This document shows positions 1 through 64,000 of a stretch of 64,000 bases of DNA, piece by piece. The notes beneath the pieces are model-generated. The model was given only the letters and a program-made list of their open reading frames with translations. It did not search any database and was not told the DNA's origin. The stretch's first letter is position 1; every line of letters starts with the position of its first letter. Made by a program: the position numbers and the translations under genes. Source of the DNA: Methanomassiliicoccales archaeon LGM-DZ1 (lineage in GTDB: Archaea; Thermoplasmatota; Thermoplasmata; Methanomassiliicoccales; Methanomethylophilaceae); NCBI GenBank assembly GCA_030168595.1, contig CP115556.1:868001-932000 (forward strand), written 5' to 3'.

Positions 1-201
1 TGCCAAAGTGGTCTTCCCGGTGCCGGGAGGGCCCCAGAGGATCATCGAGGGCACCCTGTCCGCCTCGATGGCGTGCCTCAGGAACTTCCCCTTCCCGAGG
101 AGGGCCTCCTGCCCCACATACCCGTCCAGGGTCTTCGGGCGCATCCTGCTGGCCAGGGGCTCGGGGTCCTCGGTCCCTGTATCCAATGATGTCTGGGTCA
201 T
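1..201 (-). CDS. RarA/MgsA-like AAA+ ATPase, second tandem copy (N-terminal fragment)
   Basis: Only the first 67 codons lie in the window; the gene continues past position 1. The translation begins [20 protein letters not shown] and contains [14 protein letters not shown], then the Walker A motif GPPGTGKTT at residues 57-65. It is clearly related to the adjacent RarA (same RMRP-LDG-VGQE-LLG core), but many residues differ, so it is an old paralog and not an assembly repeat. Its ATG overlaps the TGA of the upstream rarA gene in an ATGA overlap, so the two are probably co-translated. RarA proteins act at stalled replication forks as oligomeric ATPases. Whether this copy is full length cannot be seen. 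Confidence 0.85.
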
Positions 202-1583
202 TCGGGAGGCTCCCCGCGGCGGCCGGCCTTCCAGTCCCGGATCCCCTGCAGGCGCTTGGAGATGTACGCCTCGTTGCCGCGGTTCCCCGGCTCATAGTAG
301 ATCCTGTCCTTCAGGCCGTCCGGAAGGCACTGCATCTTCGTGACCTTGGCCTCGGTCCCCTCGGGGTACTGGTATCCCTTCCCGTATCCCAGCTGCTCCA
401 TGAGCTTCGTCTCGGCGTTCCTGAGCTGCATGGGGACGGGCTCGTTCGGCTTCCCGCGGACGTCCGCCATCGCGCTCTCTATAGCCTTCGCGACGGAATC
501 CGACCTGGGGGCGAGGGAGAGGTATATCGCCGTCTGCGCGAGCGCGAAGCGGCATTCGGGCATGCCCATGTTCTTGCAGGCGAAGAAGCAGGACACCGCC
601 TGCAGCATGGCATTGGGGTCGGCCATGCCGACGTCGTCCCCCGAGAACTCGATCATCCTCCTGGCGATGTAGCAGGGGTCCTCCCCGCCGTCCAGCATCC
701 TCGCCAGCCAGTAGACCGCGGCGTCCGGGTCCGAGTTCCTCATGGACTTGTGGAACGCGGATATGAGGTTGTAGTGCTCCTCGCCCGTCTTGTCGTAGAG
801 GAGGGAGCGCCTGCTGACGCAGTCGGCGACGGCTTCCTCGGACACCATGATGGCCCCGTTCTCCTTCGGGGAGTCCGAGGCGGCCGCCTCGAGGGTGTTG
901 AGGGCGGTGCGGGCATCGCCGTTGGCGAACCTCGCGATGACATGCGCCAGGTCGTCCGATATCACCGCCTTCGTCCCCGGGAACCCCTTCTCGGCGGCGC
1001 GGAGGACCAGCCCCGCGACGTCGTCCTCGGACAGCGCCTTCAGGACGAACACCTTGCAACGGGACAGCAGCGCCGAGTTCACGTGGAACGACGGGTTCTC
1101 GGTGGTGGCGCCGATGAGGATGATGCTGCCTTTCTCCACATAAGGCAGGAACGCGTCCTGCTGGGCCTTGTTGAAACGGTGGATCTCGTCCACGAACAGC
1201 ACGGTCCTCCTCCCGGACGCACGCCTCTTCTCGGCGGCGTCCATGATCGCGCGGACCTCCTTCGCGCTGCCGGTGACCGCCGAGAAGGGGATGAACTCGG
1301 CCGAGGTGCGGACGGCGATTATGTGCGCCAAGGTCGTCTTCCCGACGCCCGGCGGGCCCCAGAGAATCATGGACTGCATGCGGTCCTGCTCGATCATCAT
1401 CCTCAGCACCTTGCCTTCGCCGAGCAGGTGCTCCTGGCCGACGAAACCGTCCAGGCTGTCCGGGCGCATCCGCCCTGCCAGCGGCTCCCCCGGCCCGCGG
1501 ACGGGCTTCCGGGCCGATTTCGGCTCGTCTCCGAAAAGCGTTGTCTGCGCCGTGACCTTCCCCTCCTTCTTCATGGACAGCAT
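198..1583 (-). CDS. rarA: Replication-associated recombination protein A (RarA/MgsA), AAA+ ATPase
   Basis: A 461-residue protein of normal RarA length. Walker A is GPPGVGKTT (residues 76-84), Walker B is [10 protein letters not shown] near residue 128, followed by a sensor motif ([10 protein letters not shown]) and the C-terminal MgsA/RarA oligomerisation region ([16 protein letters not shown]). The family works at stalled forks and gaps in replication and recombination. The first ATG (1583) and the third-residue-later ATG (1574, [10 protein letters not shown]) are both possible starts. The gene is divergent from the MATE gene with 35 bases between them, and its stop overlaps the start of a second RarA-like gene, which makes a two-paralog operon. 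Confidence 0.95.
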
Positions 1584-1618
1584 AAGGATTAACTAGATAA
1601 ACGCTAGACGGAGGGCAG

Positions 1619-2986
1619 ATGCACGGAACCGATGTCCTGACCTCTGAGCCCCGCACCGCGCTCAGGGCGATGGCGGTGCCGATAGTGATCTCGCTTCTGG
1701 TGGCCCAGATCAACGCGTTCGCGGACACCTTCTGGTGCTCCGGGCTGGGAGGGGAGGCGCTGGCCGCCCTGGGGCTGGGGATTCCCATGTACGCCGTCGT
1801 CGCCGGGATCGGGAATGGGATGGGGATCGGCATCTCCGCCGCCGGGGCCAACAGGATAGGCGCGGGGAAGAGGGACGAGGCCGCCGAGATCGTCAGGCAG
1901 GCCATCCCCGCGATGCTCATCGTCTCCCTCGCTGCCGCTCTGCTCTTCCTTCTGGCCGGGAGGCCCGTGGTGGATTGGATGGGAAGCGGCGGAAGCGTCA
2001 GCGGGGAGGCCTGGGAGTATTGCATCCCCTGCTTCATCTGCTCGGCCGCCATCATCATGCCCAACATCTACGCCGGGGCCCTGCGCGCCGAGGGGGACGC
2101 GGGACGGTCGATGTACATCCTGGCCTTCGGGGCCCTGCTGAACATGGTCCTGGACCCGGTCTTCGCTTATGGCCTCGGATACGGGATATCGGGCCTCGCA
2201 TGGGCGACCTCGGTTTCCTCCGCGGCGGCGGCCGTGCCCGCGGCCTACTGGTACCATGTGAAGAAGGACACCGAGCTCCGCATCTCCTACGGAGGGTTCA
2301 GGTTCAGGAAGGGGCCGGTGAAGGCGTTCTCCTCCATCGGGGTGCCCAAGGCCGTCGAGCTCGACATCTTCTACATCTTCAACATCCTGATGCTGTACTT
2401 CTTCGTGAAGGTCGGAGGCCCGGACGGGTCCGCCCTCTACAATTCCGCGTACAAGTACGTCGACCTCATCGGAGTCATACCTGCGGGGATCGGCGGGGCC
2501 ATCGCCACCGTCTGCTCCGCCCAGTTCGGGATGGGGGACTTCGGCAGGATACGCAGGACCGTGTCCGAGGGGCTGAAGATATCCCTCATCGCCGTGACCG
2601 CTGCCGCCGCCGTGCTGTTCGTGTTCTCCGATTGGTTCGCGGCCGTGTTCGCATCCGGGGACTCGGCGTACCTGAGGGCGGACCTGGCCCGCACCATCCG
2701 CCTGTACTGCCTGTTCATACCGATACTCGTCCTCAGGGACATCGGATCGGCCCAGCTGCAGAGCATAAGGATGGCAGGGTCCTCGATGGCGTCGGCGCTC
2801 ATCAGGAACCTGGAGATGACCGCCGCGTTCTGGGCCGCATCGTATTTCTCGCTCGATGCCGAATGGTGGGCGCTGATAACCGGGCACTGGCTGGGGGCCC
2901 TGCTCATGTGGGCCTGGGCAGAATGGGGGCTCAGGCTCAGGGAGCGCGAGCACAGAAAAGCAGAAGCGGGGAGAGAGGCTGCATGA
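1619..2986 (+). CDS. MATE-family multidrug/cation antiporter
   Basis: A 455-residue integral membrane protein with about twelve hydrophobic segments in two related halves, typical of MATE exporters. Recognisable family features are the N-terminal PIVISLLVAQINAFADTFW helix, GAGKRDEA in the first loop, and NMVLDPVFAYGLGYGISG in the middle. MATE proteins export drugs or metabolites using Na+ or H+ gradients. A GGAGGG ribosome site sits just before the ATG. It is divergent from rarA and is followed by tRNA-Leu on the other strand. The substrate cannot be told from sequence. Confidence 0.93.
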   Translation: MHGTDVLTSEPRTALRAMAVPIVISLLVAQINAFADTFWCSGLGGEALAALGLGIPMYAVVAGIGNGMGIGISAAGANRIGAGKRDEAAEIVRQAIPAMLIVSLAAALLFLLAGRPVVDWMGSGGSVSGEAWEYCIPCFICSAAIIMPNIYAGALRAEGDAGRSMYILAFGALLNMVLDPVFAYGLGYGISGLAWATSVSSAAAAVPAAYWYHVKKDTELRISYGGFRFRKGPVKAFSSIGVPKAVELDIFYIFNILMLYFFVKVGGPDGSALYNSAYKYVDLIGVIPAGIGGAIATVCSAQFGMGDFGRIRRTVSEGLKISLIAVTAAAAVLFVFSDWFAAVFASGDSAYLRADLARTIRLYCLFIPILVLRDIGSAQLQSIRMAGSSMASALIRNLEMTAAFWAASYFSLDAEWWALITGHWLGALLMWAWAEWGLRLREREHRKAEAGREAA

Positions 2987-3033
2987 CGGGGCCGCCGGGG
3001 GAAATGCCCTCAGGCAGGCGGAAATGAGAGTGA

Positions 3034-3120
3034 TGGTGCAGAGAGCGGGATTCGAACCCGTGGACCGCTAGGGATTAGACCCTGAATCTAACGTCGTTGG
3101 CCATGCTTGACTATCTCTGC
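3034..3120 (-). tRNA. tRNA-Leu (anticodon CAG)
   Basis: On the minus strand, GCAGAGA pairs with TCTCTGC in the acceptor stem. The anticodon stem TTAGA/TCTAA encloses the loop TTCAGGG, giving CAG. There is a long variable arm as expected for leucine tRNA and a GGTTCGAATCC T-arm. Discriminator A is followed by an encoded CCA (3034-3036). No intron is seen. Confidence 0.95.
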
Positions 3121-3212
3121 AGGTGGGGTTCCCCATCGCGTTCTTCTATTAAAGGATAAGTGTTGGAAGAAGTTTGTGGAGTTTGATTTCCTGTCCGGAG
3201 ATGTGCGTCCGT

Positions 3213-3431
3213 TCAGGCGTTCATGATCTTCATCCAGCCGCCGGACTCGTAGACGGCCAGGTTCCTCTTCTTGAGGATCGCCTCGAACTCATCCCAGGAG
3301 ATGACGTCGAGACGCCCGTTGGTGCCCTTGGTGAACTGGACGCCCTCGGTGCCCTTGACCTTTCCGGGGTTCAGACCCTTTATCTTCGCTATCTGCTTGG
3401 CCTTGGCTATTGTTATTCTCTCCATCGCCAT
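3213..3431 (-). CDS. Small conserved-looking protein, function unknown (72 aa)
   Basis: The protein is charged, soluble and lysine-rich (ITIAKAKQIAKIKGLNPGKV near the N-terminus) with a tryptophan-containing centre (DVISWDEFEAILKKRN). A GAGGT ribosome site lies about eight bases before the ATG, and a TATA element (TTATATACT on this strand) lies near 3480-3489. I do not recognise a family. The composition (basic helix, then an acidic/aromatic part) would suit a small nucleic-acid or ribosome-associated protein, but that is only a guess. Codon usage and promoter support a real gene. Confidence 0.75.
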   Translation of the reverse strand: MAMERITIAKAKQIAKIKGLNPGKVKGTEGVQFTKGTNGRLDVISWDEFEAILKKRNLAVYESGGWMKIMNA

Positions 3432-3480
3432 TTCAAAACCTCATACTGCAGTTTCTCTTAATGAAGATAAACTCGCTGAA

Positions 3481-3491
3481 TAGTATATAAG
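3481..3491. promoter_or_regulatory. TATA element serving the small protein gene, possibly in both directions
   Basis: The sequence TAGTATATAAG is a near-symmetric TATA box in the AT-rich gap. On the minus strand it is about 50 bases upstream of the ATG at 3431, giving a short leader with a ribosome site. On the plus strand it could start a transcript near 3512. Confidence 0.5.
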
Positions 3492-3636
3492 ACTTATCGA
3501 AAATTCAGGTTCCGAGTTGCAAAAAACGTCATATCTGGGTCTTTTTGGCTGCGAGTTTGCCGATATATCCCGGCCCGTTCTCCTGCCGTCTGGGGCCCTG
3601 CCAAAAACTATTATCGGCGGTGCCCATCATGAGTCC

Positions 3637-4932
3637 ATGGACGGCAGCGGCGGAGCGGTATCCCTGACGGACGACATGACCCCCTCGAGGGCGCTCTCCC
3701 TCGGGACCAAGCTGGGGTCCGTATGCCTGAAGGTGGCGGTAGGGCGCGACGCGAACCCGAGCAGCCAGATGATCGCGGCGGCCTTCATGGCCGGCCTGAC
3801 CTCCGCCGGCGCGGACGCCATCGACGCAGGGATAATCCCTGCGCCCGGCCTCTGCATAGCGTTCAGGGACCGGGTCGACTGCACGGTCCATGTCGGCTCC
3901 CCCGACGATTACGGGCACATCGCCGGCATCCGCATCCGCCTCCCGGAGGGCTCCCCCTTCCCGCTCGAGCGCCTGGACGGCGCGGACGGAGAGCTCCCGC
4001 CTTTCAGCGACGTCGGCTGCATACGCTCCGAGCCGGGAGCGGTGGACGCGTACATCGATTCGTTCCCCGAGGGCGAGGGCGGAGGCTACATCCTCTCGGA
4101 CACCGGAGGGAACAGCACGTCCGTCTGCGCGGACCGCATCCTGAAGAAGAGCGGGGCGGACCCGATCGGCCTGAACGCCCACATAAGCGGCGGCGCCCCT
4201 CCCCGCTCCCCCGGCATAGACAGGGCGGAGCTGGCGGGGCTGTCGAGCTTCGTGAACGCGAGCACCGGGTCCATAGGCATAGCGTTCAACGGCGACGGCA
4301 CCAGGCTGGCCCTCCTGGACGAGAGCGGGAAGTTCGTTCCCGGGGACAAGCTCCTGGCGATAATGCTGCTGGCCGTCAAACCGTCCAGGGCCGTGGTCCC
4401 CTATGCCTCTCCCAGCATCGTCGACGATGCGTTCTACAGGTACAGGCCGCGCGGGAAGAACGGCGGAGGGCTGATCCGCCACGGGAACTCGCTGGAATCG
4501 ATAATGAAGGCCGCGAAGGACAGCGGGGCCGATTTCGCCGGCACCCTGGACGGCCTCTTCGTGTTCCCGAAGAGGACCCAGTGCCCGGACGCGCTGGCCG
4601 CCGCGGCCGAGATCTCCAAGCTCGCGGGGGCCAGGAGCATAAGGAACGTGCTCGAGGGTTTCCCCAGATACACCGTCAGGAGGACCTACGTGGACTTCGA
4701 CGGGTATTTCAGCGCCTTCACCGACCGCTTCCTGAACTCTGTGAAGGATGCGGACGTGAGCAGAGTCGACGGCGGCGGAGGGCTCTGCATCCAGATGAGC
4801 CGCGGGATCCTCTACGTCAACCCCGACCCTTCCGACCCGAAGAGGATCGAGATCTCGGCGGAGTCCGGGGACCCTGTTTACCTGGCGACCATGCTCGATG
4901 AGGCGGAGGAGCTCGTCCGCGGCTCGATCTGA
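3637..4932 (+). CDS. Degenerate alpha-D-phosphohexomutase-like protein
   Basis: A 432-residue protein with the phosphomannomutase/phosphoglucosamine mutase layout. The N-terminus aligns with domain I (TPSRALSLGTKLG, then VAVGRDANPSS, then AGADAIDAGIIPAPGL). The catalytic phosphoserine loop, normally (T/S)ASHNP, should follow; here the equivalent stretch reads CTVHVGSPDDYGHIAGIR, without the serine-histidine-asparagine core. The sugar-binding and phosphate-binding loops are also hard to see. It is probably not an active mutase. The start at 3637 is chosen because it aligns with the family N-terminus and because an AT-rich TATA-like element (AAAAACTATTA, 3603-3613) lies about 28 bases upstream, which fits a leaderless mRNA. 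An upstream TTG (3517) would add 40 residues unlike the family. Confidence 0.8.
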   Translation: MDGSGGAVSLTDDMTPSRALSLGTKLGSVCLKVAVGRDANPSSQMIAAAFMAGLTSAGADAIDAGIIPAPGLCIAFRDRVDCTVHVGSPDDYGHIAGIRIRLPEGSPFPLERLDGADGELPPFSDVGCIRSEPGAVDAYIDSFPEGEGGGYILSDTGGNSTSVCADRILKKSGADPIGLNAHISGGAPPRSPGIDRAELAGLSSFVNASTGSIGIAFNGDGTRLALLDESGKFVPGDKLLAIMLLAVKPSRAVVPYASPSIVDDAFYRYRPRGKNGGGLIRHGNSLESIMKAAKDSGADFAGTLDGLFVFPKRTQCPDALAAAAEISKLAGARSIRNVLEGFPRYTVRRTYVDFDGYFSAFTDRFLNSVKDADVSRVDGGGGLCIQMSRGILYVNPDPSDPKRIEISAESGDPVYLATMLDEAEELVRGSI

Positions 4933-5340
4933 CCTTCGCGGGGCCTGCGGGTCGGCCTTGGTGCCGTCGGCGTACAGCATGTCGAGGCGGACCTCATCGC
5001 CCGCTGAATTATAGGCTTTCCAGCTGGTCCTGTCGTACGGCTGGCAGGTGATGAAGTGCACCCCGCCCATGCTCCCGAAAACCTGCAGGTCGTCCTCCGA
5101 CGCCTCGTTGGAGTACCCTGGATGGGAATGGGCCGAGCCGGTCCTCTGGAAATCGATGGGGTCCATCCAGTCCATGATGAAGCTGTGGGAGTCCCCGAAC
5201 ACCGTCCCGGGGAGCATGACCATCTCGTCGATGATGCCGCCGTGCGCCCGGTGCAGGCAGATGAACTCGTCCGGGTAAACGGACCTCGCGGATTCGTTCA
5301 GGGCATCGATGAAATCGATGCTGACCCCTTTGATGTTCAT
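4933..5340 (-). CDS. JAMM/MPN (Mov34) metalloprotease-domain protein, 3' end uncertain
   Basis: The N-terminal ~130 residues form an MPN domain: an early glutamate in YPDEFICLHRAHGG, the zinc motif HSHPGYSNEASEDD, and a central FGDSHSFIMDW. JAMM enzymes remove ubiquitin-like or other modifiers, and small archaeal versions of this length are common. The GTG/ATG start at 5340 overlaps the stop of the NAD-kinase gene (ATGA), so the two are coupled. Oddly, the frame has no stop codon after the domain and stays open antisense to the neighbouring phosphohexomutase down to 3529, giving 603 residues. The end given here is simply where the domain ends and the opposite gene begins. A one-base shift would reach a TAA near 4880. 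Confidence 0.7.
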
Positions 5341-6953
5341 GACGAGTTCACCAGCTTCTCCGTCAGGCTCTTGTAGAAGTCGCGGTCGAAGCGGATGATC
5401 CTGAAGCTCTGGGAGGACCTGACGAACGTCAGCCTCGAGCCGCCCTCGACCTTATGCTCCAGGAGCCCGTCGATGACCAGCAGGCATCCCTTGTCCAGCA
5501 CGCAGTCGACGTCCACCTTGCTCCAGCTGGGCACCACGATGGGGCGGGAGGAGAACTTGTAGGCTGCCATCGGTACGATGACGAGGGCGTCTACCCTGGG
5601 GTCGACCACGGGGGCGCCGAGGCTCATCGCATAGCTGGTGGACCCGGTCGGGGTCGAGATGATGATCCCGTCCGCCCTGACCTCCGTGGCGAGCCTGTCG
5701 TCGACGTAGATCCTGAACTTCCTGATCTTCGCGATGGAGTCGGAGTGCACCACGGCCTCGTTGACGGCCGGGTCGAACATCTCGTCCCCGCAGGCGGTGT
5801 CCAGCTTGAACCTCTCCTCCATGGTGTAGTCGCCGTTTCTGAGCCTGGCGATGCCCTCTTCTATCTGGGAGGGCTCGAGGGCGGCCAGGAACCCGACGCC
5901 GCCGGCGTTGATGCCCATGACGGGCGCCGAGTTGGCGTTCAGCGTCCTCAGGATGGTGCCGTCGCCGCCGATCGTTATCACGGTGTCCGCATGCATGTCG
6001 GAGATCTCGAGACCGTCGTCCCTCCCGAGCACCGCGGCGGCGGACTTGTCGAGCACTATGCTGGCGTCCCCCAGTGACTCGATGACCCTCTCCAAGTAGC
6101 CCCTGACGCCGTCCACCTTCGGGTTGGCGACGATGCCGTAGACCCTTCTCCTGCCGGACATGAGGTGCTTGCGGGTGATGAAATCGTAGAGGGACGGGCT
6201 GGAGACCGCGATGAAGTTGCCGCGGGTCTCGAGGTCGAACGGCATGTCGAAGTCCGCTCCCTCCAGGGTGTAGATGTATCCCCCGGCCTCCCTGAGGATC
6301 AGGTACGAGGCGGCGATGTCCACCACGCGGATGGCGCGGGTGTACCTCTCGGAGTTCATGTAGACCCCGTCGGCGGTGCCCTCGGCGACGAACGCCATCT
6401 CCAGCGAGGAGCAGCCGTAGGAGCGGGAGGATTTCACCCTCTTCCCGAGCTCCCAGGCGGACGGATGGGCGCCGTTCCCCGTGTAGATCATCATGAGGAG
6501 GGAGCTCTCCTTCGGGGCGCGGACATGCAGCCTGCGCCCGTTCTTGTACGCCCCCTTCCCCTTCTCGGCCCAGTACTCGTCCCCGGTCGCCGGCATGAAC
6601 AGGTAGGCCAGCCTCTCATCGGACAGCCTGGCCGACCCGATGGCCATGGACACGGTGTACAGCGGGACCCCGGCGATGGCGTTGTGCGACCCGTCGATGG
6701 GGTCGAGGACCATGGTCTCCTCCGCGCCGTTGTCTATGAAGCCGATCTCCTCGCTCAGGACGTTCAGGGCGATGTCGTTCCTGACGATGTAATCGAGAAC
6801 GGTGTTCTCGGCGACCTTGTCGATGAGGGCGGTCGGAGTGCCGTCCGCTCCCATCTCGATGTCCCTCCCCTTCTCCTCCTGTGTCGGGATCTTGTCGATG
6901 TTCTCCTTGACCGCCGCCCCGATGGCCTTGAGGACCTCCAGCGTGACTTCCAT
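5337..6953 (-). CDS. Bifunctional inositol-monophosphatase-family (NADP) phosphatase / NAD kinase
   Basis: A 538-residue two-domain protein. Residues ~1-265 are an IMPase/FBPase-type phosphatase with metal motifs EE (68-69), DPIDG (84-88, followed by SHN) and a C-terminal VVDIAAS. Residues ~270-538 are an NAD kinase with GGDGT, INAGGVGFL and STPTGSTSYAMS motifs. The same fusion is known from methanogens (MJ0917 type), where it both makes NADP from NAD and removes the phosphate from NADP(H). The ATG at 6953 has a TATA box (TTTATACG on this strand) about 28 bases upstream, so the mRNA is probably leaderless. Its stop overlaps the start of the JAMM gene. An open extension upstream to 7670 is antisense to fibrillarin and is not credible. 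Confidence 0.93.
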   Translation of the reverse strand: MEVTLEVLKAIGAAVKENIDKIPTQEEKGRDIEMGADGTPTALIDKVAENTVLDYIVRNDIALNVLSEEIGFIDNGAEETMVLDPIDGSHNAIAGVPLYTVSMAIGSARLSDERLAYLFMPATGDEYWAEKGKGAYKNGRRLHVRAPKESSLLMMIYTGNGAHPSAWELGKRVKSSRSYGCSSLEMAFVAEGTADGVYMNSERYTRAIRVVDIAASYLILREAGGYIYTLEGADFDMPFDLETRGNFIAVSSPSLYDFITRKHLMSGRRRVYGIVANPKVDGVRGYLERVIESLGDASIVLDKSAAAVLGRDDGLEISDMHADTVITIGGDGTILRTLNANSAPVMGINAGGVGFLAALEPSQIEEGIARLRNGDYTMEERFKLDTACGDEMFDPAVNEAVVHSDSIAKIRKFRIYVDDRLATEVRADGIIISTPTGSTSYAMSLGAPVVDPRVDALVIVPMAAYKFSSRPIVVPSWSKVDVDCVLDKGCLLVIDGLLEHKVEGGSRLTFVRSSQSFRIIRFDRDFYKSLTEKLVNSS

Positions 6954-6976
6954 ATGGACCTTGCTATCGTACGTGC

Positions 6977-6986
6977 GCGTATAAAG
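6977..6986 (-). promoter_or_regulatory. TATA box of the IMPase-NAD kinase gene
   Basis: CTTTATACGC on the minus strand is centred about 28 bases from the ATG at 6953, the spacing expected for a leaderless archaeal promoter. Confidence 0.65.
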
Positions 6987-7037
6987 ACAGCGCGCCGGCG
7001 CACTTTTTTTATCGGCGGCGCCGCATCGGAGTGGGGA

Positions 7038-7697
7038 ATGCAGCCCATGGATTTCACATCGGGGACCGTTTTCGCGGAGAACGGCCGCCTCTACACCCTC
7101 TCGGCGGCGCCCGGGACCCGCGTTTACGGGGAGAGGACCGTCACGGCGGGCGGGAAGGAGTACCGCGAATGGGACCCGCACCGCAGCAAGCTCGCCGCCT
7201 ACCTGGCGAACGGGGGGAGGGCGTTCCCGTTCCTCCCGGGGTCCTCCGTCCTGTACCTCGGGGCCTCGAGCGGGACCACCCCGTCGCACGTCTCCGACAT
7301 AGCCAGCATGGGGAAGGTCTACTGCGTCGAGTTCGCCCCCAGGATGTTCAGGCAGCTGGTCTCGAACTGCCGGCCGAGGAAGAACATGATCCCGATCCTG
7401 GCCGACGCCACCCGGCCTTCGGAGTACTCTTTCATGGTCTCGCACGCCGACATCGTCTACCAGGACGTGGCGCAGAAGGGGCAGGCCGACATCCTGGCCG
7501 ACAACATGGAGGCGTACGGCGCCGAGCACGGCATGATGGCGGTCAAGGCGAGGTCCGAGGACGTGGCCGAGGAGCCGGCGAGGATCTTCAGGAAGGCCGA
7601 GGAGCGCCTGAGGGAGAGAGGGTTCGAGATCGTAGACGCCAGGCGCCTGGAGCCGTTCGAGGATTCCCACGAGATGATCGCCGTGAGGCGCGCATGA
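7038..7697 (+). CDS. flpA: Fibrillarin-like rRNA/tRNA 2'-O-methyltransferase
   Basis: The 219-residue product is a typical archaeal fibrillarin: an N-terminal beta-rich part (GTVFAENGRLYTLSAAPG), then the SAM-binding loop VLYLGASSGTTPSHVSD, the acidic residue at VYCVEFAPR, and VSHADIVYQDVAQKGQ. It is the catalytic subunit of box C/D RNPs, acting with Nop5 and L7Ae; neither partner is in the window. A T-rich element (about 7003-7011) lies some 30 bases upstream of the ATG. The stop overlaps the start of the Nudix gene (ATGA). Confidence 0.95.
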   Translation: MQPMDFTSGTVFAENGRLYTLSAAPGTRVYGERTVTAGGKEYREWDPHRSKLAAYLANGGRAFPFLPGSSVLYLGASSGTTPSHVSDIASMGKVYCVEFAPRMFRQLVSNCRPRKNMIPILADATRPSEYSFMVSHADIVYQDVAQKGQADILADNMEAYGAEHGMMAVKARSEDVAEEPARIFRKAEERLRERGFEIVDARRLEPFEDSHEMIAVRRA

Positions 7698-8089
7698 CCC
7701 CGGACACCGGCTCGACGGTGTACGCCGTCGCGTTCCGCGGCAGGAGGTTCCTGATGGTCTTCAACGCCCGGAGAGGGGGCTGGGAGATGCCCGGGGGGCA
7801 CATCAAGGAAGGCGAGACCCCGGAGCAGGCCGCCGTCCGCGAGACGCGGGAGGAGTCCGGGTTCGCGATAAAGGTGGTCGCGACGAGGGACCTGGGCCAC
7901 TGCTATGTGTGCGCGGCCGTCGCGGATGCCGGGGCCGCCGACGGGGACTGCGAGATGGAGAGCTCGTTCTTCGGCTCGCTCCCGGAGAAGCTGTCCTTCC
8001 CCAGGGAGGAGTATTTGGACACCGTCCCCTGGGCGGAGCGCGAGCTGGACGCCTGCGGGGCCTCCGATCGGCCTTACAACACACTTTAA
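7694..8089 (+). CDS. Nudix hydrolase
   Basis: A 131-residue single-domain protein. The Nudix box is complete: a glycine in PGGHIKEGE starts it, the spacing to the first glutamate is five residues, and RETREESGF closes it, so it should bind metal and cleave a nucleoside-diphosphate-linked substrate. The substrate is unknown; MutT-like cleaning of damaged nucleotides is one possibility. It overlaps flpA by four bases (ATGA), so it is co-translated with fibrillarin, and it ends just before the promoter of rps15. Confidence 0.9.
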   Translation: MTPDTGSTVYAVAFRGRRFLMVFNARRGGWEMPGGHIKEGETPEQAAVRETREESGFAIKVVATRDLGHCYVCAAVADAGAADGDCEMESSFFGSLPEKLSFPREEYLDTVPWAERELDACGASDRPYNTL

Positions 8090-8095
8090 ATAGGG
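8080..8095 (+). promoter_or_regulatory. Promoter region of the rps15-DHH operon
   Basis: ACACTTTAAATAGGG contains a TATA box overlapping the end of the Nudix gene. The start codon of rps15 is at 8145, so a leader of about 30 bases is expected. Confidence 0.55.
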
Positions 8096-8144
8096 AACAC
8101 CGATAGGGAAGACCTAGCCTCGCCGCCAAGATGAGTGATTCATA

Positions 8145-8600
8145 ATGGCAAGAATGCACGCAAGAAGAAAGGGAAAGGCGTCCTCCAAACGCCCCATGAT
8201 CACCGAGAACCCCGACTGGGTCCCCCTGTCAGCCACCGAGATAGAGGACAAGATCGAGGCATTCGCCAACGAGGGTATGTCCCCCGCTATGATCGGCATG
8301 GTGCTCAGGGACCAGTACGCCGTCCCCAACGTGAAGCTCGCGACCGGTAAGACCGTCACCGAGATCATGGCAGAGAGGAAGGCCAGCGGAGCACTTCCCG
8401 AGGACCTCGCCGCCCTCATGGTCCGCGCGATCAACCTCAACAACCATGTTTCAGCAAACCCGAATGACGTCGCCAACAAGCGCGGACTGACCCTGATCGA
8501 AGCGAAGATCAGGCGCCTGGAGCGCTACTACAAAGAGAACGGCGTCCTTCCCGAGACCTGGAAGTATTCTCTCTCCAACGCTGAACTGATGCTCAAGTGA
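8145..8600 (+). CDS. rps15: 30S ribosomal protein S15
   Basis: A 151-residue archaeal/eukaryotic-type S15 beginning MARMHARRKGKASSKRP, with the archaeal N-terminal extension and the conserved core MIGMVLRDQYAVPNVK and RRLERYYKENG. It binds 16S rRNA in the platform of the small subunit. The GTG start of the following DHH-family gene overlaps its stop; S15 next to an archaeal RecJ-like gene is a known arrangement. Confidence 0.98.
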   Translation: MARMHARRKGKASSKRPMITENPDWVPLSATEIEDKIEAFANEGMSPAMIGMVLRDQYAVPNVKLATGKTVTEIMAERKASGALPEDLAALMVRAINLNNHVSANPNDVANKRGLTLIEAKIRRLERYYKENGVLPETWKYSLSNAELMLK

Positions 8601-9955
8601 GCTTCATGGAAGGTTTCGACCTGCCTTCTAAACTTCTTTCCGCCCTGCGGGCGGCCGCGGACACTGTCCGCGGCCATGATTTTATCCAATGCTACTCGCA
8701 CTTCGATGCCGACGGCATAACCGCCGCCGCCATCATCTCGAAGGCCCTACTCCGCGAAGGGAAGGAGTTCCGCATGACGATCTTCCCGACGCTCAACGAG
8801 GAGCAGATGAAGACGATCGAGGAGACCCCGTCGGAGTGCGTCCTGATAACCGATCTCGGAGCATCCTACATCAAGCGCTTCGATGCCCTGCCCTGCGACG
8901 CGGTGGTCCTGGACCACCACACGGTGAAGGACCAGGCGGAGAAGGCCGTCTACGCCAACCCCCACCTGTACGGGATCGACGGCATGACCTCGGGATGCGG
9001 CGCGACGATGGCGTTCCTTTTCGCTGTCACCCTTGACGAATCCAACTGGGACCTCGCGCCCCTGGCCCTCGCCGGCATGGCAGGGGACAGGCAGCACATC
9101 AACGGCCTCAGCGGGCTGAACGCCTTCGTCCTGAGCGGCGCTGAGCAGAGAGGGCTGGCCGAGGAGAGGCCGGGCTCTCTGATCCCGCCCGGGAAGCTCT
9201 CCGAGTCCCTTTACCTGTCCACCGACCCCTACATCCGCGGAGTGAGCGGCAGCGAGACGGGGACGGCGGCCCTGCTGGCCGATGCGGGGATATCCGGGGA
9301 CAGGTCCCAGGCGGACCTGACCGAGGAGGAGAAGGACAGGCTGTCCAGCCTCATCGCCCTGAAGCTGATCTCCCAGGGGGTCACCCGCGAGAAGCTCGAG
9401 GAGCTGGCCCGCACCAGGTACTGGCTCCCGGGCTGGAGAACCGATGCTGAGTCGCTCTCAGGCGTCCTGAACGCCGCCGGGCGCTCCGGGGAGGCCGGGC
9501 TGGGCGTCGCCGCAGGGATGGGCGATGCCGAGTCCCTGAAGGCCGCCGAGGAGATCGACAGGGCATCCTCCAGGGAACTCCTGGAGGCAGTCCTGGCCGT
9601 CGACAGGGAGGGCCTGGTCCAGATGGAGAACATCCAGTGGTTCGATTCTTCCGTCGTCGGCTTCACCGGGATGGTCTGCGGGACCGCCATGAGCTACTTC
9701 GCCGACCCGTCGAAGCCCACTGTCGGCGTGAACACCTCCGACCCGAAGGCGAACGCCTCCTCGAGAGCGACATTCTCCCTGCTCGATGCAGGCGTCGACC
9801 TCGCCGAGGCCATGTCTGAGGCCGCCAGGGCCGCAGGCGGCGAAGGGGGAGGCCACAAGATCGCTGCAGGCGGTTCGTTCCCGTCCGAAAGGGTGCAGGA
9901 CTTCCTCAGGGCCGCCGACGAGGCCGTCGGCCGGCAGAAGAAGACTAAGAACTGA
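8597..9955 (+). CDS. DHH-family exonuclease (archaeal RecJ-like)
   Basis: The 452-residue protein has the DHH phosphoesterase motifs: SHFDADGITAA (residues ~34-44), an acidic ITDLGASY, and VVLDHHTVKD. A C-terminal DHHA1 part follows with the glycine-rich GGEGGGHKIAAGG that contacts the substrate. Archaeal members work as single-strand exonucleases, often with GINS at the replication fork. The GTG start overlaps the rps15 stop (GTGA); an ATG nine bases later is an alternative. The position behind S15 supports the identification, but nuclease polarity cannot be read from sequence. Confidence 0.9.
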   Translation: MSFMEGFDLPSKLLSALRAAADTVRGHDFIQCYSHFDADGITAAAIISKALLREGKEFRMTIFPTLNEEQMKTIEETPSECVLITDLGASYIKRFDALPCDAVVLDHHTVKDQAEKAVYANPHLYGIDGMTSGCGATMAFLFAVTLDESNWDLAPLALAGMAGDRQHINGLSGLNAFVLSGAEQRGLAEERPGSLIPPGKLSESLYLSTDPYIRGVSGSETGTAALLADAGISGDRSQADLTEEEKDRLSSLIALKLISQGVTREKLEELARTRYWLPGWRTDAESLSGVLNAAGRSGEAGLGVAAGMGDAESLKAAEEIDRASSRELLEAVLAVDREGLVQMENIQWFDSSVVGFTGMVCGTAMSYFADPSKPTVGVNTSDPKANASSRATFSLLDAGVDLAEAMSEAARAAGGEGGGHKIAAGGSFPSERVQDFLRAADEAVGRQKKTKN

Positions 9956-10068
9956 GAACAGCATCCGGCCGGACCGATTTGAACCGACCGGAGCAGGTAT
10001 CTGAGGTACAGCCATTGTCTGAACGCCGGTTCTGACTCGGCAGATGGCTGAGAACGATATTCCCTATA

Positions 10069-11052
10069 TCAGTCGCGCCAGGTAACGGGGACCTCGTCGG
10101 TCCTGAAACGCTGCCTGACCTCGGTATCAGCGATGTCCATCCTGACCCCGGAGCCGTACATCAGGTTCCCCAGCCAGGCGATCATGGCGCCGTTGTCCCT
10201 GCAGAGGTTCCTGTCGGGGACGAACATCCTCCCGCCGCGCTCCTTGGCCATCTCAGAGAGCATATCGCGGAGACGGCCGTTCTGGGCCACCCCGCCGCCC
10301 AGGAGGACCTCTGACTTGCCCACATGGGCCATCGCCCTCTCCGTGACCTCTGTGAGCATCGCGAAGGCGGTCTCCTGGACTGAATAGCAGATGTCCTCGA
10401 TCCTGCAGCCCCTGTCCCTGTAGGACTCGGCGGCTGTCAGTATCCCGGAGAAGGAGATGTCCATCCCCTTGACCGAGTAAGGGAGGTCCAGGAGCCTGTC
10501 GCCGTCCTTGGCCAGCTTCTCGATGGCCGGCCCGGCGTAGAATCCCAGGCCGAGCTCCCTGCCGAGCTTGTCCAGCATGTTCCCGATCCCGACATCCTGG
10601 GTCTCTCCGAAGATGCGGTAGCGGCGGTCCGAATAGGCGATCACCTGGGTGTTGCCTCCCGAGGCATACAGCAGGACCGGGTCGGAGCATCCGGTGGTCG
10701 CATTGCCGATCTCGATATGGGCGATGCAGTGGTTGACGCCGACGATCGGGACCCCGAGGGACAGCGCGAGGGACCTCGCGGCGGTGCCCGCGACGCGCAG
10801 GCAGGGGCCGAGGCCCGGGCCCATGGAGAACGAGACCAGGTCCACGTCGTGAATGGAGATCCCTGCCTCTTCCAGGGCCTTCCCGATGTCTCCGGCGACG
10901 ACCTCGGCATGGTGGTTGGCCGCCTCCCTGGGGTGGAGCCCGCCCTGGGGCGGCCGGTACATGTCGATCACGTTCGACATTATCTTCCCGTCCGAATCGA
11001 CGATGCCCACGCCCAGAGTGTGCGCCGTGCCCTCGATCCCCAGCGTTATCAT
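10069..11052 (-). CDS. kae1: tRNA N6-adenosine threonylcarbamoyltransferase, KEOPS subunit Kae1
   Basis: This 327-residue protein is Kae1/TsaD. Iron-binding histidines are in [14 protein letters not shown] (H108 and H112), with the ASKHA nucleotide-binding motifs [13 protein letters not shown] and [16 protein letters not shown]. It transfers threonylcarbamoyl to A37 of ANN-decoding tRNAs in the KEOPS complex. In many euryarchaea Kae1 is fused to the kinase Bud32; here it is not, and no Bud32 lies nearby. The start at 11052 ([10 protein letters not shown]) matches the family; an upstream start would add 17 unrelated residues. The gene converges on the DHH gene with a 113-base gap in which I see no gene. 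Confidence 0.95.
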
Positions 11053-11145
11053 CGCCCTTCCATGGAAGTCGTGATAATAACCGTTTCCCAAATCTTCCTG
11101 CATATCGGAGGGCCAGAACCTGCCGGTCCGGGACCGGGCATTCGG

Positions 11146-11158
11146 AAAGTATAATTAT
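11146..11158 (+). promoter_or_regulatory. TATA element of tRNA-Val
   Basis: AGTATAATTATAT lies about 30 bases upstream of the mature tRNA 5' end. Confidence 0.6.
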
Positions 11159-11182
11159 ATCCAGTTATTACAGAGGCCTACT

Positions 11183-11258
11183 GGGCTCGTGGTCTAGGGG
11201 TTATGACGTCACATTGACATTGTGAAGGTCGCCAGTTCAAATCTGGCCGGGCCCACCA
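11183..11258 (+). tRNA. tRNA-Val (anticodon GAC)
   Basis: The acceptor stem pairs GGGCTCG with CGGGCCC (one G-T pair). The anticodon stem TCACA/TGTGA encloses TTGACAT, giving GAC. The T-arm contains GTTCAAATC, and CCA is encoded (11256-11258). A T-run at 11277-11283 could end transcription. The 3' end of this gene is repeated at 15736-15754, which suggests it has served as an integration site. Confidence 0.95.
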
Positions 11259-11260
11259 TC
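11242..11260 (+). repeat. Possible attachment site, left copy (3' end of tRNA-Val)
   Basis: The 19 bases covering the T-arm end, acceptor strand and CCA recur in the same direction at 15736-15754 with one mismatch. tRNA 3' ends are common targets of integrases. No integrase gene is left between the copies. Confidence 0.55.
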
Positions 11261-11672
11261 TTAGATGGCCAGCAAGATTTTTTTAGGTCATGTTAAATTT
11301 TAATCCGAAATCTCAGCCGGGTTCCGGCTGATCATCACGGCCGCGTTTCGTTAACGGGGACCTTATTCCATTCAGGCAGCGCCCGCCAACCACATTATCA
11401 GCCCCGTTTTGGTTAAACTTTGCGTAGCTTCCGCTGTGCGACCGCCTTCTGCAGGTGCTGTGCCTCAGCTCTCGTGCGGGCGGGATCTCCGCCGGGCCGC
11501 CATCTTATTCACGCCCATCCGCCCCTCCGGGACGGAGGACCTCACCGCGTATCCGGCTGTCCCTCGGCTTTGCGCCATCTTTTGCTTCGGCCTGCCGCTG
11601 ATGCGGCGGCCAAATGGTGCTCGGCGATTAAGGCCCCGGGATGCCCGCGCTCGGCGCCCGCATATCAGGGGT
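11261..11672. other. Non-coding stretch between tRNA-Val and the IS110 transposase
   Basis: No credible gene is seen in these ~410 bases. The first ~140 bases are AT-richer and probably belong to the old chromosome or island. The rest is GC-rich, with several self-complementary words (for example CCTCCGTCCCGGAGG on the minus strand), and lies directly 3' of the transposase. IS110-group elements use a structured guide (bridge or seek) RNA encoded in a non-coding end, so part of this region may be the right end of the element. I could not fix the boundary. Confidence 0.4.
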
Positions 11673-12794
11673 TCAGTCCGCCGCCGGATCCCCCTCCGCT
11701 TCCTCCGCCATCTCGGCGGAGCGTTCCAGGAGCTCCCTGTCGGTGCTGAAGGGCCTGCGGTTCCTCAGCACCGACCAGACCACGGTCACCAGCTTGCGCG
11801 CGGCCGCCACCTGGGCCTCCCGGTGGGAGACCCCCCTCGCCCTCAGCCTGTTGTAGAGGGCCGAGACCACCGAGTCCTCGGCGGTGCGGACGTGGACGAT
11901 CGCCGACTGGCACAGCAGCCTGCGCATCTCTCTGTCGCCGCGGTGCGTGGTCGCGCACCGGTGCGAGGTCTCCGCCGATTCGCGCACCTTCGGCACCAGG
12001 CCGAAGTACGCCGCCAGCTGGGCCGACGACCCGAAGCGCTTCACGTCGATGATCATAGAGACCGCGTACGCGGCCGAGACCGCGCCGAACCCCGGGATGC
12101 TCATCACCAGGTCGAAGTCGGTGATGTGCCCGAACGTCGCCCGGATCAGCCTGGCCTCCTCGTCGGTGCGGGCCTTTATCGACCTCGCCTCCGACACGAG
12201 GAGCCTCAGGCAGGTGTCCCTCGAGTCCCACATCTCCTTCATCGCCTTCTTCGAGAAGATGTCGGAGTAATCCTTGCTCAGCCTGATCCCGTGGAGGAGC
12301 ATGTGCATCCTGGCCCGGCGCTTGAGGTCCGCCAGGTGCCTCTTCTCCGCGAGGACCGCGCGGCATATCTCGCGCCGCTCCATCCAGACCGGGGACGGCA
12401 TCTTGCAGACGGCGAACTCGCGCTCGCCGTTCAGCCTCCGCCGCATGTACCCCGCGAGCTCGGCCGCATCGTTGGCGTCGGTCTTCTTCACGGACTTGGT
12501 GATCCGGTAGAGGTCCTGGGCCTGCGCCACGACCGTGTCGATCCCGAGGTTGGTCAGGACCCAGTAGGTCTCGTGCGTCTTCGTGGAGTTCTCGATGAGG
12601 ACATGCGCCTCATGCCCGCGGAGCGCCTCCGCGATCCGCGCTATGTCCTCGGGCTCCGACGGCTGCGTGCCGTGGTCCCTGTTGAAGCGCCTCAGGAACT
12701 CCTCCTCGTCTTCGCTCGGCTTCCCCGGGCCCGCATGGACCGCGCAGCATACCGCGGTCTTCTTGTGCAGGTCCATCCCGATCGCTATCCTCAA
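11673..12794 (-). CDS. IS110-family transposase (DEDD recombinase)
   Basis: A 373-residue protein with the two-domain IS110 layout. The RuvC-like N-terminal domain has its acidic residues in IAIGMDLHKKTAV, LIENSTKTHE and KTDANDAAELAG. The C-terminal Tnp_20 domain has the helix-hairpin-helix-like IPGFGAVSAAYAVSMI and the serine-containing RRLLCQSAIVHV. The reading frame appears intact, so the enzyme could be active. The TTG start at 12794 is preferred because IS110 proteins begin just before this IGMDLHKK motif and because GGGAGG lies about ten bases upstream; the frame is open further upstream to 12899. The family moves without terminal inverted repeats, guided by an RNA from the element's end. 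Confidence 0.9.
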   Translation of the reverse strand: MRIAIGMDLHKKTAVCCAVHAGPGKPSEDEEEFLRRFNRDHGTQPSEPEDIARIAEALRGHEAHVLIENSTKTHETYWVLTNLGIDTVVAQAQDLYRITKSVKKTDANDAAELAGYMRRRLNGEREFAVCKMPSPVWMERREICRAVLAEKRHLADLKRRARMHMLLHGIRLSKDYSDIFSKKAMKEMWDSRDTCLRLLVSEARSIKARTDEEARLIRATFGHITDFDLVMSIPGFGAVSAAYAVSMIIDVKRFGSSAQLAAYFGLVPKVRESAETSHRCATTHRGDREMRRLLCQSAIVHVRTAEDSVVSALYNRLRARGVSHREAQVAAARKLVTVVWSVLRNRRPFSTDRELLERSAEMAEEAEGDPAAD

Positions 12795-13148
12795 GCTTTC
12801 CTTGCCTCCCTGCCGCAACCTTCCCCGGAGGCCTGCCGAGGCGCCAATCTTTATCTCAGGTCGGCGATATTCCTCTCGGCCTGCGGTTTTTTGTTGCAAC
12901 TATGAATCAGCAGGTCGCTTTTTGAATGGGGCGGTCTTCTCTACACAGTGGACACCGATACTGCCGCCCTGGACGGAGGAAGGGCTCTGCCCGGAGGCGA
13001 GAGAATGAGGACAGGGCCCGGGAAGCACGGTCGGACCGGCGTGACTGCATTCAGTATAAATATCTCCGAATGCAGTATCGATTTCAGGGAGAAGATGACG
13101 GCTCCGGAAGGAGCCGGACCCTTGAGGCGGGTCAGTCCCGATCATTCC
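12795..13148. other. Non-coding region upstream of the IS110 transposase
   Basis: About 350 bases without a convincing gene. On the minus strand, AGATAAAGATTGG near 12845 could be the transposase TATA box. It also contains a TATA box inside an inverted repeat (13045-13075), a strong hairpin GGCTCC-GGAA-GGAGCC (about 13100-13115) and a second one, CATTCC-TTAC-GGAATG (about 13144-13159). In IS110-subgroup elements the guide RNA comes from the end upstream of the transposase, so this is the other place to look for it. Confidence 0.4.
13045..13075. promoter_or_regulatory. TATA box enclosed by an 8-bp inverted repeat
   Basis: CTGCATTC (13045-13052) and GAATGCAG (13068-13075) are perfect inverted arms around AGTATAAATATCTCC. 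This looks like a repressor operator over a promoter. The controlled transcript is unclear: on the plus strand it would begin near 13083 and read into the two hairpins. Confidence 0.5.
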
Positions 13149-13430
13149 TTACGGAATGTCGATGACGATCACGGCCTCGTCGGTCATGATCATCAGACGG
13201 AATCCGCGATTCCGACACTTGGTGACGATCAGTACGATCTTCTCGCCTCCTGCCGGGACGGTTCCGCGCATGCCGGGTGTAAGAGGTTCGGCATGCGCGA
13301 ACTTCCCGTCTCCCGGCGTCCTTCTGAATGCGGCGTATCCGAAATAAACATATCGGGATCGCGCATCTTTACAACATACCACATCCCCGAAGGGGATGTA
13401 AGAGAACAAAATGGGGCCAGTGAGGTTCAA
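13149..13430 (-). CDS. Small ORF behind the RHH gene, function unknown (93 aa)
   Basis: The frame would start with TTG at 13430, 16 bases after the stop of the RHH gene and on the same strand. The product has a protein-like C-terminal half (GEKIVLIVTKCRNRGFRLMI, then a hydrophobic strand) and a basic middle. A ~90-residue gene directly behind an RHH gene is the usual order of an antitoxin-toxin pair, but I see no recognisable toxin motif, no clear ribosome site and only moderate coding character. Confidence 0.35.
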   Translation of the reverse strand: MNLTGPILFSYIPFGDVVCCKDARSRYVYFGYAAFRRTPGDGKFAHAEPLTPGMRGTVPAGGEKIVLIVTKCRNRGFRLMIMTDEAVIVIDIP

Positions 13431-13446
13431 ATTTTAAGAATCGGTC

Positions 13447-13662
13447 TTATTCCATTTCTTTTTTGAGCCTAGCCAAGGCCAGTTCTATTCCATGCGACCA
13501 GCTCGCGAACTCGTGCTCCTGCACTCCCTTGTCGAGGAACTCGAAAAGATCCTGCGAGATTGTGATGTTCAGAGATTTTTTGTTGCGTTTTGTAACCTCA
13601 CCTATGCTGAGTTTTGATAACGAGGCAGGATCCTGATTGTCTGGCTCATGTGATTCCGGCAA
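13447..13662 (-). pseudogene. Ribbon-helix-helix DNA-binding gene cut at its 5' end by an IS element
   Basis: The C-terminal 46 codons encode a CopG/Arc-like RHH domain (KSLNITISQDLFEFLDKGVQ, then EFASWSHGIELALARLKK). The present N-terminus, MPESHEPDNQDPASLSKLSI, is read from the end of the IS1634-type element. If the element and one copy of its 6-base target duplication are removed, the right flank (15301-15313) supplies ATG GTA GTT ACA and the protein becomes MVVTKRNKKSLNITIS..., a normal 51-residue RHH protein. The gene is therefore interrupted at codon 4-5, but the IS end happens to give an in-frame ATG, so an extended protein could still be made. RHH proteins of this size are usually autoregulating repressors or antitoxins. 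Confidence 0.8.
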
Positions 13663-13677
13663 AGGGTATTTATATAA

Positions 13678-13702
13678 ACATCGTTATCACTATTAACGAT
13701 GT
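13678..13702. promoter_or_regulatory. Palindromic operator at the transposase start, IS copy A
   Basis: ACATCGTTA and TAACGATGT are perfect 9-bp inverted arms separated by TCACTAT, between the TATA box (13668-13678) and the ATG at 13699, and overlapping the ATG. The 9-mer TGATAACGA inside it also occurs in both terminal repeats of the element. It is a likely transposase-binding site for self-repression. Confidence 0.65.
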
Positions 13703-15270
13703 CATACAACGTGATCCAGCAGCAAAAGACCAAGACCGGGACGAGGTACTATCTCTACGAGGTCACTGCGGAATGGGATCCCGTGAAGAAATGTTCGAAG
13801 CAGAAACGCAGATATCTCGGTCCATGCGACGAGAAAGGCAATCTGCTGAAGAAGCCCGCGAAGAAGCAGACCATAGTGCGCAGTCCGTCCTACGGGCCGT
13901 ACTACATCATGTGGAACCTCGCCAGGGAATCGCATCTGGATGAGGTGCTGACCAAGATCTACGGTGCGAGGAACGCGAAGAGACTCCTGGCTCTTGCCAT
14001 ACTGGGAATCACCGACCCGGGCAGCGGGGACCTCCTGGAGGAGACGGTGGAGGACACCTACCTGCGCGAACTGATGGACATGGATTGGTCCTTCGAACAG
14101 TCGGAGGTCTGCAGGTTCCTGCAGACCGTGGGCGAGGATGCCGGCAGGAGGGAGGACCTCTTCGCGGAACTGTGTCCCGGGAAGGGATGCATGATCTTCG
14201 ACATAGTGTGCATGGGCACCGACTCCGACGGTCTGGAGTATTCCGAAGCCGGACGCAAGGCACGTTTCACAGGTTCGAAGCAGTTCAATCTCGGTATGGT
14301 GCATTCGATGGAGGACGGGCTGCCCTTCTGCTACCGCACCTATCCCGGTTCGGTGGCCGACGTGGTCACCCTGGACATAATCGTTGCCGATCTGAAGAGG
14401 ATGGGTTGCGACGGTTTCGAGATGGTGATGGACAGGGGGTTCTTCAGCGCGGGCAACGTGGAACTGATGATGGAACGCAGTGCGGGATTTACCGTCCCCG
14501 TACCGGCCAGGAACTCCATCCTGAAACTCCTGATATCCGATAGTGTGAAGGATATCGAATCCCCTCTGAACACCGACTATCTGGCGGGCAGTTCTGTACG
14601 CGGTTACGAGACCAGGGTTGTATTGGAGGAGGGGGAGTTCTCCATAGATCCCGACAAAGGGACGATAAGGGCCGTGGTATTCCAGGACGACGCCCGCAGG
14701 CAGACGGAGGTCTCTACCTTATACAGGAGGATCGGCGAGATGGAGAGTTTCCTGGCGGATAGGAAGTACGACGCATTCCTGCCGAAGAAACTGTCTGCGA
14801 ATCAGATCGAGATATACAATCTGCTGGAGGTATCCGATGCAAACGGGAGATACGATATCCGGAGGAAACGCAACGCCATAACGGCCAAGGAGAACGGATG
14901 CGGAAGGTTCGCTGTTCTTACGACATCCGATCTGCCGTGGAAGGAACTCATGATAGAATACAGGCAGAGGAACGATGTGGAATACGATTTCTCCCAATTG
15001 CAGTCGGACCTGTTCATGGGGATCAAAGGGAAATCTGATCAGAAGTCCGCCGAAGGAGGGCTCCTGGTGAACTTCCTTTCCCTGAGACTGAGACTAACTC
15101 TTCTGGACAGGATGAAGACCGCAGGGATAACGGACGAGATGTGGATCCCCAAGTTCATGAAGATCATGAGGAAACTGAGGATAACCCTGGTGGGCGACGA
15201 GTGGCGCCTCAACGAGGTCACGAGGAAACAGAGGGAACTCATATCCAAACTGGGTCTTCCGCTGCTGTGA
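13699..15270 (+). CDS. IS1634-family (IS4-like DDE) transposase, copy A
   Basis: A 523-residue DDE transposase. The conserved catalytic parts visible are CMIFDIVCMGTDSDGL with the first acidic residues, VMDRGFFSAGN with the second aspartate, and YRQRNDVEYDFSQLQSDLF with the glutamate of the YREK-like motif. The frame is intact and the terminal repeats are present, so the copy may be active. A TATA box about 27 bases upstream of the ATG points to a leaderless mRNA. The protein is clearly homologous along its length to copy B at 23589-25160 but not identical, so the two are different IS species of one family, not a recent duplication. Confidence 0.93.
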   Translation: MSYNVIQQQKTKTGTRYYLYEVTAEWDPVKKCSKQKRRYLGPCDEKGNLLKKPAKKQTIVRSPSYGPYYIMWNLARESHLDEVLTKIYGARNAKRLLALAILGITDPGSGDLLEETVEDTYLRELMDMDWSFEQSEVCRFLQTVGEDAGRREDLFAELCPGKGCMIFDIVCMGTDSDGLEYSEAGRKARFTGSKQFNLGMVHSMEDGLPFCYRTYPGSVADVVTLDIIVADLKRMGCDGFEMVMDRGFFSAGNVELMMERSAGFTVPVPARNSILKLLISDSVKDIESPLNTDYLAGSSVRGYETRVVLEEGEFSIDPDKGTIRAVVFQDDARRQTEVSTLYRRIGEMESFLADRKYDAFLPKKLSANQIEIYNLLEVSDANGRYDIRRKRNAITAKENGCGRFAVLTTSDLPWKELMIEYRQRNDVEYDFSQLQSDLFMGIKGKSDQKSAEGGLLVNFLSLRLRLTLLDRMKTAGITDEMWIPKFMKIMRKLRITLVGDEWRLNEVTRKQRELISKLGLPLL

Positions 15271-15366
15271 CCTCGTTATCAATTATCTGCATAAGTGAGG
15301 TTGTAACTACCATACGTAACAAAATTCTGCACAAACGGTTGAATAAGACCCAAATTAATCTTTGTA

Positions 15367-15387
15367 CTGCAAAGATTACCTTTGCAG
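15367..15387. promoter_or_regulatory. Perfect palindrome in the original promoter of the RHH gene
   Basis: CTGCAAAG (15367-15374) and CTTTGCAG (15380-15387) flank five bases. On the minus strand it lies just after a TATA element (TTATATTC, 15392-15399) and about 55 bases before the original RHH start codon, where an autoregulating RHH repressor would bind. The same TATA region could also serve the small plus-strand ORF that follows. Confidence 0.55.
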
Positions 15388-15447
15388 GAAGACCAGAATA
15401 TAACGAAATCGACGCTATCGGCGCAAGCTTTAGACGGCTCCTCGAAG

Positions 15448-15633
15448 GTGTTCTGCATCATATGCCCGGACGGGTCCAGGGTGCACCTCTGCCGCACCAC
15501 GGCGGAGTGGTCCGCGGCCGCCGGGGACATCCTCGTCTGCAGGGAGTATGAGGGCGACTACGCGAGGATCAACTGCGATAAGGAGGTGCGGGACGCCCTC
15601 GGCGATCAGTGGAGGACCAATCCGATAAACTGA
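15448..15633 (+). CDS. Small ORF next to the island boundary, function unknown (about 61 aa)
   Basis: The product (MFCIICPDGSRVHLC..., ending RDALGDQWRTNPIN) is cysteine-containing and acidic with normal codon usage. GTG at 15448 is used here; the frame is open back to a TTG at 15382. A TATA element (GAATATAA, 15392-15399) lies about 50 bases upstream. No family is recognised. It may be a remnant of the integrated element. Confidence 0.4.
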   Translation: MFCIICPDGSRVHLCRTTAEWSAAAGDILVCREYEGDYARINCDKEVRDALGDQWRTNPIN

Positions 15634-15700
15634 TTCCTCGAACCTTTTTCCCAAACTTTTTCTCGTTTTTTATTAGTCTGCAATCTGGCGCTATCAACGA

Positions 15701-16264
15701 TTATTTCCGCGTGTCTGGCACAAGAAAGTTACTGGTCTGGCCGGACCCACCATCCCCTTCGTTTTCGCTGATGCGCCCTTCAGGCGCTGTTCCTACTGAT
15801 CCCTTGTTCCTGCCGGCTGCGATCATCTTCCTGATGTTCTCGCTGAGCCTGCGCGTATAGGCGATGACGCTGCGGATCATCTCTTCGCTCTTCTCCGCAC
15901 CCAGGACATCGAAGGCATTCTCCGAGGCCTCGTACAGCGGCAGGAGCAGCTTCTCCGCGTAGGCCGTGCCCGATTCGGTGAGGCGGACCTGCTTGTTGCG
16001 GCGGTCCGAAAGGTCCTCGGACAGCTCCGCATAGCCTTTCTCCCAGAGCGCTCTCACGATCTGATTGACACTCTGCTTCGAGCACATCATCGCCTCGGAG
16101 ATCTCCTTCTGGGATATCGGGCCTGCATCGTACAGTATGTCGAGCACCAGCAGGCTCGTGTAGCTCATTCCGACTGATTTCGCATAATCCTGGTAGAGCC
16201 TGTCGGCGGCCGCTGTCGAGTCCATCAGCCTGTCCGTCCGGTCGGTCTTCTTGCTGCCTTCCAT
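15701..16264 (-). CDS. MarR-family transcriptional regulator
   Basis: A 187-residue protein with a winged helix: LLVLDILYDAGPISQKEISE, the recognition-helix region MMCSKQSVNQIVRALWEKG, and the wing SEDLSDRRNKQVRLTESG. MarR proteins bind palindromic operators as dimers and release on ligand binding. It lies 15 bases behind the MATE exporter gene, so both are probably co-transcribed, and a palindrome upstream of the MATE gene (17645-17665) is the likely binding site. The C-terminal ~35 residues, after MIAAGRNKG, are low in structure and are read through the tRNA-like repeat at 15736-15754, so the original stop may have been lost. Confidence 0.9.
   Translation of the reverse strand: MEGSKKTDRTDRLMDSTAAADRLYQDYAKSVGMSYTSLLVLDILYDAGPISQKEISEAMMCSKQSVNQIVRALWEKGYAELSEDLSDRRNKQVRLTESGTAYAEKLLLPLYEASENAFDVLGAEKSEEMIRSVIAYTRRLSENIRKMIAAGRNKGSVGTAPEGRISENEGDGGSGQTSNFLVPDTRK
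15736..15754 (+). repeat. Possible attachment site, right copy of the tRNA-Val 3' end
   Basis: TCTGGCCGG-A-CCCACCATC matches the tRNA-Val end at 11242-11260 in 18 of 19 positions and in the same orientation. No tRNA is formed here. It sits inside the 3' end of the MarR frame and marks the far side of the IS-rich stretch. Confidence 0.55.
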
Positions 16265-16279
16265 GCACCCCGTGCCTCC

Positions 16280-17611
16280 TCATGCGTAATGGAAAACGGT
16301 TTTCTTCTTCTTAAAATAGTGAACTGTCAGGACGATCGCCAGGGTCTCCTCCATGGCCAGGGATGCCCAGACCCCGTCCGTCGAGAACAGCCAGGGCAGC
16401 ACCGAGAGCGGGATCAGCAGGAACAGGGTGGTCCTCAGCAGCGAGAGGATGGCAGACGTCTTCCCGTCGTTCAGGGCAGTGAACATCGCGGATGCGAATA
16501 TGTTGTACCCCATGAACAGCATCGACACGGAGAACACGTACACTCCTCTCACCCCGAGGTCCAGGACATCCGCGTTCTCGGCGGCGAACAGGGACGCCAG
16601 CGGGACCGCCAGGATCAGCAGCATTGCGAAGGTGATGACGGACAGGATGCCCATCGTCTTCAGCGCTATCCTGTAGATCTTCTGCAGATTCCCGACATCG
16701 CCGGCACCGTAATTGTAGCTGAACAAAGGAGCGATCCCCTCCGAATATCCCATGTACACGGCGGACAGCAGCATCTGGATGTTGACCACTATGGCCCCTG
16801 CGGCGACGCCATCGGACCCGGCGAGGTCCATGAGGATGATGTTGAGGGCGATCATCTTCACGGTGACGGCCAGAGAAGTGACCATCTCGCTGCTCCCGTT
16901 GGCAAACGCCTTGACGACCGCACGGCCTTCCCACCTCGGGCGGACGAAATAGAGGTCCCCTCTGCGGTTGAACATGAAGTAGATCAGCCCCACGGCCGTC
17001 TGGAAAGTATAGCCTATCCCGGAAGCGTATGCTGCCCCGGCGACCCCCATGTCGAGGATGCCCATCAGCACATAGTCGAGGACTATGTTGATCAGGCCGC
17101 CGGCTATTGTCGCGAACAGCCCGAGATGGGGCTTCCCGCTGAGGATGAACATGACGGAGAGGACCACGCCCCCCATGGCGACAGGCATCAGCAGGAACAG
17201 GGGAATGAGATAATCCTCGCAGAGATCGTACAGCGAGCCGCGGGCCCCGAGAGCGTAGATGATCGGCTCCCTGAACACCAGTCCCGCCACGCAGAACGCC
17301 GCGCTGATGGCAATGCAGAGCACCATGAACAGGCTGAAGTTCTCCCTGGCCTGCTGCTTCCTGCCCTCTCCGAGGCGTTTCCCTATGAGCGCGCTGCCCC
17401 CTATGGCGATCATCTGCCCCACGGCCATGGTGAAGACAAGGACGGGGGCATCGATGTTGATCGCGGAGAGAGCATCGGTGCTGATCAGGTTCGACGCGAG
17501 CGCCGAATCCACCAGGCTGTAGATGTTCTGGAATACGAAGACCAGGATCGTCGGGACTGCGAAGAACAGCAGCGAGCGCGGCGATATCCTGATATTGACT
17601 GATTCTGCCAT
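16280..17611 (-). CDS. MATE-family multidrug/cation antiporter
   Basis: A 443-residue polytopic membrane protein with the usual twelve hydrophobic segments. Typical sequences are FFAVPTILVFVFQNIYSLVD in helix 1, GGSALIGKRLGEGRKQQAREN in loop 2-3 and LINIVLDYVLMGILDMGVAG in the middle. It resembles the MepA/NorM-type branch and is not close to the other MATE gene at 1619. The MarR regulator follows directly, and a TATA box with an adjoining palindrome lies upstream, so exporter and repressor form one probable ligand-induced operon. Confidence 0.93.
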   Translation of the reverse strand: MAESVNIRISPRSLLFFAVPTILVFVFQNIYSLVDSALASNLISTDALSAINIDAPVLVFTMAVGQMIAIGGSALIGKRLGEGRKQQARENFSLFMVLCIAISAAFCVAGLVFREPIIYALGARGSLYDLCEDYLIPLFLLMPVAMGGVVLSVMFILSGKPHLGLFATIAGGLINIVLDYVLMGILDMGVAGAAYASGIGYTFQTAVGLIYFMFNRRGDLYFVRPRWEGRAVVKAFANGSSEMVTSLAVTVKMIALNIILMDLAGSDGVAAGAIVVNIQMLLSAVYMGYSEGIAPLFSYNYGAGDVGNLQKIYRIALKTMGILSVITFAMLLILAVPLASLFAAENADVLDLGVRGVYVFSVSMLFMGYNIFASAMFTALNDGKTSAILSLLRTTLFLLIPLSVLPWLFSTDGVWASLAMEETLAIVLTVHYFKKKKTVFHYA

Positions 17612-17644
17612 CGGTTACCCTCTCGAAATTGGTATATTTTCGAT

Positions 17645-17665
17645 ATAGTAAAATAAATTTACTAT
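17645..17665. promoter_or_regulatory. Palindromic operator in front of the MATE-MarR operon
   Basis: ATAGTAAA (17645-17652) and TTTACTAT (17658-17665) are perfect inverted arms separated by five A/T bases. TATA-like elements overlap them, about 35-55 bases upstream of the MATE start. The size and position fit a MarR dimer site. Confidence 0.7.
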
Positions 17666-17757
17666 TTTGCAGACGGTAGGGACGGCACAGGATAGCCCGG
17701 AATACAGGCTTACCGAGGAGGGAGAGGATACCCCATGCACCTGAATGCAGGCGTTCC

Positions 17758-18834
17758 TCAGGGGAGCAGCGCGATGTTCTCGCTGAGGACGATGTCCCGG
17801 TGCTTCATGTTGCCGCCCAGGGCCGCCTTCGCCTCGGACGATCTCATCCCGCGGACGCGGTTGATCTCCTCCGAGCCGTAATCGGGAAGGGCGCGGGCGA
17901 TGACGGCGCCGCCGCATACGATGTCCACCGGCTTCCCAGCCTCGAACGGGCCTTCGGCGTACTTGACGCCCACTGGCAGCAGGGAACGGTGCTCCCTGAG
18001 CGCCCTGCCGGCGCCCTCGTCCACCACGATCCTCCCCACCGGGGGCGCGGACTTGATCCATCTGCGCTTCTTGGTGATGGCGGAGTCGGCCACGAAAACC
18101 GTCCCGACCTCCTCCCCGCGGACCGCCCTGAGGATGACGTCCTCCTCGGCCGATGACGCAATGATCATCTGGCACCCTGCGTCGCGGCAGATCTCGGCGG
18201 CGCGGATCTTGGTCCTCATCCCGCCGGTGCCGGCCTTGGAGCCCGGGCCCCCGGCGGCCGAGAGCACATCGTCCCCTATCTCGGTCACCGTGCGGATAAT
18301 CTTGGCGTCCGGGTTCTTCCTCGGGTCGCTGTCGTACAGCCCGTCGATGTCCGAGAGGATGATCAGGAGGTCCGCGTCCGCCCTGCTGGCTATTATCGCC
18401 GACAGGGTATCGTTGTCCCCGAAGATCGGCCCGATCTCCTTCACCGAGATGGCGTCGTTCTCGTTGAAGATGGGGACGGCCTTGTGCTTCAGGAGCTCGG
18501 CCATGGTGTTGTTCAGGTTGAGGACGACGTCCCTGTTCGAGTACCCGTCGGCGGTTATGAGTATCTGCCCGACAGTGAGGCCGTACTTCTGGAACGCATC
18601 GTTCCATTTCTGCATCAGTATGCCCTGGCCGACGGAGGCCGCAGCCTGCTTCACCGGGACCTCGTTGGGCTTGGGGACCACGTTGAGCGCTCTGAGGCCG
18701 ATGCCTATGGCCCCGGAGGACACCAGCAGGACCTCTTTCCCTGCCGATTCCAGCTCCGACACCTGGCGGGCGATAGAATCCATGAAGGCGTCCGACGGGA
18801 CGCTCCCGCCCATGGTGATGGAGGACGTCCCCAC
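17758..18834 (-). CDS. proB: Glutamate 5-kinase (ProB) with PUA domain; start region disturbed
   Basis: The kinase domain (VGTSSITMGGSV..., LLVSSGAIGIGL, NENDAISVKEIG, FGDNDTLSA, GTGGMRTKIRAA) is followed by a C-terminal PUA domain (RIVVDEGAGRALREHRSLLP). It phosphorylates glutamate as the first step to proline. The frame given starts at a GTG inside the first beta strand. Upstream, in the same frame, the DNA still encodes ERIVVK, including the lysine of the VVK(V/L)G motif that is needed for ATP binding, but there is no ATG, GTG or TTG before the frame runs into proA. A GTG overlapping the proA stop (GTGA, near 18889) is one base out of frame. A one-base deletion (real or from sequencing) at the start is the simplest explanation. 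Confidence 0.85.
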   Translation of the reverse strand: MGTSSITMGGSVPSDAFMDSIARQVSELESAGKEVLLVSSGAIGIGLRALNVVPKPNEVPVKQAAASVGQGILMQKWNDAFQKYGLTVGQILITADGYSNRDVVLNLNNTMAELLKHKAVPIFNENDAISVKEIGPIFGDNDTLSAIIASRADADLLIILSDIDGLYDSDPRKNPDAKIIRTVTEIGDDVLSAAGGPGSKAGTGGMRTKIRAAEICRDAGCQMIIASSAEEDVILRAVRGEEVGTVFVADSAITKKRRWIKSAPPVGRIVVDEGAGRALREHRSLLPVGVKYAEGPFEAGKPVDIVCGGAVIARALPDYGSEEINRVRGMRSSEAKAALGGNMKHRDIVLSENIALLP

Positions 18835-18886
18835 CTTGACGACTATCCTCTCCGGGTCCCCGAGGACCTCTTTCCTGTCCGCCGTC

Positions 18887-20200
18887 TCACTCCCCGAGGT
18901 CGAGTTTCTTCTGTATGTGCCGGTGGAGGTACTTCTTCGCGTGCGGCCCGGTGTAGTCGGCGACCTTCTGGCCGTTCCCGATCACGACGTACTTGTAGAT
19001 GCACAGCCCCTCCATGCCCATCGGACCGCGGGCGTGCACCTTGCCGGTGGAGATGCCTATCTCCGCCCCTTTCCCGAAGCGGTAGCCGTCAGCGAAGCGG
19101 GTGGAGGCGTTGACCATGACGTCGGCGGAGTCGACGCCCTTGATGAACCTCTCGGCCGCCCTCCTGTCCTCGGTCACGATGCAGTCCGTGTGGTGGCTGC
19201 CGTAGGTGTTGATCTGCGCGATGGCGTCCTCGAGGCCGTCGACTATGCGCACGTTGATGATGCGGTCGTCGTACTCGGCGGACTTGTCCGCCTCGGTCGC
19301 CTCCTTCACCGGAAGTCCCAGCAGGTGCGGCATGCACTCGGGCGAGGCCCGGATCTCCACCCCTTTGGCGATGAGGGCGTCCGCCACCCTCGGCAGGATG
19401 AACTTCGCGATCTTCCTGTCCACGAGGAGCTGCTCGGCGGCGTTGCAGACCGCCGGATACTGGGCCTTCGAGTCCACCGTGACGTCTATCGCCTTCTGCA
19501 GCTCGGCGGCCCCGTCGATGTAGACATGGCAGACCCCCGCCGAATGGCCGAGCACCGGGATCTTGGTGTTGTCCTGGATATATTTCACGAAGGAGTAGGA
19601 GCCCCTCGGGACCAGGAGGTCGATGACCCCGTCGAGCTTCAGGATCTCCGACACATCCTCCCTGGACTTCATGAGGACGAAGGCCTCCTTCGGCACGCCC
19701 TCGGAGGCGGCGGCATCCCTCAGGATGTCGAACAGCGCCCTGTTGGACCTCTTCGCCTCTGAACCTCCCTTGAACACCACGGCGTTCCCGCTCTTGAGGC
19801 ACAGGGACATGATCTGGGGGACAACCTCGGGGCGGGCCTCGAATATCACTCCCACCAGGCCGATCGGGCACCTGATCTGGTAGAGGGTAAGCCCCTCGTC
19901 GAGCTCGACGGTGTCCATGGTCTCGCCCACGGGGTCAGGGAGGGAGGCGACGGACTTCATGCTGGCTATCATGTCGTCCACCTTCCCGGCGTCCGTCTTC
20001 AGCCTCCGCATCATCTCCGGGGGGATCTTCCCCTCGGAATCCCTGACGTCCTCGGCGTTCGCTTCCAGGATCCCGGCCTTGTGGGATTCCAGGGCCGCCG
20101 CCATGGCCTCCAGGGCCCTGTCCTTTGTTTCGGACGGCAGGGCCGCCAGCGCCAGCGCCGCCCTTTTCGCCTCTATGACCTCGGAAGTCAGATCGCTCAT
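18887..20200 (-). CDS. proA: Glutamate-5-semialdehyde dehydrogenase (gamma-glutamyl phosphate reductase)
   Basis: A 437-residue aldehyde-dehydrogenase-family protein. The catalytic cysteine is in YPAVCNAAEQLL, and the NADP-binding region includes GVIFEARPEVVPQI and VFKGGSEAKRSN. It reduces glutamyl phosphate to glutamate semialdehyde, the second step of proline synthesis. proB follows immediately; proC is not in the window. The ATG at 20200 gives the normal N-terminus. Confidence 0.97.
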   Translation of the reverse strand: MSDLTSEVIEAKRAALALAALPSETKDRALEAMAAALESHKAGILEANAEDVRDSEGKIPPEMMRRLKTDAGKVDDMIASMKSVASLPDPVGETMDTVELDEGLTLYQIRCPIGLVGVIFEARPEVVPQIMSLCLKSGNAVVFKGGSEAKRSNRALFDILRDAAASEGVPKEAFVLMKSREDVSEILKLDGVIDLLVPRGSYSFVKYIQDNTKIPVLGHSAGVCHVYIDGAAELQKAIDVTVDSKAQYPAVCNAAEQLLVDRKIAKFILPRVADALIAKGVEIRASPECMPHLLGLPVKEATEADKSAEYDDRIINVRIVDGLEDAIAQINTYGSHHTDCIVTEDRRAAERFIKGVDSADVMVNASTRFADGYRFGKGAEIGISTGKVHARGPMGMEGLCIYKYVVIGNGQKVADYTGPHAKKYLHRHIQKKLDLGE

Positions 20201-20253
20201 GCCATGCTAATCTCGGTAATCCATATAAGGGTTGAGCGATTATTCGCAAGGGA

Positions 20254-20339
20254 GCCGAGATAGCCAAGCCCGGTATGGCGGCGGTCTTGAAAACCGCTGG
20301 TCCTTGACCTCGGGAGTTCGAATCTCTCTCTCGGCGCCA
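20254..20339 (+). tRNA. tRNA-Ser (anticodon TGA)
   Basis: GCCGAGA pairs with TCTCGGC in the acceptor stem. The anticodon stem GCGGT/ACCGC encloses CTTGAAA, giving TGA. There is a long variable arm, discriminator G and an encoded CCA (20337-20339). Confidence 0.95.
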
Positions 20340-20456
20340 TTTTACATTCCTGGCACCTCTCATATGCACATGGAGGGCGCCGGCCTGCGGAGGCCCTGCC
20401 GGACGCAGCCGCGCCACAACGAGGATTAAATATCGGTAACAGATAGTCGGCGCCGA

Positions 20457-20542
20457 GCCGAGATAGCCAAGTCCGGTATGGCGGTAGTCTCGAAAACTAC
20501 TGGTCCTAGACCTCGGGAGTTCGAATCTCTCTCTCGGCGCCA
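20457..20542 (+). tRNA. tRNA-Ser (anticodon CGA)
   Basis: This has the same acceptor and T-arm as the preceding tRNA-Ser. The anticodon stem GTAGT/ACTAC encloses CTCGAAA, giving CGA, and CCA is encoded. The 13 bases after both genes (TTTTACATTCCTG) are identical, so the pair arose by tandem duplication followed by anticodon-arm change. Confidence 0.95.
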
Positions 20543-20587
20543 TTTTACATTCCTGACCGTGCGTATTCCGTCGGCTGACTGCCGGGA

Positions 20588-21994
20588 TCAGGCCTTCCCG
20601 GCACTGTATCTCCTGTTGATCTCATCCACATCGACCCTGGCGATCCTCGGGACCTCCGGCCCTTCCAGGAAGGACGGGCCGTACAGGGGCAGGTGCATGA
20701 CGCCGTTCACGTCGGTCATGACGTTGTTGTCGCAGACCTTCAGGCCCATGCGGTTCCTGTTCTTCTCCGACAGCAGCATGCTGAGCGATCTGGACCTCTT
20801 GTGCTTCCCGGATTTGATCTCCGCGATGCACACCTTGCCCTTGTACTTCAGAACGAAATCGACCTCAAGCGTGCTGTCCTTCTTCGCATAGTAGTAAAGC
20901 GGATACCCCTTCGATGCCAAGGCGTCCGCCGTGGCGTTCTCCATCAGCATGCCGTTGTTGGTGAACGGATCGCCGGCCACGATCTCCTGCACATCCCTGT
21001 ATCCGCAGAGAGACATCAGGATGCCCGTGTCGCACAGGTACATCTTGAACGCATCGCCGTCGACGTTGTTGTCCAAGGGCGGGTCCACGGACAGGAGGTT
21101 CCTGCATCTGAGGGCTATGCCCGCATTCTCCAGCCATTCCAATGCCGTCCCGTACTCGCGCTTGCCGGTGCCCTTCTTCTTCTCAATATCGTAGTACTGG
21201 AACGACCTGTTCCCTCCTGCCAGCTGCGAAGGTATCGATTGAAGGCAGGCCTGGATGCGCATGACATCGCTCTTCGGCGAATACTTGCCGGCATCGATCC
21301 GGAGGATGGCCACTATCTCATCGAGGCGCTTCACGGTCTCCGCATAGTCGCCGGTCTCCGAATACGCCTTCACTGCGGCCGGCATGCCCCCGACGACGAG
21401 ATATCTCCTGAACAGGTCGCTGAGCGTCCTGTGGTAGTACTGATCGATCTCGGTTCCGTCCGTTACAGACTTTTTCACATCGGAGATCAGGCTGCGGTTG
21501 ACCCCCATGGCCCAGAGGAACTCCTCGAAATCCATCGGGTACATCCTTTTCACGCAGGCATAACCCATCGGGGAGACCCTGTGCTCGTCCTGACCGCTGT
21601 CATCCTTCTTCCCGGACTCCAGTGTGACGCCGAGGAAGGACCCGGTGGCTATGATGTCGAAGCGGCCTTTGGATGAGAGAGGTTTGAGGGAGTAGTAGGC
21701 ATCGTCGCATTCCTGTATCTCATCGAGCACCAGCAGGGTCCTGCCTTCTGCAGGGAGGTTCTTGGAGACGATTATCCTATCGGCGAGCCTGTCGGCATCC
21801 AGATTGCCCCGGAACAGCAGCCTGTCATCGGGATTGTCGGCGAAGTTGAGGTAAACGGTGCTGCCGTACTCCCTATCCCCGAACTCCCTGACGATGAACG
21901 TCTTGCCGACCTGCCGGCATCCCAGCAGGATCATCGGCTTCCTGTCGGGATCGTTCTTCCACCCCATCAGTTCCGCGTAGATCTTGCGTTCCAT
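20588..21994 (-). CDS. DUF4143-type AAA+ ATPase
   Basis: A 468-residue protein with an N-terminal AAA-14 ATPase (Walker A LLGCRQVGKTFIVREF, Walker B LLVLDEIQECDDAYYSLK, sensor IIATGSFLGV), the family word YPMDFEEFLWA, and a C-terminal DUF4143 nuclease-like part (ATADALASKGYPLYYYAKKD, then EVDFVLKYKGKVCIAEIKSG). These ATPases are common in gut archaea and bacteria and their job is unknown; the C-terminal E-V-D...E-x-K pattern resembles PD-(D/E)xK nucleases. The start at 21994 (MERKIYAELMGW) fits the family. Its promoter carries a perfect palindrome at 22042-22063. Confidence 0.9.
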   Translation of the reverse strand: MERKIYAELMGWKNDPDRKPMILLGCRQVGKTFIVREFGDREYGSTVYLNFADNPDDRLLFRGNLDADRLADRIIVSKNLPAEGRTLLVLDEIQECDDAYYSLKPLSSKGRFDIIATGSFLGVTLESGKKDDSGQDEHRVSPMGYACVKRMYPMDFEEFLWAMGVNRSLISDVKKSVTDGTEIDQYYHRTLSDLFRRYLVVGGMPAAVKAYSETGDYAETVKRLDEIVAILRIDAGKYSPKSDVMRIQACLQSIPSQLAGGNRSFQYYDIEKKKGTGKREYGTALEWLENAGIALRCRNLLSVDPPLDNNVDGDAFKMYLCDTGILMSLCGYRDVQEIVAGDPFTNNGMLMENATADALASKGYPLYYYAKKDSTLEVDFVLKYKGKVCIAEIKSGKHKRSRSLSMLLSEKNRNRMGLKVCDNNVMTDVNGVMHLPLYGPSFLEGPEVPRIARVDVDEINRRYSAGKA

Positions 21995-22041
21995 GCGATG
22001 ATCATCGTCACTGAGGTATTTTACTATTTTTAACTGGGGTA

Positions 22042-22063
22042 TTTGCAGTGAAATCACTGCAAA
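22042..22063. promoter_or_regulatory. Perfect palindrome upstream of the DUF4143 ATPase promoter
   Basis: TTTGCAGTG and CACTGCAAA are 9-bp arms separated by AAAT. On the minus strand it lies directly upstream of a TATA-like stretch (TTAAAAATAGTAAAATACC) and about 50 bases from the ATG. The half-site TTTGCAG also occurs in the palindrome at 15367-15387. Confidence 0.6.
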
Positions 22064-22226
22064 AACGGCCTTAAAAACAGTGGACCTGCAGGACGGCATC
22101 GACGCTTGCTGCATCGGCAATGCTGGGATGGATGGACCCGGCAGACTCCGGCCGTTCAGGGCCTGCATCCAACTGTTGCCTCGAAACCTATAACAGTGCG
22201 CCGCGCATGGTGTGCGGTATGATTGC

Positions 22227-22871
22227 ATGGCCGGTGACGATATGACTTCAGAAGAAGAACTGGCACAGTGCGGGTTCCCTCAGGGGGAGGAGGGCCGGAA
22301 GGTCCTGGCAGGGATGAACGACCACCACCGGGAGCTGACCGCGTGGGGGCTGTCGCAGCTCCGCGGGCATCCGGACATGAAGATCCGGAACGTCCTCGAC
22401 ATCGGCTGCGGGGGCGGCAACACCCTCCGCATGCTGAGCGCCAGCTATCCGCGCGCCAAGTGCGTGGGCATAGACATCTCCGAGACCGCAGTGAAGATGA
22501 CCCTCGAGAGGAACAGCGTCTACCACCGCCTGGGCAACCTCGACGCGATCGTGGCGAGCGCTGACAGGATCCCATTCCCGGACGGCACTTTCGACGTCAT
22601 CACCGCGGTGGAGACCTACTTCTTCTGGCCCGACCTGGAGAAGGGCATCGCGGAGGCGGCCTCCAAGCTGAAGGAGGGCGGCATGATGCTGATTATCGCC
22701 GAGGCCTACTTCGAGAAGGACATCTCCGAGATGGCGGACTCCGATTGGGCCTCCAAGGTGCACCTGGTGTCCAACGGCGAGATGGTATCGCTGATGGAGA
22801 AGGCAGGGCTGAAGGCCGAGGCCGTAACCAACCCCGACAAGCACTGGGTCGTCTTCACCGGAAGGAAATGA
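22227..22871 (+). CDS. Class I SAM-dependent methyltransferase
   Basis: A 214-residue Rossmann-fold methyltransferase of the UbiE/Methyltransf_11 kind: SAM loop VLDIGCGGGNTLRML, acidic residue at CVGIDISE, then FPDGTFDVITAVETYFFW. The substrate is unknown. A TATA-like element (CCTATAAC) is about 30 bases upstream. ATG 22227 is chosen; the ATG at 22242 (MTSEEELAQ) is also possible. The next gene starts one base after its stop, so the two are co-transcribed. Confidence 0.9.
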   Translation: MAGDDMTSEEELAQCGFPQGEEGRKVLAGMNDHHRELTAWGLSQLRGHPDMKIRNVLDIGCGGGNTLRMLSASYPRAKCVGIDISETAVKMTLERNSVYHRLGNLDAIVASADRIPFPDGTFDVITAVETYFFWPDLEKGIAEAASKLKEGGMMLIIAEAYFEKDISEMADSDWASKVHLVSNGEMVSLMEKAGLKAEAVTNPDKHWVVFTGRK

Positions 22872-22872
22872 G

Positions 22873-23244
22873 ATGCCGAGCATCTCCGTCGAGGCCGGGG
22901 AGGACGCCCTGTCCGTCACCACCCCCTATTTCGTCCGCAGGATCCCTTACAATGAGATGGAAGGGCTCCTGCTCAGGGACTACGAGAAGCTGGAGATCGG
23001 CGAGTGCATAGAAGGGAAGCACGGGACGGTCAACGTCGGCATATTCAGGAACTCCGAGTTCGGGGAGTACGATATGGCCTCGCACGTGTCCTCCAAGGTC
23101 TATGCCGTCGCCAAGCACGCCGGAAGGCACCTCGTCTTCACGATGACCAACGTAGAGGCCACCAAGGCAGTCTACATGGACGTCAAGAGGAAGGTCAAGG
23201 CCTCCGGGAACGTCCCAGAGGAACGCACCGGGAAAATCTTTTGA
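22873..23244 (+). CDS. Small PH-like (bPH_5-type) protein, 123 aa
   Basis: The protein is beta-strand-rich with no membrane segment (TPYFVRRIPYNEMEGLLLRD, then GTVNVGIFRNSEFGEYDM, VYAVAKHAGRHLVFTMTNV). The pattern of an interaction-prone first strand, a G-x-x-x-G-F/I-R-N turn and a final strand before a helix resembles bacterial PH domains of the PF10882 kind; this is a judgement by eye. It is directly behind the methyltransferase. Confidence 0.7.
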   Translation: MPSISVEAGEDALSVTTPYFVRRIPYNEMEGLLLRDYEKLEIGECIEGKHGTVNVGIFRNSEFGEYDMASHVSSKVYAVAKHAGRHLVFTMTNVEATKAVYMDVKRKVKASGNVPEERTGKIF

Positions 23245-23383
23245 GACCGGGGCGGACCGCGGATCCGGGAACATGCCTCGAAAACAGCCGCTGACCGAAA
23301 CCCCTTAAATACTCCATCCCTCGGAAAAATGTTCTCTGGATGATGTTGGATGATTGAGGTAACAGCAATTCGTCCTACCGGGA

Positions 23384-23397
23384 TTTGATTTAATTAT
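23384..23397 (+). promoter_or_regulatory. TATA element of the interrupted Sel1 gene
   Basis: GATTTAATTATCGG is centred about 27 bases before the ATG at 23417, the spacing of a leaderless promoter. A second TATA (CCTTAAATACTCC, about 23304-23316) lies further upstream. Confidence 0.5.
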
Positions 23398-23588
23398 CGG
23401 CAGACGACGTACAATCATGCAATCTTTCAGGATAGATGAGCTTGAGGCATTGGCCTCGCAGGGCGTGCACAAGGCCGAGACCCTCCTGGGGATCGCGTAT
23501 TTCTGCGGAACAGGGACGGATGCGGACTATGCTATCTCGCGCGGATACTTCGAAACCTCACTTATGCATCGATTTGATAACAAGGGGT

Positions 23589-25160
23589 TCATTGGATTTT
23601 TACCCCGAGAGCTTCGAAGAGTTCCCTCTGGGCCTTGGTGACCTCGTTCAGTCTCCATTTCCCGCCGATGCACGAGATCTTCAGCTTCTTCAGGGTGTTC
23701 AGCACGTCCGGGACCCAGTAATCGCCCGCCAATCCCTTTTCCTTCAGCAGGTTTATCAGCGTCAGCCTGAGCCTTAGTGACAGGAAGTTCACCAGGAGTC
23801 CGCCTTCGGCGGAATCCTGGTCCGATTTACCTGTTATGCCCACGAACAGATCCGACTGAAGCTGCGAGAAATCATATTCCACCCCGTTCCTGAGACGGTA
23901 CTGCATCAACAGGTCCAGCCAATGCTTGTCCGACGTCGTTATCACCGCGAACCTTCCGCAAGCGTTCTCCTTGGCGGATATCGCATTGCGTTTCCTCGTC
24001 ACCACGGTCTTCCCGTTGCCGTCCGCGGCGAATTCCAGCAGATCCGCGGTCTGCTGTTCCGTGCGTGTGAGCTTCTTCCTGGCGAAACGGTCGTATTCCG
24101 TACCGGACAGCCTGTTCTCGAGCTCCCCGATCCTCGAATACAGCGTGGCGATCTCCTTTGTACGCTTCGAATCGTCCTGGAACACCAACGCCCTGATCGC
24201 CCCCGCGTCCCCCTCGGAGGCTTTCACCAGCTCCTCGTCCTCAAGTCTCACGAATGTCTCGTATCCCCTCACCACCGACCGTGCCAGATAGTCCGTGTTC
24301 AGGGGCGAGTCTATCTCCCTGACGCTCTCCGACAGCAGCAGTTTGGATATGCCGACACGTGCAGGTATCGGCACGGTGAACCCCATTCCGCGTTCCAGCA
24401 TCATCTGCACGTTGCCTATGCTGAAGAACCCCCTGTCCATCTCCAGTTCTACGGGGGAACAGTCCATGGTCCGGAGGTCCGAGACGATGTTGTCCAGTGT
24501 GGATACGTCCGCCACCGAACCCGGATAGGTGCGGTAGCAGAACGGGAGGTTGTCCTCCATCGAATGCACCATGCCTAGATTGAACTGTCTGAATCCGGTG
24601 AGGTGGGTCTTCCTTCCTACCTCCGCATATTCGAGGTCCTCGGAATCCGTGCCCAGGCACACTATGTCGAAGATTACGCATCCGCTCTTCGGGGCGAGTT
24701 CGTTGAACAGGAGTTCCCTCTGCTCCGAAGCGTGGCCCACGGTCTGCAGGAACCGGCAGACCGACGATTGTTCGAAACCCCAGTCGACACCGAGAAGTTC
24801 CCGCAGGTAGGTGTCGTCTATGGCATTCTCCATCTGGTTCACGGTCACGGGATCCACGATGCCCAGTATGGCCATGGCCAGCAGCCTCCTTCCGTCCCTC
24901 ACCCCGTACACGTCGTCCAGAGCGGACGTGAGTCCGCTCCTCTCCGCCAGCTGTACGAACAGCTGGTACGGCCCGTACACCGGACTGCAGCTGACCGTCC
25001 TGTTCCTGGCCGGTTCCTTCAGCAGATTGCCTTCGGCATCGCACACGCCCAGATACGTCCTGGTCTGTTTCGAGTTCTTCTTGACTGGATCCCAGACTCC
25101 CGTGACCTCGTACAGGTAGTATCTGCCGTTGCTCTGCTTCTGGACGACCTTGTAACTCAT
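23589..25160 (-). CDS. IS1634-family (IS4-like DDE) transposase, copy B
   Basis: 523 residues, the same length as copy A and colinear with it. Catalytic-region matches are CVIFDIVCLGTDSEDL, EMDRGFFSIGN and YRLRNGVEYDFSQLQSDLF. The frame is intact. ATG 25160 (MSYKVVQKQSNG) aligns with the start of copy A; a TTG-like extension to 25178 would read through the operator palindrome. The TATA box TTTTTATAC lies about 28 bases upstream, so the mRNA is probably leaderless. Confidence 0.93.
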   Translation of the reverse strand: MSYKVVQKQSNGRYYLYEVTGVWDPVKKNSKQTRTYLGVCDAEGNLLKEPARNRTVSCSPVYGPYQLFVQLAERSGLTSALDDVYGVRDGRRLLAMAILGIVDPVTVNQMENAIDDTYLRELLGVDWGFEQSSVCRFLQTVGHASEQRELLFNELAPKSGCVIFDIVCLGTDSEDLEYAEVGRKTHLTGFRQFNLGMVHSMEDNLPFCYRTYPGSVADVSTLDNIVSDLRTMDCSPVELEMDRGFFSIGNVQMMLERGMGFTVPIPARVGISKLLLSESVREIDSPLNTDYLARSVVRGYETFVRLEDEELVKASEGDAGAIRALVFQDDSKRTKEIATLYSRIGELENRLSGTEYDRFARKKLTRTEQQTADLLEFAADGNGKTVVTRKRNAISAKENACGRFAVITTSDKHWLDLLMQYRLRNGVEYDFSQLQSDLFVGITGKSDQDSAEGGLLVNFLSLRLRLTLINLLKEKGLAGDYWVPDVLNTLKKLKISCIGGKWRLNEVTKAQRELFEALGVKIQ

Positions 25161-25181
25161 TGTTAAGAATGATAACAATGA
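25157..25181. promoter_or_regulatory. Palindromic operator at the transposase start, IS copy B
   Basis: TCATTGTTA and TAACAATGA are 9-bp inverted arms around seven bases, overlapping the ATG exactly as in copy A. It contains TGATAACAA, which is also the inner part of this element's terminal repeats. Compared with copy A, both arms and the terminal repeats have changed together (G to A at the same place). Confidence 0.65.
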
Positions 25182-25314
25182 TTGTATAAAAACCCTCGTT
25201 CATTTCGGATTAGCCAGCATATCAAAAGTCCTTGTTACGATGACCTTGTTATCAAGTCATTGCATGAGTGAGGTTCGAAAGTGCGGCCGCCGGCGGAGAA
25301 TCGGAGCCCCTGGT

Positions 25315-25860
25315 GTACCTGGCCTGGATGAACTGCCTCGGCATGGGAGGAGAGTGTGACATGGCGAAGGCAGAGGAGCTGCTCAGAGGTTCGATCGAGG
25401 CCGCCGATTCCGGCGATTGCAACGTCCAGTACGCGCTGGGCATGGCCTACTACCTGGGAGGAGTGCCGGGAGGGCGCGACCTGCCCAAATCATCATACTA
25501 TCTGGAAAGAGCGGCGATGAACGACCACCGCGACGCGCAGTGCTTCCTCGCCTCCATGTACCTCAGGGGCGACGGCGTGCCCTGCGACCCGGCCAAAGCG
25601 AGGTTCCTCCTGGAAAGGGCGGCCGGCAACGGGAGCGCCGAGGCCGCCGCCATGCTGAGGGCGCAGGCCTCGGAAGAGGCATAGGCCGAGCCGATACGCC
25701 GGCGTTTCTCTTCTCTGCCGACTCCTGCCCGAAGGTAGTCCCGGCCGCTCTGGCGCTTCCTGAAGGATACAGACCCTCGCATTCGGATTAGCGCTATCAG
25801 CACGCCTATCCCTATGGCGAATCGGCCGGGGAGAATGGACAAAAGTAGCCATTCCCTTGT
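25315..25860 (+). repeat. Imperfect tandem duplication, first copy
   Basis: This covers the 3' half of the Sel1 gene plus a remnant of the MFS gene end on the other strand. It shares a 47-base identical run (25463-25509) and several shorter blocks with the second copy at 25862-26435, separated by stretches full of small insertions and deletions. The ends given are approximate. Confidence 0.7.
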
Positions 25861-25861
25861 G

Positions 25862-26435
25862 TATGACCTGGCAAGTGGATGAACTGCCTTCGGCATGGGA
25901 GGAGAGCATGGCGAGGCCCCTGGGAGCTGCTGGCCTGAGGTTCCTCGGCATGAGGCCGCCGATGGCCTCAACGTCAGAGAGTGATGAGGCGCGATTCGAA
26001 GGATGGTACCACCTGGACCTGGGAGCCGTGCCGGGAGGGCGCGACCTGCCCAAATCATCATACTATCTGGAAAGCTGCGGCGGACGACCACCGCTGACGC
26101 GCAGTGCTTCCGGGAGCCTCCCATGTCACCTCAGGGCGACGGCGATGCCCTGCGCCCGGCCAAAGCAGGTTCCTCCTGGAAAGGGCGAACGGGAGCGCCG
26201 AGCCCCGCCATGCTGAGGGCGCAGGCCTCGGAAGAGGGTTCATAGGCCTGAGAAAGGCGCGGCCGTTTCTCACTCCCCGCCTGGCGGCGCTGCCCGAAGG
26301 GGGGGCCAGGGCCGCAAGGTCCCCCAGGCCTGCCCATCCACAGCGTTCCGCGTACGCTATGTCGGCGGCGGCTATGAGCACGCCTCCATCCCTATGGCGT
26401 AATCCGGCCAGGCGGAGGGTGGACAGTACCATTCC
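25862..26435 (+). repeat. Imperfect tandem duplication, second copy
   Basis: This is a scrambled second version of the preceding block: GGATGAACTGCC and GGCATGGGAGGAGAG words of the Sel1 gene, the 47-base identical run at 26028-26074, GCAGTGCTTCC, GCTGAGGGCGCAGGCCTCGG, and finally the 3' end of the MFS gene. No open Sel1 frame survives. Either a decayed duplication or a badly resolved assembly region. Confidence 0.7.
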
Positions 26436-27527
26436 CGTGCATCCGATCATGAAGAAGATGAAGTTCATCAGGGAGGAGACCGCGCCCGAGTCGCCGGGGT
26501 GGCTGGCCATGAGTATCCCCATGCCCCAGGGCCTGGGGTGGCTGGCCATGAGTATCCCCATGGCCGTCCCCACCGTCACGCAGATGATGAACGCGACGAG
26601 GAAGAAGTACCATTCCCTGTTCCCGACCAGCAGCATGGCGACGGCGCTGACCGTCCCCAATGCCAGGTAGAACTTCAGCATGCGGCGGTTCACGACGCTG
26701 CCCGTGAGCTTGTTTATCACGGTCATGAACACGGTCCCCATGATCAAAGTGAACCCAAGGAGCAGGGAATAAGCGGCCTCGCTCATCCCGAACATGTCCT
26801 CGTAGATGTAGGACGAAACGGAGAGGTAGCCCATGAAGGGCAGGTTGAAGATCGTGGTCATCACGGTGAAGACCACGAAGGCGCGGTTCCCGCACAGTTC
26901 CTTCATGCCCCTGAGCATCTGGCGGACGCCGCCCTCGACCCTCTCGGAGGGCGGCAGGGTTTCGTCGGTCATCAGAACCATGATGAACGCCGCGATCCCT
27001 ACGAACACGGGGGCGACGAAGGTGGACCTCCATCCCCAGACGGAGATCAGGCCGGCGCCCACGATAGGTGCCAGCAGAGGACCCAGCACTCCGATGACGG
27101 CGACGACGTTCAGCATCCTGACGCGGAGGGCGCCGGAGTAGACGTCCTTGACGTAAGCGGTGGAGACCGTCATCGCCGCCCCGGAACCGACGGCCTGGAG
27201 GACGCGGAGGGCAATCAGCTCGCCGACGCCCTGGGCCAGGGAGCACAGAAGGGTGGTGATGCAGTACTCGGCAAGCGCGCAGACCAGGACCTTCTTCCTG
27301 CCGAACTTGTCCGAGACCGGCCCCAGGATCAGGATGGAGACGGCCATGGAGAACATGAACCCGTAGAGGGTCATGTTCATGACCGCCTCGGTGGTGCCCA
27401 GCTCGTCCACCATCACCGGCAGGGCCGGCAGGTACATGTCGGTGGACATGGGCGGGAAGGCCGCCAGGACCACGATCAGGGCCAGGAACGCCCCCGGGCC
27501 GAGGCGCCCCACGTTCTTCCCCTCCAT
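26058..27527 (-). pseudogene. MFS exporter (Bcr/CflA-like drug:H+ antiporter) with damaged 3' end
   Basis: The first ~340 residues are a good 12-helix MFS transporter of the drug-resistance type: FPPMSTDMYLPALPVMVDEL, the loop 2-3 signature GPVSDKFGRKKVLV, and RVLQAVGSGAAMTVSTAYVKD in helix 4-5. After MIGCTGMVLSTL the frame turns into arginine/proline-rich sequence unlike a membrane protein (AALAPPSGSAARRGVRNG...), where the normal last helices should be. The first copy of the duplicated block still encodes FAIGIGVLIALI, which looks like the missing helix. There is also an in-frame 39-base tandem duplication (26496-26562). The gene is probably broken, or the assembly is wrong here. Confidence 0.75.
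26496..26562 (-). repeat. 39-base in-frame tandem duplication inside the MFS gene
   Basis: The 28 bases at 26496-26523 recur exactly at 26535-26562. The effect on the protein is a repeated GILMASHP segment (GILMASHPRPWGMGILMASH), which would lengthen one transmembrane loop by 13 residues. Confidence 0.85.
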
Positions 27528-27540
27528 CTGGAAGGCTTCC

Positions 27541-28005
27541 TCAGAACGCGTGGAGTATCTCGTTCATGACGTCGGCGAGATGCTCGGTGGCGGCGGCCGC
27601 CTCTCCTTTCAGCTTTCCTTTGTCGGCAGGGGATGCCGATTCAGCGGCCTCGTGCTTGGCGATGTATTCCCTGTAGGCCGCGATACCTTTGGCAAGGGCA
27701 TCGGCCGCATCGTCCGCCCCTTCCTTCCTGCACTTCTCCTCGGCCCTCTCCATGTCCCTGAAGGTCTTGTCGCATGCCCTGATGGACACGTTCCTGGACT
27801 GGGTGCCCTCGTCGGTGTTCAGCATGTCGGCGACCGTGTTGCAGGCGAGGGTTATCATCGTGGCGGCCTCGATGCGCGCCACCGTGAAATCGGCGGGAGC
27901 GGGCCCCTCTTTCTTCTGGTACGGCGCCGCCTCGGCGGCCACCGGCCCGGCGGAGGCCGAGGACCCCGGGACTCCTTTCGCATCAGCCTTGGTTTTCTGG
28001 GTCAT
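27541..28005 (-). CDS. Helical protein of unknown function (154 aa)
   Basis: The N-terminal ~35 residues are alanine/proline-rich and probably disordered. The rest is predicted helical and acidic (ARIEAATMITLACNTVADML, CDKTFRDMERAEEKCRKEGA, then an AxxxA-rich helix). No membrane segment, no motif I recognise. It overlaps the end of the IMPase gene by about 20 bases and lies 13 bases before the MFS gene, so the three form one transcription unit. Confidence 0.75.
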   Translation of the reverse strand: MTQKTKADAKGVPGSSASAGPVAAEAAPYQKKEGPAPADFTVARIEAATMITLACNTVADMLNTDEGTQSRNVSIRACDKTFRDMERAEEKCRKEGADDAADALAKGIAAYREYIAKHEAAESASPADKGKLKGEAAAATEHLADVMNEILHAF

Positions 28006-28849
28006 TGCTATCGGAGCGGTTATCGCGGATGCACGTTAAATATTTCCAGCCTGCTCGGAAATCCGTTCCTTCCAGGACCTGCTCCCTGAACGCGCGCCCG
28101 GCCTTTTCGGTGCCGGAGAGCAGGAGGAACCTCTTCTCCGCCAGGAGTTCCTCGTCGACGTAGGCCCCGGAGACGCGGGCCATGAACAGCCCCGGGAGGA
28201 AGTCCCACAGCTTGTTGACGTAGCGGATGTGTATGTCCGTCCTCCCCGCCGAGAGGTAGGCGAAGTCGGAGCAGGCGGCCCCGAACATCCTGATGCGCGC
28301 TACCCTGTCCTTCATCGCGCCGATGATGCGGTAGTGCCCGTCCCTCCATTCCTGGCTCTTCCTCGAGAAATCTCCTGTGGACACGATGCACTGCCTGAGC
28401 TCGCGCTCGGGATGTGCGCGCACCGGCTCCCCGTTCAGGCGCGCACCGGAGGCGGCCGTGGCGGTGAACAGCTCGCCGAGGGCCGGCAGGAGGATGGCGG
28501 ACATGACCGGCTCCTTATCGACGGCAAGAACGGCCTGGGTGCCGTAGAAGGGGATTCCGTGCTGGTAGTTCAGCGTCCCGTCGATGGGGTCGATGATCCA
28601 CGTGCGCTCGCCGGTGAGATCGCCGTCCCTGCCCTCCTCCGCGATGATCCTGTCGTCCGGGAAGACGGACAGGATGGCAGATACGGCGGCCTCCTGGGCG
28701 GCGGTGTCGGCATCCGTGACCGTGTCATAGGAGCCGACGGCGTTCTTCTTCTCGGAGCTGCGGGGGTCCGCCGCGTTCATGTAGACGGAGGCGGCGGCCC
28801 GGACCGCGGCGCAGGCGGCGGACAGCTCGTCCGCATACGGATCTTCCAT
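27983..28849 (-). CDS. Inositol-monophosphatase-family phosphatase
   Basis: A 288-residue member of the IMPase/FBPase/CysQ family: TVTDADTAAQ, the metal motif IIAEEG, DPIDGTLNYQHG and a C-terminal WDFLPGLFMARVSGA in place of the usual WDxAAG. Substrates in archaea include inositol phosphate, fructose 1,6-bisphosphate and PAP; which applies here is unclear. ATG 28849 (MEDPYADELSAA) fits the family; the upstream ATG at 28906 is nearer to the TATA box (CTATTTAAAAC, about 28940). It is one of three IMPase-family genes in this window. Confidence 0.9.
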   Translation of the reverse strand: MEDPYADELSAACAAVRAAASVYMNAADPRSSEKKNAVGSYDTVTDADTAAQEAAVSAILSVFPDDRIIAEEGRDGDLTGERTWIIDPIDGTLNYQHGIPFYGTQAVLAVDKEPVMSAILLPALGELFTATAASGARLNGEPVRAHPERELRQCIVSTGDFSRKSQEWRDGHYRIIGAMKDRVARIRMFGAACSDFAYLSAGRTDIHIRYVNKLWDFLPGLFMARVSGAYVDEELLAEKRFLLLSGTEKAGRAFREQVLEGTDFRAGWKYLTCIRDNRSDSNDPENQG

Positions 28850-29036
28850 GACGGCGGGGATGCGTGACGGCGTATTGTTCTTTTCGAGGCATAGGGAGAT
28901 GCGCATCTCCGAGGCCGAGCGCCTTCTGTCCCAGTCTGTTTTAAATAGTAATAAGAAGAGCCTAAATCAAGTGTCCTTGAAGGCAGGTTCGGCTTAAATA
29001 CCATCACCGCGACTTTTGATTCAAGGTGATAAAAAA

Positions 29037-29201
29037 ATGCCTACCATCGTTTCCGACAACTGCGTTGCCTGCGGCGCCTGCGCCGATGCCTGCCCCAGCG
29101 GAGCCATCTCCGTCGATGACATCGCCGTCATCGACGCCGGAAAATGCACGGACTGCGGCGCGTGCATCGACGCGTGCCCGTCCGAGGCCATCACTGAGTG
29201 A
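29037..29201 (+). CDS. 2[4Fe-4S] ferredoxin, first of two
   Basis: 54 residues with two CxxCxxCxxxCP clusters (NCVACGACADACPSGA and KCTDCGACIDACPSEA), the classical clostridial-type ferredoxin. It carries electrons in the cytoplasm; in methanogens partners include hydrogenases and heterodisulfide reductase. The ATG is preceded by AAGGTGAT and an A-run, with a TATA box (GGCTTAAATA, 28991-29000). A second ferredoxin gene follows five bases after the stop. Confidence 0.95.
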   Translation: MPTIVSDNCVACGACADACPSGAISVDDIAVIDAGKCTDCGACIDACPSEAITE

Positions 29202-29206
29202 CGCTG

Positions 29207-29374
29207 ATGGCAGTGAAGATCGACGCCGGAAAATGCGTCGGGTGCGGCGCCTGCGCCGATGCCTGCCCCAACGGCGCGATTACCATCGAGGACGTTGCCG
29301 TCGTGGACGCCGACAAGTGCGTCGACTGCGGCGCGTGCATCGATGAATGCCCGTCCGAGGCCATCTCCGAGTGA
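29207..29374 (+). CDS. 2[4Fe-4S] ferredoxin, second of two
   Basis: 55 residues beginning MAVKIDAGKCVGCGACADAC and ending DECPSEAISE, again with two complete four-cysteine clusters. It is a tandem duplicate of the preceding gene, with many synonymous and several amino-acid differences, notably NGAITIEDVAVVDADK in the linker. It is short and easily missed by gene callers. A strong terminator hairpin follows. Confidence 0.93.
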   Translation: MAVKIDAGKCVGCGACADACPNGAITIEDVAVVDADKCVDCGACIDECPSEAISE

Positions 29375-29384
29375 GAAGCATCCG

Positions 29385-29405
29385 GGGGCGGAGACGATCC
29401 GCCCC
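29385..29405 (+). terminator. Terminator hairpin behind the ferredoxin genes
   Basis: GGGGCGGA and TCCGCCCC form a perfect 8-bp stem with a five-base loop, followed within ten bases by CCCCTTCTTTTCC. Confidence 0.7.
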
Positions 29406-29472
29406 GGCAAACCCCTTCTTTTCCAGTTTTATTCTTGGCGCATGTGCGCTGTCTTCCGGCTGTCTGCCATTC

Positions 29473-30150
29473 TTACCGAGATCGGAATACCCTGACGGCC
29501 CTGCTGCCTATGCATGTCGCCCTCAGGTCCGGGAACTCCTCCTCCCTTCCGAGGCAGGAGAAGTACCAGTGCCCGTAGCTGCAGTGCGACAGAACGTCGC
29601 TGCAGGCGTCCGAGGCAGCCGATCTCCCGGGGCCCCCTGTCCTGGGTATCCATTCCGTCGGGCGTTCGCAGGAGAAGACGAAATCGACCTTCCCGCCGTG
29701 TCCGGCAAGGTTCGAAACTGCATCCGAGACCTCTCCGGCGGACGGGTCCTGCTCCGGCCACCAGTCCCAGTACTTCCCGATGTCGTCCCTTCCCGGCGTG
29801 CGGGCGCCTCCCATGACGGCGAAAGTGTAACCGTCGATGGAGAACACCTGCCCGCGGCAGAGCCTCCTCACGCCTCTCCAGACGTCGTTGGTCATCCCTC
29901 CGTTCCACGGGAACTCCGGATAGCCATCGACTGCATCATAATCGTCGGAGGCCCCGTCCAGGAAGAGGACGTTGCATGGGAGGCAGGACAGCCGGCGTAT
30001 AGATTCCATCCGACCGCGGCGGGGCTCGAACACCCCTGATCCTCCCAGTATCAGGAGGAAATCGCCCTTTCCCATGGACATGACCAGAGGGTCATGTGCC
30101 AGGGCCTCCGGCGCCCCCTCATCCCTCACGGGGCCTGCGACCGCCAGCAT
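29473..30150 (-). CDS. Degenerate calcineurin-like metallophosphoesterase
   Basis: The order of motifs matches small metallophosphoesterases: GKGDFLLILGG (normally GDFG), NVLFLDGASDDYDAVDGYPE (normally (D/E)GNHENxD), LCRGQVFSIDGYTFAVMGGA, WWPEQDPSAGE and VDFVFSCERP (normally TH..P). The asparagine-histidine pair of GNHE is replaced by A-S-D-D, and the later histidine by S-C. Most metal ligands are therefore missing, so it may bind but not cleave. The start is uncertain; the frame opens at 30150, and a shorter start near 30080 (MSMGKGDFLL) begins at the family core. It lies four bases behind terC. Confidence 0.7.
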   Translation of the reverse strand: MLAVAGPVRDEGAPEALAHDPLVMSMGKGDFLLILGGSGVFEPRRGRMESIRRLSCLPCNVLFLDGASDDYDAVDGYPEFPWNGGMTNDVWRGVRRLCRGQVFSIDGYTFAVMGGARTPGRDDIGKYWDWWPEQDPSAGEVSDAVSNLAGHGGKVDFVFSCERPTEWIPRTGGPGRSAASDACSDVLSHCSYGHWYFSCLGREEEFPDLRATCIGSRAVRVFRSR

Positions 30151-30154
30151 AGGA

Positions 30155-31072
30155 TCAGGGGGACGCGTTCTTGTATGCCAGCGAGGAGACCACGGTGACG
30201 GCCAGGACTATGATGATGACCGCCAGCGAGACGAAGGTGCTCACTTCGCAGATGTCCGCGGCCGACAGCAGCATCTTGAGGCCGATGAAGGCGAGGATGA
30301 TCCCGAGGCCGTACTTGAGGAACCTGAGGTTCCCAAGGACGTCCCTTATGACGAAGTACATCGACCTGAGTCCCATGACCGCGAAGATGTTGGACGTGTA
30401 GACCAGGAAGATATCGGTGGAGATGGCCAGCGCCGCCGGGATCGAGTCGAAGGCGAACATGATATCCGACAGCTCGATGACGATGAGGCACAGGAAGAGC
30501 GGAGTAGCCAGCAGCTTCCCTTTCTCCCTGACGAAGAACTTCGCGCCGCGGAGATCGGGCGTGGAGTTGATCTTCTTGCTGAGCTTGTAGGACAGGGTGT
30601 CCTCGGTCTTCTTGCCCTCGCTCTTGCTGAACGCAGTCTTGACCGCAGTGTAGATGAGAATGGCCCCGAAGATGTACATCATCCAATCGAAAGTGTCCAG
30701 AAGGTCCGCTCCCACCTCGACGAACAGCAGGCGGAGGAATATCGCGCCGAGGATCCCGTAGAAGAGGACCCTGTGCTGGTCCTTGGACGGGATGGCGAAG
30801 GCGGCGAAGATTACCATGAAGACAAACAGGTTGTCGACGGACATCGACAGTTCTATCGCATAGGCCGCGTAGTAAGAGGCCGCGCTCTCCGATCCCAATT
30901 CGAAGAATATGAGCACTCCGAAAAGAAGCGCGATCGTGATGTAGATGAGAGTGAGCCTCCCGGCCTTCTTGGTGTTGATCTGGGTCTCCTTGCTGTCGAC
31001 CGCGAACAGGTCGACTGCCATCACCGTCACGAAGATGATGATGAAGATTACCCAGAGGGCGCTCTCTGACAT
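30155..31072 (-). CDS. TerC/Alx-family membrane protein (metal exporter)
   Basis: A 305-residue protein with about nine hydrophobic helices and the two TerC signatures: YAIELSMSVDNLFVFMVIF and LCLIVIELSDIMFAFDSIPA, whose acidic residues bind metal. Members are linked to tellurite resistance and manganese export. The start at 31072 is normal for the family. The degenerate phosphoesterase follows in the same direction. Confidence 0.93.
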   Translation of the reverse strand: MSESALWVIFIIIFVTVMAVDLFAVDSKETQINTKKAGRLTLIYITIALLFGVLIFFELGSESAASYYAAYAIELSMSVDNLFVFMVIFAAFAIPSKDQHRVLFYGILGAIFLRLLFVEVGADLLDTFDWMMYIFGAILIYTAVKTAFSKSEGKKTEDTLSYKLSKKINSTPDLRGAKFFVREKGKLLATPLFLCLIVIELSDIMFAFDSIPAALAISTDIFLVYTSNIFAVMGLRSMYFVIRDVLGNLRFLKYGLGIILAFIGLKMLLSAADICEVSTFVSLAVIIIVLAVTVVSSLAYKNASP

Positions 31073-31158
31073 ACCTTCGCATATCCGGTGACTTCATAAA
31101 TAACTATGCGGACGTTCCGGGCACATCTGATATAAACCGTCCCGTGCATCCAGACACC

Positions 31159-31638
31159 ATGTTCGGTTCTGTCAGGAGGCTGACCGCCGATGGCCCTGCC
31201 CGCATTTACAAAGAGATCCGCGCAGCCTTCGACAGCGAAAACCTCGCCTACCGGGAAGATGCCCTGAAGAGGGAGATCTGGTGCCTCTTCGAAGGCGACG
31301 ATATGCCAGTGAAACTCTCGGTGTCCGTATCCGATGAGGCCCCGATGATAATGTTCGACTGCCTCCTTGACTTCAAGGCGCCCGACAAATCCTTCGGCCC
31401 GGTCCTCGAGGGGCTCAACGTCATCAACTCCTCTCTTCACTTCGGAGCGTTCATACTCAACCCGGAGACCGGGCGCCTGCTCTACAGGTACCATTTCCTG
31501 TTGGACGGGAGGATACCCTCGAGAGACGTCATACTCGCGGTCGTGAAGATGGTGGTCGATACCGTGGATGCGAACGACGGCGCGATAAAGGCGCTGATCC
31601 CCGAGAAAACCTCGTTCGCCGACCCTATGTTCGGATGA
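31159..31638 (+). CDS. YbjN-like domain protein, function unknown
   Basis: A 159-residue soluble alpha/beta protein (FDSENLAYREDALKREIWCL, MPVKLSVSVSDEAPMIMFDC, GLNVINSSLHFGAFILNPET, LLYRYHFLLDG). The alternation of a long helix, strands and a repeated helix-strand unit, with NxxN-hhxGxF and GxLxYRxHxxLDG, resembles the YbjN/type III secretion chaperone-like fold. The family role is unclear. ATG 31159 is 26 bases after a TATA box (GATATAAACC), pointing to a leaderless mRNA; an in-frame ATG at 31144 is less likely. Confidence 0.75.
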   Translation: MFGSVRRLTADGPARIYKEIRAAFDSENLAYREDALKREIWCLFEGDDMPVKLSVSVSDEAPMIMFDCLLDFKAPDKSFGPVLEGLNVINSSLHFGAFILNPETGRLLYRYHFLLDGRIPSRDVILAVVKMVVDTVDANDGAIKALIPEKTSFADPMFG

Positions 31639-31704
31639 AGATAACATCCTGAAACGTAAAGAAAGATGCCGGCCGCCGAATCCCTCCGGCGCCCGGCTGT
31701 TTCG

Positions 31705-32874
31705 TCACAGATTTCGCTGCTTCTTGCCGAAGAGCGTGGCCTTGGCCTTGGCGACCTTCGAGCGGGTCCTCTTGGTGCCGGCCTCTTCGTCCAGCTTGAG
31801 GAGGAGCTCCTTCTCGTAGTCGGAGGTCCTCTTGGGCACGGTGATGCCGAGGCGGATGTAAAGGTTCCCGCGGGTCTCCCTGTTGAGCATCGGGAGCCCC
31901 TGGCCGGCGATCTTCAGCACGCCTCCGACCTGAGTGCCGGAGGGGATGGTGGCCTCTATCTCCTGGTCCTCCAGGTTCTTCACCTTGACGGTGCCTCCGA
32001 GGACCAGCCTGGGATATGTGGTCTCTGCATCGATCCACAGGTCGGGGCCGTCGCGCCTGAAGCCTTTGCTGTCCTTCACGTGGAAGACGACGTAGAGGTC
32101 TCCGGAAGGCCCGCCGTTGACGCCGGCGTCGCCTGCTCCGGGGACGCGCATCTGCATGCCGTCCTCGACGCCCTTGGGCACGTTGATCTCGATCTTGGAG
32201 TTCTTGGACACTATCCCGGACCCGCGGCACTTGGGGCACTGGGTCACATAGACCCTGCCCGTGCCTCCGCAGCGGCTGCATTCCGAGACCATGACGGTGC
32301 TGCCGAACATGGTCTGGCGGACCTGCTGCATCTGGCCGCGGCCGCCGCACTCCGGGCACACCTGGGTCTTGCCGTCCTTGGCCCCGGTGCCGTGGCAGTC
32401 GGGGCACTGGGAGGTGTGGGGGACGGTCAGGGTGACCGTCTTGCCGGCGAGCACGTCGTTCAGGGTGATCTCGAGGTCATACCTCAGGGACTCTCCCTGG
32501 CGGGGCGCGTTCGGGTTGCGGCTCCTCCTGGATCCTCCGAAGAAGCTCCCGAAGATGTCGCCGAAGATGTCGCCGAACTCGTCCCCGTGCTCCTGGGCGA
32601 AGTCGTCCATGTTGAACCCGCCCGCCCCGAACGAGCTGTCGACACCCGCGAAGCCGTACTGATCGTAGCGGGAACGCTTGTCAGGGTCCGAGAGCACCTC
32701 GTACGCCTCGGAGATCTCCTTGAACTTGGCCTCGGCCACGTCCTTGGGCTCCGTGGAGACATCGGGGTGGTACTTCTTCGCCAGGGTACGGTACGCGTGC
32801 TTGATCTCGTCGGCGGTGGCCGTCTTGGAGACACCCAGCACCTCGTAGTAGTCCCTCTTGTTCTGATCGGGCAT
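31705..32874 (-). CDS. dnaJ: Chaperone protein DnaJ
   Basis: 389 residues with the full type I DnaJ layout: J domain with HPD (KKYHPDVSTEP), Gly/Phe-rich linker (GFNMDDFAQEHGDEFGDIFG), four CxxCxGxG-type zinc repeats (CPDCHGTG, CPECGGRG, CSRCGGTG, CPKCRGSG) and C-terminal substrate-binding domains. It delivers clients to DnaK and stimulates its ATPase. It follows dnaK closely in the same transcription direction. Confidence 0.98.
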   Translation of the reverse strand: MPDQNKRDYYEVLGVSKTATADEIKHAYRTLAKKYHPDVSTEPKDVAEAKFKEISEAYEVLSDPDKRSRYDQYGFAGVDSSFGAGGFNMDDFAQEHGDEFGDIFGDIFGSFFGGSRRSRNPNAPRQGESLRYDLEITLNDVLAGKTVTLTVPHTSQCPDCHGTGAKDGKTQVCPECGGRGQMQQVRQTMFGSTVMVSECSRCGGTGRVYVTQCPKCRGSGIVSKNSKIEINVPKGVEDGMQMRVPGAGDAGVNGGPSGDLYVVFHVKDSKGFRRDGPDLWIDAETTYPRLVLGGTVKVKNLEDQEIEATIPSGTQVGGVLKIAGQGLPMLNRETRGNLYIRLGITVPKRTSDYEKELLLKLDEEAGTKRTRSKVAKAKATLFGKKQRNL

Positions 32875-32896
32875 GGTTCAACCACTCTTCTTCGGA

Positions 32897-34816
32897 TCAC
32901 TGATCGTCGTCGACGATCTTGTAGTCCGCGTCGACGACGTTTCCGTCCTTCTTCGCGGAAGACCCCTCGGATGCGCCGGCCTTGGCGCTGCCCGAGGACG
33001 CCTGGCCCTGCTGCTGAGCCTCCTGGTACGCCTTGGCGGCGTCCTGGGCGGCCTTCTGCTGCTCGGGCGTGGCGTTCTTGTAGATCTTCTCGCTGATGGG
33101 CTCCATCGCCTTGAGGAGGGCCTCGGTCTTCTTCTTGATGTCCTCGGTGTCGTCTCCCTTGGAGGCGTTCTCCAGGTCGGAGATGGCGCTCTCGATGGGG
33201 GCGCGCTCCTCGTTGGTGACCTTGTCGCCGAGGTCGGACAGGGACTTCTGGACGGAGTAGATGGTGGTCTCCGCGGAGTTCTTCGCGTTGATCAGCTCCT
33301 CCTTCTTCTTGTCCGCATCGGCGAACTTCTCAGCGTCCTTGATGGCCGCGTCGATGTCCTCCTTGGACAGCTTGTTCGAGGAAGCGATGGTGATCTTCTG
33401 CTCCTTGCCGGTGCCGAGGTCCTTGGCGGAGACGTTGATGATGCCGTTCGCATCGATATCGAAGGTGACCTCGATCTGAGGCACTCCGCGGCGCGCAGGG
33501 GGTATTCCGTCGAGGACGAACTTGCCGAGGCTGGTGTTGTCGGCCGCCATCTTCCTCTCTCCCTGGACGACGTTGATCTCCACGGAGGGCTGGTTGTCGA
33601 CGGCAGTGGAGAACACCTGGCTCTTCTTGGTCGGGATGGTGGTGTTCCTGTCGATCAGCTTGGTCGCGACTCCGCCGAGGGTCTCGATACCGAGGCTCAG
33701 CGGGGTGACATCGAGCAGCAGGACATCCTTGACGTCTCCGGACAGGACAGCGCCCTGGATGGCCGCACCCATGGAGACGCACTCCATGGGGTCGATGCCG
33801 TGCTGGATCTTGGGGCCGACGATGGACTCGACGAAGTTCTGGACGATGGGCATCCTGGTCGGGCCTCCGACCATGATGACCTTGTCGATGCCGTCGGCGG
33901 TGAGGTTGGCATCCTTCATGGCCTGCTCGATCGGGCCGCGGCAGCGGGACACGATGGGCTCGACGAGCTCCTCGAGCTTGGCGCGGGTGATGGTCTGCAC
34001 CAGGTGCTTGGGGCCGGAGGCGTCCGCGGTGATGAACGGCAGGTTGATCTCGGTCTGCATGGTGGTGGAGAGCTCGATCTTGGCCTTCTCGGCGGCCTCG
34101 ACGACCCTGACGCGGGCCGCGTGGTCCTTGGACAGGTCGATGCCGGTCTCCTTCTGGAACTCGCCGATGACGTAGTTGGTCAGCGCCTCATCCATGTCGG
34201 AGCCTCCGAGCTGGGTATCTCCGGAGGTCGAGAGGACCTGGAAGACGCCGTCGTCGAAGTCCATGATGGTCACATCGAGGGTTCCGCCTCCGAGGTCGAA
34301 GACGAGGATCTTCTGCTCTTTGCCGCCCTTGTCGAGGCCGTATGCGAGGGCCGCGGCGGTAGGCTCGTTGATGATCCTGACCACGTCGAGGCCGGCGATC
34401 TTTCCGGCGTCCTTGGTGGCCTGCCTCTGGTTGTCGTTGAAGTAGGCGGGGACGGTGATGACGGCCTTCTCGATGGGCTCGCCGACGAACGCCTCCGCGT
34501 CCTTCTTGATCTTCATGAGGATGTAAGCGGAGATCTGCTGGGGAGTGTACTCTTTGCCGAGCGCCGTGACCTTCTCGTTGGACCCCATCTTCCTCTTGAC
34601 GTTCTTGATGGTTCCGTCGGGGTTGGTGACGGCCTGCCTGCGGGCGGGCTCTCCGACAAGGAGCTGTCCGTCCTTGGTGAACGCGACGTACGAAGGGAAG
34701 GACTTCCCTCCTACGGAGGTCCCCTCAGCGCTGGGGATCACAGTGGGCCTGCCGCCCTCCATCACGGAGGCGGCGGAGTTGCTCGTTCCTAGATCGATTC
34801 CGATTATCTTTGACAT
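32897..34816 (-). CDS. dnaK: Chaperone protein DnaK (Hsp70)
   Basis: 639 residues, normal length. Nucleotide-binding motifs are [34 protein letters not shown] and [11 protein letters not shown]; the substrate-binding domain includes [14 protein letters not shown]; the tail is low-complexity and acidic. ATG 34816 (MSKIIGID) is preferred over the GTG nine bases upstream because that GTG is part of the AGGTGA ribosome site. DnaK was acquired from bacteria by those archaea that have it. Confidence 0.98.
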
Positions 34817-34849
34817 TTTCTTCACCTGCTTTCGGTATTGTAAACGGTT

Positions 34850-35476
34850 TCACTCGGCCCCTTTCCCGTCGGCCGGGGCTTCCTGGGCCTTCGCATCTCC
34901 TGCGGGCTGCTGGTCCTGCGGGGGCTGCTCTTTCTTCTTGGTCACTATGACCTTGGCGCATCTCAGGACGCGGCCGTTCAGAGTGTACCCTTTCTGGTAC
35001 ACCTGAGCTATCCTGTCGTCCTCCGGGCCCTCTGTCACCATGAGCGCCTCATGGTAGTTGGGGTCGAACTTCCCGTCGGTGGGAATCTCCTTGAGGCCTT
35101 GGGCCTCGAGGATCTTCATCAGGTTGTCCCTGATGCTCCTGACCCCGTCCTTGAGGGGGCTGTCCTCTTTCGCCGATTCGAGCGCGCGCCCGAGATCGTC
35201 CGCGACGTTGACTAGCTCGGAGACGAGCCCGCTCACCGCGTACTTGCGGTAGTCCTCGTTCTCCTTCTCGGTCCTCTTGCGGAAGTTCTCGAACTCGGCC
35301 TGCTTGCGGCGGGCCATGTCGAGGTACTCCGCAGCGTTCTTCTCGGCCTCGGCGAGCTTGGCCTCGAGTTCTCCGTAGGACTCCTTCCGGGCTTCCTCGG
35401 ATCTCTCGGCCTTCTTCGCCTTCTTATCAGCTTTCTTTCCAGCGCTTCCGCTGTCGGATTCTTCTTTCTCTGTCAA
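34850..35476 (-). CDS. grpE: Nucleotide exchange factor GrpE
   Basis: 208 residues: a charged, probably disordered N-terminus, the long dimerisation helix (EAEKNAAEYLDMARRKQAEF, NFRKRTEKENEDYRKYAV), and the C-terminal beta domain (FDPNYHEALMV, YQKGYTLNGRVLRCAKVIV). It exchanges ADP on DnaK. The start codon is TTG (35476), supported by GGAGG seven bases upstream. The gene ends 33 bases before dnaK. Confidence 0.95.
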   Translation of the reverse strand: MTEKEESDSGSAGKKADKKAKKAERSEEARKESYGELEAKLAEAEKNAAEYLDMARRKQAEFENFRKRTEKENEDYRKYAVSGLVSELVNVADDLGRALESAKEDSPLKDGVRSIRDNLMKILEAQGLKEIPTDGKFDPNYHEALMVTEGPEDDRIAQVYQKGYTLNGRVLRCAKVIVTKKKEQPPQDQQPAGDAKAQEAPADGKGAE

Positions 35477-35511
35477 ATCGCGGCCTCCGTTCTTACCGAA
35501 CCGGTGGCTCA

Positions 35512-35529
35512 GGGGCCCTTACGGGCCCC
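35512..35529. terminator. Hairpin between the thermosome gene and grpE
   Basis: GGGGCCC and GGGCCCC form a perfect 7-bp stem with a TTAC loop. It has no T-run on the minus strand, so it may be a processing or attenuation site and not a terminator. Confidence 0.45.
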
Positions 35530-35550
35530 CTTTCGATCTCAGCTTACCGC

Positions 35551-37179
35551 TCAGTCGTCCGCTCCGGGAGCGGGGGCTCCCTCGCCGACCTGCGGCGATC
35601 CGGATTTGGAGGCGATGACGTCGTCGATCCTGAGGATCATGACGGCCGCATCGGTGGCCGAGTTGATGGCCTGCTTGCCGATCCTGATGGGCTCGATGAC
35701 GTTGAGCTTCATCATGTCCTCCACCTTGCCGGTGAAGGGGTTGATGCCGGCGAACTTCTTGCCCGCCTTGTGCTGCTTCCTCATCTCGATGACCATGTTG
35801 ATGGGGTCGAGACCGGCGTTCTCAGCGAGGGTGGTCGGGATGATCTCCATGGCGGAGGCGAAGGCCTCGATGGCAATCTGCTCCCTTCCGCCGACAGAGG
35901 CGGCGTAGTCGCGGACGCCCATGGCGATCTCCATGGCCGCGGAGCCTCCTCCGGTGACGATCATGCCGTCTTCCAGGCAGACCTTGACGACGGACCAGGC
36001 GTCCACGAGGGACCTCTCGACCTCATCGGCGACATGCTGGGTCCCTCCCCTGACGAGGACGGAGACGGTCTTGGGGTTCTTGCATCCGTTGATGAAGGTC
36101 ATCTGCTCGTCGCCGACGAACTTCAGCTCGACGGTGTCAGCGTATCCGAGGTCCTCGGCGGTCATCTCGGAGATCTTGCTGATGATGGAGGCGCCGGTGG
36201 ATTTGCCGAGCCTCTCCATGTCGGACTTCTTCACGCGGCGGCAGGCGTAGATTCCTTCCCTGGCGAAGTAGTGCTGGGCGAGGTCGTCGATGCCTTTCTG
36301 GCAGAAGACGACGTTGGCGCCGGCCTTCTTGACGCACTCGACCATGTCCTTGAGGGTCTTCTCCTCTTCGGCGATGAACTGGTTGAGCATAGCGGGGTCG
36401 GTGATCTGGATCTTGGCGTCCACTTCGGGCTTCCTGACCTCGAAGGCGACGTTGACCAGGGCGATCTTGGCGTTCTTCACGAGGTGGGGCATGGTCGGGT
36501 TGACAGGCTCCTTGTCGACGATGAGGCCTTTCACGAGCTCGGACTCCTCCATGTTGGCGCCGGCCTTCTTGACGGTCTGGATGTTCTTGAGGTCGATCTG
36601 CATCTTGCCCTCGGGGTCCTTGTCCATGATGGTCTTGACGGCGTCGACGACCATGTCGGAGAAGAACTCTTTCGAGCCGCTGACCTGCTTGGAGATCATC
36701 GCGGTCTGGGCGATGAGCTTCAGGGTCTTGTCGTCCTTGGGGTCCACCTTGGTGGCGATGGATTTGAGGATCTCCTGGGCCTTCTCGTTGGCCATCCTGT
36801 AACCGGCGGTGATGATGGTCGGGTGGACGTTGGAGTCGATCAGGTCGAGGGCCTTCTTCAGGAGCTCTCCCGCGATGATGACGGAGGTGGTGGTACCGTC
36901 GCCGACTTCCTGGTCCTGGGTCTTGGCGACCTCGACGAGCATCTTGGCGGCAGGGTGCTGGACATCCATCTCTTTGAGGATGGTCACACCGTCGTTGGTG
37001 ATGACGACGTCTCCGACGGAGTCGACAAGCATCTTGTCCATTCCGCGGGGCCCGAGGCTGGACCTGACAGCGTCCGAGATGGTCCTCGCAGCGGTGATGT
37101 TGTTGAACTGAGCGTCTTTTCCTTTGTCCCTCTTGGTGCCTTCCCTGAGGATAAGCACGGGTGCGTTGCCCATACCCAT
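35551..37179 (-). CDS. Thermosome subunit (group II chaperonin)
   Basis: 542 residues, a full-length archaeal Cpn60/CCT-type subunit. ATP-binding motifs are SSLGPRGMDKMLVD, ITNDGVTILKEMDVQHPAAK and GDGTTTSVIIAGELL; a C-terminal GGGSAAMEIAM motif follows. It folds proteins in a double ring closed by a built-in lid. Only one subunit gene is in the window. It heads the cluster thermosome-grpE-dnaK-dnaJ, all in one direction. Its TATA box is enclosed by an inverted repeat (37232-37255). Confidence 0.98.
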   Translation of the reverse strand: MGMGNAPVLILREGTKRDKGKDAQFNNITAARTISDAVRSSLGPRGMDKMLVDSVGDVVITNDGVTILKEMDVQHPAAKMLVEVAKTQDQEVGDGTTTSVIIAGELLKKALDLIDSNVHPTIITAGYRMANEKAQEILKSIATKVDPKDDKTLKLIAQTAMISKQVSGSKEFFSDMVVDAVKTIMDKDPEGKMQIDLKNIQTVKKAGANMEESELVKGLIVDKEPVNPTMPHLVKNAKIALVNVAFEVRKPEVDAKIQITDPAMLNQFIAEEEKTLKDMVECVKKAGANVVFCQKGIDDLAQHYFAREGIYACRRVKKSDMERLGKSTGASIISKISEMTAEDLGYADTVELKFVGDEQMTFINGCKNPKTVSVLVRGGTQHVADEVERSLVDAWSVVKVCLEDGMIVTGGGSAAMEIAMGVRDYAASVGGREQIAIEAFASAMEIIPTTLAENAGLDPINMVIEMRKQHKAGKKFAGINPFTGKVEDMMKLNVIEPIRIGKQAINSATDAAVMILRIDDVIASKSGSPQVGEGAPAPGADD

Positions 37180-37231
37180 TTTTACATTCTCCTTTAGCCC
37201 GAAGACTCTCTTCGGGAACTATGCCTTGATT

Positions 37232-37255
37232 GAATGTTCTTCTATATAAACATTC
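37232..37255 (-). promoter_or_regulatory. Thermosome promoter: TATA box inside a 7-bp inverted repeat
   Basis: GAATGTT (37232-37238) and AACATTC (37249-37255) flank the TATA element (TTTATATAG on the minus strand). The predicted start of transcription leaves a ~40-base leader. A heat-shock repressor binding here would cover the TATA box. Confidence 0.6.
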
Positions 37256-37506
37256 TTTTGGTAGACAACCTTAGGTTAATGACCAATTGGACGTGTCTTT
37301 TTCGTTATCTGGATTATCCGAAAATATCCCGATTTCTTCCTTTATTTTACACATTCCTGAAAGTATCATTTTTAAAATTAAATTATCCCTTTAAGGATTA
37401 GTGCCGGAGGCCTTTCCGGAAGCGCGGAGAGACCTGATGCACAGAAATGCTGACCCGAACATGTTCGCAAACCTGTTTAGTTACAAATTCGCGGCTTCAA
37501 AAGTGC
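37256..37506. other. AT-rich intergenic region with a leader hairpin for the SMR genes
   Basis: Divergent promoters lie here. For the SMR side, TTTTTAAAATTAAATTATCC (about 37370-37390) can act as TATA, giving a leader of about 100 bases that contains a CCGGA-GGCCTT-TCCGG hairpin (37404-37419) enclosed by GTGC...GCAC. It does not match a guanidine riboswitch that I can recognise. Confidence 0.35.
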
Positions 37507-37863
37507 ATGAGCGAATTGATAGCTTGGGCGGTTCTGCTCGCGGCAAGCTGCATAGAGCCCATATGGCCTACATGCCTTGACAAGTCTGACGGATTCAAGA
37601 AGAAAGGGTGGGGGATCGCGGCGATAGTCCTGGTCCTCTTATGTTTATATTTACTAGCATACGCGGTGGGGATGGAGGATTCTTCGGGAGATGCGTACAT
37701 CGGCCCCGGAGTCGCGTATTCGGTCCTGGCAGGGATCGGGGCGGCAGGCGTGGTCGCCATCGGCCGCGTGCTCTACAAGGAGAAGCTGACCGCCAGGAGG
37801 ATCTTCTTCGTGGCCCTCATCGTGATCGGGATCATCGGCACCAGGCTGGCAGGTGAAATCTGA
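37507..37863 (+). CDS. Small multidrug resistance (SMR) family subunit, first of a pair
   Basis: 118 residues and four hydrophobic helices. Helix 1 keeps the essential glutamate in AASCIEPIWPTCLDKSDGF. SMR proteins are proton-coupled exporters of cationic drugs, polyamines or guanidinium and work as dimers, often of two different subunits. The ATG at 37507 (MSELIAWAVLL) is chosen; an upstream in-frame ATG would add 20 unrelated residues. The TGA overlaps the ATG of the partner gene. Confidence 0.85.
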   Translation: MSELIAWAVLLAASCIEPIWPTCLDKSDGFKKKGWGIAAIVLVLLCLYLLAYAVGMEDSSGDAYIGPGVAYSVLAGIGAAGVVAIGRVLYKEKLTARRIFFVALIVIGIIGTRLAGEI

Positions 37864-38240
37864 TGGCATCGGTCGGCATTAACGAGAAGATGCTGGCATG
37901 GATCGTCCTCCTCCTGGGAGGGATATTCCAGATAGGATGGTCCATCGGCGTCGATTACACCGAGAAGTTCACCGTGTGGACCTGGGACATCGTCACCGTG
38001 GTCTTCCTGGCGCTCAGCATGGTCTGCCTCGAGTGGCCGATGAAGCACGGCATAGCGTTCACCACCGCCTATGCGGTATGGATCGGGGTCGGGGTCGGCC
38101 TGACCGTCATCGTGTCCGCGGTACTGGGACTCGATGACTTCAACTGGCTCATGGGCGTCTTCCTGGTGGTCGTCCTTGCGGGAGTGGTCGGGCTGAAGGC
38201 CACCCCGGTGGAATACATCGAAGAGCCAGAGAAACCCTGA
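37863..38240 (+). CDS. SMR family subunit, second of a pair, with Glu replaced by Gln in helix 1
   Basis: 125 residues aligning well with SugE/Gdx-type SMR proteins (helix 1 AWIVLLLGGIFQIGWSIGVD, then YTEKFT; helix 3 FTTAYAVWIGVGVG). At the position of the invariant glutamate (E13/14 in Gdx/EmrE, the proton and substrate site) there is glutamine (GIFQIGW). It is coupled to the first subunit by a TGATG overlap, so an E/Q heterodimer is likely. A C-terminal ~10-residue acidic tail (VEYIEEPEKP) is additional. Confidence 0.88.
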   Translation: MASVGINEKMLAWIVLLLGGIFQIGWSIGVDYTEKFTVWTWDIVTVVFLALSMVCLEWPMKHGIAFTTAYAVWIGVGVGLTVIVSAVLGLDDFNWLMGVFLVVVLAGVVGLKATPVEYIEEPEKP

Positions 38241-38254
38241 AACAGGGGAGACAG

Positions 38255-38270
38255 GCCGGGCTTCCGGCCG
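38255..38270. terminator. Hairpin between the convergent SMR and gltB genes
   Basis: GGCCGG-GCTT-CCGGCC is a perfect 6-bp stem in the 38-base gap between two convergent genes. Confidence 0.5.
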
Positions 38271-38278
38271 TCCCCCCA

Positions 38279-41200
38279 TCAGTTGCTCTCGTCTTTCAGG
38301 AGCATCTTGTAACCGACGGGGATGACCTTCAGGAACCTGCGGCAGGCCGCCGGCCAATCGGCCAGGAGGGACTTCGCCAGCGCGCTCCCGGTGTACTTGA
38401 CGTGGTTCTCGAGGATCCCTCTCAGCTCGGCGCAGTCCTTCGGGACGTCCAGCGCCTCGAGCTCGACCATGTCCATGTTGCAGTGGCGGTCGAAATCGCC
38501 GTCATCGTTGAGGACATAGGCTATTCCCGCGGACATACCGGCGGCGAAGTTCCTGCCGCAGTGCCCGAGGACGACGACGCGCCCTCCGGTCATGTACTCG
38601 CAGCAATGGTCCCCGACGCCCTCGGCGACGGCTATCGCGCCGCTGTTGCGGACGCAGAACCTCTCTCCCGCGGATCCCGCGACATAGAGCTCACCGGCGG
38701 TGGCCCCGTACATGGCGGTGTTCCCGGCCAGCACTCCTGGGTCTTCGCATCCGGACCTGAAGACGGCGATCCTGCCGCCCGACAGCCCCTTTCCGATGTA
38801 ATCGTTGGCCATCCCGTCGAGCTCCAGGGTTATGCCCTCGGTCAGGAAGGCTCCGAAGCTCTGCCCGGCCGTCCCTTTGAAGAACAGCCTGACCGAGCCG
38901 TCGGACGGACGGAGGCCCAGCCTCTTGATCTCGCCCGAGAGCATCGCCCCGACCGAGCGGTCGGTGTTCCTGACCGCGTAGGATAGGGAGACCGTCCCGC
39001 CCCTGCGGATCTCGGGCATGGCATCGGACATGATCACGCGGTCGATCTGCTCCGACAGCATGTCGGGCTGGCCGGGGCCGAGTTCCCTCTCGCCCTTCTC
39101 CATATGCAGGAGCGGGGAAAGGTCCAGGGAGGAGGCGGGGCCTTCGACGCTGCGCAGACCCAGCAGGTCCGCGCGGCCGATGATCTCGGACAGCGAGCGG
39201 AATCCCATGGCGGCGATGCGGCGCCTGACGTCCTCCGCGATGTCCGTGAGGTAGCGGGCGACGCCCTGCGGCGTCCCCTTGAACTTCTTCCTCAGCACCG
39301 GGTCCTGGGTGGCGATGCCTGCGGGGCACTTGTTGGTCTGGCACTTGCGGCACATGACACATCCCATGGACACGAGGACGGACGTCGCGAAGCCGTACTC
39401 CTCGGCGCCCAGCAGGGCGGCGACCACGACGTCGCGCCCGGTCCTGAGCTGCCCGTCGACCTGCAGCCTGACGCGGCCGCGGAGGCCGTTGGCCATGAGG
39501 GTCTGCTGAGCTTCGGCGAGACCGACCTCCCAGGGCATCCCCGCGTAGCGCATGGACGACATGGGGGCGGCTCCGGTCCCTCCGTCGCCGCCTGAGATGA
39601 GGATGATGTCCGCCCCGGCCTTGGCAACGCCGGAGGCGACGGTGCCCACGCCAGCCTCGGAGACGAGCTTGACGCTGATCTTCGCGGACGGGTTCACGCA
39701 CCTGAGGTCGAGGATGAGCTGCTTCAGGTCCTCGATCGAATAGATATCGTGGTGCGGCGGAGGGGAGATCAGGGTAACGCCCGGCAGGGTGTGGCGGGTG
39801 GCCGCGATGACGGAGTCCACCTTGAACCCCATGAGCTGCCCGCCCTCTCCGGGCTTGGCGCCCTGGGCGCACTTGATCTGGATCTCCTCGGCCGATGCCA
39901 GGTACTCCGTGTCGACGCCGAAGCGCCCGGACGCCACCTGGCGGACCTTGGATGCCTTGGCGGCGGGGCGGGAGGGGTCCTCCCCTCCTTCTCCGCAGTT
40001 GCTGCGGGCCCCCAGCATGTTGGCGGCCTCGGCGGCCGTCTCGTGGGCCTCCTTGCTGATGGCGCCGAAGGACATCGCTTCCACGACGAACCTGCTGAGG
40101 ATGGACCCGGCAGGCTCGACCTCGGAGATGTCTGCAGGCCTGCCGGCTGCCGGCTCGAGCAGGTCGCGGAGGTAGAACAGGCCGTCGCCCAGGTCCGCAT
40201 GCTCGGCGAACCTGTCGTAGGCGCTGCCGTCGGCGTCGGAGGCCGCGGCATGGAGGAGCCTGACGGCCTCGACGGACCAGGCATGCCTCTCCCCTCCCCT
40301 GACCGGGGTGTAGACCCCGGTCTGGGGGAGGCCGTCCGGCAGCTCGGAGGCGAACGCCTCGGCGTGGCGGGCGAGGACGGTCTCGGCTATCTCCTTCAGC
40401 CCGATGCCGCCGACGCAGGACCTGGTGCCGCAGAGGTACTTGTTGCAGAGCCCGCGGTCGAGGCCGACGGCCTCGAACAGGCAGGTCCCGCGGTACGAGC
40501 GGATGGTGCTTATGCCCATCTTGGACATGATCTTCTTGAGGCCGTTCTCGAGCGCGCGGGCGTAGCGGTACTCCGCCGTGTCCGGGTCGTAGCCGGTCCT
40601 CCCGGCCAGGGAGAGGGACTCGACCTCGCAGTATGCCAGGTACGGGTTGACGAGGTTCGCGCCGTACGCGAACAGCAGGGCGACGTGCTCGGTCTCCCTG
40701 ACCTCGCCGGTCTCGACGATTATGCCGGTCTCGACCCTCCTCTTCTTCTCGAGGAGGCGCTGGTGGACGGCAGCGGTGGCCAGCAGCGACGGGACCGCCG
40801 CATGGGCGGCGTCCACGCCGCGGTCCGACAGGATGATGTATGATATCCCGTCCGAAACGGCCTCCTCGGCCTGGGCGCATATCCTCTCGAGGGCCTTCTC
40901 GAGGCCGGCGGGGCCGTCCGATACCGGGAACACGATCTGGATGGTCGAAGTGGAGAATCCGCGGTAACGGAGGTTCCTCAGCAGGTCGATCTCCCTGTCG
41001 GTGATGATCGGGTGGCGGACCTTCACGATGCGGCAGTTCTCCGGCGCCGGGACGAGCAGGTCGTGGTGGATCGACCCGATGTAGCCGGTGACCGACATGA
41101 CGAGCTCCTCGCGGATGGGGTCTATCGCGGGGTTGGTGACCTGCGCGAAGGACTGCCTGAAGTAATTGAAGAAGCTCTGCGGCATCGAGGACAGCACAGG

Positions 41201-42658
41201 CAGGGGGATGTCGGAGCCGGCCGACGAGACCGGTTCCTTCATCTTCTCTATGGTCGGGAGGATAATCCTGTCGATGTCCTCCTCGGACCAGCTGAACTCC
41301 GCCATCAGGCGGCGGGCGCCGGGGACGGAGCGGTCGACGGAGCGCCCGGAGGACACGTCCCCGAGGTCGATCCTGTTCTTCTCGAGCCAGTCGCGGTACG
41401 GATAGGCCGAGGCAAGGGCGCCCTTGATCTCCGGGTCCCTGATGATGCGGCCCTCCTCGGTGTCCACGAGGATCATCTTGCCGGGGCGGATCCTGCCCGA
41501 TTCCGCGATATGCTCCGAGGGGACGTCGAGGACGCCCGCCTCCGAGGAGAGGACGAACAGGCCGCTGTCGATAACCGCATAGCGCACGGGGCGGAGGCCG
41601 TTCCTGTCCAGCATCCCGCCGGCGAACCTGCCGTCGGTGAACAGGACGGCGGCGGGGCCGTCCCAGGGCTCCATGAGTATGGAGCAGTACTCGTAATATG
41701 CCTTGAGGGAGTCCGGTATGGGGTTCTTGCTGTTCCAGGACTCCGGGATCATCGACGTCAGCGCGTTGGGCGCCGACATGCCGCTGAGCGTGAAGAACTC
41801 GAAGACGTTGTCCAGGGAAGCGCTGTCGCTCATGCCCGGCTGGACGATGGGCGAGAAGTCGGAGACGTCCGGGAAGGCGGGGCTCGACAGGAGCCCCTCC
41901 CTGGCGCCCATCCACGCGCGGTTGCCGCGGATGGTGTTGATCTCCCCGTTGTGGCACAGCATGCGGAACGGCTGGGCCAGCTTCCACATCGGCGAGGTGT
42001 TGGTGCTGAACCTGGAATGCACCATGGCCACGGAGCTGGCGAAGACGGGGTCGCTGAGGTCCGGGAAGTAGGCGCGGACCTGCCCCGGGGTCAGCATCCC
42101 CTTGTAGACGATCGTGCGGGTGGAGAGGCTGCAGACATAGAAATCCGGCACTGCGGAGTTGAGCGCCTCCGCCCTCTTCCTGGCGCGGAAGAGCTTCCTC
42201 TCCAGATCTATGCCTCCGCACCCGCCTACAACGAACGCCTGCCTCATGAGAGGCTCGGATGCAAGTGCCAGAGGGCCGGGGACGGAGTGGTCCGCCGGGA
42301 CCTCCCTGTCCGCGAAAATGCTCAGGCCGTTCTCGGCGCATGCCCTGCGGAAGCGGTCCCATGCCGCCTCCGCGGCCTTGGGGTCCTTCGGCAGGAAGAT
42401 TATGCCCGTCCCGTAGGACCCGGGGGCGGGCAGGGGAATGCCGAGCTTCTGGTAGAAGGCGTGGGGGATCTGGACGGTGATGCCGGCGCCGTCGCCGGTC
42501 AGGCCGTCCGCGTTCTCCGCGCCGCGGTGCGCCAGGCGCTCGAGCACGCGGAGGCCTGCCTCCACGATGCCGTGGTCCGCGGCGCCCGCCACCGAGACGA
42601 CCATCCCGACCCCGCAGGAGTCCTTCCCCTCGGGGTCCGCGAGACCTGCGGCCATCAC
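38279..42658 (-). CDS. gltB: Glutamate synthase, large (alpha) subunit, bacterial multidomain type
   Basis: 1459 residues. After processing, the N-terminal nucleophile would be the cysteine of KDSCGVGMVV (class II glutamine amidotransferase). This is followed by the linking domain, the FMN-binding synthase domain (SGGDGGTGAAPMSSMRYAG), the iron-sulfur cysteines (CVMCRKCQTNKCPAGIATQD) and the C-terminal GXGXG beta-helix. It makes two glutamates from glutamine and 2-oxoglutarate. Many archaea carry these domains as separate short genes; the fused form suggests a bacterial origin. The glutamine synthetase gene ends seven bases upstream. No gltD (NADPH-side subunit) is present in the window, so a ferredoxin or a distant subunit must supply electrons. 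Confidence 0.97.
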   Translation of the reverse strand: MMAAGLADPEGKDSCGVGMVVSVAGAADHGIVEAGLRVLERLAHRGAENADGLTGDGAGITVQIPHAFYQKLGIPLPAPGSYGTGIIFLPKDPKAAEAAWDRFRRACAENGLSIFADREVPADHSVPGPLALASEPLMRQAFVVGGCGGIDLERKLFRARKRAEALNSAVPDFYVCSLSTRTIVYKGMLTPGQVRAYFPDLSDPVFASSVAMVHSRFSTNTSPMWKLAQPFRMLCHNGEINTIRGNRAWMGAREGLLSSPAFPDVSDFSPIVQPGMSDSASLDNVFEFFTLSGMSAPNALTSMIPESWNSKNPIPDSLKAYYEYCSILMEPWDGPAAVLFTDGRFAGGMLDRNGLRPVRYAVIDSGLFVLSSEAGVLDVPSEHIAESGRIRPGKMILVDTEEGRIIRDPEIKGALASAYPYRDWLEKNRIDLGDVSSGRSVDRSVPGARRLMAEFSWSEEDIDRIILPTIEKMKEPVSSAGSDIPLPVLSSMPQSFFNYFRQSFAQVTNPAIDPIREELVMSVTGYIGSIHHDLLVPAPENCRIVKVRHPIITDREIDLLRNLRYRGFSTSTIQIVFPVSDGPAGLEKALERICAQAEEAVSDGISYIILSDRGVDAAHAAVPSLLATAAVHQRLLEKKRRVETGIIVETGEVRETEHVALLFAYGANLVNPYLAYCEVESLSLAGRTGYDPDTAEYRYARALENGLKKIMSKMGISTIRSYRGTCLFEAVGLDRGLCNKYLCGTRSCVGGIGLKEIAETVLARHAEAFASELPDGLPQTGVYTPVRGGERHAWSVEAVRLLHAAASDADGSAYDRFAEHADLGDGLFYLRDLLEPAAGRPADISEVEPAGSILSRFVVEAMSFGAISKEAHETAAEAANMLGARSNCGEGGEDPSRPAAKASKVRQVASGRFGVDTEYLASAEEIQIKCAQGAKPGEGGQLMGFKVDSVIAATRHTLPGVTLISPPPHHDIYSIEDLKQLILDLRCVNPSAKISVKLVSEAGVGTVASGVAKAGADIILISGGDGGTGAAPMSSMRYAGMPWEVGLAEAQQTLMANGLRGRVRLQVDGQLRTGRDVVVAALLGAEEYGFATSVLVSMGCVMCRKCQTNKCPAGIATQDPVLRKKFKGTPQGVARYLTDIAEDVRRRIAAMGFRSLSEIIGRADLLGLRSVEGPASSLDLSPLLHMEKGERELGPGQPDMLSEQIDRVIMSDAMPEIRRGGTVSLSYAVRNTDRSVGAMLSGEIKRLGLRPSDGSVRLFFKGTAGQSFGAFLTEGITLELDGMANDYIGKGLSGGRIAVFRSGCEDPGVLAGNTAMYGATAGELYVAGSAGERFCVRNSGAIAVAEGVGDHCCEYMTGGRVVVLGHCGRNFAAGMSAGIAYVLNDDGDFDRHCNMDMVELEALDVPKDCAELRGILENHVKYTGSALAKSLLADWPAACRRFLKVIPVGYKMLLKDESN

Positions 42659-42665
42659 GGAAGCC

Positions 42666-44849
<2,184 letters not shown>

Positions 44850-44880
44850 GATGCGCGGATTACAGATGTTGTTTATAAGG

Positions 44881-45245
44881 ATTGTTCATGATTGCTGTTA
44901 GACATTTGTACGCAACATTCCATTTTCGATAGATGTTTGATTACGGTTAAGTCTGAGATGCCAAAATAAAAAGTCGATTTTCGGAATATGAAGATTCGTT
45001 AAACATGGTTTTATCATATTAACACTTCTTAAGATGCATATCTCCCGGAGGCCGCGGAAGACTGCCCGGAACAGGCTCTCCGGGGCATGTCCCTGACGTT
45101 ACTGAAAACGGCATCGCATGACCCGTGAGGGGCAAACAGCCCCTTCCGCGTCCCCCTGCCGACAATGGGTTTACGACGTTACAATCTGGCTTTACATTGT
45201 TTTTAATAAGAAAAAGTACAATCGGCAACTAAAGGGAGGACAGAT
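44881..45245. other. Intergenic region with two hairpins upstream of the SPFH operon
   Basis: This 365-base gap between divergent genes has no convincing gene. The left 150 bases are AT-rich. From about 45040 it becomes GC-rich and contains CCCGGA-ACAGGCTC-TCCGGG (about 45066-45085) and AGGGGC-AAACA-GCCCCT (about 45126-45142), which could be a small RNA. At the right end, TTTTTAATAAG (45199-45209) is a TATA candidate and AAAGGGAGG a strong ribosome site for the gene at 45246. Confidence 0.4.
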
Positions 45246-46181
45246 ATGGGCTTCAAACTCTTCAAGAGCGGAGACGACCTCTTCGAGGAAGCACAGGAAC
45301 TCATCAAGATGAACGATCTTGACGGCGCCAGGAAGAAGTTCGAGAACGCGGTGTCCAAGAACACCGGCAGCCGCGACCTCGCCGTCCTGTACATCGCCAT
45401 CATAGACCTCGTCAGGAACCGCGGCCAAAAGAACGCCTACCAGCAGGTGATCGGCAAGATCAGCGCCGCAGGCGGGAGCCTGAAGTTCGGCATCACCGAT
45501 GTCGATACTGAGAAACTCAAGAAGGAGTGCGAGGCATACATCCACGAGATCGAGGCTCAGCAGGAGATCCCCGATTCCGAGTGGATGCGCAAAGGCCAGC
45601 AGATGATCGCGGTGGCCGGCGAGTTCGCATCGGAGTTCGGCGACCAGAGCATCACCCTCGACGAGCTGACCAACGGCAACTCGAAATCCACCGGGACGAG
45701 GGAATCGCTCATCCTCCAGGCCATCGCCTACGAGACCATGGGGAGGGGAGCCGTAGAGGGGGACCCGAAGCAGGCCGCCGAGTACATGCAGATGGCCTAC
45801 ACCTTCCGCAAGCAGCTCGGAGACTCCGGCCAGGAGGACATGGACGCGATGAAGGCGTACAGCACCTCCGGGAGGTGCTGGATCTGCGGCAGGCCGGCCA
45901 ACGGCCTGGGCATACATTTCGTTGCGCAGAACGCCACTGTGTCCCAGATGTTCGTCAAAGGCGAGAAGAGCGGAGAGGTCCTGCCGTTCGCCGGGGGAAG
46001 CGATAACGGGTCGCCCACGCAGATCTACATCTGCATGCCCTGCTTCACCGCCATCTCCAACCGGGCCAACCAGATCTCCATCGGCTACTACAACGAGGCC
46101 ATGAAGAACCTCCGGGAGACAGAGGCCAGGCTCCAGAGGCAGATCGATGCCCTCTCCGTGTCCGTGAGGATGAGCAGATGA
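45246..46181 (+). CDS. TPR-like protein with a C-terminal zinc-binding CxxC...CxxC module (operon gene 1)
   Basis: 311 residues. The N-terminal part is helical with TPR-like pairs (DLFEEAQELIKMNDLDGARK, FENAVSKNTGSRDLAVLYIA). Residues ~212-270 hold CWICGRPANGLGIHFVAQNA and YICMPCFTAI, four cysteines placed as in a zinc ribbon or treble clef around a beta-rich loop. The end is a helix. I do not recognise the family. It is the first gene of a six-gene operon, starts after a strong GGGAGG site, and overlaps the next gene (ATGA). The zinc module and the later zinc ribbons in the operon suggest a multiprotein assembly. Confidence 0.85.
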   Translation: MGFKLFKSGDDLFEEAQELIKMNDLDGARKKFENAVSKNTGSRDLAVLYIAIIDLVRNRGQKNAYQQVIGKISAAGGSLKFGITDVDTEKLKKECEAYIHEIEAQQEIPDSEWMRKGQQMIAVAGEFASEFGDQSITLDELTNGNSKSTGTRESLILQAIAYETMGRGAVEGDPKQAAEYMQMAYTFRKQLGDSGQEDMDAMKAYSTSGRCWICGRPANGLGIHFVAQNATVSQMFVKGEKSGEVLPFAGGSDNGSPTQIYICMPCFTAISNRANQISIGYYNEAMKNLRETEARLQRQIDALSVSVRMSR

Positions 46182-47725
46182 TCGGGGACGACATGGTCGC
46201 GCTGCGCTGCAAGTACTGCGGCGCCCCGCTGTCCGCCGACGACGTGAAAGGCGACGGGGATTACGTCACCTGCCCGAGCTGCGGTACGACCCAGCAGAGG
46301 CTCGACGCGAAAGCGTACCTCGACCAGATGATGGCCCAGGTCCGCTCCTGGATCGGCAAGGCCGTCCCGGGCGGCATGGCGGTGGCCGGCGCGCAGAACG
46401 TCGACCCCGTGGCGAGGTACAACATCTGGACCCAGAGCGTGAAGCCGAAGATCGACATAGAGTACGGGGAGTACAGGTTCGCCCTGACCTCCTTCCTCTC
46501 CAACCCGATGCTGGTCATGCCCTTCACCGTGACGACGAGCGTCAGCCCTAAGCACAGCACCGAGAGGCTGTTCCAGTTCGCGGAGCAGATCAACGGGGTC
46601 TCCCCGCTGGCCGTAGACGAGGAATCCCAGGAGTACGTCAGGACCGCCAAGGGCCTCACCGACGCCTATGCCATGCTGGCGAACAACTCCAAGCTGTTCC
46701 GCGAGGACAAGCCCGGCAGGTACCTGCTGATGGTGAACAACTTCAACACCGCGGCGGAGGACTTCCGCGCATCCAAAGGCTACGAGCCTGCGGCAGTGAG
46801 GTTCGAGGGGCTGTCCCTGGCGTGCCAGGGATGCGAGAGGATGCTCAGCGGCGACATAACGAGCGCCATGGGCAGCTTCACGGCGGCCCTGACCAAACTG
46901 AACCAGGCAAAGAAGGACTGCATCACCAACATGAAGGTCGCCATCATGGGCCAGGCCGTGGCCACCGAGATATCGGAGGTCGAGGCGCTGAACGAGACCG
47001 CCAATGCCGTCAACGCATTGGGCGGCGACCCGCTGAAGAGCCTGTCCCAGGTCAGGAGACTGTTCACCGCCGACTACCCGAACGTGGGCAGGTGGGGGAG
47101 CGTCCTGAAGGACAAGAACAGGCTGGCCGAGGTCTTCGCCAACATGAAGGCCGCCCTGGCGTCCGCCACCGGCGGGCAGGGCGTCTGCATCGCGGCGGGG
47201 CCCGGGAACGTCCTGGTGCCCTTCTGGCAGGTATCGCTCGACTACAGCTTCCAGACCGGGTCGCTGTGGAAGAAGAAGGCCGTCGAGGTGAAGGAGGTGC
47301 TCCTGGTGAGCGCCGACTTCGTCATCGACTCAGGCTGCCTGGAGCGCCCGGCGGAGGCCGTCACCGACGTCTTCGCCGGCGCTTCCAAGTCCGGGTTCCT
47401 GGACAGGCTGTCCGGGAAAGAGGGGTCCATCAGCAACAGCGCCGGGATCATAGAGGTCGTGAAGAGCGCGGCCCCCAACTCCATCGGCACCAGGAAGGTG
47501 GTCGTGCCCCTCAGCACCAAGAGGGAGGCCGAGCTGATCGCGGAGAACTACGTGGCGAACGTCCAGAACCCCCAGCTCAAGCTCAGCAACCCCGACGTGG
47601 TGAGGCTGATCTACGTGCCGTTCACGCTCAGCGGCGAATCCTTCGAGTCCCCCGGCAACCTCAGGCTGAGGCCGGCCAGGGTCTCCAGGATGAAAGCATC
47701 CGAACTGATAATACTCAACGACTGA
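46178..47725 (+). CDS. Zinc-ribbon protein with a large unknown domain (operon gene 2)
   Basis: 515 residues. An N-terminal zinc ribbon (RCKYCGAPLSADD ... YVTCPSCGTTQQRLDAKAYL) is followed by a helix and then a ~400-residue soluble region without a recognised motif (FALTSFLSNPMLVMPFTVTT, RYLLMVNNFNTAAEDFRASK, ACQGCERMLSGDITSAMGSF). The middle is largely helical with TPR-like spacing; the C-terminal third is beta-rich (FWQVSLDYSFQTGSLWKKKA, VEVKEVLLVSADFVI). The ATG overlaps the stop of gene 1. B. subtilis YdjG, in the ydjFGHI stress operon, also joins a zinc ribbon to a membrane-associated region, but I see no direct homology. Confidence 0.85.
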   Translation: MIGDDMVALRCKYCGAPLSADDVKGDGDYVTCPSCGTTQQRLDAKAYLDQMMAQVRSWIGKAVPGGMAVAGAQNVDPVARYNIWTQSVKPKIDIEYGEYRFALTSFLSNPMLVMPFTVTTSVSPKHSTERLFQFAEQINGVSPLAVDEESQEYVRTAKGLTDAYAMLANNSKLFREDKPGRYLLMVNNFNTAAEDFRASKGYEPAAVRFEGLSLACQGCERMLSGDITSAMGSFTAALTKLNQAKKDCITNMKVAIMGQAVATEISEVEALNETANAVNALGGDPLKSLSQVRRLFTADYPNVGRWGSVLKDKNRLAEVFANMKAALASATGGQGVCIAAGPGNVLVPFWQVSLDYSFQTGSLWKKKAVEVKEVLLVSADFVIDSGCLERPAEAVTDVFAGASKSGFLDRLSGKEGSISNSAGIIEVVKSAAPNSIGTRKVVVPLSTKREAELIAENYVANVQNPQLKLSNPDVVRLIYVPFTLSGESFESPGNLRLRPARVSRMKASELIILND

Positions 47726-47762
47726 AACCGAAGAAAACGACAGCAGAGAAGAAGGGATCGAA

Positions 47763-48140
47763 ATGACAGAGAACAAAGGGAACGCATACAGGATGAAGCA
47801 GGTCTGGACGATGTTCCTCGTCCTCCTCGCCGCCGCAGTAGGCATCATCCTCTACTGGGGAGCTGACACATCCGCATCGGTCGCCGCCGGCGCGGTCATC
47901 CTCATCATAGGCATCGCCGTTGCTGGCGTGGGCGCCACCCACTCCTCCGCGCCTGACAAGTTCGGGCCCGGCGAGATGCTTTCCAGGGTCGCCGCGGGGC
48001 TCGTCATAATCCTCATCGGAATCGTCCTCGTGATCACCGAGTACTGCGACCTCTGGGTCGCCGCGGTCGTGTTCATCGTCGGCATCGCCCTGATCGGGCT
48101 CCTCGCCGCGACGAACAACAGCAAGCACAGCAAATACTGA
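47763..48140 (+). CDS. Four-helix membrane protein (operon gene 3)
   Basis: 125 residues with four hydrophobic segments: TMFLVLLAAAVGIILYWGA, VAAGAVILIIGIAVAGVGA, VAAGLVIILIGIVLVITEY and WVAAVVFIVGIALIGLLAA. N- and C-termini are hydrophilic and probably cytoplasmic. No family recognised. It sits 37 bases after gene 2 and may anchor the soluble products of the operon to the membrane. Confidence 0.85.
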   Translation: MTENKGNAYRMKQVWTMFLVLLAAAVGIILYWGADTSASVAAGAVILIIGIAVAGVGATHSSAPDKFGPGEMLSRVAAGLVIILIGIVLVITEYCDLWVAAVVFIVGIALIGLLAATNNSKHSKY

Positions 48141-48159
48141 ACAGAAGGAGGCACACTCA

Positions 48160-48711
48160 ATGGAAATGAACGGGAAGGACCTCGAGAACAACACCGAGAA
48201 GCAGATATCCGAGAACAGGACCCTCCCCTCCCGCATCGCGGGCTACATACCCATCTACAAAGGGTACAAGCAGAAGCAGCTCCGCCGCGAGGAGGACAGG
48301 GCGATCAGGGACATCGTGGCCAGGGAACTGACCGCGGTCAAGAACGACCTCGCCAACTCCGCGGCGGCCACCGTCGGCGACCTCGACGCGATGAGGATGT
48401 CCGAGAGGCTCAGGGCCAAGGTGGACCGCTACACCTCCCAGGTCAAGAAGACCGCCGTGGGCTACACCGGGTTCCACGAGGCGGTCAAGATCAGGGAGAC
48501 CGAGCTGGACAGGGTCGTGTCCTTCGACGCCCGGCTGATCGACGGGATCGAGGCGCTCAAGAAGGAGACCGCGGACCTCACGAGGTTCGCCGACTCCGGA
48601 GAGGACATCAAGACCCCCATGAGGATGATCGAGAGGGACGTGGACGCCCTCATAGAGACTTTCAACCAGAGGGACGCGGTCATGAAGGGCATCGCGTCCG
48701 AGCAGGAGTGA
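48160..48711 (+). CDS. Coiled-coil protein of the IPxYKGYK type (operon gene 4)
   Basis: 183 residues, almost entirely helical and charged. The N-terminal word RIAGYIPIYKGYKQKQLRRE leads into long heptad-rich helices (DRAIRDIVARELTAVKNDLA, RLRAKVDRYTSQVKKTAVGY). I recall small proteins with a similar PGYxGYKxKE-LRRE start next to SPFH genes in other phyla; that memory is not verified here. The shape (a membrane-facing N-terminal basic segment plus coiled coil) is reminiscent of PspA-like effectors but it is too short to be PspA. An AAGGAGG site precedes the ATG. The SPFH gene begins right behind it. Confidence 0.82.
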   Translation: MEMNGKDLENNTEKQISENRTLPSRIAGYIPIYKGYKQKQLRREEDRAIRDIVARELTAVKNDLANSAAATVGDLDAMRMSERLRAKVDRYTSQVKKTAVGYTGFHEAVKIRETELDRVVSFDARLIDGIEALKKETADLTRFADSGEDIKTPMRMIERDVDALIETFNQRDAVMKGIASEQE

Positions 48712-48716
48712 TCTTA

Positions 48717-49868
48717 ATGGCATTCGGCAGCAAGAAGAACGAAGAGAAGAAGACCAACGTCGTCTACTGGGCGGACCAGGGCCCGGACGACATCATCTAC
48801 GTCTCCCCGCACGACGACCTGAGGTTCTACACCTCGGTCACCGTCCCGGAGCATGCCGTCGCCCTGTTCATCAGGGACGGCCAGCTCCAGGGGGTCCTGG
48901 AGCCCGGAAGGCACCTGATCTCGTCGAACAACATCCCCTGGCTCACCAAGCTGTACAACGCGGCCCTGGGATTCAAGGAGACCCCGTTCAAGGTCCAGGT
49001 CGTGTTCATCAGCCTCAAGATCTTCAACGGCAAATGGGGCATCCGCTCCATGATCAAGGCCGCCAAGGAGTACGAGGTCCCGATCACCCTGATGGCGAAC
49101 GGCGACTACCAGTTCCGCGTCGCGGACGTGAGCGTGTTCTACACCCAGGTCCTGGGAGGCATGAAGAGCTACACCACCGGCGATGTGAACCAGTTCATGA
49201 GGGGGTTCATCTCCGAGCAGATAATCCAGCAGCTCAACCAGCAGTACTACATGGACGTCATGGCCAACCTGGAGAAGGCGTCCACCGGCACCAAGATCCT
49301 CATCGACCCCTACTTCCAGCAGAGGGGGATCGAGCTCGTCGCCCTCAAGATCAACGAGGTCTCGACCACCGAGGAGGAGAAGAACAAGGTCTTCGAGTAC
49401 CTGCAGTTCAGCTCCCAGAACGGAGAGGCCTTCAAGCGCTACGAGGTCATGGACAGGATGGCGGACGCCATCGGCGACTCCCAGGGAGGGGCCGCCATGG
49501 GCGCCGGCATGATGCTGTTCCCGCAGATGTACCAGCAGCTCAACCAGCAGCCGGTCCAGGGCGTGAACGCGCAGCAGCAGGCCCCCCAGGCCCAGCAGGT
49601 CATGTGCCCGTACTGCGGGTCCCTGAACACCTACCCGTACAAGTTCTGCAACAACTGCGGCAAGCCCTCGCCCATGCAGCAGCAGGCGATGGGCCAGCAG
49701 GCCCAGCAGCCGGCGGCCCCCGCTCCGGCGCAGCCCGCCGCGGCGCCTGCCCCTGCGGCCGCGGGAGCGCCCAAGGCGTTCAAGATCTGCCCGTACTGCG
49801 GCGAGAGCCTCGAGGGCCTCAAGAAGACCCCCAAGTTCTGCCCGTACTGCTCCGAGCAGCTCTACTGA
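48717..49868 (+). CDS. SPFH-domain protein with two C-terminal zinc ribbons (operon gene 5)
   Basis: 383 residues. An N-terminal SPFH (stomatin/flotillin) domain (VTVPEHAVALFIRDGQLQGV, EPGRHLISSNNIPWL, DYQFRVADVSVFYTQVLGGM) is followed by a helical part, a glutamine/proline-rich linker and two zinc ribbons (CPYCGSLNTYPYKFCNNCGK; CPYCGESLEGLKKTPKFCPY). This is the YdjI/virion-core-like class of SPFH proteins. SPFH proteins form ring or cage assemblies at membranes. ATG 48717 (MAFGSKKN) is chosen over a GTG overlapping the stop of gene 4. No transmembrane segment is seen, so membrane contact may come from gene 3. Confidence 0.9.
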   Translation: MAFGSKKNEEKKTNVVYWADQGPDDIIYVSPHDDLRFYTSVTVPEHAVALFIRDGQLQGVLEPGRHLISSNNIPWLTKLYNAALGFKETPFKVQVVFISLKIFNGKWGIRSMIKAAKEYEVPITLMANGDYQFRVADVSVFYTQVLGGMKSYTTGDVNQFMRGFISEQIIQQLNQQYYMDVMANLEKASTGTKILIDPYFQQRGIELVALKINEVSTTEEEKNKVFEYLQFSSQNGEAFKRYEVMDRMADAIGDSQGGAAMGAGMMLFPQMYQQLNQQPVQGVNAQQQAPQAQQVMCPYCGSLNTYPYKFCNNCGKPSPMQQQAMGQQAQQPAAPAPAQPAAAPAPAAAGAPKAFKICPYCGESLEGLKKTPKFCPYCSEQLY

Positions 49869-49928
49869 AAACCTTTCCGTGGCGGGGATGCTCCCCGCCC
49901 CTTTGTTCATCTTCCGGAGTGGGTCTCA

Positions 49929-50249
49929 TTGTGCAACGGCGACGACGGATGGTCCGGGATGGGGATGTGGCTCTTCCCCCCGCTGTTCTACAGGTACGGC
50001 GGCGGTGCGCCGCAGAACGGGAAGGAGGAGGCGGAGACCAAGGTCATGTGCCCGGTGTGCGGCGCGCTGAACTCCTATCCCTACCGCTACTGCTCCGAGT
50101 GCGGAAGCCCCTCACCCATGGAGAAATACGCCTCCTCCGCGCGTGCGGAGAAGCGCAGGTTCTCGTTCTGCCCGTTCTGCGGCGGGGACATCCGCGGGCT
50201 CTCCAAGCCCCCGCGCTACTGCCCGTACTGCGACGAGCGGTTCTTCTGA
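49929..50249 (+). CDS. Stand-alone double zinc-ribbon protein related to the SPFH tail (operon gene 6)
   Basis: 106 residues. Both zinc ribbons match those at the end of the SPFH protein: CPVCGALNSYPYRYCSECGS and CPFCGGDIRGLSKPPRYCPY, each in the same order and with the same spacing and the shared SPM after the first ribbon. The SPFH domain is replaced by a short glycine/tryptophan/proline-rich start (GMGMWLFPPLFYRYGGGAP) that may touch the membrane. It looks like a partial duplicate of gene 5. The start may be TTG 49929 or the ATG at 49959. Confidence 0.8.
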   Translation: MCNGDDGWSGMGMWLFPPLFYRYGGGAPQNGKEEAETKVMCPVCGALNSYPYRYCSECGSPSPMEKYASSARAEKRRFSFCPFCGGDIRGLSKPPRYCPYCDERFF

Positions 50250-50279
50250 CCGGGGCAAGGTTCAATACGGGCACGCCCC

Positions 50280-51107
50280 ATGGGGAACCCCATGGAGAAG
50301 ATGCTCCTGGATACGATCGACCTCGCGGTGAAGGCGGGGGAGATCGTCCTCTGCGACGAAGATTTCAAGGTCGGCAACAAGGGGACCAAGGAGAACTACG
50401 TCACCTCGACCGACATCAAGGTGCAGGATTATCTGAAAAAGGAGCTCACCGCGCTCATCCCGGGATCGTACTTCATGGGAGAGGAAGGGGACCTTCCCGA
50501 GAAGGACTCCGGGCTCATCGGGAGCGACAGGTGGGTGTGGATCGTCGATCCCATCGACGGCACCGCCAACTACGCCCGCGGCATGGACAACAGCGTCGTT
50601 TCCATCGCGCTGATGAGGCGCGGGGAGGTCGTCCTGGGAGTGGTCAGGCACCCTTACCTGGACCTGACCTTCTGGGCGTACAAGGGGCAGGGGGCGTTCC
50701 TCAACGGGAAGCCCATACACGTGTCGGACCGGAGCATTGAGCACGCCATGCTCGCCACCGCCTGGTCCGCATACGACAAGTCGAAGGCCCCGGCCTGCTT
50801 CCGCATCGCCGAGAAGCTGTACAGCGTCTGCGAGGACATCAGGAGGACCGGCACGGCCGCCTACGAGCTCTGCCTCCTGGCCAAGGGCGCGGTCGACATC
50901 TACTTCGAGATCAACCTCTCGCCGTGGGACTACGCTGCGGCCTCCAGGATCGTCGAGGAGGCCGGAGGGCATATCCGCTCCCTCGACGGAGGGGTCCATC
51001 TCTACGGTCCCGGCCCCGTCATCGCCGGGAACACCGCTGAGAACACCGATTACGTGCTGAAGGCCGTGGAGCAGGAGATCGGAGCGCCCGGGGGCAGGGG
51101 GTTCTGA
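50280..51107 (+). CDS. Inositol-monophosphatase-family phosphatase
   Basis: 275 residues. Motifs: YVTSTDIKVQDYL, FMGEEGD, IVDPIDGTANYARGM, and SPWDYAAASRIVEEAGG, the complete IMPase/FBPase metal set, including the WDxAA motif that the paralog at 27983 has lost. Possible substrates are inositol 1-phosphate and fructose 1,6-bisphosphate. It follows the six-gene operon by 30 bases and could be its last gene or independent. Confidence 0.93.
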   Translation: MGNPMEKMLLDTIDLAVKAGEIVLCDEDFKVGNKGTKENYVTSTDIKVQDYLKKELTALIPGSYFMGEEGDLPEKDSGLIGSDRWVWIVDPIDGTANYARGMDNSVVSIALMRRGEVVLGVVRHPYLDLTFWAYKGQGAFLNGKPIHVSDRSIEHAMLATAWSAYDKSKAPACFRIAEKLYSVCEDIRRTGTAAYELCLLAKGAVDIYFEINLSPWDYAAASRIVEEAGGHIRSLDGGVHLYGPGPVIAGNTAENTDYVLKAVEQEIGAPGGRGF

Positions 51108-51575
51108 CCCCCGGACCCGCGATGATGTCCAGAGTTCAAATTTAATTGTTTTCGTAGTATTGTTGCTGAAATCGTAACAAAATCAAGGAATTGCGATAAA
51201 ATGCATCCAATAACTGCGAAAAAAGAATGTTATATATACCTGATATGCAGATATATGCTACAGGAGGCGCGTACCAATAGGGAAACAAAATACGCTGGAC
51301 ATCCGCGATGCGATCGGGTTCTTTTCGGAGCAGACCGCCAAATGCGGCGCAGGGCCAGTCGGCGCGCCGGTTTGGAGCGCAATCTGAACGGGATCGCGCA
51401 GAAAGCGGCCAAACTCATTAGTAAACCGGAGCAAGGTTCCGAGATCCGAACGACGGACGGGCGTTATGACCGTCGCCTGCTGCTCGGAACCCCGAGTCCA
51501 TTCCCGTTTCTTCGCAAATCATCATCTTGTAAGGGCATTTAATCCGATACAATTTTACGGATACCGCCCGATGAG
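51108..51575 (+). other. Region with a possible structured RNA and no clear gene
   Basis: The left third is AT-rich and ends in a strong TATA box (TTATATATACC, about 51230-51240). About 25 bases later comes CAGGAGG, then ~270 GC-rich bases. These contain a hairpin of nine outer pairs (GGTTCCGAG, 51435-51443, with CTCGGAACC, 51483-51491) and six inner pairs (CGACGG with CCGTCG). A short frame (LDIRDAIGFFSEQTAKCGAG, ending in a TGA near 51390) is protein-like but has no normal start codon. I see either a small RNA or the remnant of a gene. Confidence 0.45.
51435..51491 (+). ncRNA. Strong two-part hairpin, possible core of a small RNA
   Basis: The outer stem is nine perfect pairs, the inner stem six, with short internal loops. 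A TATA box lies about 200 bases upstream and no other gene is read through it before 51576. There is no family match that I can name, so this is a candidate only. Confidence 0.4.
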
Positions 51576-52094
51576 ATGCTGATGAAAGCATCCGAGCAGT
51601 TCCGCCTGAACGCGGACGGCCTGACGGCCGACGGATACCACGCCCTTGAGCCGGCGGCCAAGAAGGCCATGTACATATCCGACGCCATAATGGCGGCCGT
51701 CCTTCTGGCTATTTTCGCGTTCACCTATCCGCACATAGGAGATGATCTCGGTTGGCTGAGGATCGCATACACGGCCGCCACGATAGCGCTGCTGGTCCTG
51801 CTCGCGGTCTACCCGGGCATATACTACGTCCGCTACCGCTACCGCATCGACAGCGACAAGGTCGAGGTGCGCAGAGGGGTTATCGTCATCACCCACACCC
51901 TCATCCCCATCGAGAGGATCCACGAGGTCACCGTCACCGTCGGGCCGATCAACGGCCTCTTCGGCCTCGCCGATGTGGAGATCGTCACCGCCGGAGGCAC
52001 CGAGTCCATTGAACACCTGGACAGCAGGACCGCCGAGAGCATCGCCGCCCGCCTGAACGAGGTCGTGGTCGGGATCCTGAAGGAAAGGGACTGA
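51576..52094 (+). CDS. PH-domain membrane protein, YdbS type (bPH_2)
   Basis: 172 residues: two transmembrane helices (AIMAAVLLAIFAFTYPHIGD, IAYTAATIALLVLLAVYPGI) followed by one bPH_2 domain (YRYRIDSDKVEVRRGVIVIT, HTLIPIERIHEVTVTVGPIN, LFGLADVEIVTAGGTE). The IPxxRIxxV and GLADVEIxTAG words are diagnostic for the former DUF304 family. It is paired with a YdbT-like gene directly behind, the same order as ydbS-ydbT in Bacillus, where the pair gives resistance to bacteriocins. A role in envelope defence here is inference. Confidence 0.9.
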   Translation: MLMKASEQFRLNADGLTADGYHALEPAAKKAMYISDAIMAAVLLAIFAFTYPHIGDDLGWLRIAYTAATIALLVLLAVYPGIYYVRYRYRIDSDKVEVRRGVIVITHTLIPIERIHEVTVTVGPINGLFGLADVEIVTAGGTESIEHLDSRTAESIAARLNEVVVGILKERD

Positions 52095-53588
52095 ATGGAA
52101 CAGAGGCAGTACAAGAACAGCGGCGTCGTCATCGCGAAGAAGTTCATCGTTTTCGAGATAGCGATAATAGCCGTCATCTGGGGCGCGGAGGGCCTGCTGT
52201 CCGATGAAGCGGACCTGGGCCCAGCCTGGCAGGCCCTGATGTGCATCCTGACCGCGCTGAACGCGTACAGCTGCTGGTACATCGTGGAGCACACGGTGTT
52301 CACCTTCGACGGGAACAAGCTGACCGTCAGCGGTAAGTTCGTCTCGAGGAACAAATCGGAGATCCAGTATTCCAGGATGGCCTCGGTGGGGATCACTCGC
52401 GGCATCCTGGACAGGCTGCTGGGCGTGTCCACCCTGACCTTCAACGTGAACTCAGGCGTGAACTCGTCCGCACCCGACGCCACCCTCTGCATCGAAAAGG
52501 AGGAGGCCGAAAGGCTGCGCACCTACCTGAACGGCGTGATCTTCGGAATGAGGCAGGAGGATGCGCCTCCTCAGGAGACTGCAGACGATGCCCGGATGCC
52601 TGATGCCGGGGTGCGCAGGGAATCGCTCGTGAAGGTCACCAACCGGGAGATCATCGTCCACAGCTTCCTGTCCCAGTCGTCCCCGCAGCTCCTGCTGGCA
52701 CTTGCTCTGATCGTATGGGGCGCATGGTCCGCGCTGTCGGAGAGCGTCGGCGGAGGATACATTGCGCTCTACCTCTTCATGCTGGAGGAGGTCATCCCGA
52801 TGATCTCCGTCTGCTGCCGCTACTACAACTACCGCATAGAGCGCGCCGGCGACACCGTGGTCGTGGAGTACGGCATGTTCACCCAGAAGACCGTCTCCTT
52901 CCGCGAGAACAAGGTGAACTCCGTCCGCATGAGGTCGCCCGCCCTCGCCCGCGCGCTGGGTCTCTGCACCCTGGAGGCTGAGGTCGTCGGCACCGCCAAC
53001 GGGAACGGCGACGATACCGTTCCCCTGCTGTGCCCGATGAAGAGGAAGGAAGATGTCCGGGCGCTGCTGGAAAGGGCCCTGCCGGAATTCGCATCGCAGG
53101 CCGGCACCGTGCCCCAGCCGAAGGCCGGGAAGCACATCTGCATCCTCTACTGGTCGACCGCCGCCGCCCTGTTCGCGGCCGCGGCCGGCATCTCCTGGTA
53201 CCTCCTCGATGACAGCGAATACAGCATGCTGGCACTTCCGGCAGCCGCTGTCCTGCTGCTCTCTGCGGCGGGCTCGGCAGCCTACGGCCTGTGCGCCGCC
53301 GGCCTCCGCGCCTTCGCTTCGGACGGGAGCATCTTCATCTTCGTCACCGGGGGCTTCGACCGGTCCGAGACCCGCTTCAATTACGACAAGGTCCAGTCCG
53401 TGGACATCCTGGCGGGGCCGATGGAGCGCCGCAACGGGGTGTGCAGGTGCTCCGTGAGCATGCTGTCCGCCCGCGGGTTCTCCACGGTCACCTCCGGGAG
53501 GTTCTCGGAGGATGATCTGAGGGCCGTGCCGGGCACTGTCATGGCCAGGATACGCGACGGAAGGTACGACTGGCGCCGGTACTCCTGA
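52095..53588 (+). CDS. Multi-PH-domain membrane protein, YdbT type
   Basis: 497 residues. Three bPH_2 units alternate with pairs of membrane helices: unit 1 (FDGNKLTVSGKFVSRNKSEI, YSRMASVGITRGILDRLLGV), unit 2 (VVVEYGMFTQKTVSFRENKV, NSVRMRSPALARALGLCTLE) and unit 3 (FIFVTGGFDRSETRFNYDKV, QSVDILAGPMERRNGVC). The ATG directly abuts the stop of the YdbS-like gene, so they are co-translated. Length and domain number are normal for the family. Confidence 0.9.
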   Translation: MEQRQYKNSGVVIAKKFIVFEIAIIAVIWGAEGLLSDEADLGPAWQALMCILTALNAYSCWYIVEHTVFTFDGNKLTVSGKFVSRNKSEIQYSRMASVGITRGILDRLLGVSTLTFNVNSGVNSSAPDATLCIEKEEAERLRTYLNGVIFGMRQEDAPPQETADDARMPDAGVRRESLVKVTNREIIVHSFLSQSSPQLLLALALIVWGAWSALSESVGGGYIALYLFMLEEVIPMISVCCRYYNYRIERAGDTVVVEYGMFTQKTVSFRENKVNSVRMRSPALARALGLCTLEAEVVGTANGNGDDTVPLLCPMKRKEDVRALLERALPEFASQAGTVPQPKAGKHICILYWSTAAALFAAAAGISWYLLDDSEYSMLALPAAAVLLLSAAGSAAYGLCAAGLRAFASDGSIFIFVTGGFDRSETRFNYDKVQSVDILAGPMERRNGVCRCSVSMLSARGFSTVTSGRFSEDDLRAVPGTVMARIRDGRYDWRRYS

Positions 53589-53633
53589 ATTCCGCGGTCA
53601 TTTTTATTACAGAGAAGCGGTTCTGGGACCCAT

Positions 53634-54164
53634 ATGGCAGATGACTTAGGCAAGTACATCACCTCGATCCCCGATTTCCCCAAGAAGGGGATCATCTTCA
53701 GAGATATCACCACCCTCATCTCGGACCCCGAGGGGTTCAGGAAGTCCGTCGACGGGCTCGCGCACATGGTCGACGGCATGAAGATCGACGTCGTGGTCGG
53801 CTCCGAGTCCAGAGGGTTCGTCTTCGGGGCCCCCGTTGCCTACAAGCTCGGCCTGGGCTTCGTCCTCGCCAGGAAGAAGGGCAAGCTCCCCCGCGAGACC
53901 ATCTCGGAAGAGTACGGCCTCGAGTACGGCACCGCCACCCTCGAGATGCACAAGGACAGCATCAAGAAGGGCGACAGGGTGTTCATCGTAGACGACCTCG
54001 TAGCGACCGGCGGGACCACCAAGGCCATCATCAACATGGTCGAGAGGCTCGGCGGAAAGGTCGTCAAGATTGGGTTCGTCATGGAGCTTGCAGGCCTCGG
54101 CGCCAGGGAAGGGGCCCTCAAGGGCTACGATATGGACAGCCTGATCATCTACCCGGGCAACTGA
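53634..54164 (+). CDS. apt: Adenine phosphoribosyltransferase
   Basis: 176 residues: IPDFPKKGIIFRDITTLISD at the N-terminus, GSESRGFVFGAPVA, and the PRPP-binding loop VFIVDDLVATGGTTKA. It makes AMP from adenine and PRPP in purine salvage. Normal length for Apt. A hairpin follows the stop. Confidence 0.95.
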   Translation: MADDLGKYITSIPDFPKKGIIFRDITTLISDPEGFRKSVDGLAHMVDGMKIDVVVGSESRGFVFGAPVAYKLGLGFVLARKKGKLPRETISEEYGLEYGTATLEMHKDSIKKGDRVFIVDDLVATGGTTKAIINMVERLGGKVVKIGFVMELAGLGAREGALKGYDMDSLIIYPGN

Positions 54165-54180
54165 AAAGACCGATGTGCCA

Positions 54181-54204
54181 GCGCCCCGGCCATAGCCGGA
54201 GCGC
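54181..54204 (+). terminator. Hairpin behind apt
   Basis: GCGCCCCGGC and GCCGGAGCGC pair over ten positions with one mismatch around a CATA loop, 16 bases after the apt stop. No T-run follows. Confidence 0.5.
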
Positions 54205-54215
54205 CCATCGGCGGA

Positions 54216-54290
54216 AGGGCCTGCCGGGATTCGAACCCGGGTTGTCAGCTCCGAAAGCTGATAGGATCATCCTGGCTACCACACAGGCCC
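54216..54290 (-). tRNA. tRNA-Arg (anticodon TCG)
   Basis: GGGCCTG pairs with CAGGCCC. The anticodon stem TCAGC/GCTGA encloses TTTCGGA, giving TCG. The T-arm has GGTTCGAATCC. Unlike the other tRNAs in this window, CCA is not encoded; the base after the acceptor stem is T, followed by TCCG. Confidence 0.92.
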
Positions 54291-54329
54291 GGATTTTGAT
54301 ATCCTGACGGCGTATTAATACCGTTGTTT

Positions 54330-54995
54330 TCAGTTCGAACAGTCCAGGCAGACGCCGTGCCCGGCGGCCACGAACAGCGGGGAGACCGACTTCAGCGAGG
54401 CCTTCAGTGCGTTCCTCCTCGGTTCCGGTATCCTCGCCTCCCCGAAATCGTTTATGGCATCGTCCCAGGAGACCTTCCTGACCTTCCCGGCAGTGTTCCC
54501 GGTGGAGAAGAACAGGTCGGAGCTGTAGAAGATGCGGGTGTGCTCCTCGAAGAACAGCAGCCCGTCGTTCATATGCACCTCCGAGGGGTAGGCGACGAAC
54601 TGGATGCTGACGCCCTCGGCTTCCAGCGGCAGGCCGGGGGCGGCCGCGATGACATTCCCCTCGTAACCGTAGCCTTTCAGCTCCCTGGCGGTCATCGCGG
54701 AGCATACGGCGGACACCTCCGGGAACTTCTCGTGGAAGAGACCGAGCGCCCCGTCCTCGTCGGATTCGTTATGCGAGATGAGGATGTATTTGAGGCTCCT
54801 GCCGGCCAGGATCCTCTCGATCTCCGGCATGTTCCTCTCGGCTTCGGCGACGGTCCCGGTGCAGAAAACCAGCGGGACGCGGCCGGCCAGCAGGTACTGG
54901 TGGATGGAGATCCCCGCTCTCTCGATGTAATCGGTGAACTGCCAGAGGTCCCCGCATATGTTGCAGGCCATGGTATCGCGATTCATATTCATCAC
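54330..54995 (-). CDS. Metallo-beta-lactamase-fold protein of the ODP/FprA-like kind
   Basis: 221 residues. An N-terminal cysteine pair (ACNICGD) precedes a beta-lactamase-like fold with ILISHNESDEDGAL in place of the H-x-E-x-D-H metal motif (H, E and D kept, the last H is E), EVHMNDGLLFFEEHTRIFYSSDLFFS with a histidine and a metal-bridging aspartate, and AAGHG near the end. This resembles the diiron domain of flavodiiron proteins without the flavodoxin part. Function may be redox sensing or hydrolysis. A GTG start overlaps the stop of the Sel1 gene upstream; an ATG follows directly. Confidence 0.75.
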   Translation of the reverse strand: MMNMNRDTMACNICGDLWQFTDYIERAGISIHQYLLAGRVPLVFCTGTVAEAERNMPEIERILAGRSLKYILISHNESDEDGALGLFHEKFPEVSAVCSAMTARELKGYGYEGNVIAAAPGLPLEAEGVSIQFVAYPSEVHMNDGLLFFEEHTRIFYSSDLFFSTGNTAGKVRKVSWDDAINDFGEARIPEPRRNALKASLKSVSPLFVAAGHGVCLDCSN

Positions 54996-55948
54996 TCGGA
55001 CGGGCGCCTGGGTCTTCCGTTCCCCGGCGGCTCCTTCACCTTCCCTTCGCTGCGGAGCCTCATCATCTTCCTGCCGGCCATCATGTATCCGCGGTCCTCC
55101 CCCGCCTTGTAGAGCTCAACGGCCTTATCGAAATCGGCCTCCACGCCCAGCCCCTTCTCGTAGCAGGTCCCGAGGTAGTACTTCGCCGGGATGAAGCCCC
55201 TGTCGGCGGCCTTGGTGAGCCATTCGACGGCCTTGGGATAGTCGACCTCCGTCCCGCGCCCGCGGTAGTACATCATGCCGAGCTCGAACTGGGCGTACTT
55301 GTACCCCTGGGCCGCGGACTTCGACAGCAGCTCGACAGCCTTGGCCGGATCGAGCTCCACGCCCGTGCCGTCCCTGTAGAGCACGCCGAGGTTGCATTGG
55401 GCCTCCTTGGACCCCTGTTCCGCCGCCTTGCGGTAGAGATCGGCCGCCGCGGCGAAGTCCCTGGCGACACCGCGGCCGTCCTCGTACAGCTTCCCCAGGT
55501 GGAACTGGGCCATCGCATATCCCTGGCCGGCGGCCTCCCGGTAGAGCTCCGCAGCCTTTTCCGGGTCCTGGGCAACGCCGGTCCCCTTCTCGTACGCCAT
55601 CCCGAGGGCGTCCTGGGCGGAGGCCAGGCCCTGCCGGGCGGCCTTGGCGTACCACTCGGCGGCCTTCTCCGGGTCCCTGTCGACGCCCAGCCCGTTGGCG
55701 TAGTCCTGGGCCACGTAGAGCTGTGCCAGCGCGTCCCCCTTCTCGGCCGCCTTCAGGTGCAGGCGGTTGGCGGATGCAGTCCCCTCCGGGGTCCCGAGGG
55801 CGGAGAAACGCGTTGCCAGGGACCTCAACTCCTCCGCGCTCAGCGCGTCCGGGTCCTCCGGCCATGCGGGCGGGCCGTCCTTCTTGGCTGTCCTGGGCTC
55901 CGGCGCCTCGGCGCCGTCCTGCTTCCTCTTCTTCCCGAAACCGAACAT
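54992..55948 (-). CDS. Sel1-like repeat protein
   Basis: 318 residues with about six consecutive Sel1 repeats of 36 residues (for example AQLYVAQDYANGLGVDRDPE, AQDALGMAYEKGTGVAQDPE, AQFHLGKLYEDGRGVARDFA, AQCNLGVLYRDGTGVELDPA, AQFELGMMYYRGRGTEVDYP, AKYYLGTCYEKGLGVEADFD). No signal peptide is seen, so it is cytoplasmic. These repeats make a curved scaffold for protein partners. ATG 55948 (MFGFGKKRKQDG) is chosen; the frame is open further upstream but then overlaps the hypE promoter. The beta-lactamase-fold gene overlaps its stop and is probably its functional partner. Confidence 0.92.
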   Translation of the reverse strand: MFGFGKKRKQDGAEAPEPRTAKKDGPPAWPEDPDALSAEELRSLATRFSALGTPEGTASANRLHLKAAEKGDALAQLYVAQDYANGLGVDRDPEKAAEWYAKAARQGLASAQDALGMAYEKGTGVAQDPEKAAELYREAAGQGYAMAQFHLGKLYEDGRGVARDFAAAADLYRKAAEQGSKEAQCNLGVLYRDGTGVELDPAKAVELLSKSAAQGYKYAQFELGMMYYRGRGTEVDYPKAVEWLTKAADRGFIPAKYYLGTCYEKGLGVEADFDKAVELYKAGEDRGYMMAGRKMMRLRSEGKVKEPPGNGRPRRPSE

Positions 55949-56061
55949 TGGGATGCCTCGGAGGCATATGGCCCCGGCGTTAGAAGAAGGTTCGTAATGC
56001 GCCCTGCCGGCCTCCGCGGGTACGACCCATACATTAAAACCAGCCCGTGCCCATCGCCCGG

Positions 56062-57111
56062 ATGATGTCAAAAGTTGTCATGAACGACGGTGCGGGAGGC
56101 GAACTCATGCAGGAGTTCATCTCCAAGCACATCACCTCGCATTTCCCCAAGATGGAGGCCGAGGTCCCCCTCGACTCCCTCGACGACTCGGCAGTGGTGG
56201 ACGATATCGTCTTCACCATCGACGGGCATACGGTGAACCCGCTCTTCTTCCCCGGAGGGGACATCGGGAGGATCGCCGTGTCCGGCACCGTCAACGACAT
56301 CTCGGTCATGGGCGCCAAGCCGGTCGGCCTGGCGAGCTCCGTGGTCCTCGAGGAGGGCCTGGACTCCGAGACCGTCGACAGGGTCATGCAGAGCATGGGC
56401 GACACCGCCCGCGAGGCCGGCGTCCCCATCGTCACCGGCGACACCAAGGTCATGGGCGCCGGCGAGCTCGATAAGATGGTCATCTCCACGGCCGCCGTCG
56501 GCAGGAGGTGGGACGCCCTCGACCATGACATGGAGGTCGCCAACTCCTACCGGAAGGTGGCCAGCCGCTGGTGCGCCGACTCCAACACCCGCCCGGGCGA
56601 CGTCATCATCGTCTCCGGGTACATGGGCGACCACGGGGTCTCCCTGCTCTCCTTCCGCGAGGGCTACGGCTTCGACAGCACCGTGAAGTCCGATGTGCAG
56701 CCCCTCAACCGCATGATCGAGAAGGGCCTGAGGGTCGGCGGCATCGTCTCCATGAAGGACCCGACCCGCGGAGGACTCGCCAACACCCTCAACGAATGGG
56801 CCTCGAAATCCGGCGTGGAACTGCAGATAGACGAGGCCGCCATCCCCCTGAGGGACGGCGTGGTCTCGGCCTGCGAGCTCCTCGGGATCGACCCCCTGAG
56901 CATCGGCAACGAGGGGAAGTGCGTGATATCCGCCGTCCCCGAGATGGCAGAGGAGGTCCTGAAGGCCATCAGGGCCACCCCTGAAGGAAAGGACGCCGCC
57001 ATCATCGGGAAGGCGGCGGAGGGCAAGAGCAGGGTCGTGCTGAACACCGAGGTCGGCGGCAGGAGGATCCTCGAGCCTCCGTCCGGGGACCCCGTCCCGA
57101 GGATCTGCTGA
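56062..57111 (+). CDS. hypE: Hydrogenase maturation protein HypE
   Basis: 349 residues of the AIR-synthase/PurM fold: NDGAGGELMQEFISKHI, VNPLFFPGGDIGRIAVSGTVNDISVMGA, and DPTRGGLANTLNEWA. The C-terminus is PVPRIC, whose last cysteine receives the carbamoyl group from HypF and becomes the cyanide ligand of NiFe hydrogenase iron. No other hyp gene is nearby. A TATA element (ACATTAAAACC) is centred about 27 bases before the ATG at 56062 or the next at 56065. Confidence 0.96.
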   Translation: MMSKVVMNDGAGGELMQEFISKHITSHFPKMEAEVPLDSLDDSAVVDDIVFTIDGHTVNPLFFPGGDIGRIAVSGTVNDISVMGAKPVGLASSVVLEEGLDSETVDRVMQSMGDTAREAGVPIVTGDTKVMGAGELDKMVISTAAVGRRWDALDHDMEVANSYRKVASRWCADSNTRPGDVIIVSGYMGDHGVSLLSFREGYGFDSTVKSDVQPLNRMIEKGLRVGGIVSMKDPTRGGLANTLNEWASKSGVELQIDEAAIPLRDGVVSACELLGIDPLSIGNEGKCVISAVPEMAEEVLKAIRATPEGKDAAIIGKAAEGKSRVVLNTEVGGRRILEPPSGDPVPRIC

Positions 57112-57127
57112 AAGGAGGCATGAAGAA

Positions 57128-58318
57128 ATGGTCGATTTCCTGCCTTTCGAAGGCTACAGGCCCAATATCGGCGCCGGCGATTCCATCGCCGACTTCGTCT
57201 CGCCGCCGTACGACGTCATCGGCCCGGAGCAGCTGAAGGCGCTCCAGTCGAAGAAGCACAACGTCACCAACCTCACCCTGGAGCCGGACGCCGACGGCCG
57301 CTACCGCGGTTCGGCGCAGAGGCTCGAGTCGTTCATCGCCGAGGGCGCGCTCCGGCAGGACGGCCCCTCCTACTACCTCTACGACCAGACCTGGGACGAG
57401 AACGGCGTGAAGACCACCCGCAGGGGGCTCGTCGGCATCCTCAGGACCGAGGACTACTCCAAGGGGAACATCATCCCCCATGAAGAGACCTTCTCCAAGG
57501 TGAAGGCGGACAGGCTGAACCTCCTGCGCGACACCGAGGCCCACCTCGAGAGCATCTTCGGCATATACGAGGGGCTCGGGAAGGACCTGGACCGGAAGGT
57601 CGATGCCGCCGCCAGGCTCCGCTACAGGTACGTGGACCCCGACGGCGTGGAGCACCGCTACTCGCAGATCTCCGACCCCGCCGTCATCGAGGAAGTGAAG
57701 GAGAAGCTGAAGACCCAGAAGATGCTGATCGCCGACGGCCATCACCGCTACGAGACCGCTCTCAACTACGCCAAGGAGAACCCCGGCGACGAGGCCAAGC
57801 AGTACGTCCTCTGCACCATGGTGTCCCAGGACGACGGCGGGCTGGTCATCCGCCCCACCCACCGGCTGATCGACGCCGGGGACATCGGCGAGACCACGGC
57901 CGTCAAGAAGATCTCCAAGGCCATGAGGACGGAGGAGGCATCCTCGGTCTCCGACCTGAAGGAGAAGCTCCCGCAGCACCTCTTCGGCATGATCTTCCGC
58001 TCCGGGAAGTGCCTCCTTCTGGACAACATCTCCGAGGAGGACCCCATGATGGCGCTCGACACCTATGCGGCGCAGCAGAAGATCCTCTACGGCATCTACA
58101 AGAGCGACGAGGGGAAGTCCAAGATCTCCTATGACGCCGACATCGATTCCGTGGAGAAGTCGATGGCTGCCAAGGAGCACGACGCCGCCGTCGTCCTGAA
58201 CCCGCCGAAGCTCCAGACCATCTGGGACCTCGCGGGCCGGGGCAAGAGGATGCCCAAGAAGACCACCTTCTTCTATCCCAAGATCTGGTCCGGCTGGGTC
58301 TTCTACAGGATGAAATGA
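57128..58318 (+). CDS. DUF1015 family protein
   Basis: 396 residues. Recognisable family words are FEGYRPN...SPPYDVIGPEQ at the start, a central IIPHEETFSKVKADRLNLL, IADGHHRYETALNYAKE and a C-terminal AVVLNPPKLQTIWDLAGRGK followed by MPKKTTFFYPKIWSGWVFY. The family is widespread and its biochemical role is not established, to my knowledge. It lies 16 bases behind hypE and is probably co-transcribed. Confidence 0.92.
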   Translation: MVDFLPFEGYRPNIGAGDSIADFVSPPYDVIGPEQLKALQSKKHNVTNLTLEPDADGRYRGSAQRLESFIAEGALRQDGPSYYLYDQTWDENGVKTTRRGLVGILRTEDYSKGNIIPHEETFSKVKADRLNLLRDTEAHLESIFGIYEGLGKDLDRKVDAAARLRYRYVDPDGVEHRYSQISDPAVIEEVKEKLKTQKMLIADGHHRYETALNYAKENPGDEAKQYVLCTMVSQDDGGLVIRPTHRLIDAGDIGETTAVKKISKAMRTEEASSVSDLKEKLPQHLFGMIFRSGKCLLLDNISEEDPMMALDTYAAQQKILYGIYKSDEGKSKISYDADIDSVEKSMAAKEHDAAVVLNPPKLQTIWDLAGRGKRMPKKTTFFYPKIWSGWVFYRMK

Positions 58319-58354
58319 GGGGGAGGGACCCCCTCGGGAAACGCAAACAGTTCC

Positions 58355-58377
58355 GGGGCCCTGCCGGACAGGGCCCC
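58355..58377 (+). terminator. Terminator hairpin behind hypE-DUF1015
   Basis: GGGGCCCTG and CAGGGCCCC form a perfect 9-bp stem with a CCGGA loop, followed by TTCTTTTCC. It lies between convergent genes. Confidence 0.75.
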
Positions 58378-58394
58378 TTCTTTTCCTTCCGCCT

Positions 58395-58802
58395 TCAGAC
58401 CTTGAAGAACTCCTTGACGTTGGGGCGGAACAGATAGTAGAGCACCACGATGCAGATCACCAGCTCGACAACGCTGATCCCCGATGAGATGGTGACGAGG
58501 GAGCCGACGATGCAGAGCAGGTAGATGATGACGCCGATGTACCAGAACACCGTGATCCCCTTGTAAAGGCCGACAGCGATCCCCAGGATGATCAGCCCTA
58601 CGACGACGGCGATCGCCCCGGCGATTTCCAGGGCGCCTTCCGCATCATCGCGGGATATGTCCGCCTGGTCCAGTATGGCGTCGGTTATCGAGTCCGCCCC
58701 GGCGACAAGAAGAGCGCCCATCGCCATCACGATCAGGGCGCTGATCATCGTCAGGACCGAGACGATGGTTATCATCAATGGTCTTTGAACCATGATTGTC
58801 AT
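58395..58802 (-). CDS. Small membrane protein of unknown function (135 aa)
   Basis: Four hydrophobic segments: IVSVLTMISALIVMAMGALL, AGAIAVVVGLIILGIAVGLY, VFWYIGVIIYLLCIVGSLVT and VVELVICIVVLYYLFRPNVK. The loop between helices 1 and 2 is acidic. No motif is recognised. Several in-frame ATGs exist near the start; the first is used. A run of AT-rich sequence (about 58800-58830) provides the promoter. Confidence 0.82.
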   Translation of the reverse strand: MTIMVQRPLMITIVSVLTMISALIVMAMGALLVAGADSITDAILDQADISRDDAEGALEIAGAIAVVVGLIILGIAVGLYKGITVFWYIGVIIYLLCIVGSLVTISSGISVVELVICIVVLYYLFRPNVKEFFKV

Positions 58803-59001
58803 AACTTATTATCAAATTTTTTAGTCAATCGTTGATGATTGTATGGTCTATATTCAGGGCGGAAGATGCGTGCGCATCGCAAAATGCCGACGGATAAAAG
58901 AGTCTCCCCAGGAGACTGGGTCATATGATGCGCGGATGACGGAACGGACAGGGCGGAAACGGGCGATAGCCAGTGCTTCCGAGAGATGTAATAATTAAAA
59001 G
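58803..59001. other. Intergenic region with one hairpin
   Basis: No gene seen. GGATAAAAG (about 58901) is a TATA candidate, and AGTCTCC-CCA-GGAGACT (58911-58927) a strong hairpin just after it. Confidence 0.35.
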
Positions 59002-59076
59002 TGGAGCCGCTGGAGGGAATTGAACCCTCGGCCTACGCCTTACCAAGGCGTCGCTATACCCCTTAGCCACAGCGGC
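59002..59076 (-). tRNA. tRNA-Thr (anticodon GGT)
   Basis: GCCGCTG pairs with CAGCGGC. The anticodon stem ACGCC/GGCGT encloses TTGGTAA, giving GGT. The T-arm has GGTTCAATTCC and CCA is encoded (59002-59004). Confidence 0.95.
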
Positions 59077-59163
59077 CTCTGCACTTCTGCCTTATCCCCC
59101 TTTCCTATTTAATGCTTGTTCGGGACGCTGTCCTAAATATCCCCCTAGGCATAGGGTGTGGCC

Positions 59164-61137
59164 ATGAAGAAGGAGATGAGCTCGTTCGATGTCCGCTCGG
59201 TCGTCGGCGAGATGGCCGCGCTGGAGGGCGCCCACATGGACAAGATCTTCCAGTGGGGCGCGGGGAACGTCCTCTTCCGCATCAACACCAAGGACGGGAA
59301 GAAGGACCTTTTCTTCAAGGACAAGAAGTGGCTGTTCATCTCGCCCGACAGGCCCGACACACCGACCGTGCCGACATCGTTCGCCACCTTCCTGAGGAAG
59401 TACATCACGAACGCCAGGATCGGGAAGACCCGGCAGATCGGATTCGACAGGATCGCTGAGACCGAGCTCTTCAAGTCCGACGGCGAGTACCGGCTGGTCT
59501 TCGAGATGTTCGGCGGCGGGAACGTCCTCCTGCTCCAGGACGGGAAGATCGCGAACTGCCTGACCCAGAGGACCTTCAGGGACAGGGTCACCCGCCCCGG
59601 CGAGGAATATGCCATGCCGAGGGAGAGGTTCAACCCGCTGGAGTCCGCGCCCGAATCCTTCGCCGAGACGTTCCGCTCGTCGGACGCGGACACCGTGAGG
59701 ACCCTTGCCACCGTCGCCAACCTCGGAGGGCAGTACGCCGAGGAGGTCGTGAAGAGGGCCGGCGTGGACAAGAAGGCGAAGGCCTCCGACGTCCCGGACG
59801 CCGACATCGCCAAGATGTACGCGGCCATGGAGGACATCGCGAATTCCGTCAAGACCTCCCCCAGCCCCACGGTCTTCAAGGAGAACGGGAAGATCGTCGA
59901 CCTCGCGCCTATCGACCTCCGCATCTACGACGGCTGCGAGAAGGTCCCGGTCTCCAGCATCTCCGAGGCCATCGGGATGCTGATGGCCCAGAACTCCGAG
60001 GAGGAGACGGAGGAGGCCACCGATCCAGAGATCGAGAGGCTCAAGAAGAGGATAGCCAAGCAGAAGGAGACGGTGGACGCCTACCGGGTGGAGGCCGAGA
60101 GGCTCAAGGCCGAGGCCGATTCCCTCTATACCGAATACCAGAAGGTGGACGAGCTCCTGAACGTGCTCTCCGAGCAGTCCGCGAAACTGTCCTGGGACAG
60201 GCTCACGGAAGGCGCCCTGAAGATCCCCTGGGTCGCATGGATCGACCCGTCCAAGAACACGGTCGCCGTGAAGATCGGGATGCTGGAGCCCGAGCTTGAT
60301 TACACCAAGGGCATCGACGGCAACGCCTCGGCCATCTATGCCAAGGGGAAGGAGCAGTCTGCCAAGGCGGATTCCGCCCAGAAGGCCCTGGAGGACTCCG
60401 AGGCGGAGCTGGCCAAGCTGCAGAAGGGATTCGACCGCAGGATCAGGGCCCAGGCGGAGAGGGCGAGGCCCAGCAAGCAGTTCTGGTTCGATTCGTTCAA
60501 GTGGTTCATAACATCGGGCGGCAGGCTGGCCGTCGCGGGCAGGGACACCCGCTCCAACGACCAGGTCGTCAAGAAGCACATGAAGGAGGAAGACGTCTAC
60601 GCCCATGCCGACATCCACGGAGCGCCGTCCGTCATCGTCAAGGACGGCCTGAAGGCGTCCGAGGAGGAGCTCAAGGAGGCCTGCTGGTTCGCACTGGCGC
60701 AGTCGAAGGCATGGACCGCGGGATCGCCCGAGGGCGCCGCCTTCTGGGTATATCCGGACCAGGTCAGCAAGACCCCGAACGCGGGCGAGTTCGTGCCCAG
60801 GGGCGCGTTCATCATCCGCGGGAAGAGGAACTACGAGTACCACCTGCCGCTGGAGATGGGAGTGGGGGAGATCTTCTATCAGGGAGAGAGGAAGGTCATG
60901 TGCGCCCCGACTCCGGTCATGGAGAAGTCCTCCGAGAAGTACTTCGTCATCCGCCCCTCGAAGACGAAGGACCACCGCATGGCCGGGGAGATCGCCAAGG
61001 CGCTCGATGTCCCGGAGGAGGAGGTCTCGAGGATCCTGCCTCCCGGAAGCATCGAGACCGTCAGGAAGGTATGGCCGAAGGAGGCTGAGGAGAAGGAACC
61101 GGAAGGACGGGACGGAGGAGGCTCCGGGGACGAATGA
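59164..61137 (+). CDS. rqcH: NFACT-family ribosome rescue factor (archaeal RqcH/Rqc2/NEMF homolog)
   Basis: About 657 residues: NFACT-N domain (SSFDVRSVVGEMAALEGAHM, FATFLRKYITNARIGKTRQI), HhH and coiled-coil middle (EIERLKKRIAKQKETVDAYR onwards, then the second arm SAKADSAQKALEDSEAELAK), NFACT-R domain (WFITSGGRLAVAGRDTRSND, HADIHGAPSVIVKDG, AFIIRGKRNYEYHLPLEMGV), and a charged tail. In bacteria and eukaryotes these proteins bind obstructed 60S/50S subunits with peptidyl-tRNA and add C-terminal tails. ATG 59164 is used; a GTG two codons upstream is also possible. Confidence 0.93.
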   Translation: MKKEMSSFDVRSVVGEMAALEGAHMDKIFQWGAGNVLFRINTKDGKKDLFFKDKKWLFISPDRPDTPTVPTSFATFLRKYITNARIGKTRQIGFDRIAETELFKSDGEYRLVFEMFGGGNVLLLQDGKIANCLTQRTFRDRVTRPGEEYAMPRERFNPLESAPESFAETFRSSDADTVRTLATVANLGGQYAEEVVKRAGVDKKAKASDVPDADIAKMYAAMEDIANSVKTSPSPTVFKENGKIVDLAPIDLRIYDGCEKVPVSSISEAIGMLMAQNSEEETEEATDPEIERLKKRIAKQKETVDAYRVEAERLKAEADSLYTEYQKVDELLNVLSEQSAKLSWDRLTEGALKIPWVAWIDPSKNTVAVKIGMLEPELDYTKGIDGNASAIYAKGKEQSAKADSAQKALEDSEAELAKLQKGFDRRIRAQAERARPSKQFWFDSFKWFITSGGRLAVAGRDTRSNDQVVKKHMKEEDVYAHADIHGAPSVIVKDGLKASEEELKEACWFALAQSKAWTAGSPEGAAFWVYPDQVSKTPNAGEFVPRGAFIIRGKRNYEYHLPLEMGVGEIFYQGERKVMCAPTPVMEKSSEKYFVIRPSKTKDHRMAGEIAKALDVPEEEVSRILPPGSIETVRKVWPKEAEEKEPEGRDGGGSGDE

Positions 61138-61262
61138 CCCGGATCCCGCAGAGAAACGTTGCGGCAGCCGACCGGACAGCATGATGCAAATCGCAATTTG
61201 AGTTTTAAGAAAACTGATGAAATATAGATTTTAAATTTTAATAAAACTGGGAAAATCCGACG

Positions 61263-61285
61263 AATCAGTTTTAATATTTCTGATT
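61263..61285. promoter_or_regulatory. Promoter of the second DUF4143 ATPase with inverted repeat around TATA
   Basis: AATCAG (61263-61268) and CTGATT (61280-61285) flank TTTTAATATTT. The spacing to the ATG at 61306 (about 32 bases) suggests a nearly leaderless mRNA. A further AAAACTGAT upstream (61210-61218) repeats the half-site in opposite orientation. Confidence 0.55.
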
Positions 61286-61305
61286 ACATCAATAATGCTG
61301 GCTAT

Positions 61306-62811
61306 ATGGATAGAATCTTCAAAAGAAAGATCTATGATGACCTCCTGAAGTGGAAGACCGAGTCCCGCGGAAGAACTGCGATCTTGATAGAGGGGGCAAG
61401 GCGCGTAGGGAAGACCACCGTGGTGAAAGAATTCGCCAGGAACGAGTACAGATCGTTCATCTACATCGACTTCCTCCGCAAGCCCAGGGACATCATCAGG
61501 ATCATCGAGGACAATTACGGCGATCTCGACAGGATGTTCCTCCTCCTGCAGCGCCTCACGGGAGTGACCCTCTACGACCGGAACAGCGCGGTGGTCTTCG
61601 ACGAGGTGCAGAACTATGCTCCCGCCAGACAGCTGGTGAAGTACCTTGCGGAATACGGGAAGTACGACATCATAGAGACCGGCTCGCTGATCTCCATCTG
61701 GAAAACCGTCAGAGACATATCCATACCTTCCGAGGAAGAGATCATCGTGATGCACCCGATGGACTTCGAGGAGTACCTCTGGGCGAAGGGAGACACAGGC
61801 ACCGTTCCGTTCCTCCGCGAGTCGTTCCGGAAACTAATCCCCCTCGGCCCCCTCCACAGGAAGATCATGCAGGAATACGCCGACTACATGCTCGTCGGCG
61901 GCATGCCTCAGTCGGTCGACGCGTTCCTCTCCGAAAGAAGCTTCGCCGCGGCGGAGAAGGCCAAGAGACTCATCCTCCGCATCTACACCCAGGACACCGC
62001 GAAGATGATCGGCGGGGACATGACCGACACGGCGATCTTCTCCAACATCCCGGGAGAGCTGTCCCGTCACGCCAAAACGTTCAGGCCGTCGGACGTCAGG
62101 AAGGGGTCCCTCGCGGAGCGCTACCTGGGCAACGTGAAATGGCTGGAGATGTCCAGGATGGTCAACGTATGCCGCTGCGCCACCGAGGCCGCGCCCGCCC
62201 TGCCGCTGTCGGAGAATTCAGGGTCCTTCAAAATCTACATGGCGGACACGGGGCTCCTTTTCACCGCGGCGTTCAGCGGGAACGTTGCCGACCCCGAGAT
62301 CGTCTACAGGGGCCTTGAGAAGGGGGACCTGAACGTCAACAGGGGGATGTTCGCCGAGAACATGGTGGCCCAGGAGCTCGCCGCCCTGGGTTACAGGCTG
62401 ACATTCTTCACGTTCTACGAGGAAGGGTCGTCGAATCTGCATGAGATAGACTTCCTGATCTCTGACGCCGAGAACCTGGTGCCCATAGAAGTGAAATCCG
62501 GCCTGTCGGGGAGGCATGTTTCCCTGGACCGCTTCATGGAAACATACCGCCCTCAGGGGGAGAGAGCATACGTCATACATTCGAAGGACCTGAGGGTCGA
62601 CGGCGATGTGGTCTATCTGCCGATCTACATGACCATGTTCCTTGACCGGAGCAGCTTCGGAACTGTTCTGGCCGCCGGAGAGGAACGCCTGGACGGATAT
62701 CAGGAACGGGCGATGCGGCTGTCGGAAACAGATCGGGAGGAACGAACGAATCCACCGGAAGGCCGAATGCCGCTGACTCAGGCCGGGAATCCGCCGAGGG
62801 ATCCACGATAA
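61306..62811 (+). CDS. DUF4143-type AAA+ ATPase
   Basis: 501 residues with Walker A (IEGARRVGKTTVVKEFAR), Walker B (AVVFDEVQNYAPARQLVKYL), sensor (DIIETGSLISIWKT), HPMDFEEYLWAKGD, and the C-terminal DUF4143 part (NMVAQELAALGYRLTFFTFY, then HEIDFLISDAENLVPIEVKS). The family matches the gene at 20588 but the two are distant paralogs. A ~45-residue charged tail after LDGYQERAM is extra. Function unknown; the E-I-D..E-V-K pattern resembles PD-(D/E)xK nucleases. Confidence 0.9.
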   Translation: MDRIFKRKIYDDLLKWKTESRGRTAILIEGARRVGKTTVVKEFARNEYRSFIYIDFLRKPRDIIRIIEDNYGDLDRMFLLLQRLTGVTLYDRNSAVVFDEVQNYAPARQLVKYLAEYGKYDIIETGSLISIWKTVRDISIPSEEEIIVMHPMDFEEYLWAKGDTGTVPFLRESFRKLIPLGPLHRKIMQEYADYMLVGGMPQSVDAFLSERSFAAAEKAKRLILRIYTQDTAKMIGGDMTDTAIFSNIPGELSRHAKTFRPSDVRKGSLAERYLGNVKWLEMSRMVNVCRCATEAAPALPLSENSGSFKIYMADTGLLFTAAFSGNVADPEIVYRGLEKGDLNVNRGMFAENMVAQELAALGYRLTFFTFYEEGSSNLHEIDFLISDAENLVPIEVKSGLSGRHVSLDRFMETYRPQGERAYVIHSKDLRVDGDVVYLPIYMTMFLDRSSFGTVLAAGEERLDGYQERAMRLSETDREERTNPPEGRMPLTQAGNPPRDPR

Positions 62812-62875
62812 TGAAAGGCTCTGGAAAAAATCGTCCACCGGGAAGCGTCCAGGCGAAAAATGAACTGATGGTTGA

Positions 62876-62952
62876 TGGCGGGCATATTGGGATTCGAACC
62901 CAAGTCTAGGGCTCCGCAAGCCCCTAGGATATCCAAGCTACCCCATATGCCC
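62876..62952 (-). tRNA. tRNA-Arg (anticodon GCG)
   Basis: GGGCATA pairs with TATGCCC. The anticodon stem GGGGC/GCCCT encloses TTGCGGA, giving GCG. The T-arm has GGTTCGAATCC. Discriminator G is followed by an encoded CCA (62876-62878). Confidence 0.95.
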
Positions 62953-63003
62953 GTGGAAATGTGTGTGCGGATGTTCCTTGTTCGAAGGTAAGCGGTTTTG
63001 CCT

Positions 63004-63195
63004 TCATGCCTCGGGGTGAGACATGTAGCGGGTGATGTATCCGGCGATCTTGTTCCTCATGGGGACGGACTGGACGTCGGTCAGGGTCGCGACCATTTCC
63101 TTGTTCGCGTCGAAGTCCTTGCCGAAGGCCTGAGGGTACTTGTTGACAAGTTCGATGGATACTCTCTTGATGTAGGTGGGTCTGATTCTTCCCAT
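63004..63195 (-). CDS. rps17e: 30S ribosomal protein S17e
   Basis: 63 residues beginning MGRIRPTYIKRVSIELVNKY with the conserved LTDVQSVPMRNKIAGYITRY. It is the archaeal/eukaryotic small-subunit protein. ATG 63195 is chosen; an upstream in-frame start would add three residues. Confidence 0.97.
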   Translation of the reverse strand: MGRIRPTYIKRVSIELVNKYPQAFGKDFDANKEMVATLTDVQSVPMRNKIAGYITRYMSHPEA

Positions 63196-63279
63196 ATCTT
63201 TCACCGAGCGAAGCGTCCCATGGAAGTTCTGTATTTAAACCTTTACGGGACGTTTTCAGTGCTGATGCCGGGCCCGCAG

Positions 63280-63951
63280 TCAGTCGTCCTTCAGCTCCGT
63301 CCTGGGGTGCCCGCAGGATTTCTTCCCCTCGGGGCATCCGGTGGGCTGTATGCAGCCGGGGCCGGCGTTCCTGAAGATGATCGGCGACACCTGCTTGCAG
63401 AGCGCCAGCATCTGGTCAGCCATCTCCCGGATCTCCCACTGGGCGCGGTTGCAGCACCTGAGTGAGAAGAAATGCCTCAGCTCCCTGGCGTTCATGGTGA
63501 CGGTGATGTTGGTGGTGCAGGCGTTGGGCAGAACGTAGCGGGCATCCTCCGCCGGGATCCCGAGGTCCTCCAGCTCGGCATAGGCTTCCCATATGCCCTT
63601 CATAGCGTCCTCGTACACCTTCCGGGCCTCCGGGTCCGCCTGAACGGTCTCCGGGACCACGTAGGTCGGGTCGCGGAGGGAGACGTACCTCTGCGACTGC
63701 TGCGAGAACGTGGCTATCCTGTGCCTGACCAGCTGGTGGGTGAGCGAGCGCGACACGCCCTCGACCGAGAAGGTGAAGACCGCGTGCTCGATGACCGAGT
63801 CGTGGCCCATGGAAACGACGTGCTTCAGCGTCTTCTCCGGCTGCACCTCGTCCTCCAGCACGGAGGCGGGCTTCTCGGAATAGCATGACCTGGCTGCCGC
63901 CGCGCAGATCCTGTCCGCGTCCGGCGTGTATGCGAGCAATTTGACTATCAT
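63280..63951 (-). CDS. thyX: Flavin-dependent thymidylate synthase ThyX
   Basis: 223 residues with the ThyX motif RHR-x7-S (R76-H77-R78 ... S86, in [17 protein letters not shown]) and the C-terminal [20 protein letters not shown]. It makes dTMP from dUMP using FAD, NADPH and methylene-folate. The cysteine-rich tail ([19 protein letters not shown]) is found in some archaeal members. The ATG overlaps the stop of an upstream gene that runs off the window. Confidence 0.97.
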
Positions 63952-64000
63952 TCCCCGTTCCCTTCCCAGAAACTCGATTTCACGGCGGCCAGCCTCTGCG
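63948..64000 (-). CDS. C-terminal end of an unidentified gene upstream of thyX
   Basis: The last 16 residues read [16 protein letters not shown], then TGA overlapping the thyX ATG (ATGA). Too little is visible to name it. The overlap suggests a shared operon with thyX. Confidence 0.5.

Follow-up and report, generated by a model that had tools for sequence, protein, structure and literature searches.

An SMR gene pair of Methanomethylophilaceae with glutamine in place of the central glutamate in one subunit

Two adjacent genes in the genome of Methanomassiliicoccales archaeon LGM-DZ1 encode a pair of SMR proteins in which the central glutamate of helix 1 is present in one subunit (A) and replaced by glutamine in the other (B). 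This one-Glu anatomy was shown by alignment with orthologs and with Gdx-Clo. From the gene neighborhoods in related genomes and from published work on SMR proteins we infer that the pump may move methylamines or ammonium with an unusual coupling.

The two genes, their fold and their predicted topology

The window, which is the whole stretch of 64,000 nucleotides that was analyzed, is part of a single-contig genome of 1.77 Mb. The genes for subunit A (118 amino acids; 37507..37863) and subunit B (125 amino acids; 37863..38240) are both located on the forward strand and overlap in the sequence ATGA. The longer open reading frame of A in the window begins at 37447; an error in the assigned start was ruled out, since the alignment showed that position 37507 is the start common to the orthologs. 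The B protein is 98% identical in the close relative 'Candidatus Methanomethylophilus' sp. 1R26. A second SMR pair in the window's genome, at 662441-663059, has glutamate in both subunits.

Both subunits scored above the PF00893 cut-off of 23.7 bits (62.1 bits for A and 51.5 bits for B). The AlphaFold monomer model of B (pLDDT 79.5) displayed helices at residues 8-32, 39-61, 66-88 and 95-113, and its best match in the PDB (Foldseek rank 1) was Gdx-Clo, 6wk5, with TM-scores of 0.71/0.84. Four helices were also seen in the monomer model of A, although this model is poor (pLDDT 62). The Tyr switch (Y59 in Gdx) is present in both subunits, as Y71 in A and Y70 in B, and is invariant in the 18-row alignments. 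The sequence-only reading had aligned B with SugE/Gdx through its whole length. This holds for the entire membrane part of Gdx-Clo, but SugE membership is a matter of resemblance, with scores of 52.4 and 58.7 bits against a cut-off of 126 for the NCBIfam model NF008512. The SMR trait of a central helix-1 glutamate in both subunits is absent, with glutamate in A and glutamine in B. We conclude that the pair is an SMR by descent and fold, minus a residue that is called invariant in a 2022 paper on EmrE (PMC9000954).

The lysine and arginine bias is -5 in subunit A, for which an N-out orientation is predicted, and +3 in subunit B, predicted to be N-in. With duplicates counted, values of -2 to -5 were obtained for 56 of 58 rows of A, and values of +2 to +6 for 52 of 55 rows of Gln-type B. 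The five outlying rows comprised one at zero, one at +31 and three at +24 or +30; the last four are run-on open reading frames as far as examined. By the positive-inside rule, this opposite bias predicts a fixed antiparallel topology. The pattern agrees with the opposite bias reported for adjacent bacterial SMR genes in a 2022 review, the survey of which did not extend to archaea (PMC9574504). L083/L156 displayed the reversed gene order, with the Gln subunit before the Glu subunit. In L038:2983-3987 and L116:9025-10029, the open reading frame of B reads through without a stop to 335 amino acids, which represents a fusion or else the loss of a stop codon. The run-on stretch is presumably UspA-like.

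Conservation of the glutamine and changes in the partner subunit

The replacement of glutamate by glutamine in B, claimed from the sequence alone, was confirmed: the motif GIFQIGW aligns with GIFEVVW of Gdx-Clo (6wk5), and Gln23 (codon CAG, 37929..37931, forward strand) corresponds to E13. A scan of genome contigs from 84,980 species identified 17 loci, each with an A gene encoding the glutamate followed by a B gene encoding the glutamine. We also searched a profile of B over 147 genomes of the order (E<=1e-25), which gave 42 places in 41 genomes, all of which were read. Glutamine was found at 36 of these places, in 35 of the 147 genomes, and every such case belongs to the family Methanomethylophilaceae. 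The other six (L087-L092) have glutamate and are outgroup places that contain the closest Glu-bearing relatives of B. A strain-level mutation or a sequencing error is thus excluded by the glutamine in all 17 scan loci and in most places of the order. Glutamate in orthologs, which the sequence-only reading had named as its refutation, was not seen in the true orthologs. No Gln-type pair was found outside the family among 389 genomes from the phylum, as judged by E-value; the matches beyond the order (G450 and G175) reached only about 1e-19, which is within the range of ordinary SMRs.

The residue at Gdx position 13 is glutamate in 79 and aspartate in one of the 80 other SMR sequences of the set, and glutamine in each of the 35 distinct B-type sequences used for the tree. 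Among 36 distinct sequences, the glutamine codon was CAG in 34 and CAA in two. The finite pairwise omega values (Nei-Gojobori) ranged from 0.05 to 0.17 in B and from 0.02 to 0.10 in A; they are rough estimates since dS was high and partly saturated, with one of 18 values infinite. Both A and B are under purifying selection, and a pseudogene was excluded on the basis of omega and conservation.

It had also been claimed that the partner keeps its glutamate. Glu17 of A (codon GAG, 37555..37557, forward strand) indeed occupies Gdx E13 in all 18 aligned A proteins and all 36 distinct A-type sequences, but A is not an ordinary Glu subunit. At Gdx positions 13/16/42/59/62, A reads E/W/C/Y/L and B reads Q/W/S/Y/W. 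Cys46 of A (codon TGT, 37642..37644, forward strand) replaces S42 and Leu74 (codon CTG, 37726..37728, forward strand) replaces W62. Both replacements were found in all 36 distinct A-type sequences; tryptophan occupies position 62 in all 80 canonical sequences, and position 42 is serine in 75 of them, aspartate in five and cysteine in none. Subunit B retains S42 and W62 in 35 of 35 sequences of the tree set, as well as W16 and Y59 in the states that were read. In each Gln locus read, including the reversed locus L083, the Gln-type B was paired with a Cys/Leu-type A. In Gdx-Clo, the residues W16, S42 and W62 keep E13 of their own subunit in place, with Y59 extending across (PMC7695847). The stack of W16, E13, S42 and W62 within each subunit, which is a Gdx/SugE trait, is incomplete in both A and B: without S42 and W62 in A and without E13 in B, each half has lost what the other retains. 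The substitutions S42A and W62F abolish the currents of Gdx-Clo, whereas the equivalent changes in EmrE are tolerated with some substrates (PMC9000954).

Other variants of these positions were observed in the set. The five canonical sequences with aspartate at position 42 are A-type subunits (L087-L090 and L100), in which it constitutes an extra acid beside the central glutamate. A pair of G034, which is of the window's genus (L098 and L129), has a second subunit on a very long branch with aspartate for the central glutamate and glycine for Trp16. In SMR pairs of L107:17127-17823, L134 and L137, both subunits have glycine at position 42, and one has tyrosine for Trp16.

A maximum-likelihood tree was inferred with a 'quick' method from 152 rows and 99 columns, leaving out the trait columns 13, 42, 47 and 62 and the partial sequence L093; it was drawn with a midpoint root and has many open forks. 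The tree largely separates the A from the B lineages, and the five residue classes require four changes, the minimum possible. The Cys/Leu-type A subunits form one clade (SH-aLRT 99). All Gln-type B subunits likewise form one clade (91), the sister of which is the Glu-bearing B of L091 and L092, joined at 97. These two loci combine a Cys/Leu-type A with a Glu-type B and are surviving intermediates. Glu57 of B (codon GAG, 38031..38033, forward strand) lies in helix 2 and corresponds to Gdx position 47, which adjoins the site of L47 in EmrE; glutamate at this position marks a single nested clade (95), to which 24 of the tree set's 35 distinct Gln-type sequences belong. According to the tree, A lost serine and tryptophan before B lost glutamate, and B gained the helix-2 glutamate last. 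The initial idea of a heterodimer with one protonatable site is supported by the charge bias, the strict pairing and the conserved glutamine; it applies to the central position only, since B has gained E57.

Gene neighborhood

Methylamine genes were sought in 61 stretches with profiles of mttB, mtbB, mtmB, their corrinoid proteins, RamA and the putative permease mttP, and the family assignments were confirmed with Pfam and NCBIfam on representatives. The designation mttP was assigned by position and an EamA match, with the name taken from the literature (PMC5688252). A methylamine gene was located within 10 kb of 17 of the 29 Gln pairs and within 1 kb of 16; 14 pairs had mttB, mtbB or mttP as a neighbor. 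The 12 pairs without methylamine neighbors include four whose contigs measure 5-7 kb. Of the canonical Glu/Glu pairs, 13 of 27 had a methylamine gene nearby, for the most part mtmB, RamA or a corrinoid gene, as compared to none of the five Asp42 pairs and neither of the two pairs of Cys/Leu-type A with Glu-type B. A methylamine link specific to the Gln type was dropped because of the 13 canonical pairs, and the shared context speaks for the paralog family rather than for the glutamine itself.

The layouts varied, with mttP, a small gene and the pair in L104, a pair adjoining a corrinoid gene and mtmB in L114 and L118, and a pair adjoining a corrinoid gene in L119, which rules out a single frozen block. 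In six single-contig genomes, four Gln pairs were located within 5 kb of a corrinoid protein gene (PF02607). Random independent placement gives P of about 9e-6 for this proximity, a value that is too small, since the six genomes were a sample of convenience and share ancestry. No methylamine gene occurs within 10 kb of the window's own pair, and the nearest PF02607 gene is 85 kb away. We take the pair to stand between a thermosome gene and glutamate synthase; the pairs of L115 and L117 likewise adjoin the thermosome, but many related genomes have the pair at another site.

SMR pairs in general, beyond the Gln type, seem to be tied to methylamine use in Methanomethylophilaceae. Glu/Glu pairs directly adjoin RamA, mtmB or corrinoid genes in L123, L131, L146 and L128. 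Genes for cobaltochelatase or Mg-chelatase-like ATPases (best NCBIfam match TIGR02442) were observed near the Gln pair in 10 of 21 stretches (L104:10060-13010 and nine similar loci). In L119, hydantoinase/oxoprolinase-family proteins (7086-9083 and 10980-13013, with Pfam run on the second only) flank the pair beside the corrinoid genes. They are possibly corrinoid activators or encoded by genes for another methylated substrate.

Coupling, substrate and alternative explanations

We give somewhat less than an even chance to the reading that A and B form an obligate Glu/Gln heterodimer with a divided site, which moves a small amine cation by 1:1 exchange or uniport. Judging from the pairing and the charge bias, the subunits would assemble as an obligate antiparallel SMR heterodimer. 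The sole central carboxylate is that of subunit A (predicted N-out), and B (predicted N-in) has glutamine at the center yet retains Trp16, Ser42 and Trp62, two of which are gone from A; both keep the Tyr switch. A single central carboxylate would hold one cation, amine or proton, at a time, and the dimer would therefore be expected to swap cation for cation in an electroneutral 1:1 exchange, or to act as a uniporter, rather than to export one cation per two protons. The recurrent mttB/mtbB/mttP clusters in related genomes suggest a small amine cation of methylamine methanogenesis as the cargo, with tri- or dimethylammonium moving in, or monomethylammonium, ammonium or protons moving out. The window's pair lies elsewhere, and its role is thus carried over from orthologs in related genomes.

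By analogy, an altered coupling would follow from published SMR work. The central glutamate is described as conserved and essential, with two protons per cation in Gdx (PMC9574504), and EmrE with E14Q is reported to be nonfunctional (PMC9741644). Co-expressed Glu/Gln dimers of EmrE gave E. coli no protection against drugs (PMC6805155), which makes the ordinary two-proton exporter mode unlikely for A/B, and the glutamine in such dimers favors one conformer (PMC12464994, PMC11133458). No indication was found of the channel-like mode that had been proposed. Guanidinium, polyamines and quaternary amines had been suggested for transport assays; the gene context in related genomes points instead to methylamines or ammonium. 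The use of monomethylamine yields ammonium within the cell. Ammonium transporters near methylamine genes have been suggested to export ammonium (PMC4153887), and a carrier for methylammonium and ammonium would fit both. Counted against the methylamine reading are the window's own pair and the 12 of 29 Gln loci without such neighbors, and the putative permease (mttP) that the clusters already contain.

The acid may instead have been relocated, with E57 of helix 2 replacing E13, so that the dimer is still an exporter of one cation per two protons through a rearranged site. We consider this unlikely. E57 might supply a second proton site, against the one-site reading; its clade includes all close orthologs of the window's pair, and the adjacent L47 of EmrE lines the pocket (PMC9000954). 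However, 11 of the 35 Gln-type sequences have serine at this position, the glutamine precedes E57 on the tree, so the pair persisted without it, and acids conserved across the Gln clade were found by a scan only at positions 32 and 80, near the helix ends. We likewise doubt that the pair is a weakly coupled or specialized exporter of toxic cations such as guanidinium or quaternary amines, with the methylamine clusters being the result of hitch-hiking. The absence of resistance from Glu/Gln EmrE dimers (PMC6805155) argues against such an exporter, as do the cysteine and leucine of A at the two positions where the substitutions S42A and W62F eliminate the currents of Gdx-Clo, even though EmrE with equivalent changes still accepts some substrates. 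Moreover, no Rfam match at E<=1, and hence no guanidine riboswitch, was found in positions 36800-38600. In its favor, SugE/Gdx is the best curated resemblance and Gdx-Clo the best fold match, and 'quaternary ammonium compound efflux pumps' are listed for this order (PMC4153887).

Lipid SMRs often have asparagine for the glutamate (PMC9574504), which would fit a flippase or facilitator for neutral cargo, similar to ArnE/ArnF, in which the charged residue is dispensable. This is highly improbable in view of the glutamate retained by A in 36 of 36 distinct sequences, and no lipid or glycan gene recurs among the identified neighbors. Equally hard to defend is a decaying or purely structural B subunit with no catalytic part. 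B lacks the essential glutamate, but it is under purifying selection, has S42 and W62 in 35 of 35 sequences and keeps W16 and Y59 in the residue states that were examined, and A, which itself lacks S42 and W62, is never found without B.

EbrAB and YkkCD have two glutamates each. The A/B pair resembles these systems and MdtIJ in its adjacent genes, opposite charge bias and expected heterodimer (PMC2716321, PMC9574504), but the central glutamates of MdtIJ are reported to be critical (PMC9574504), whereas A/B has one glutamine and a broken stack in the other subunit. The guanidinium exporters Gdx-Clo and SugE (SMR_Gdx) share the four-helix fold, Trp16 and Tyr59 with the pair, and B has the Ser42/Trp62 half of the stack; unlike them, A/B has the central glutamate in one subunit only and Cys42/Leu62 in A, is always paired and scores below the SugE cut-off. 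The engineered dimer EmrE:EmrE-E14Q (PMC11133458, PMC12464994, PMC6805155; PDB 8uoz) also combines one central glutamate with one glutamine in an antiparallel arrangement, but is a laboratory construct, whereas A/B is natural, conserved and further changed in both subunits. Asparagine-bearing lipid SMRs are the known natural exception to the central glutamate (PMC9574504); ArnE/ArnF thus also have a natural amide at this position, with asparagine and a non-cationic cargo as compared to glutamine in one subunit and glutamate retained in the other. A two-site machine with one site stably degenerate is also represented by the heterodimeric ABC exporters in which one nucleotide site is degenerate (PMC7756269), but only as an analogy, since fold and energy source are unrelated. 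A literature search that covered few subscription papers and no supplements gave no account of a natural SMR heterodimer with a single central glutamate, nor of methylamine clusters that contain SMR genes.

It is conceivable, though rather doubtful, that a branch of SMR proteins turned from proton-driven exporters into carriers for growth substrates in methylotrophic methanogens. The Glu/Gln dimer would then mediate methylammonium uptake driven by the membrane potential, or a 1:1 swap against ammonium or protons, having arisen through stepwise complementary loss. The one-Glu pair retained across much of a methanogen family provides a natural test of the purpose of the second glutamate, with respect to stoichiometry, leak and direction. 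The living series comprises Glu/Glu pairs, Cys/Leu-type A with Glu-type B, Glu/Gln pairs, and Glu/Gln pairs with an additional helix-2 glutamate. If the methylamine link is true, the pair would also point to a transporter for substrates of methane production in the rumen and gut.
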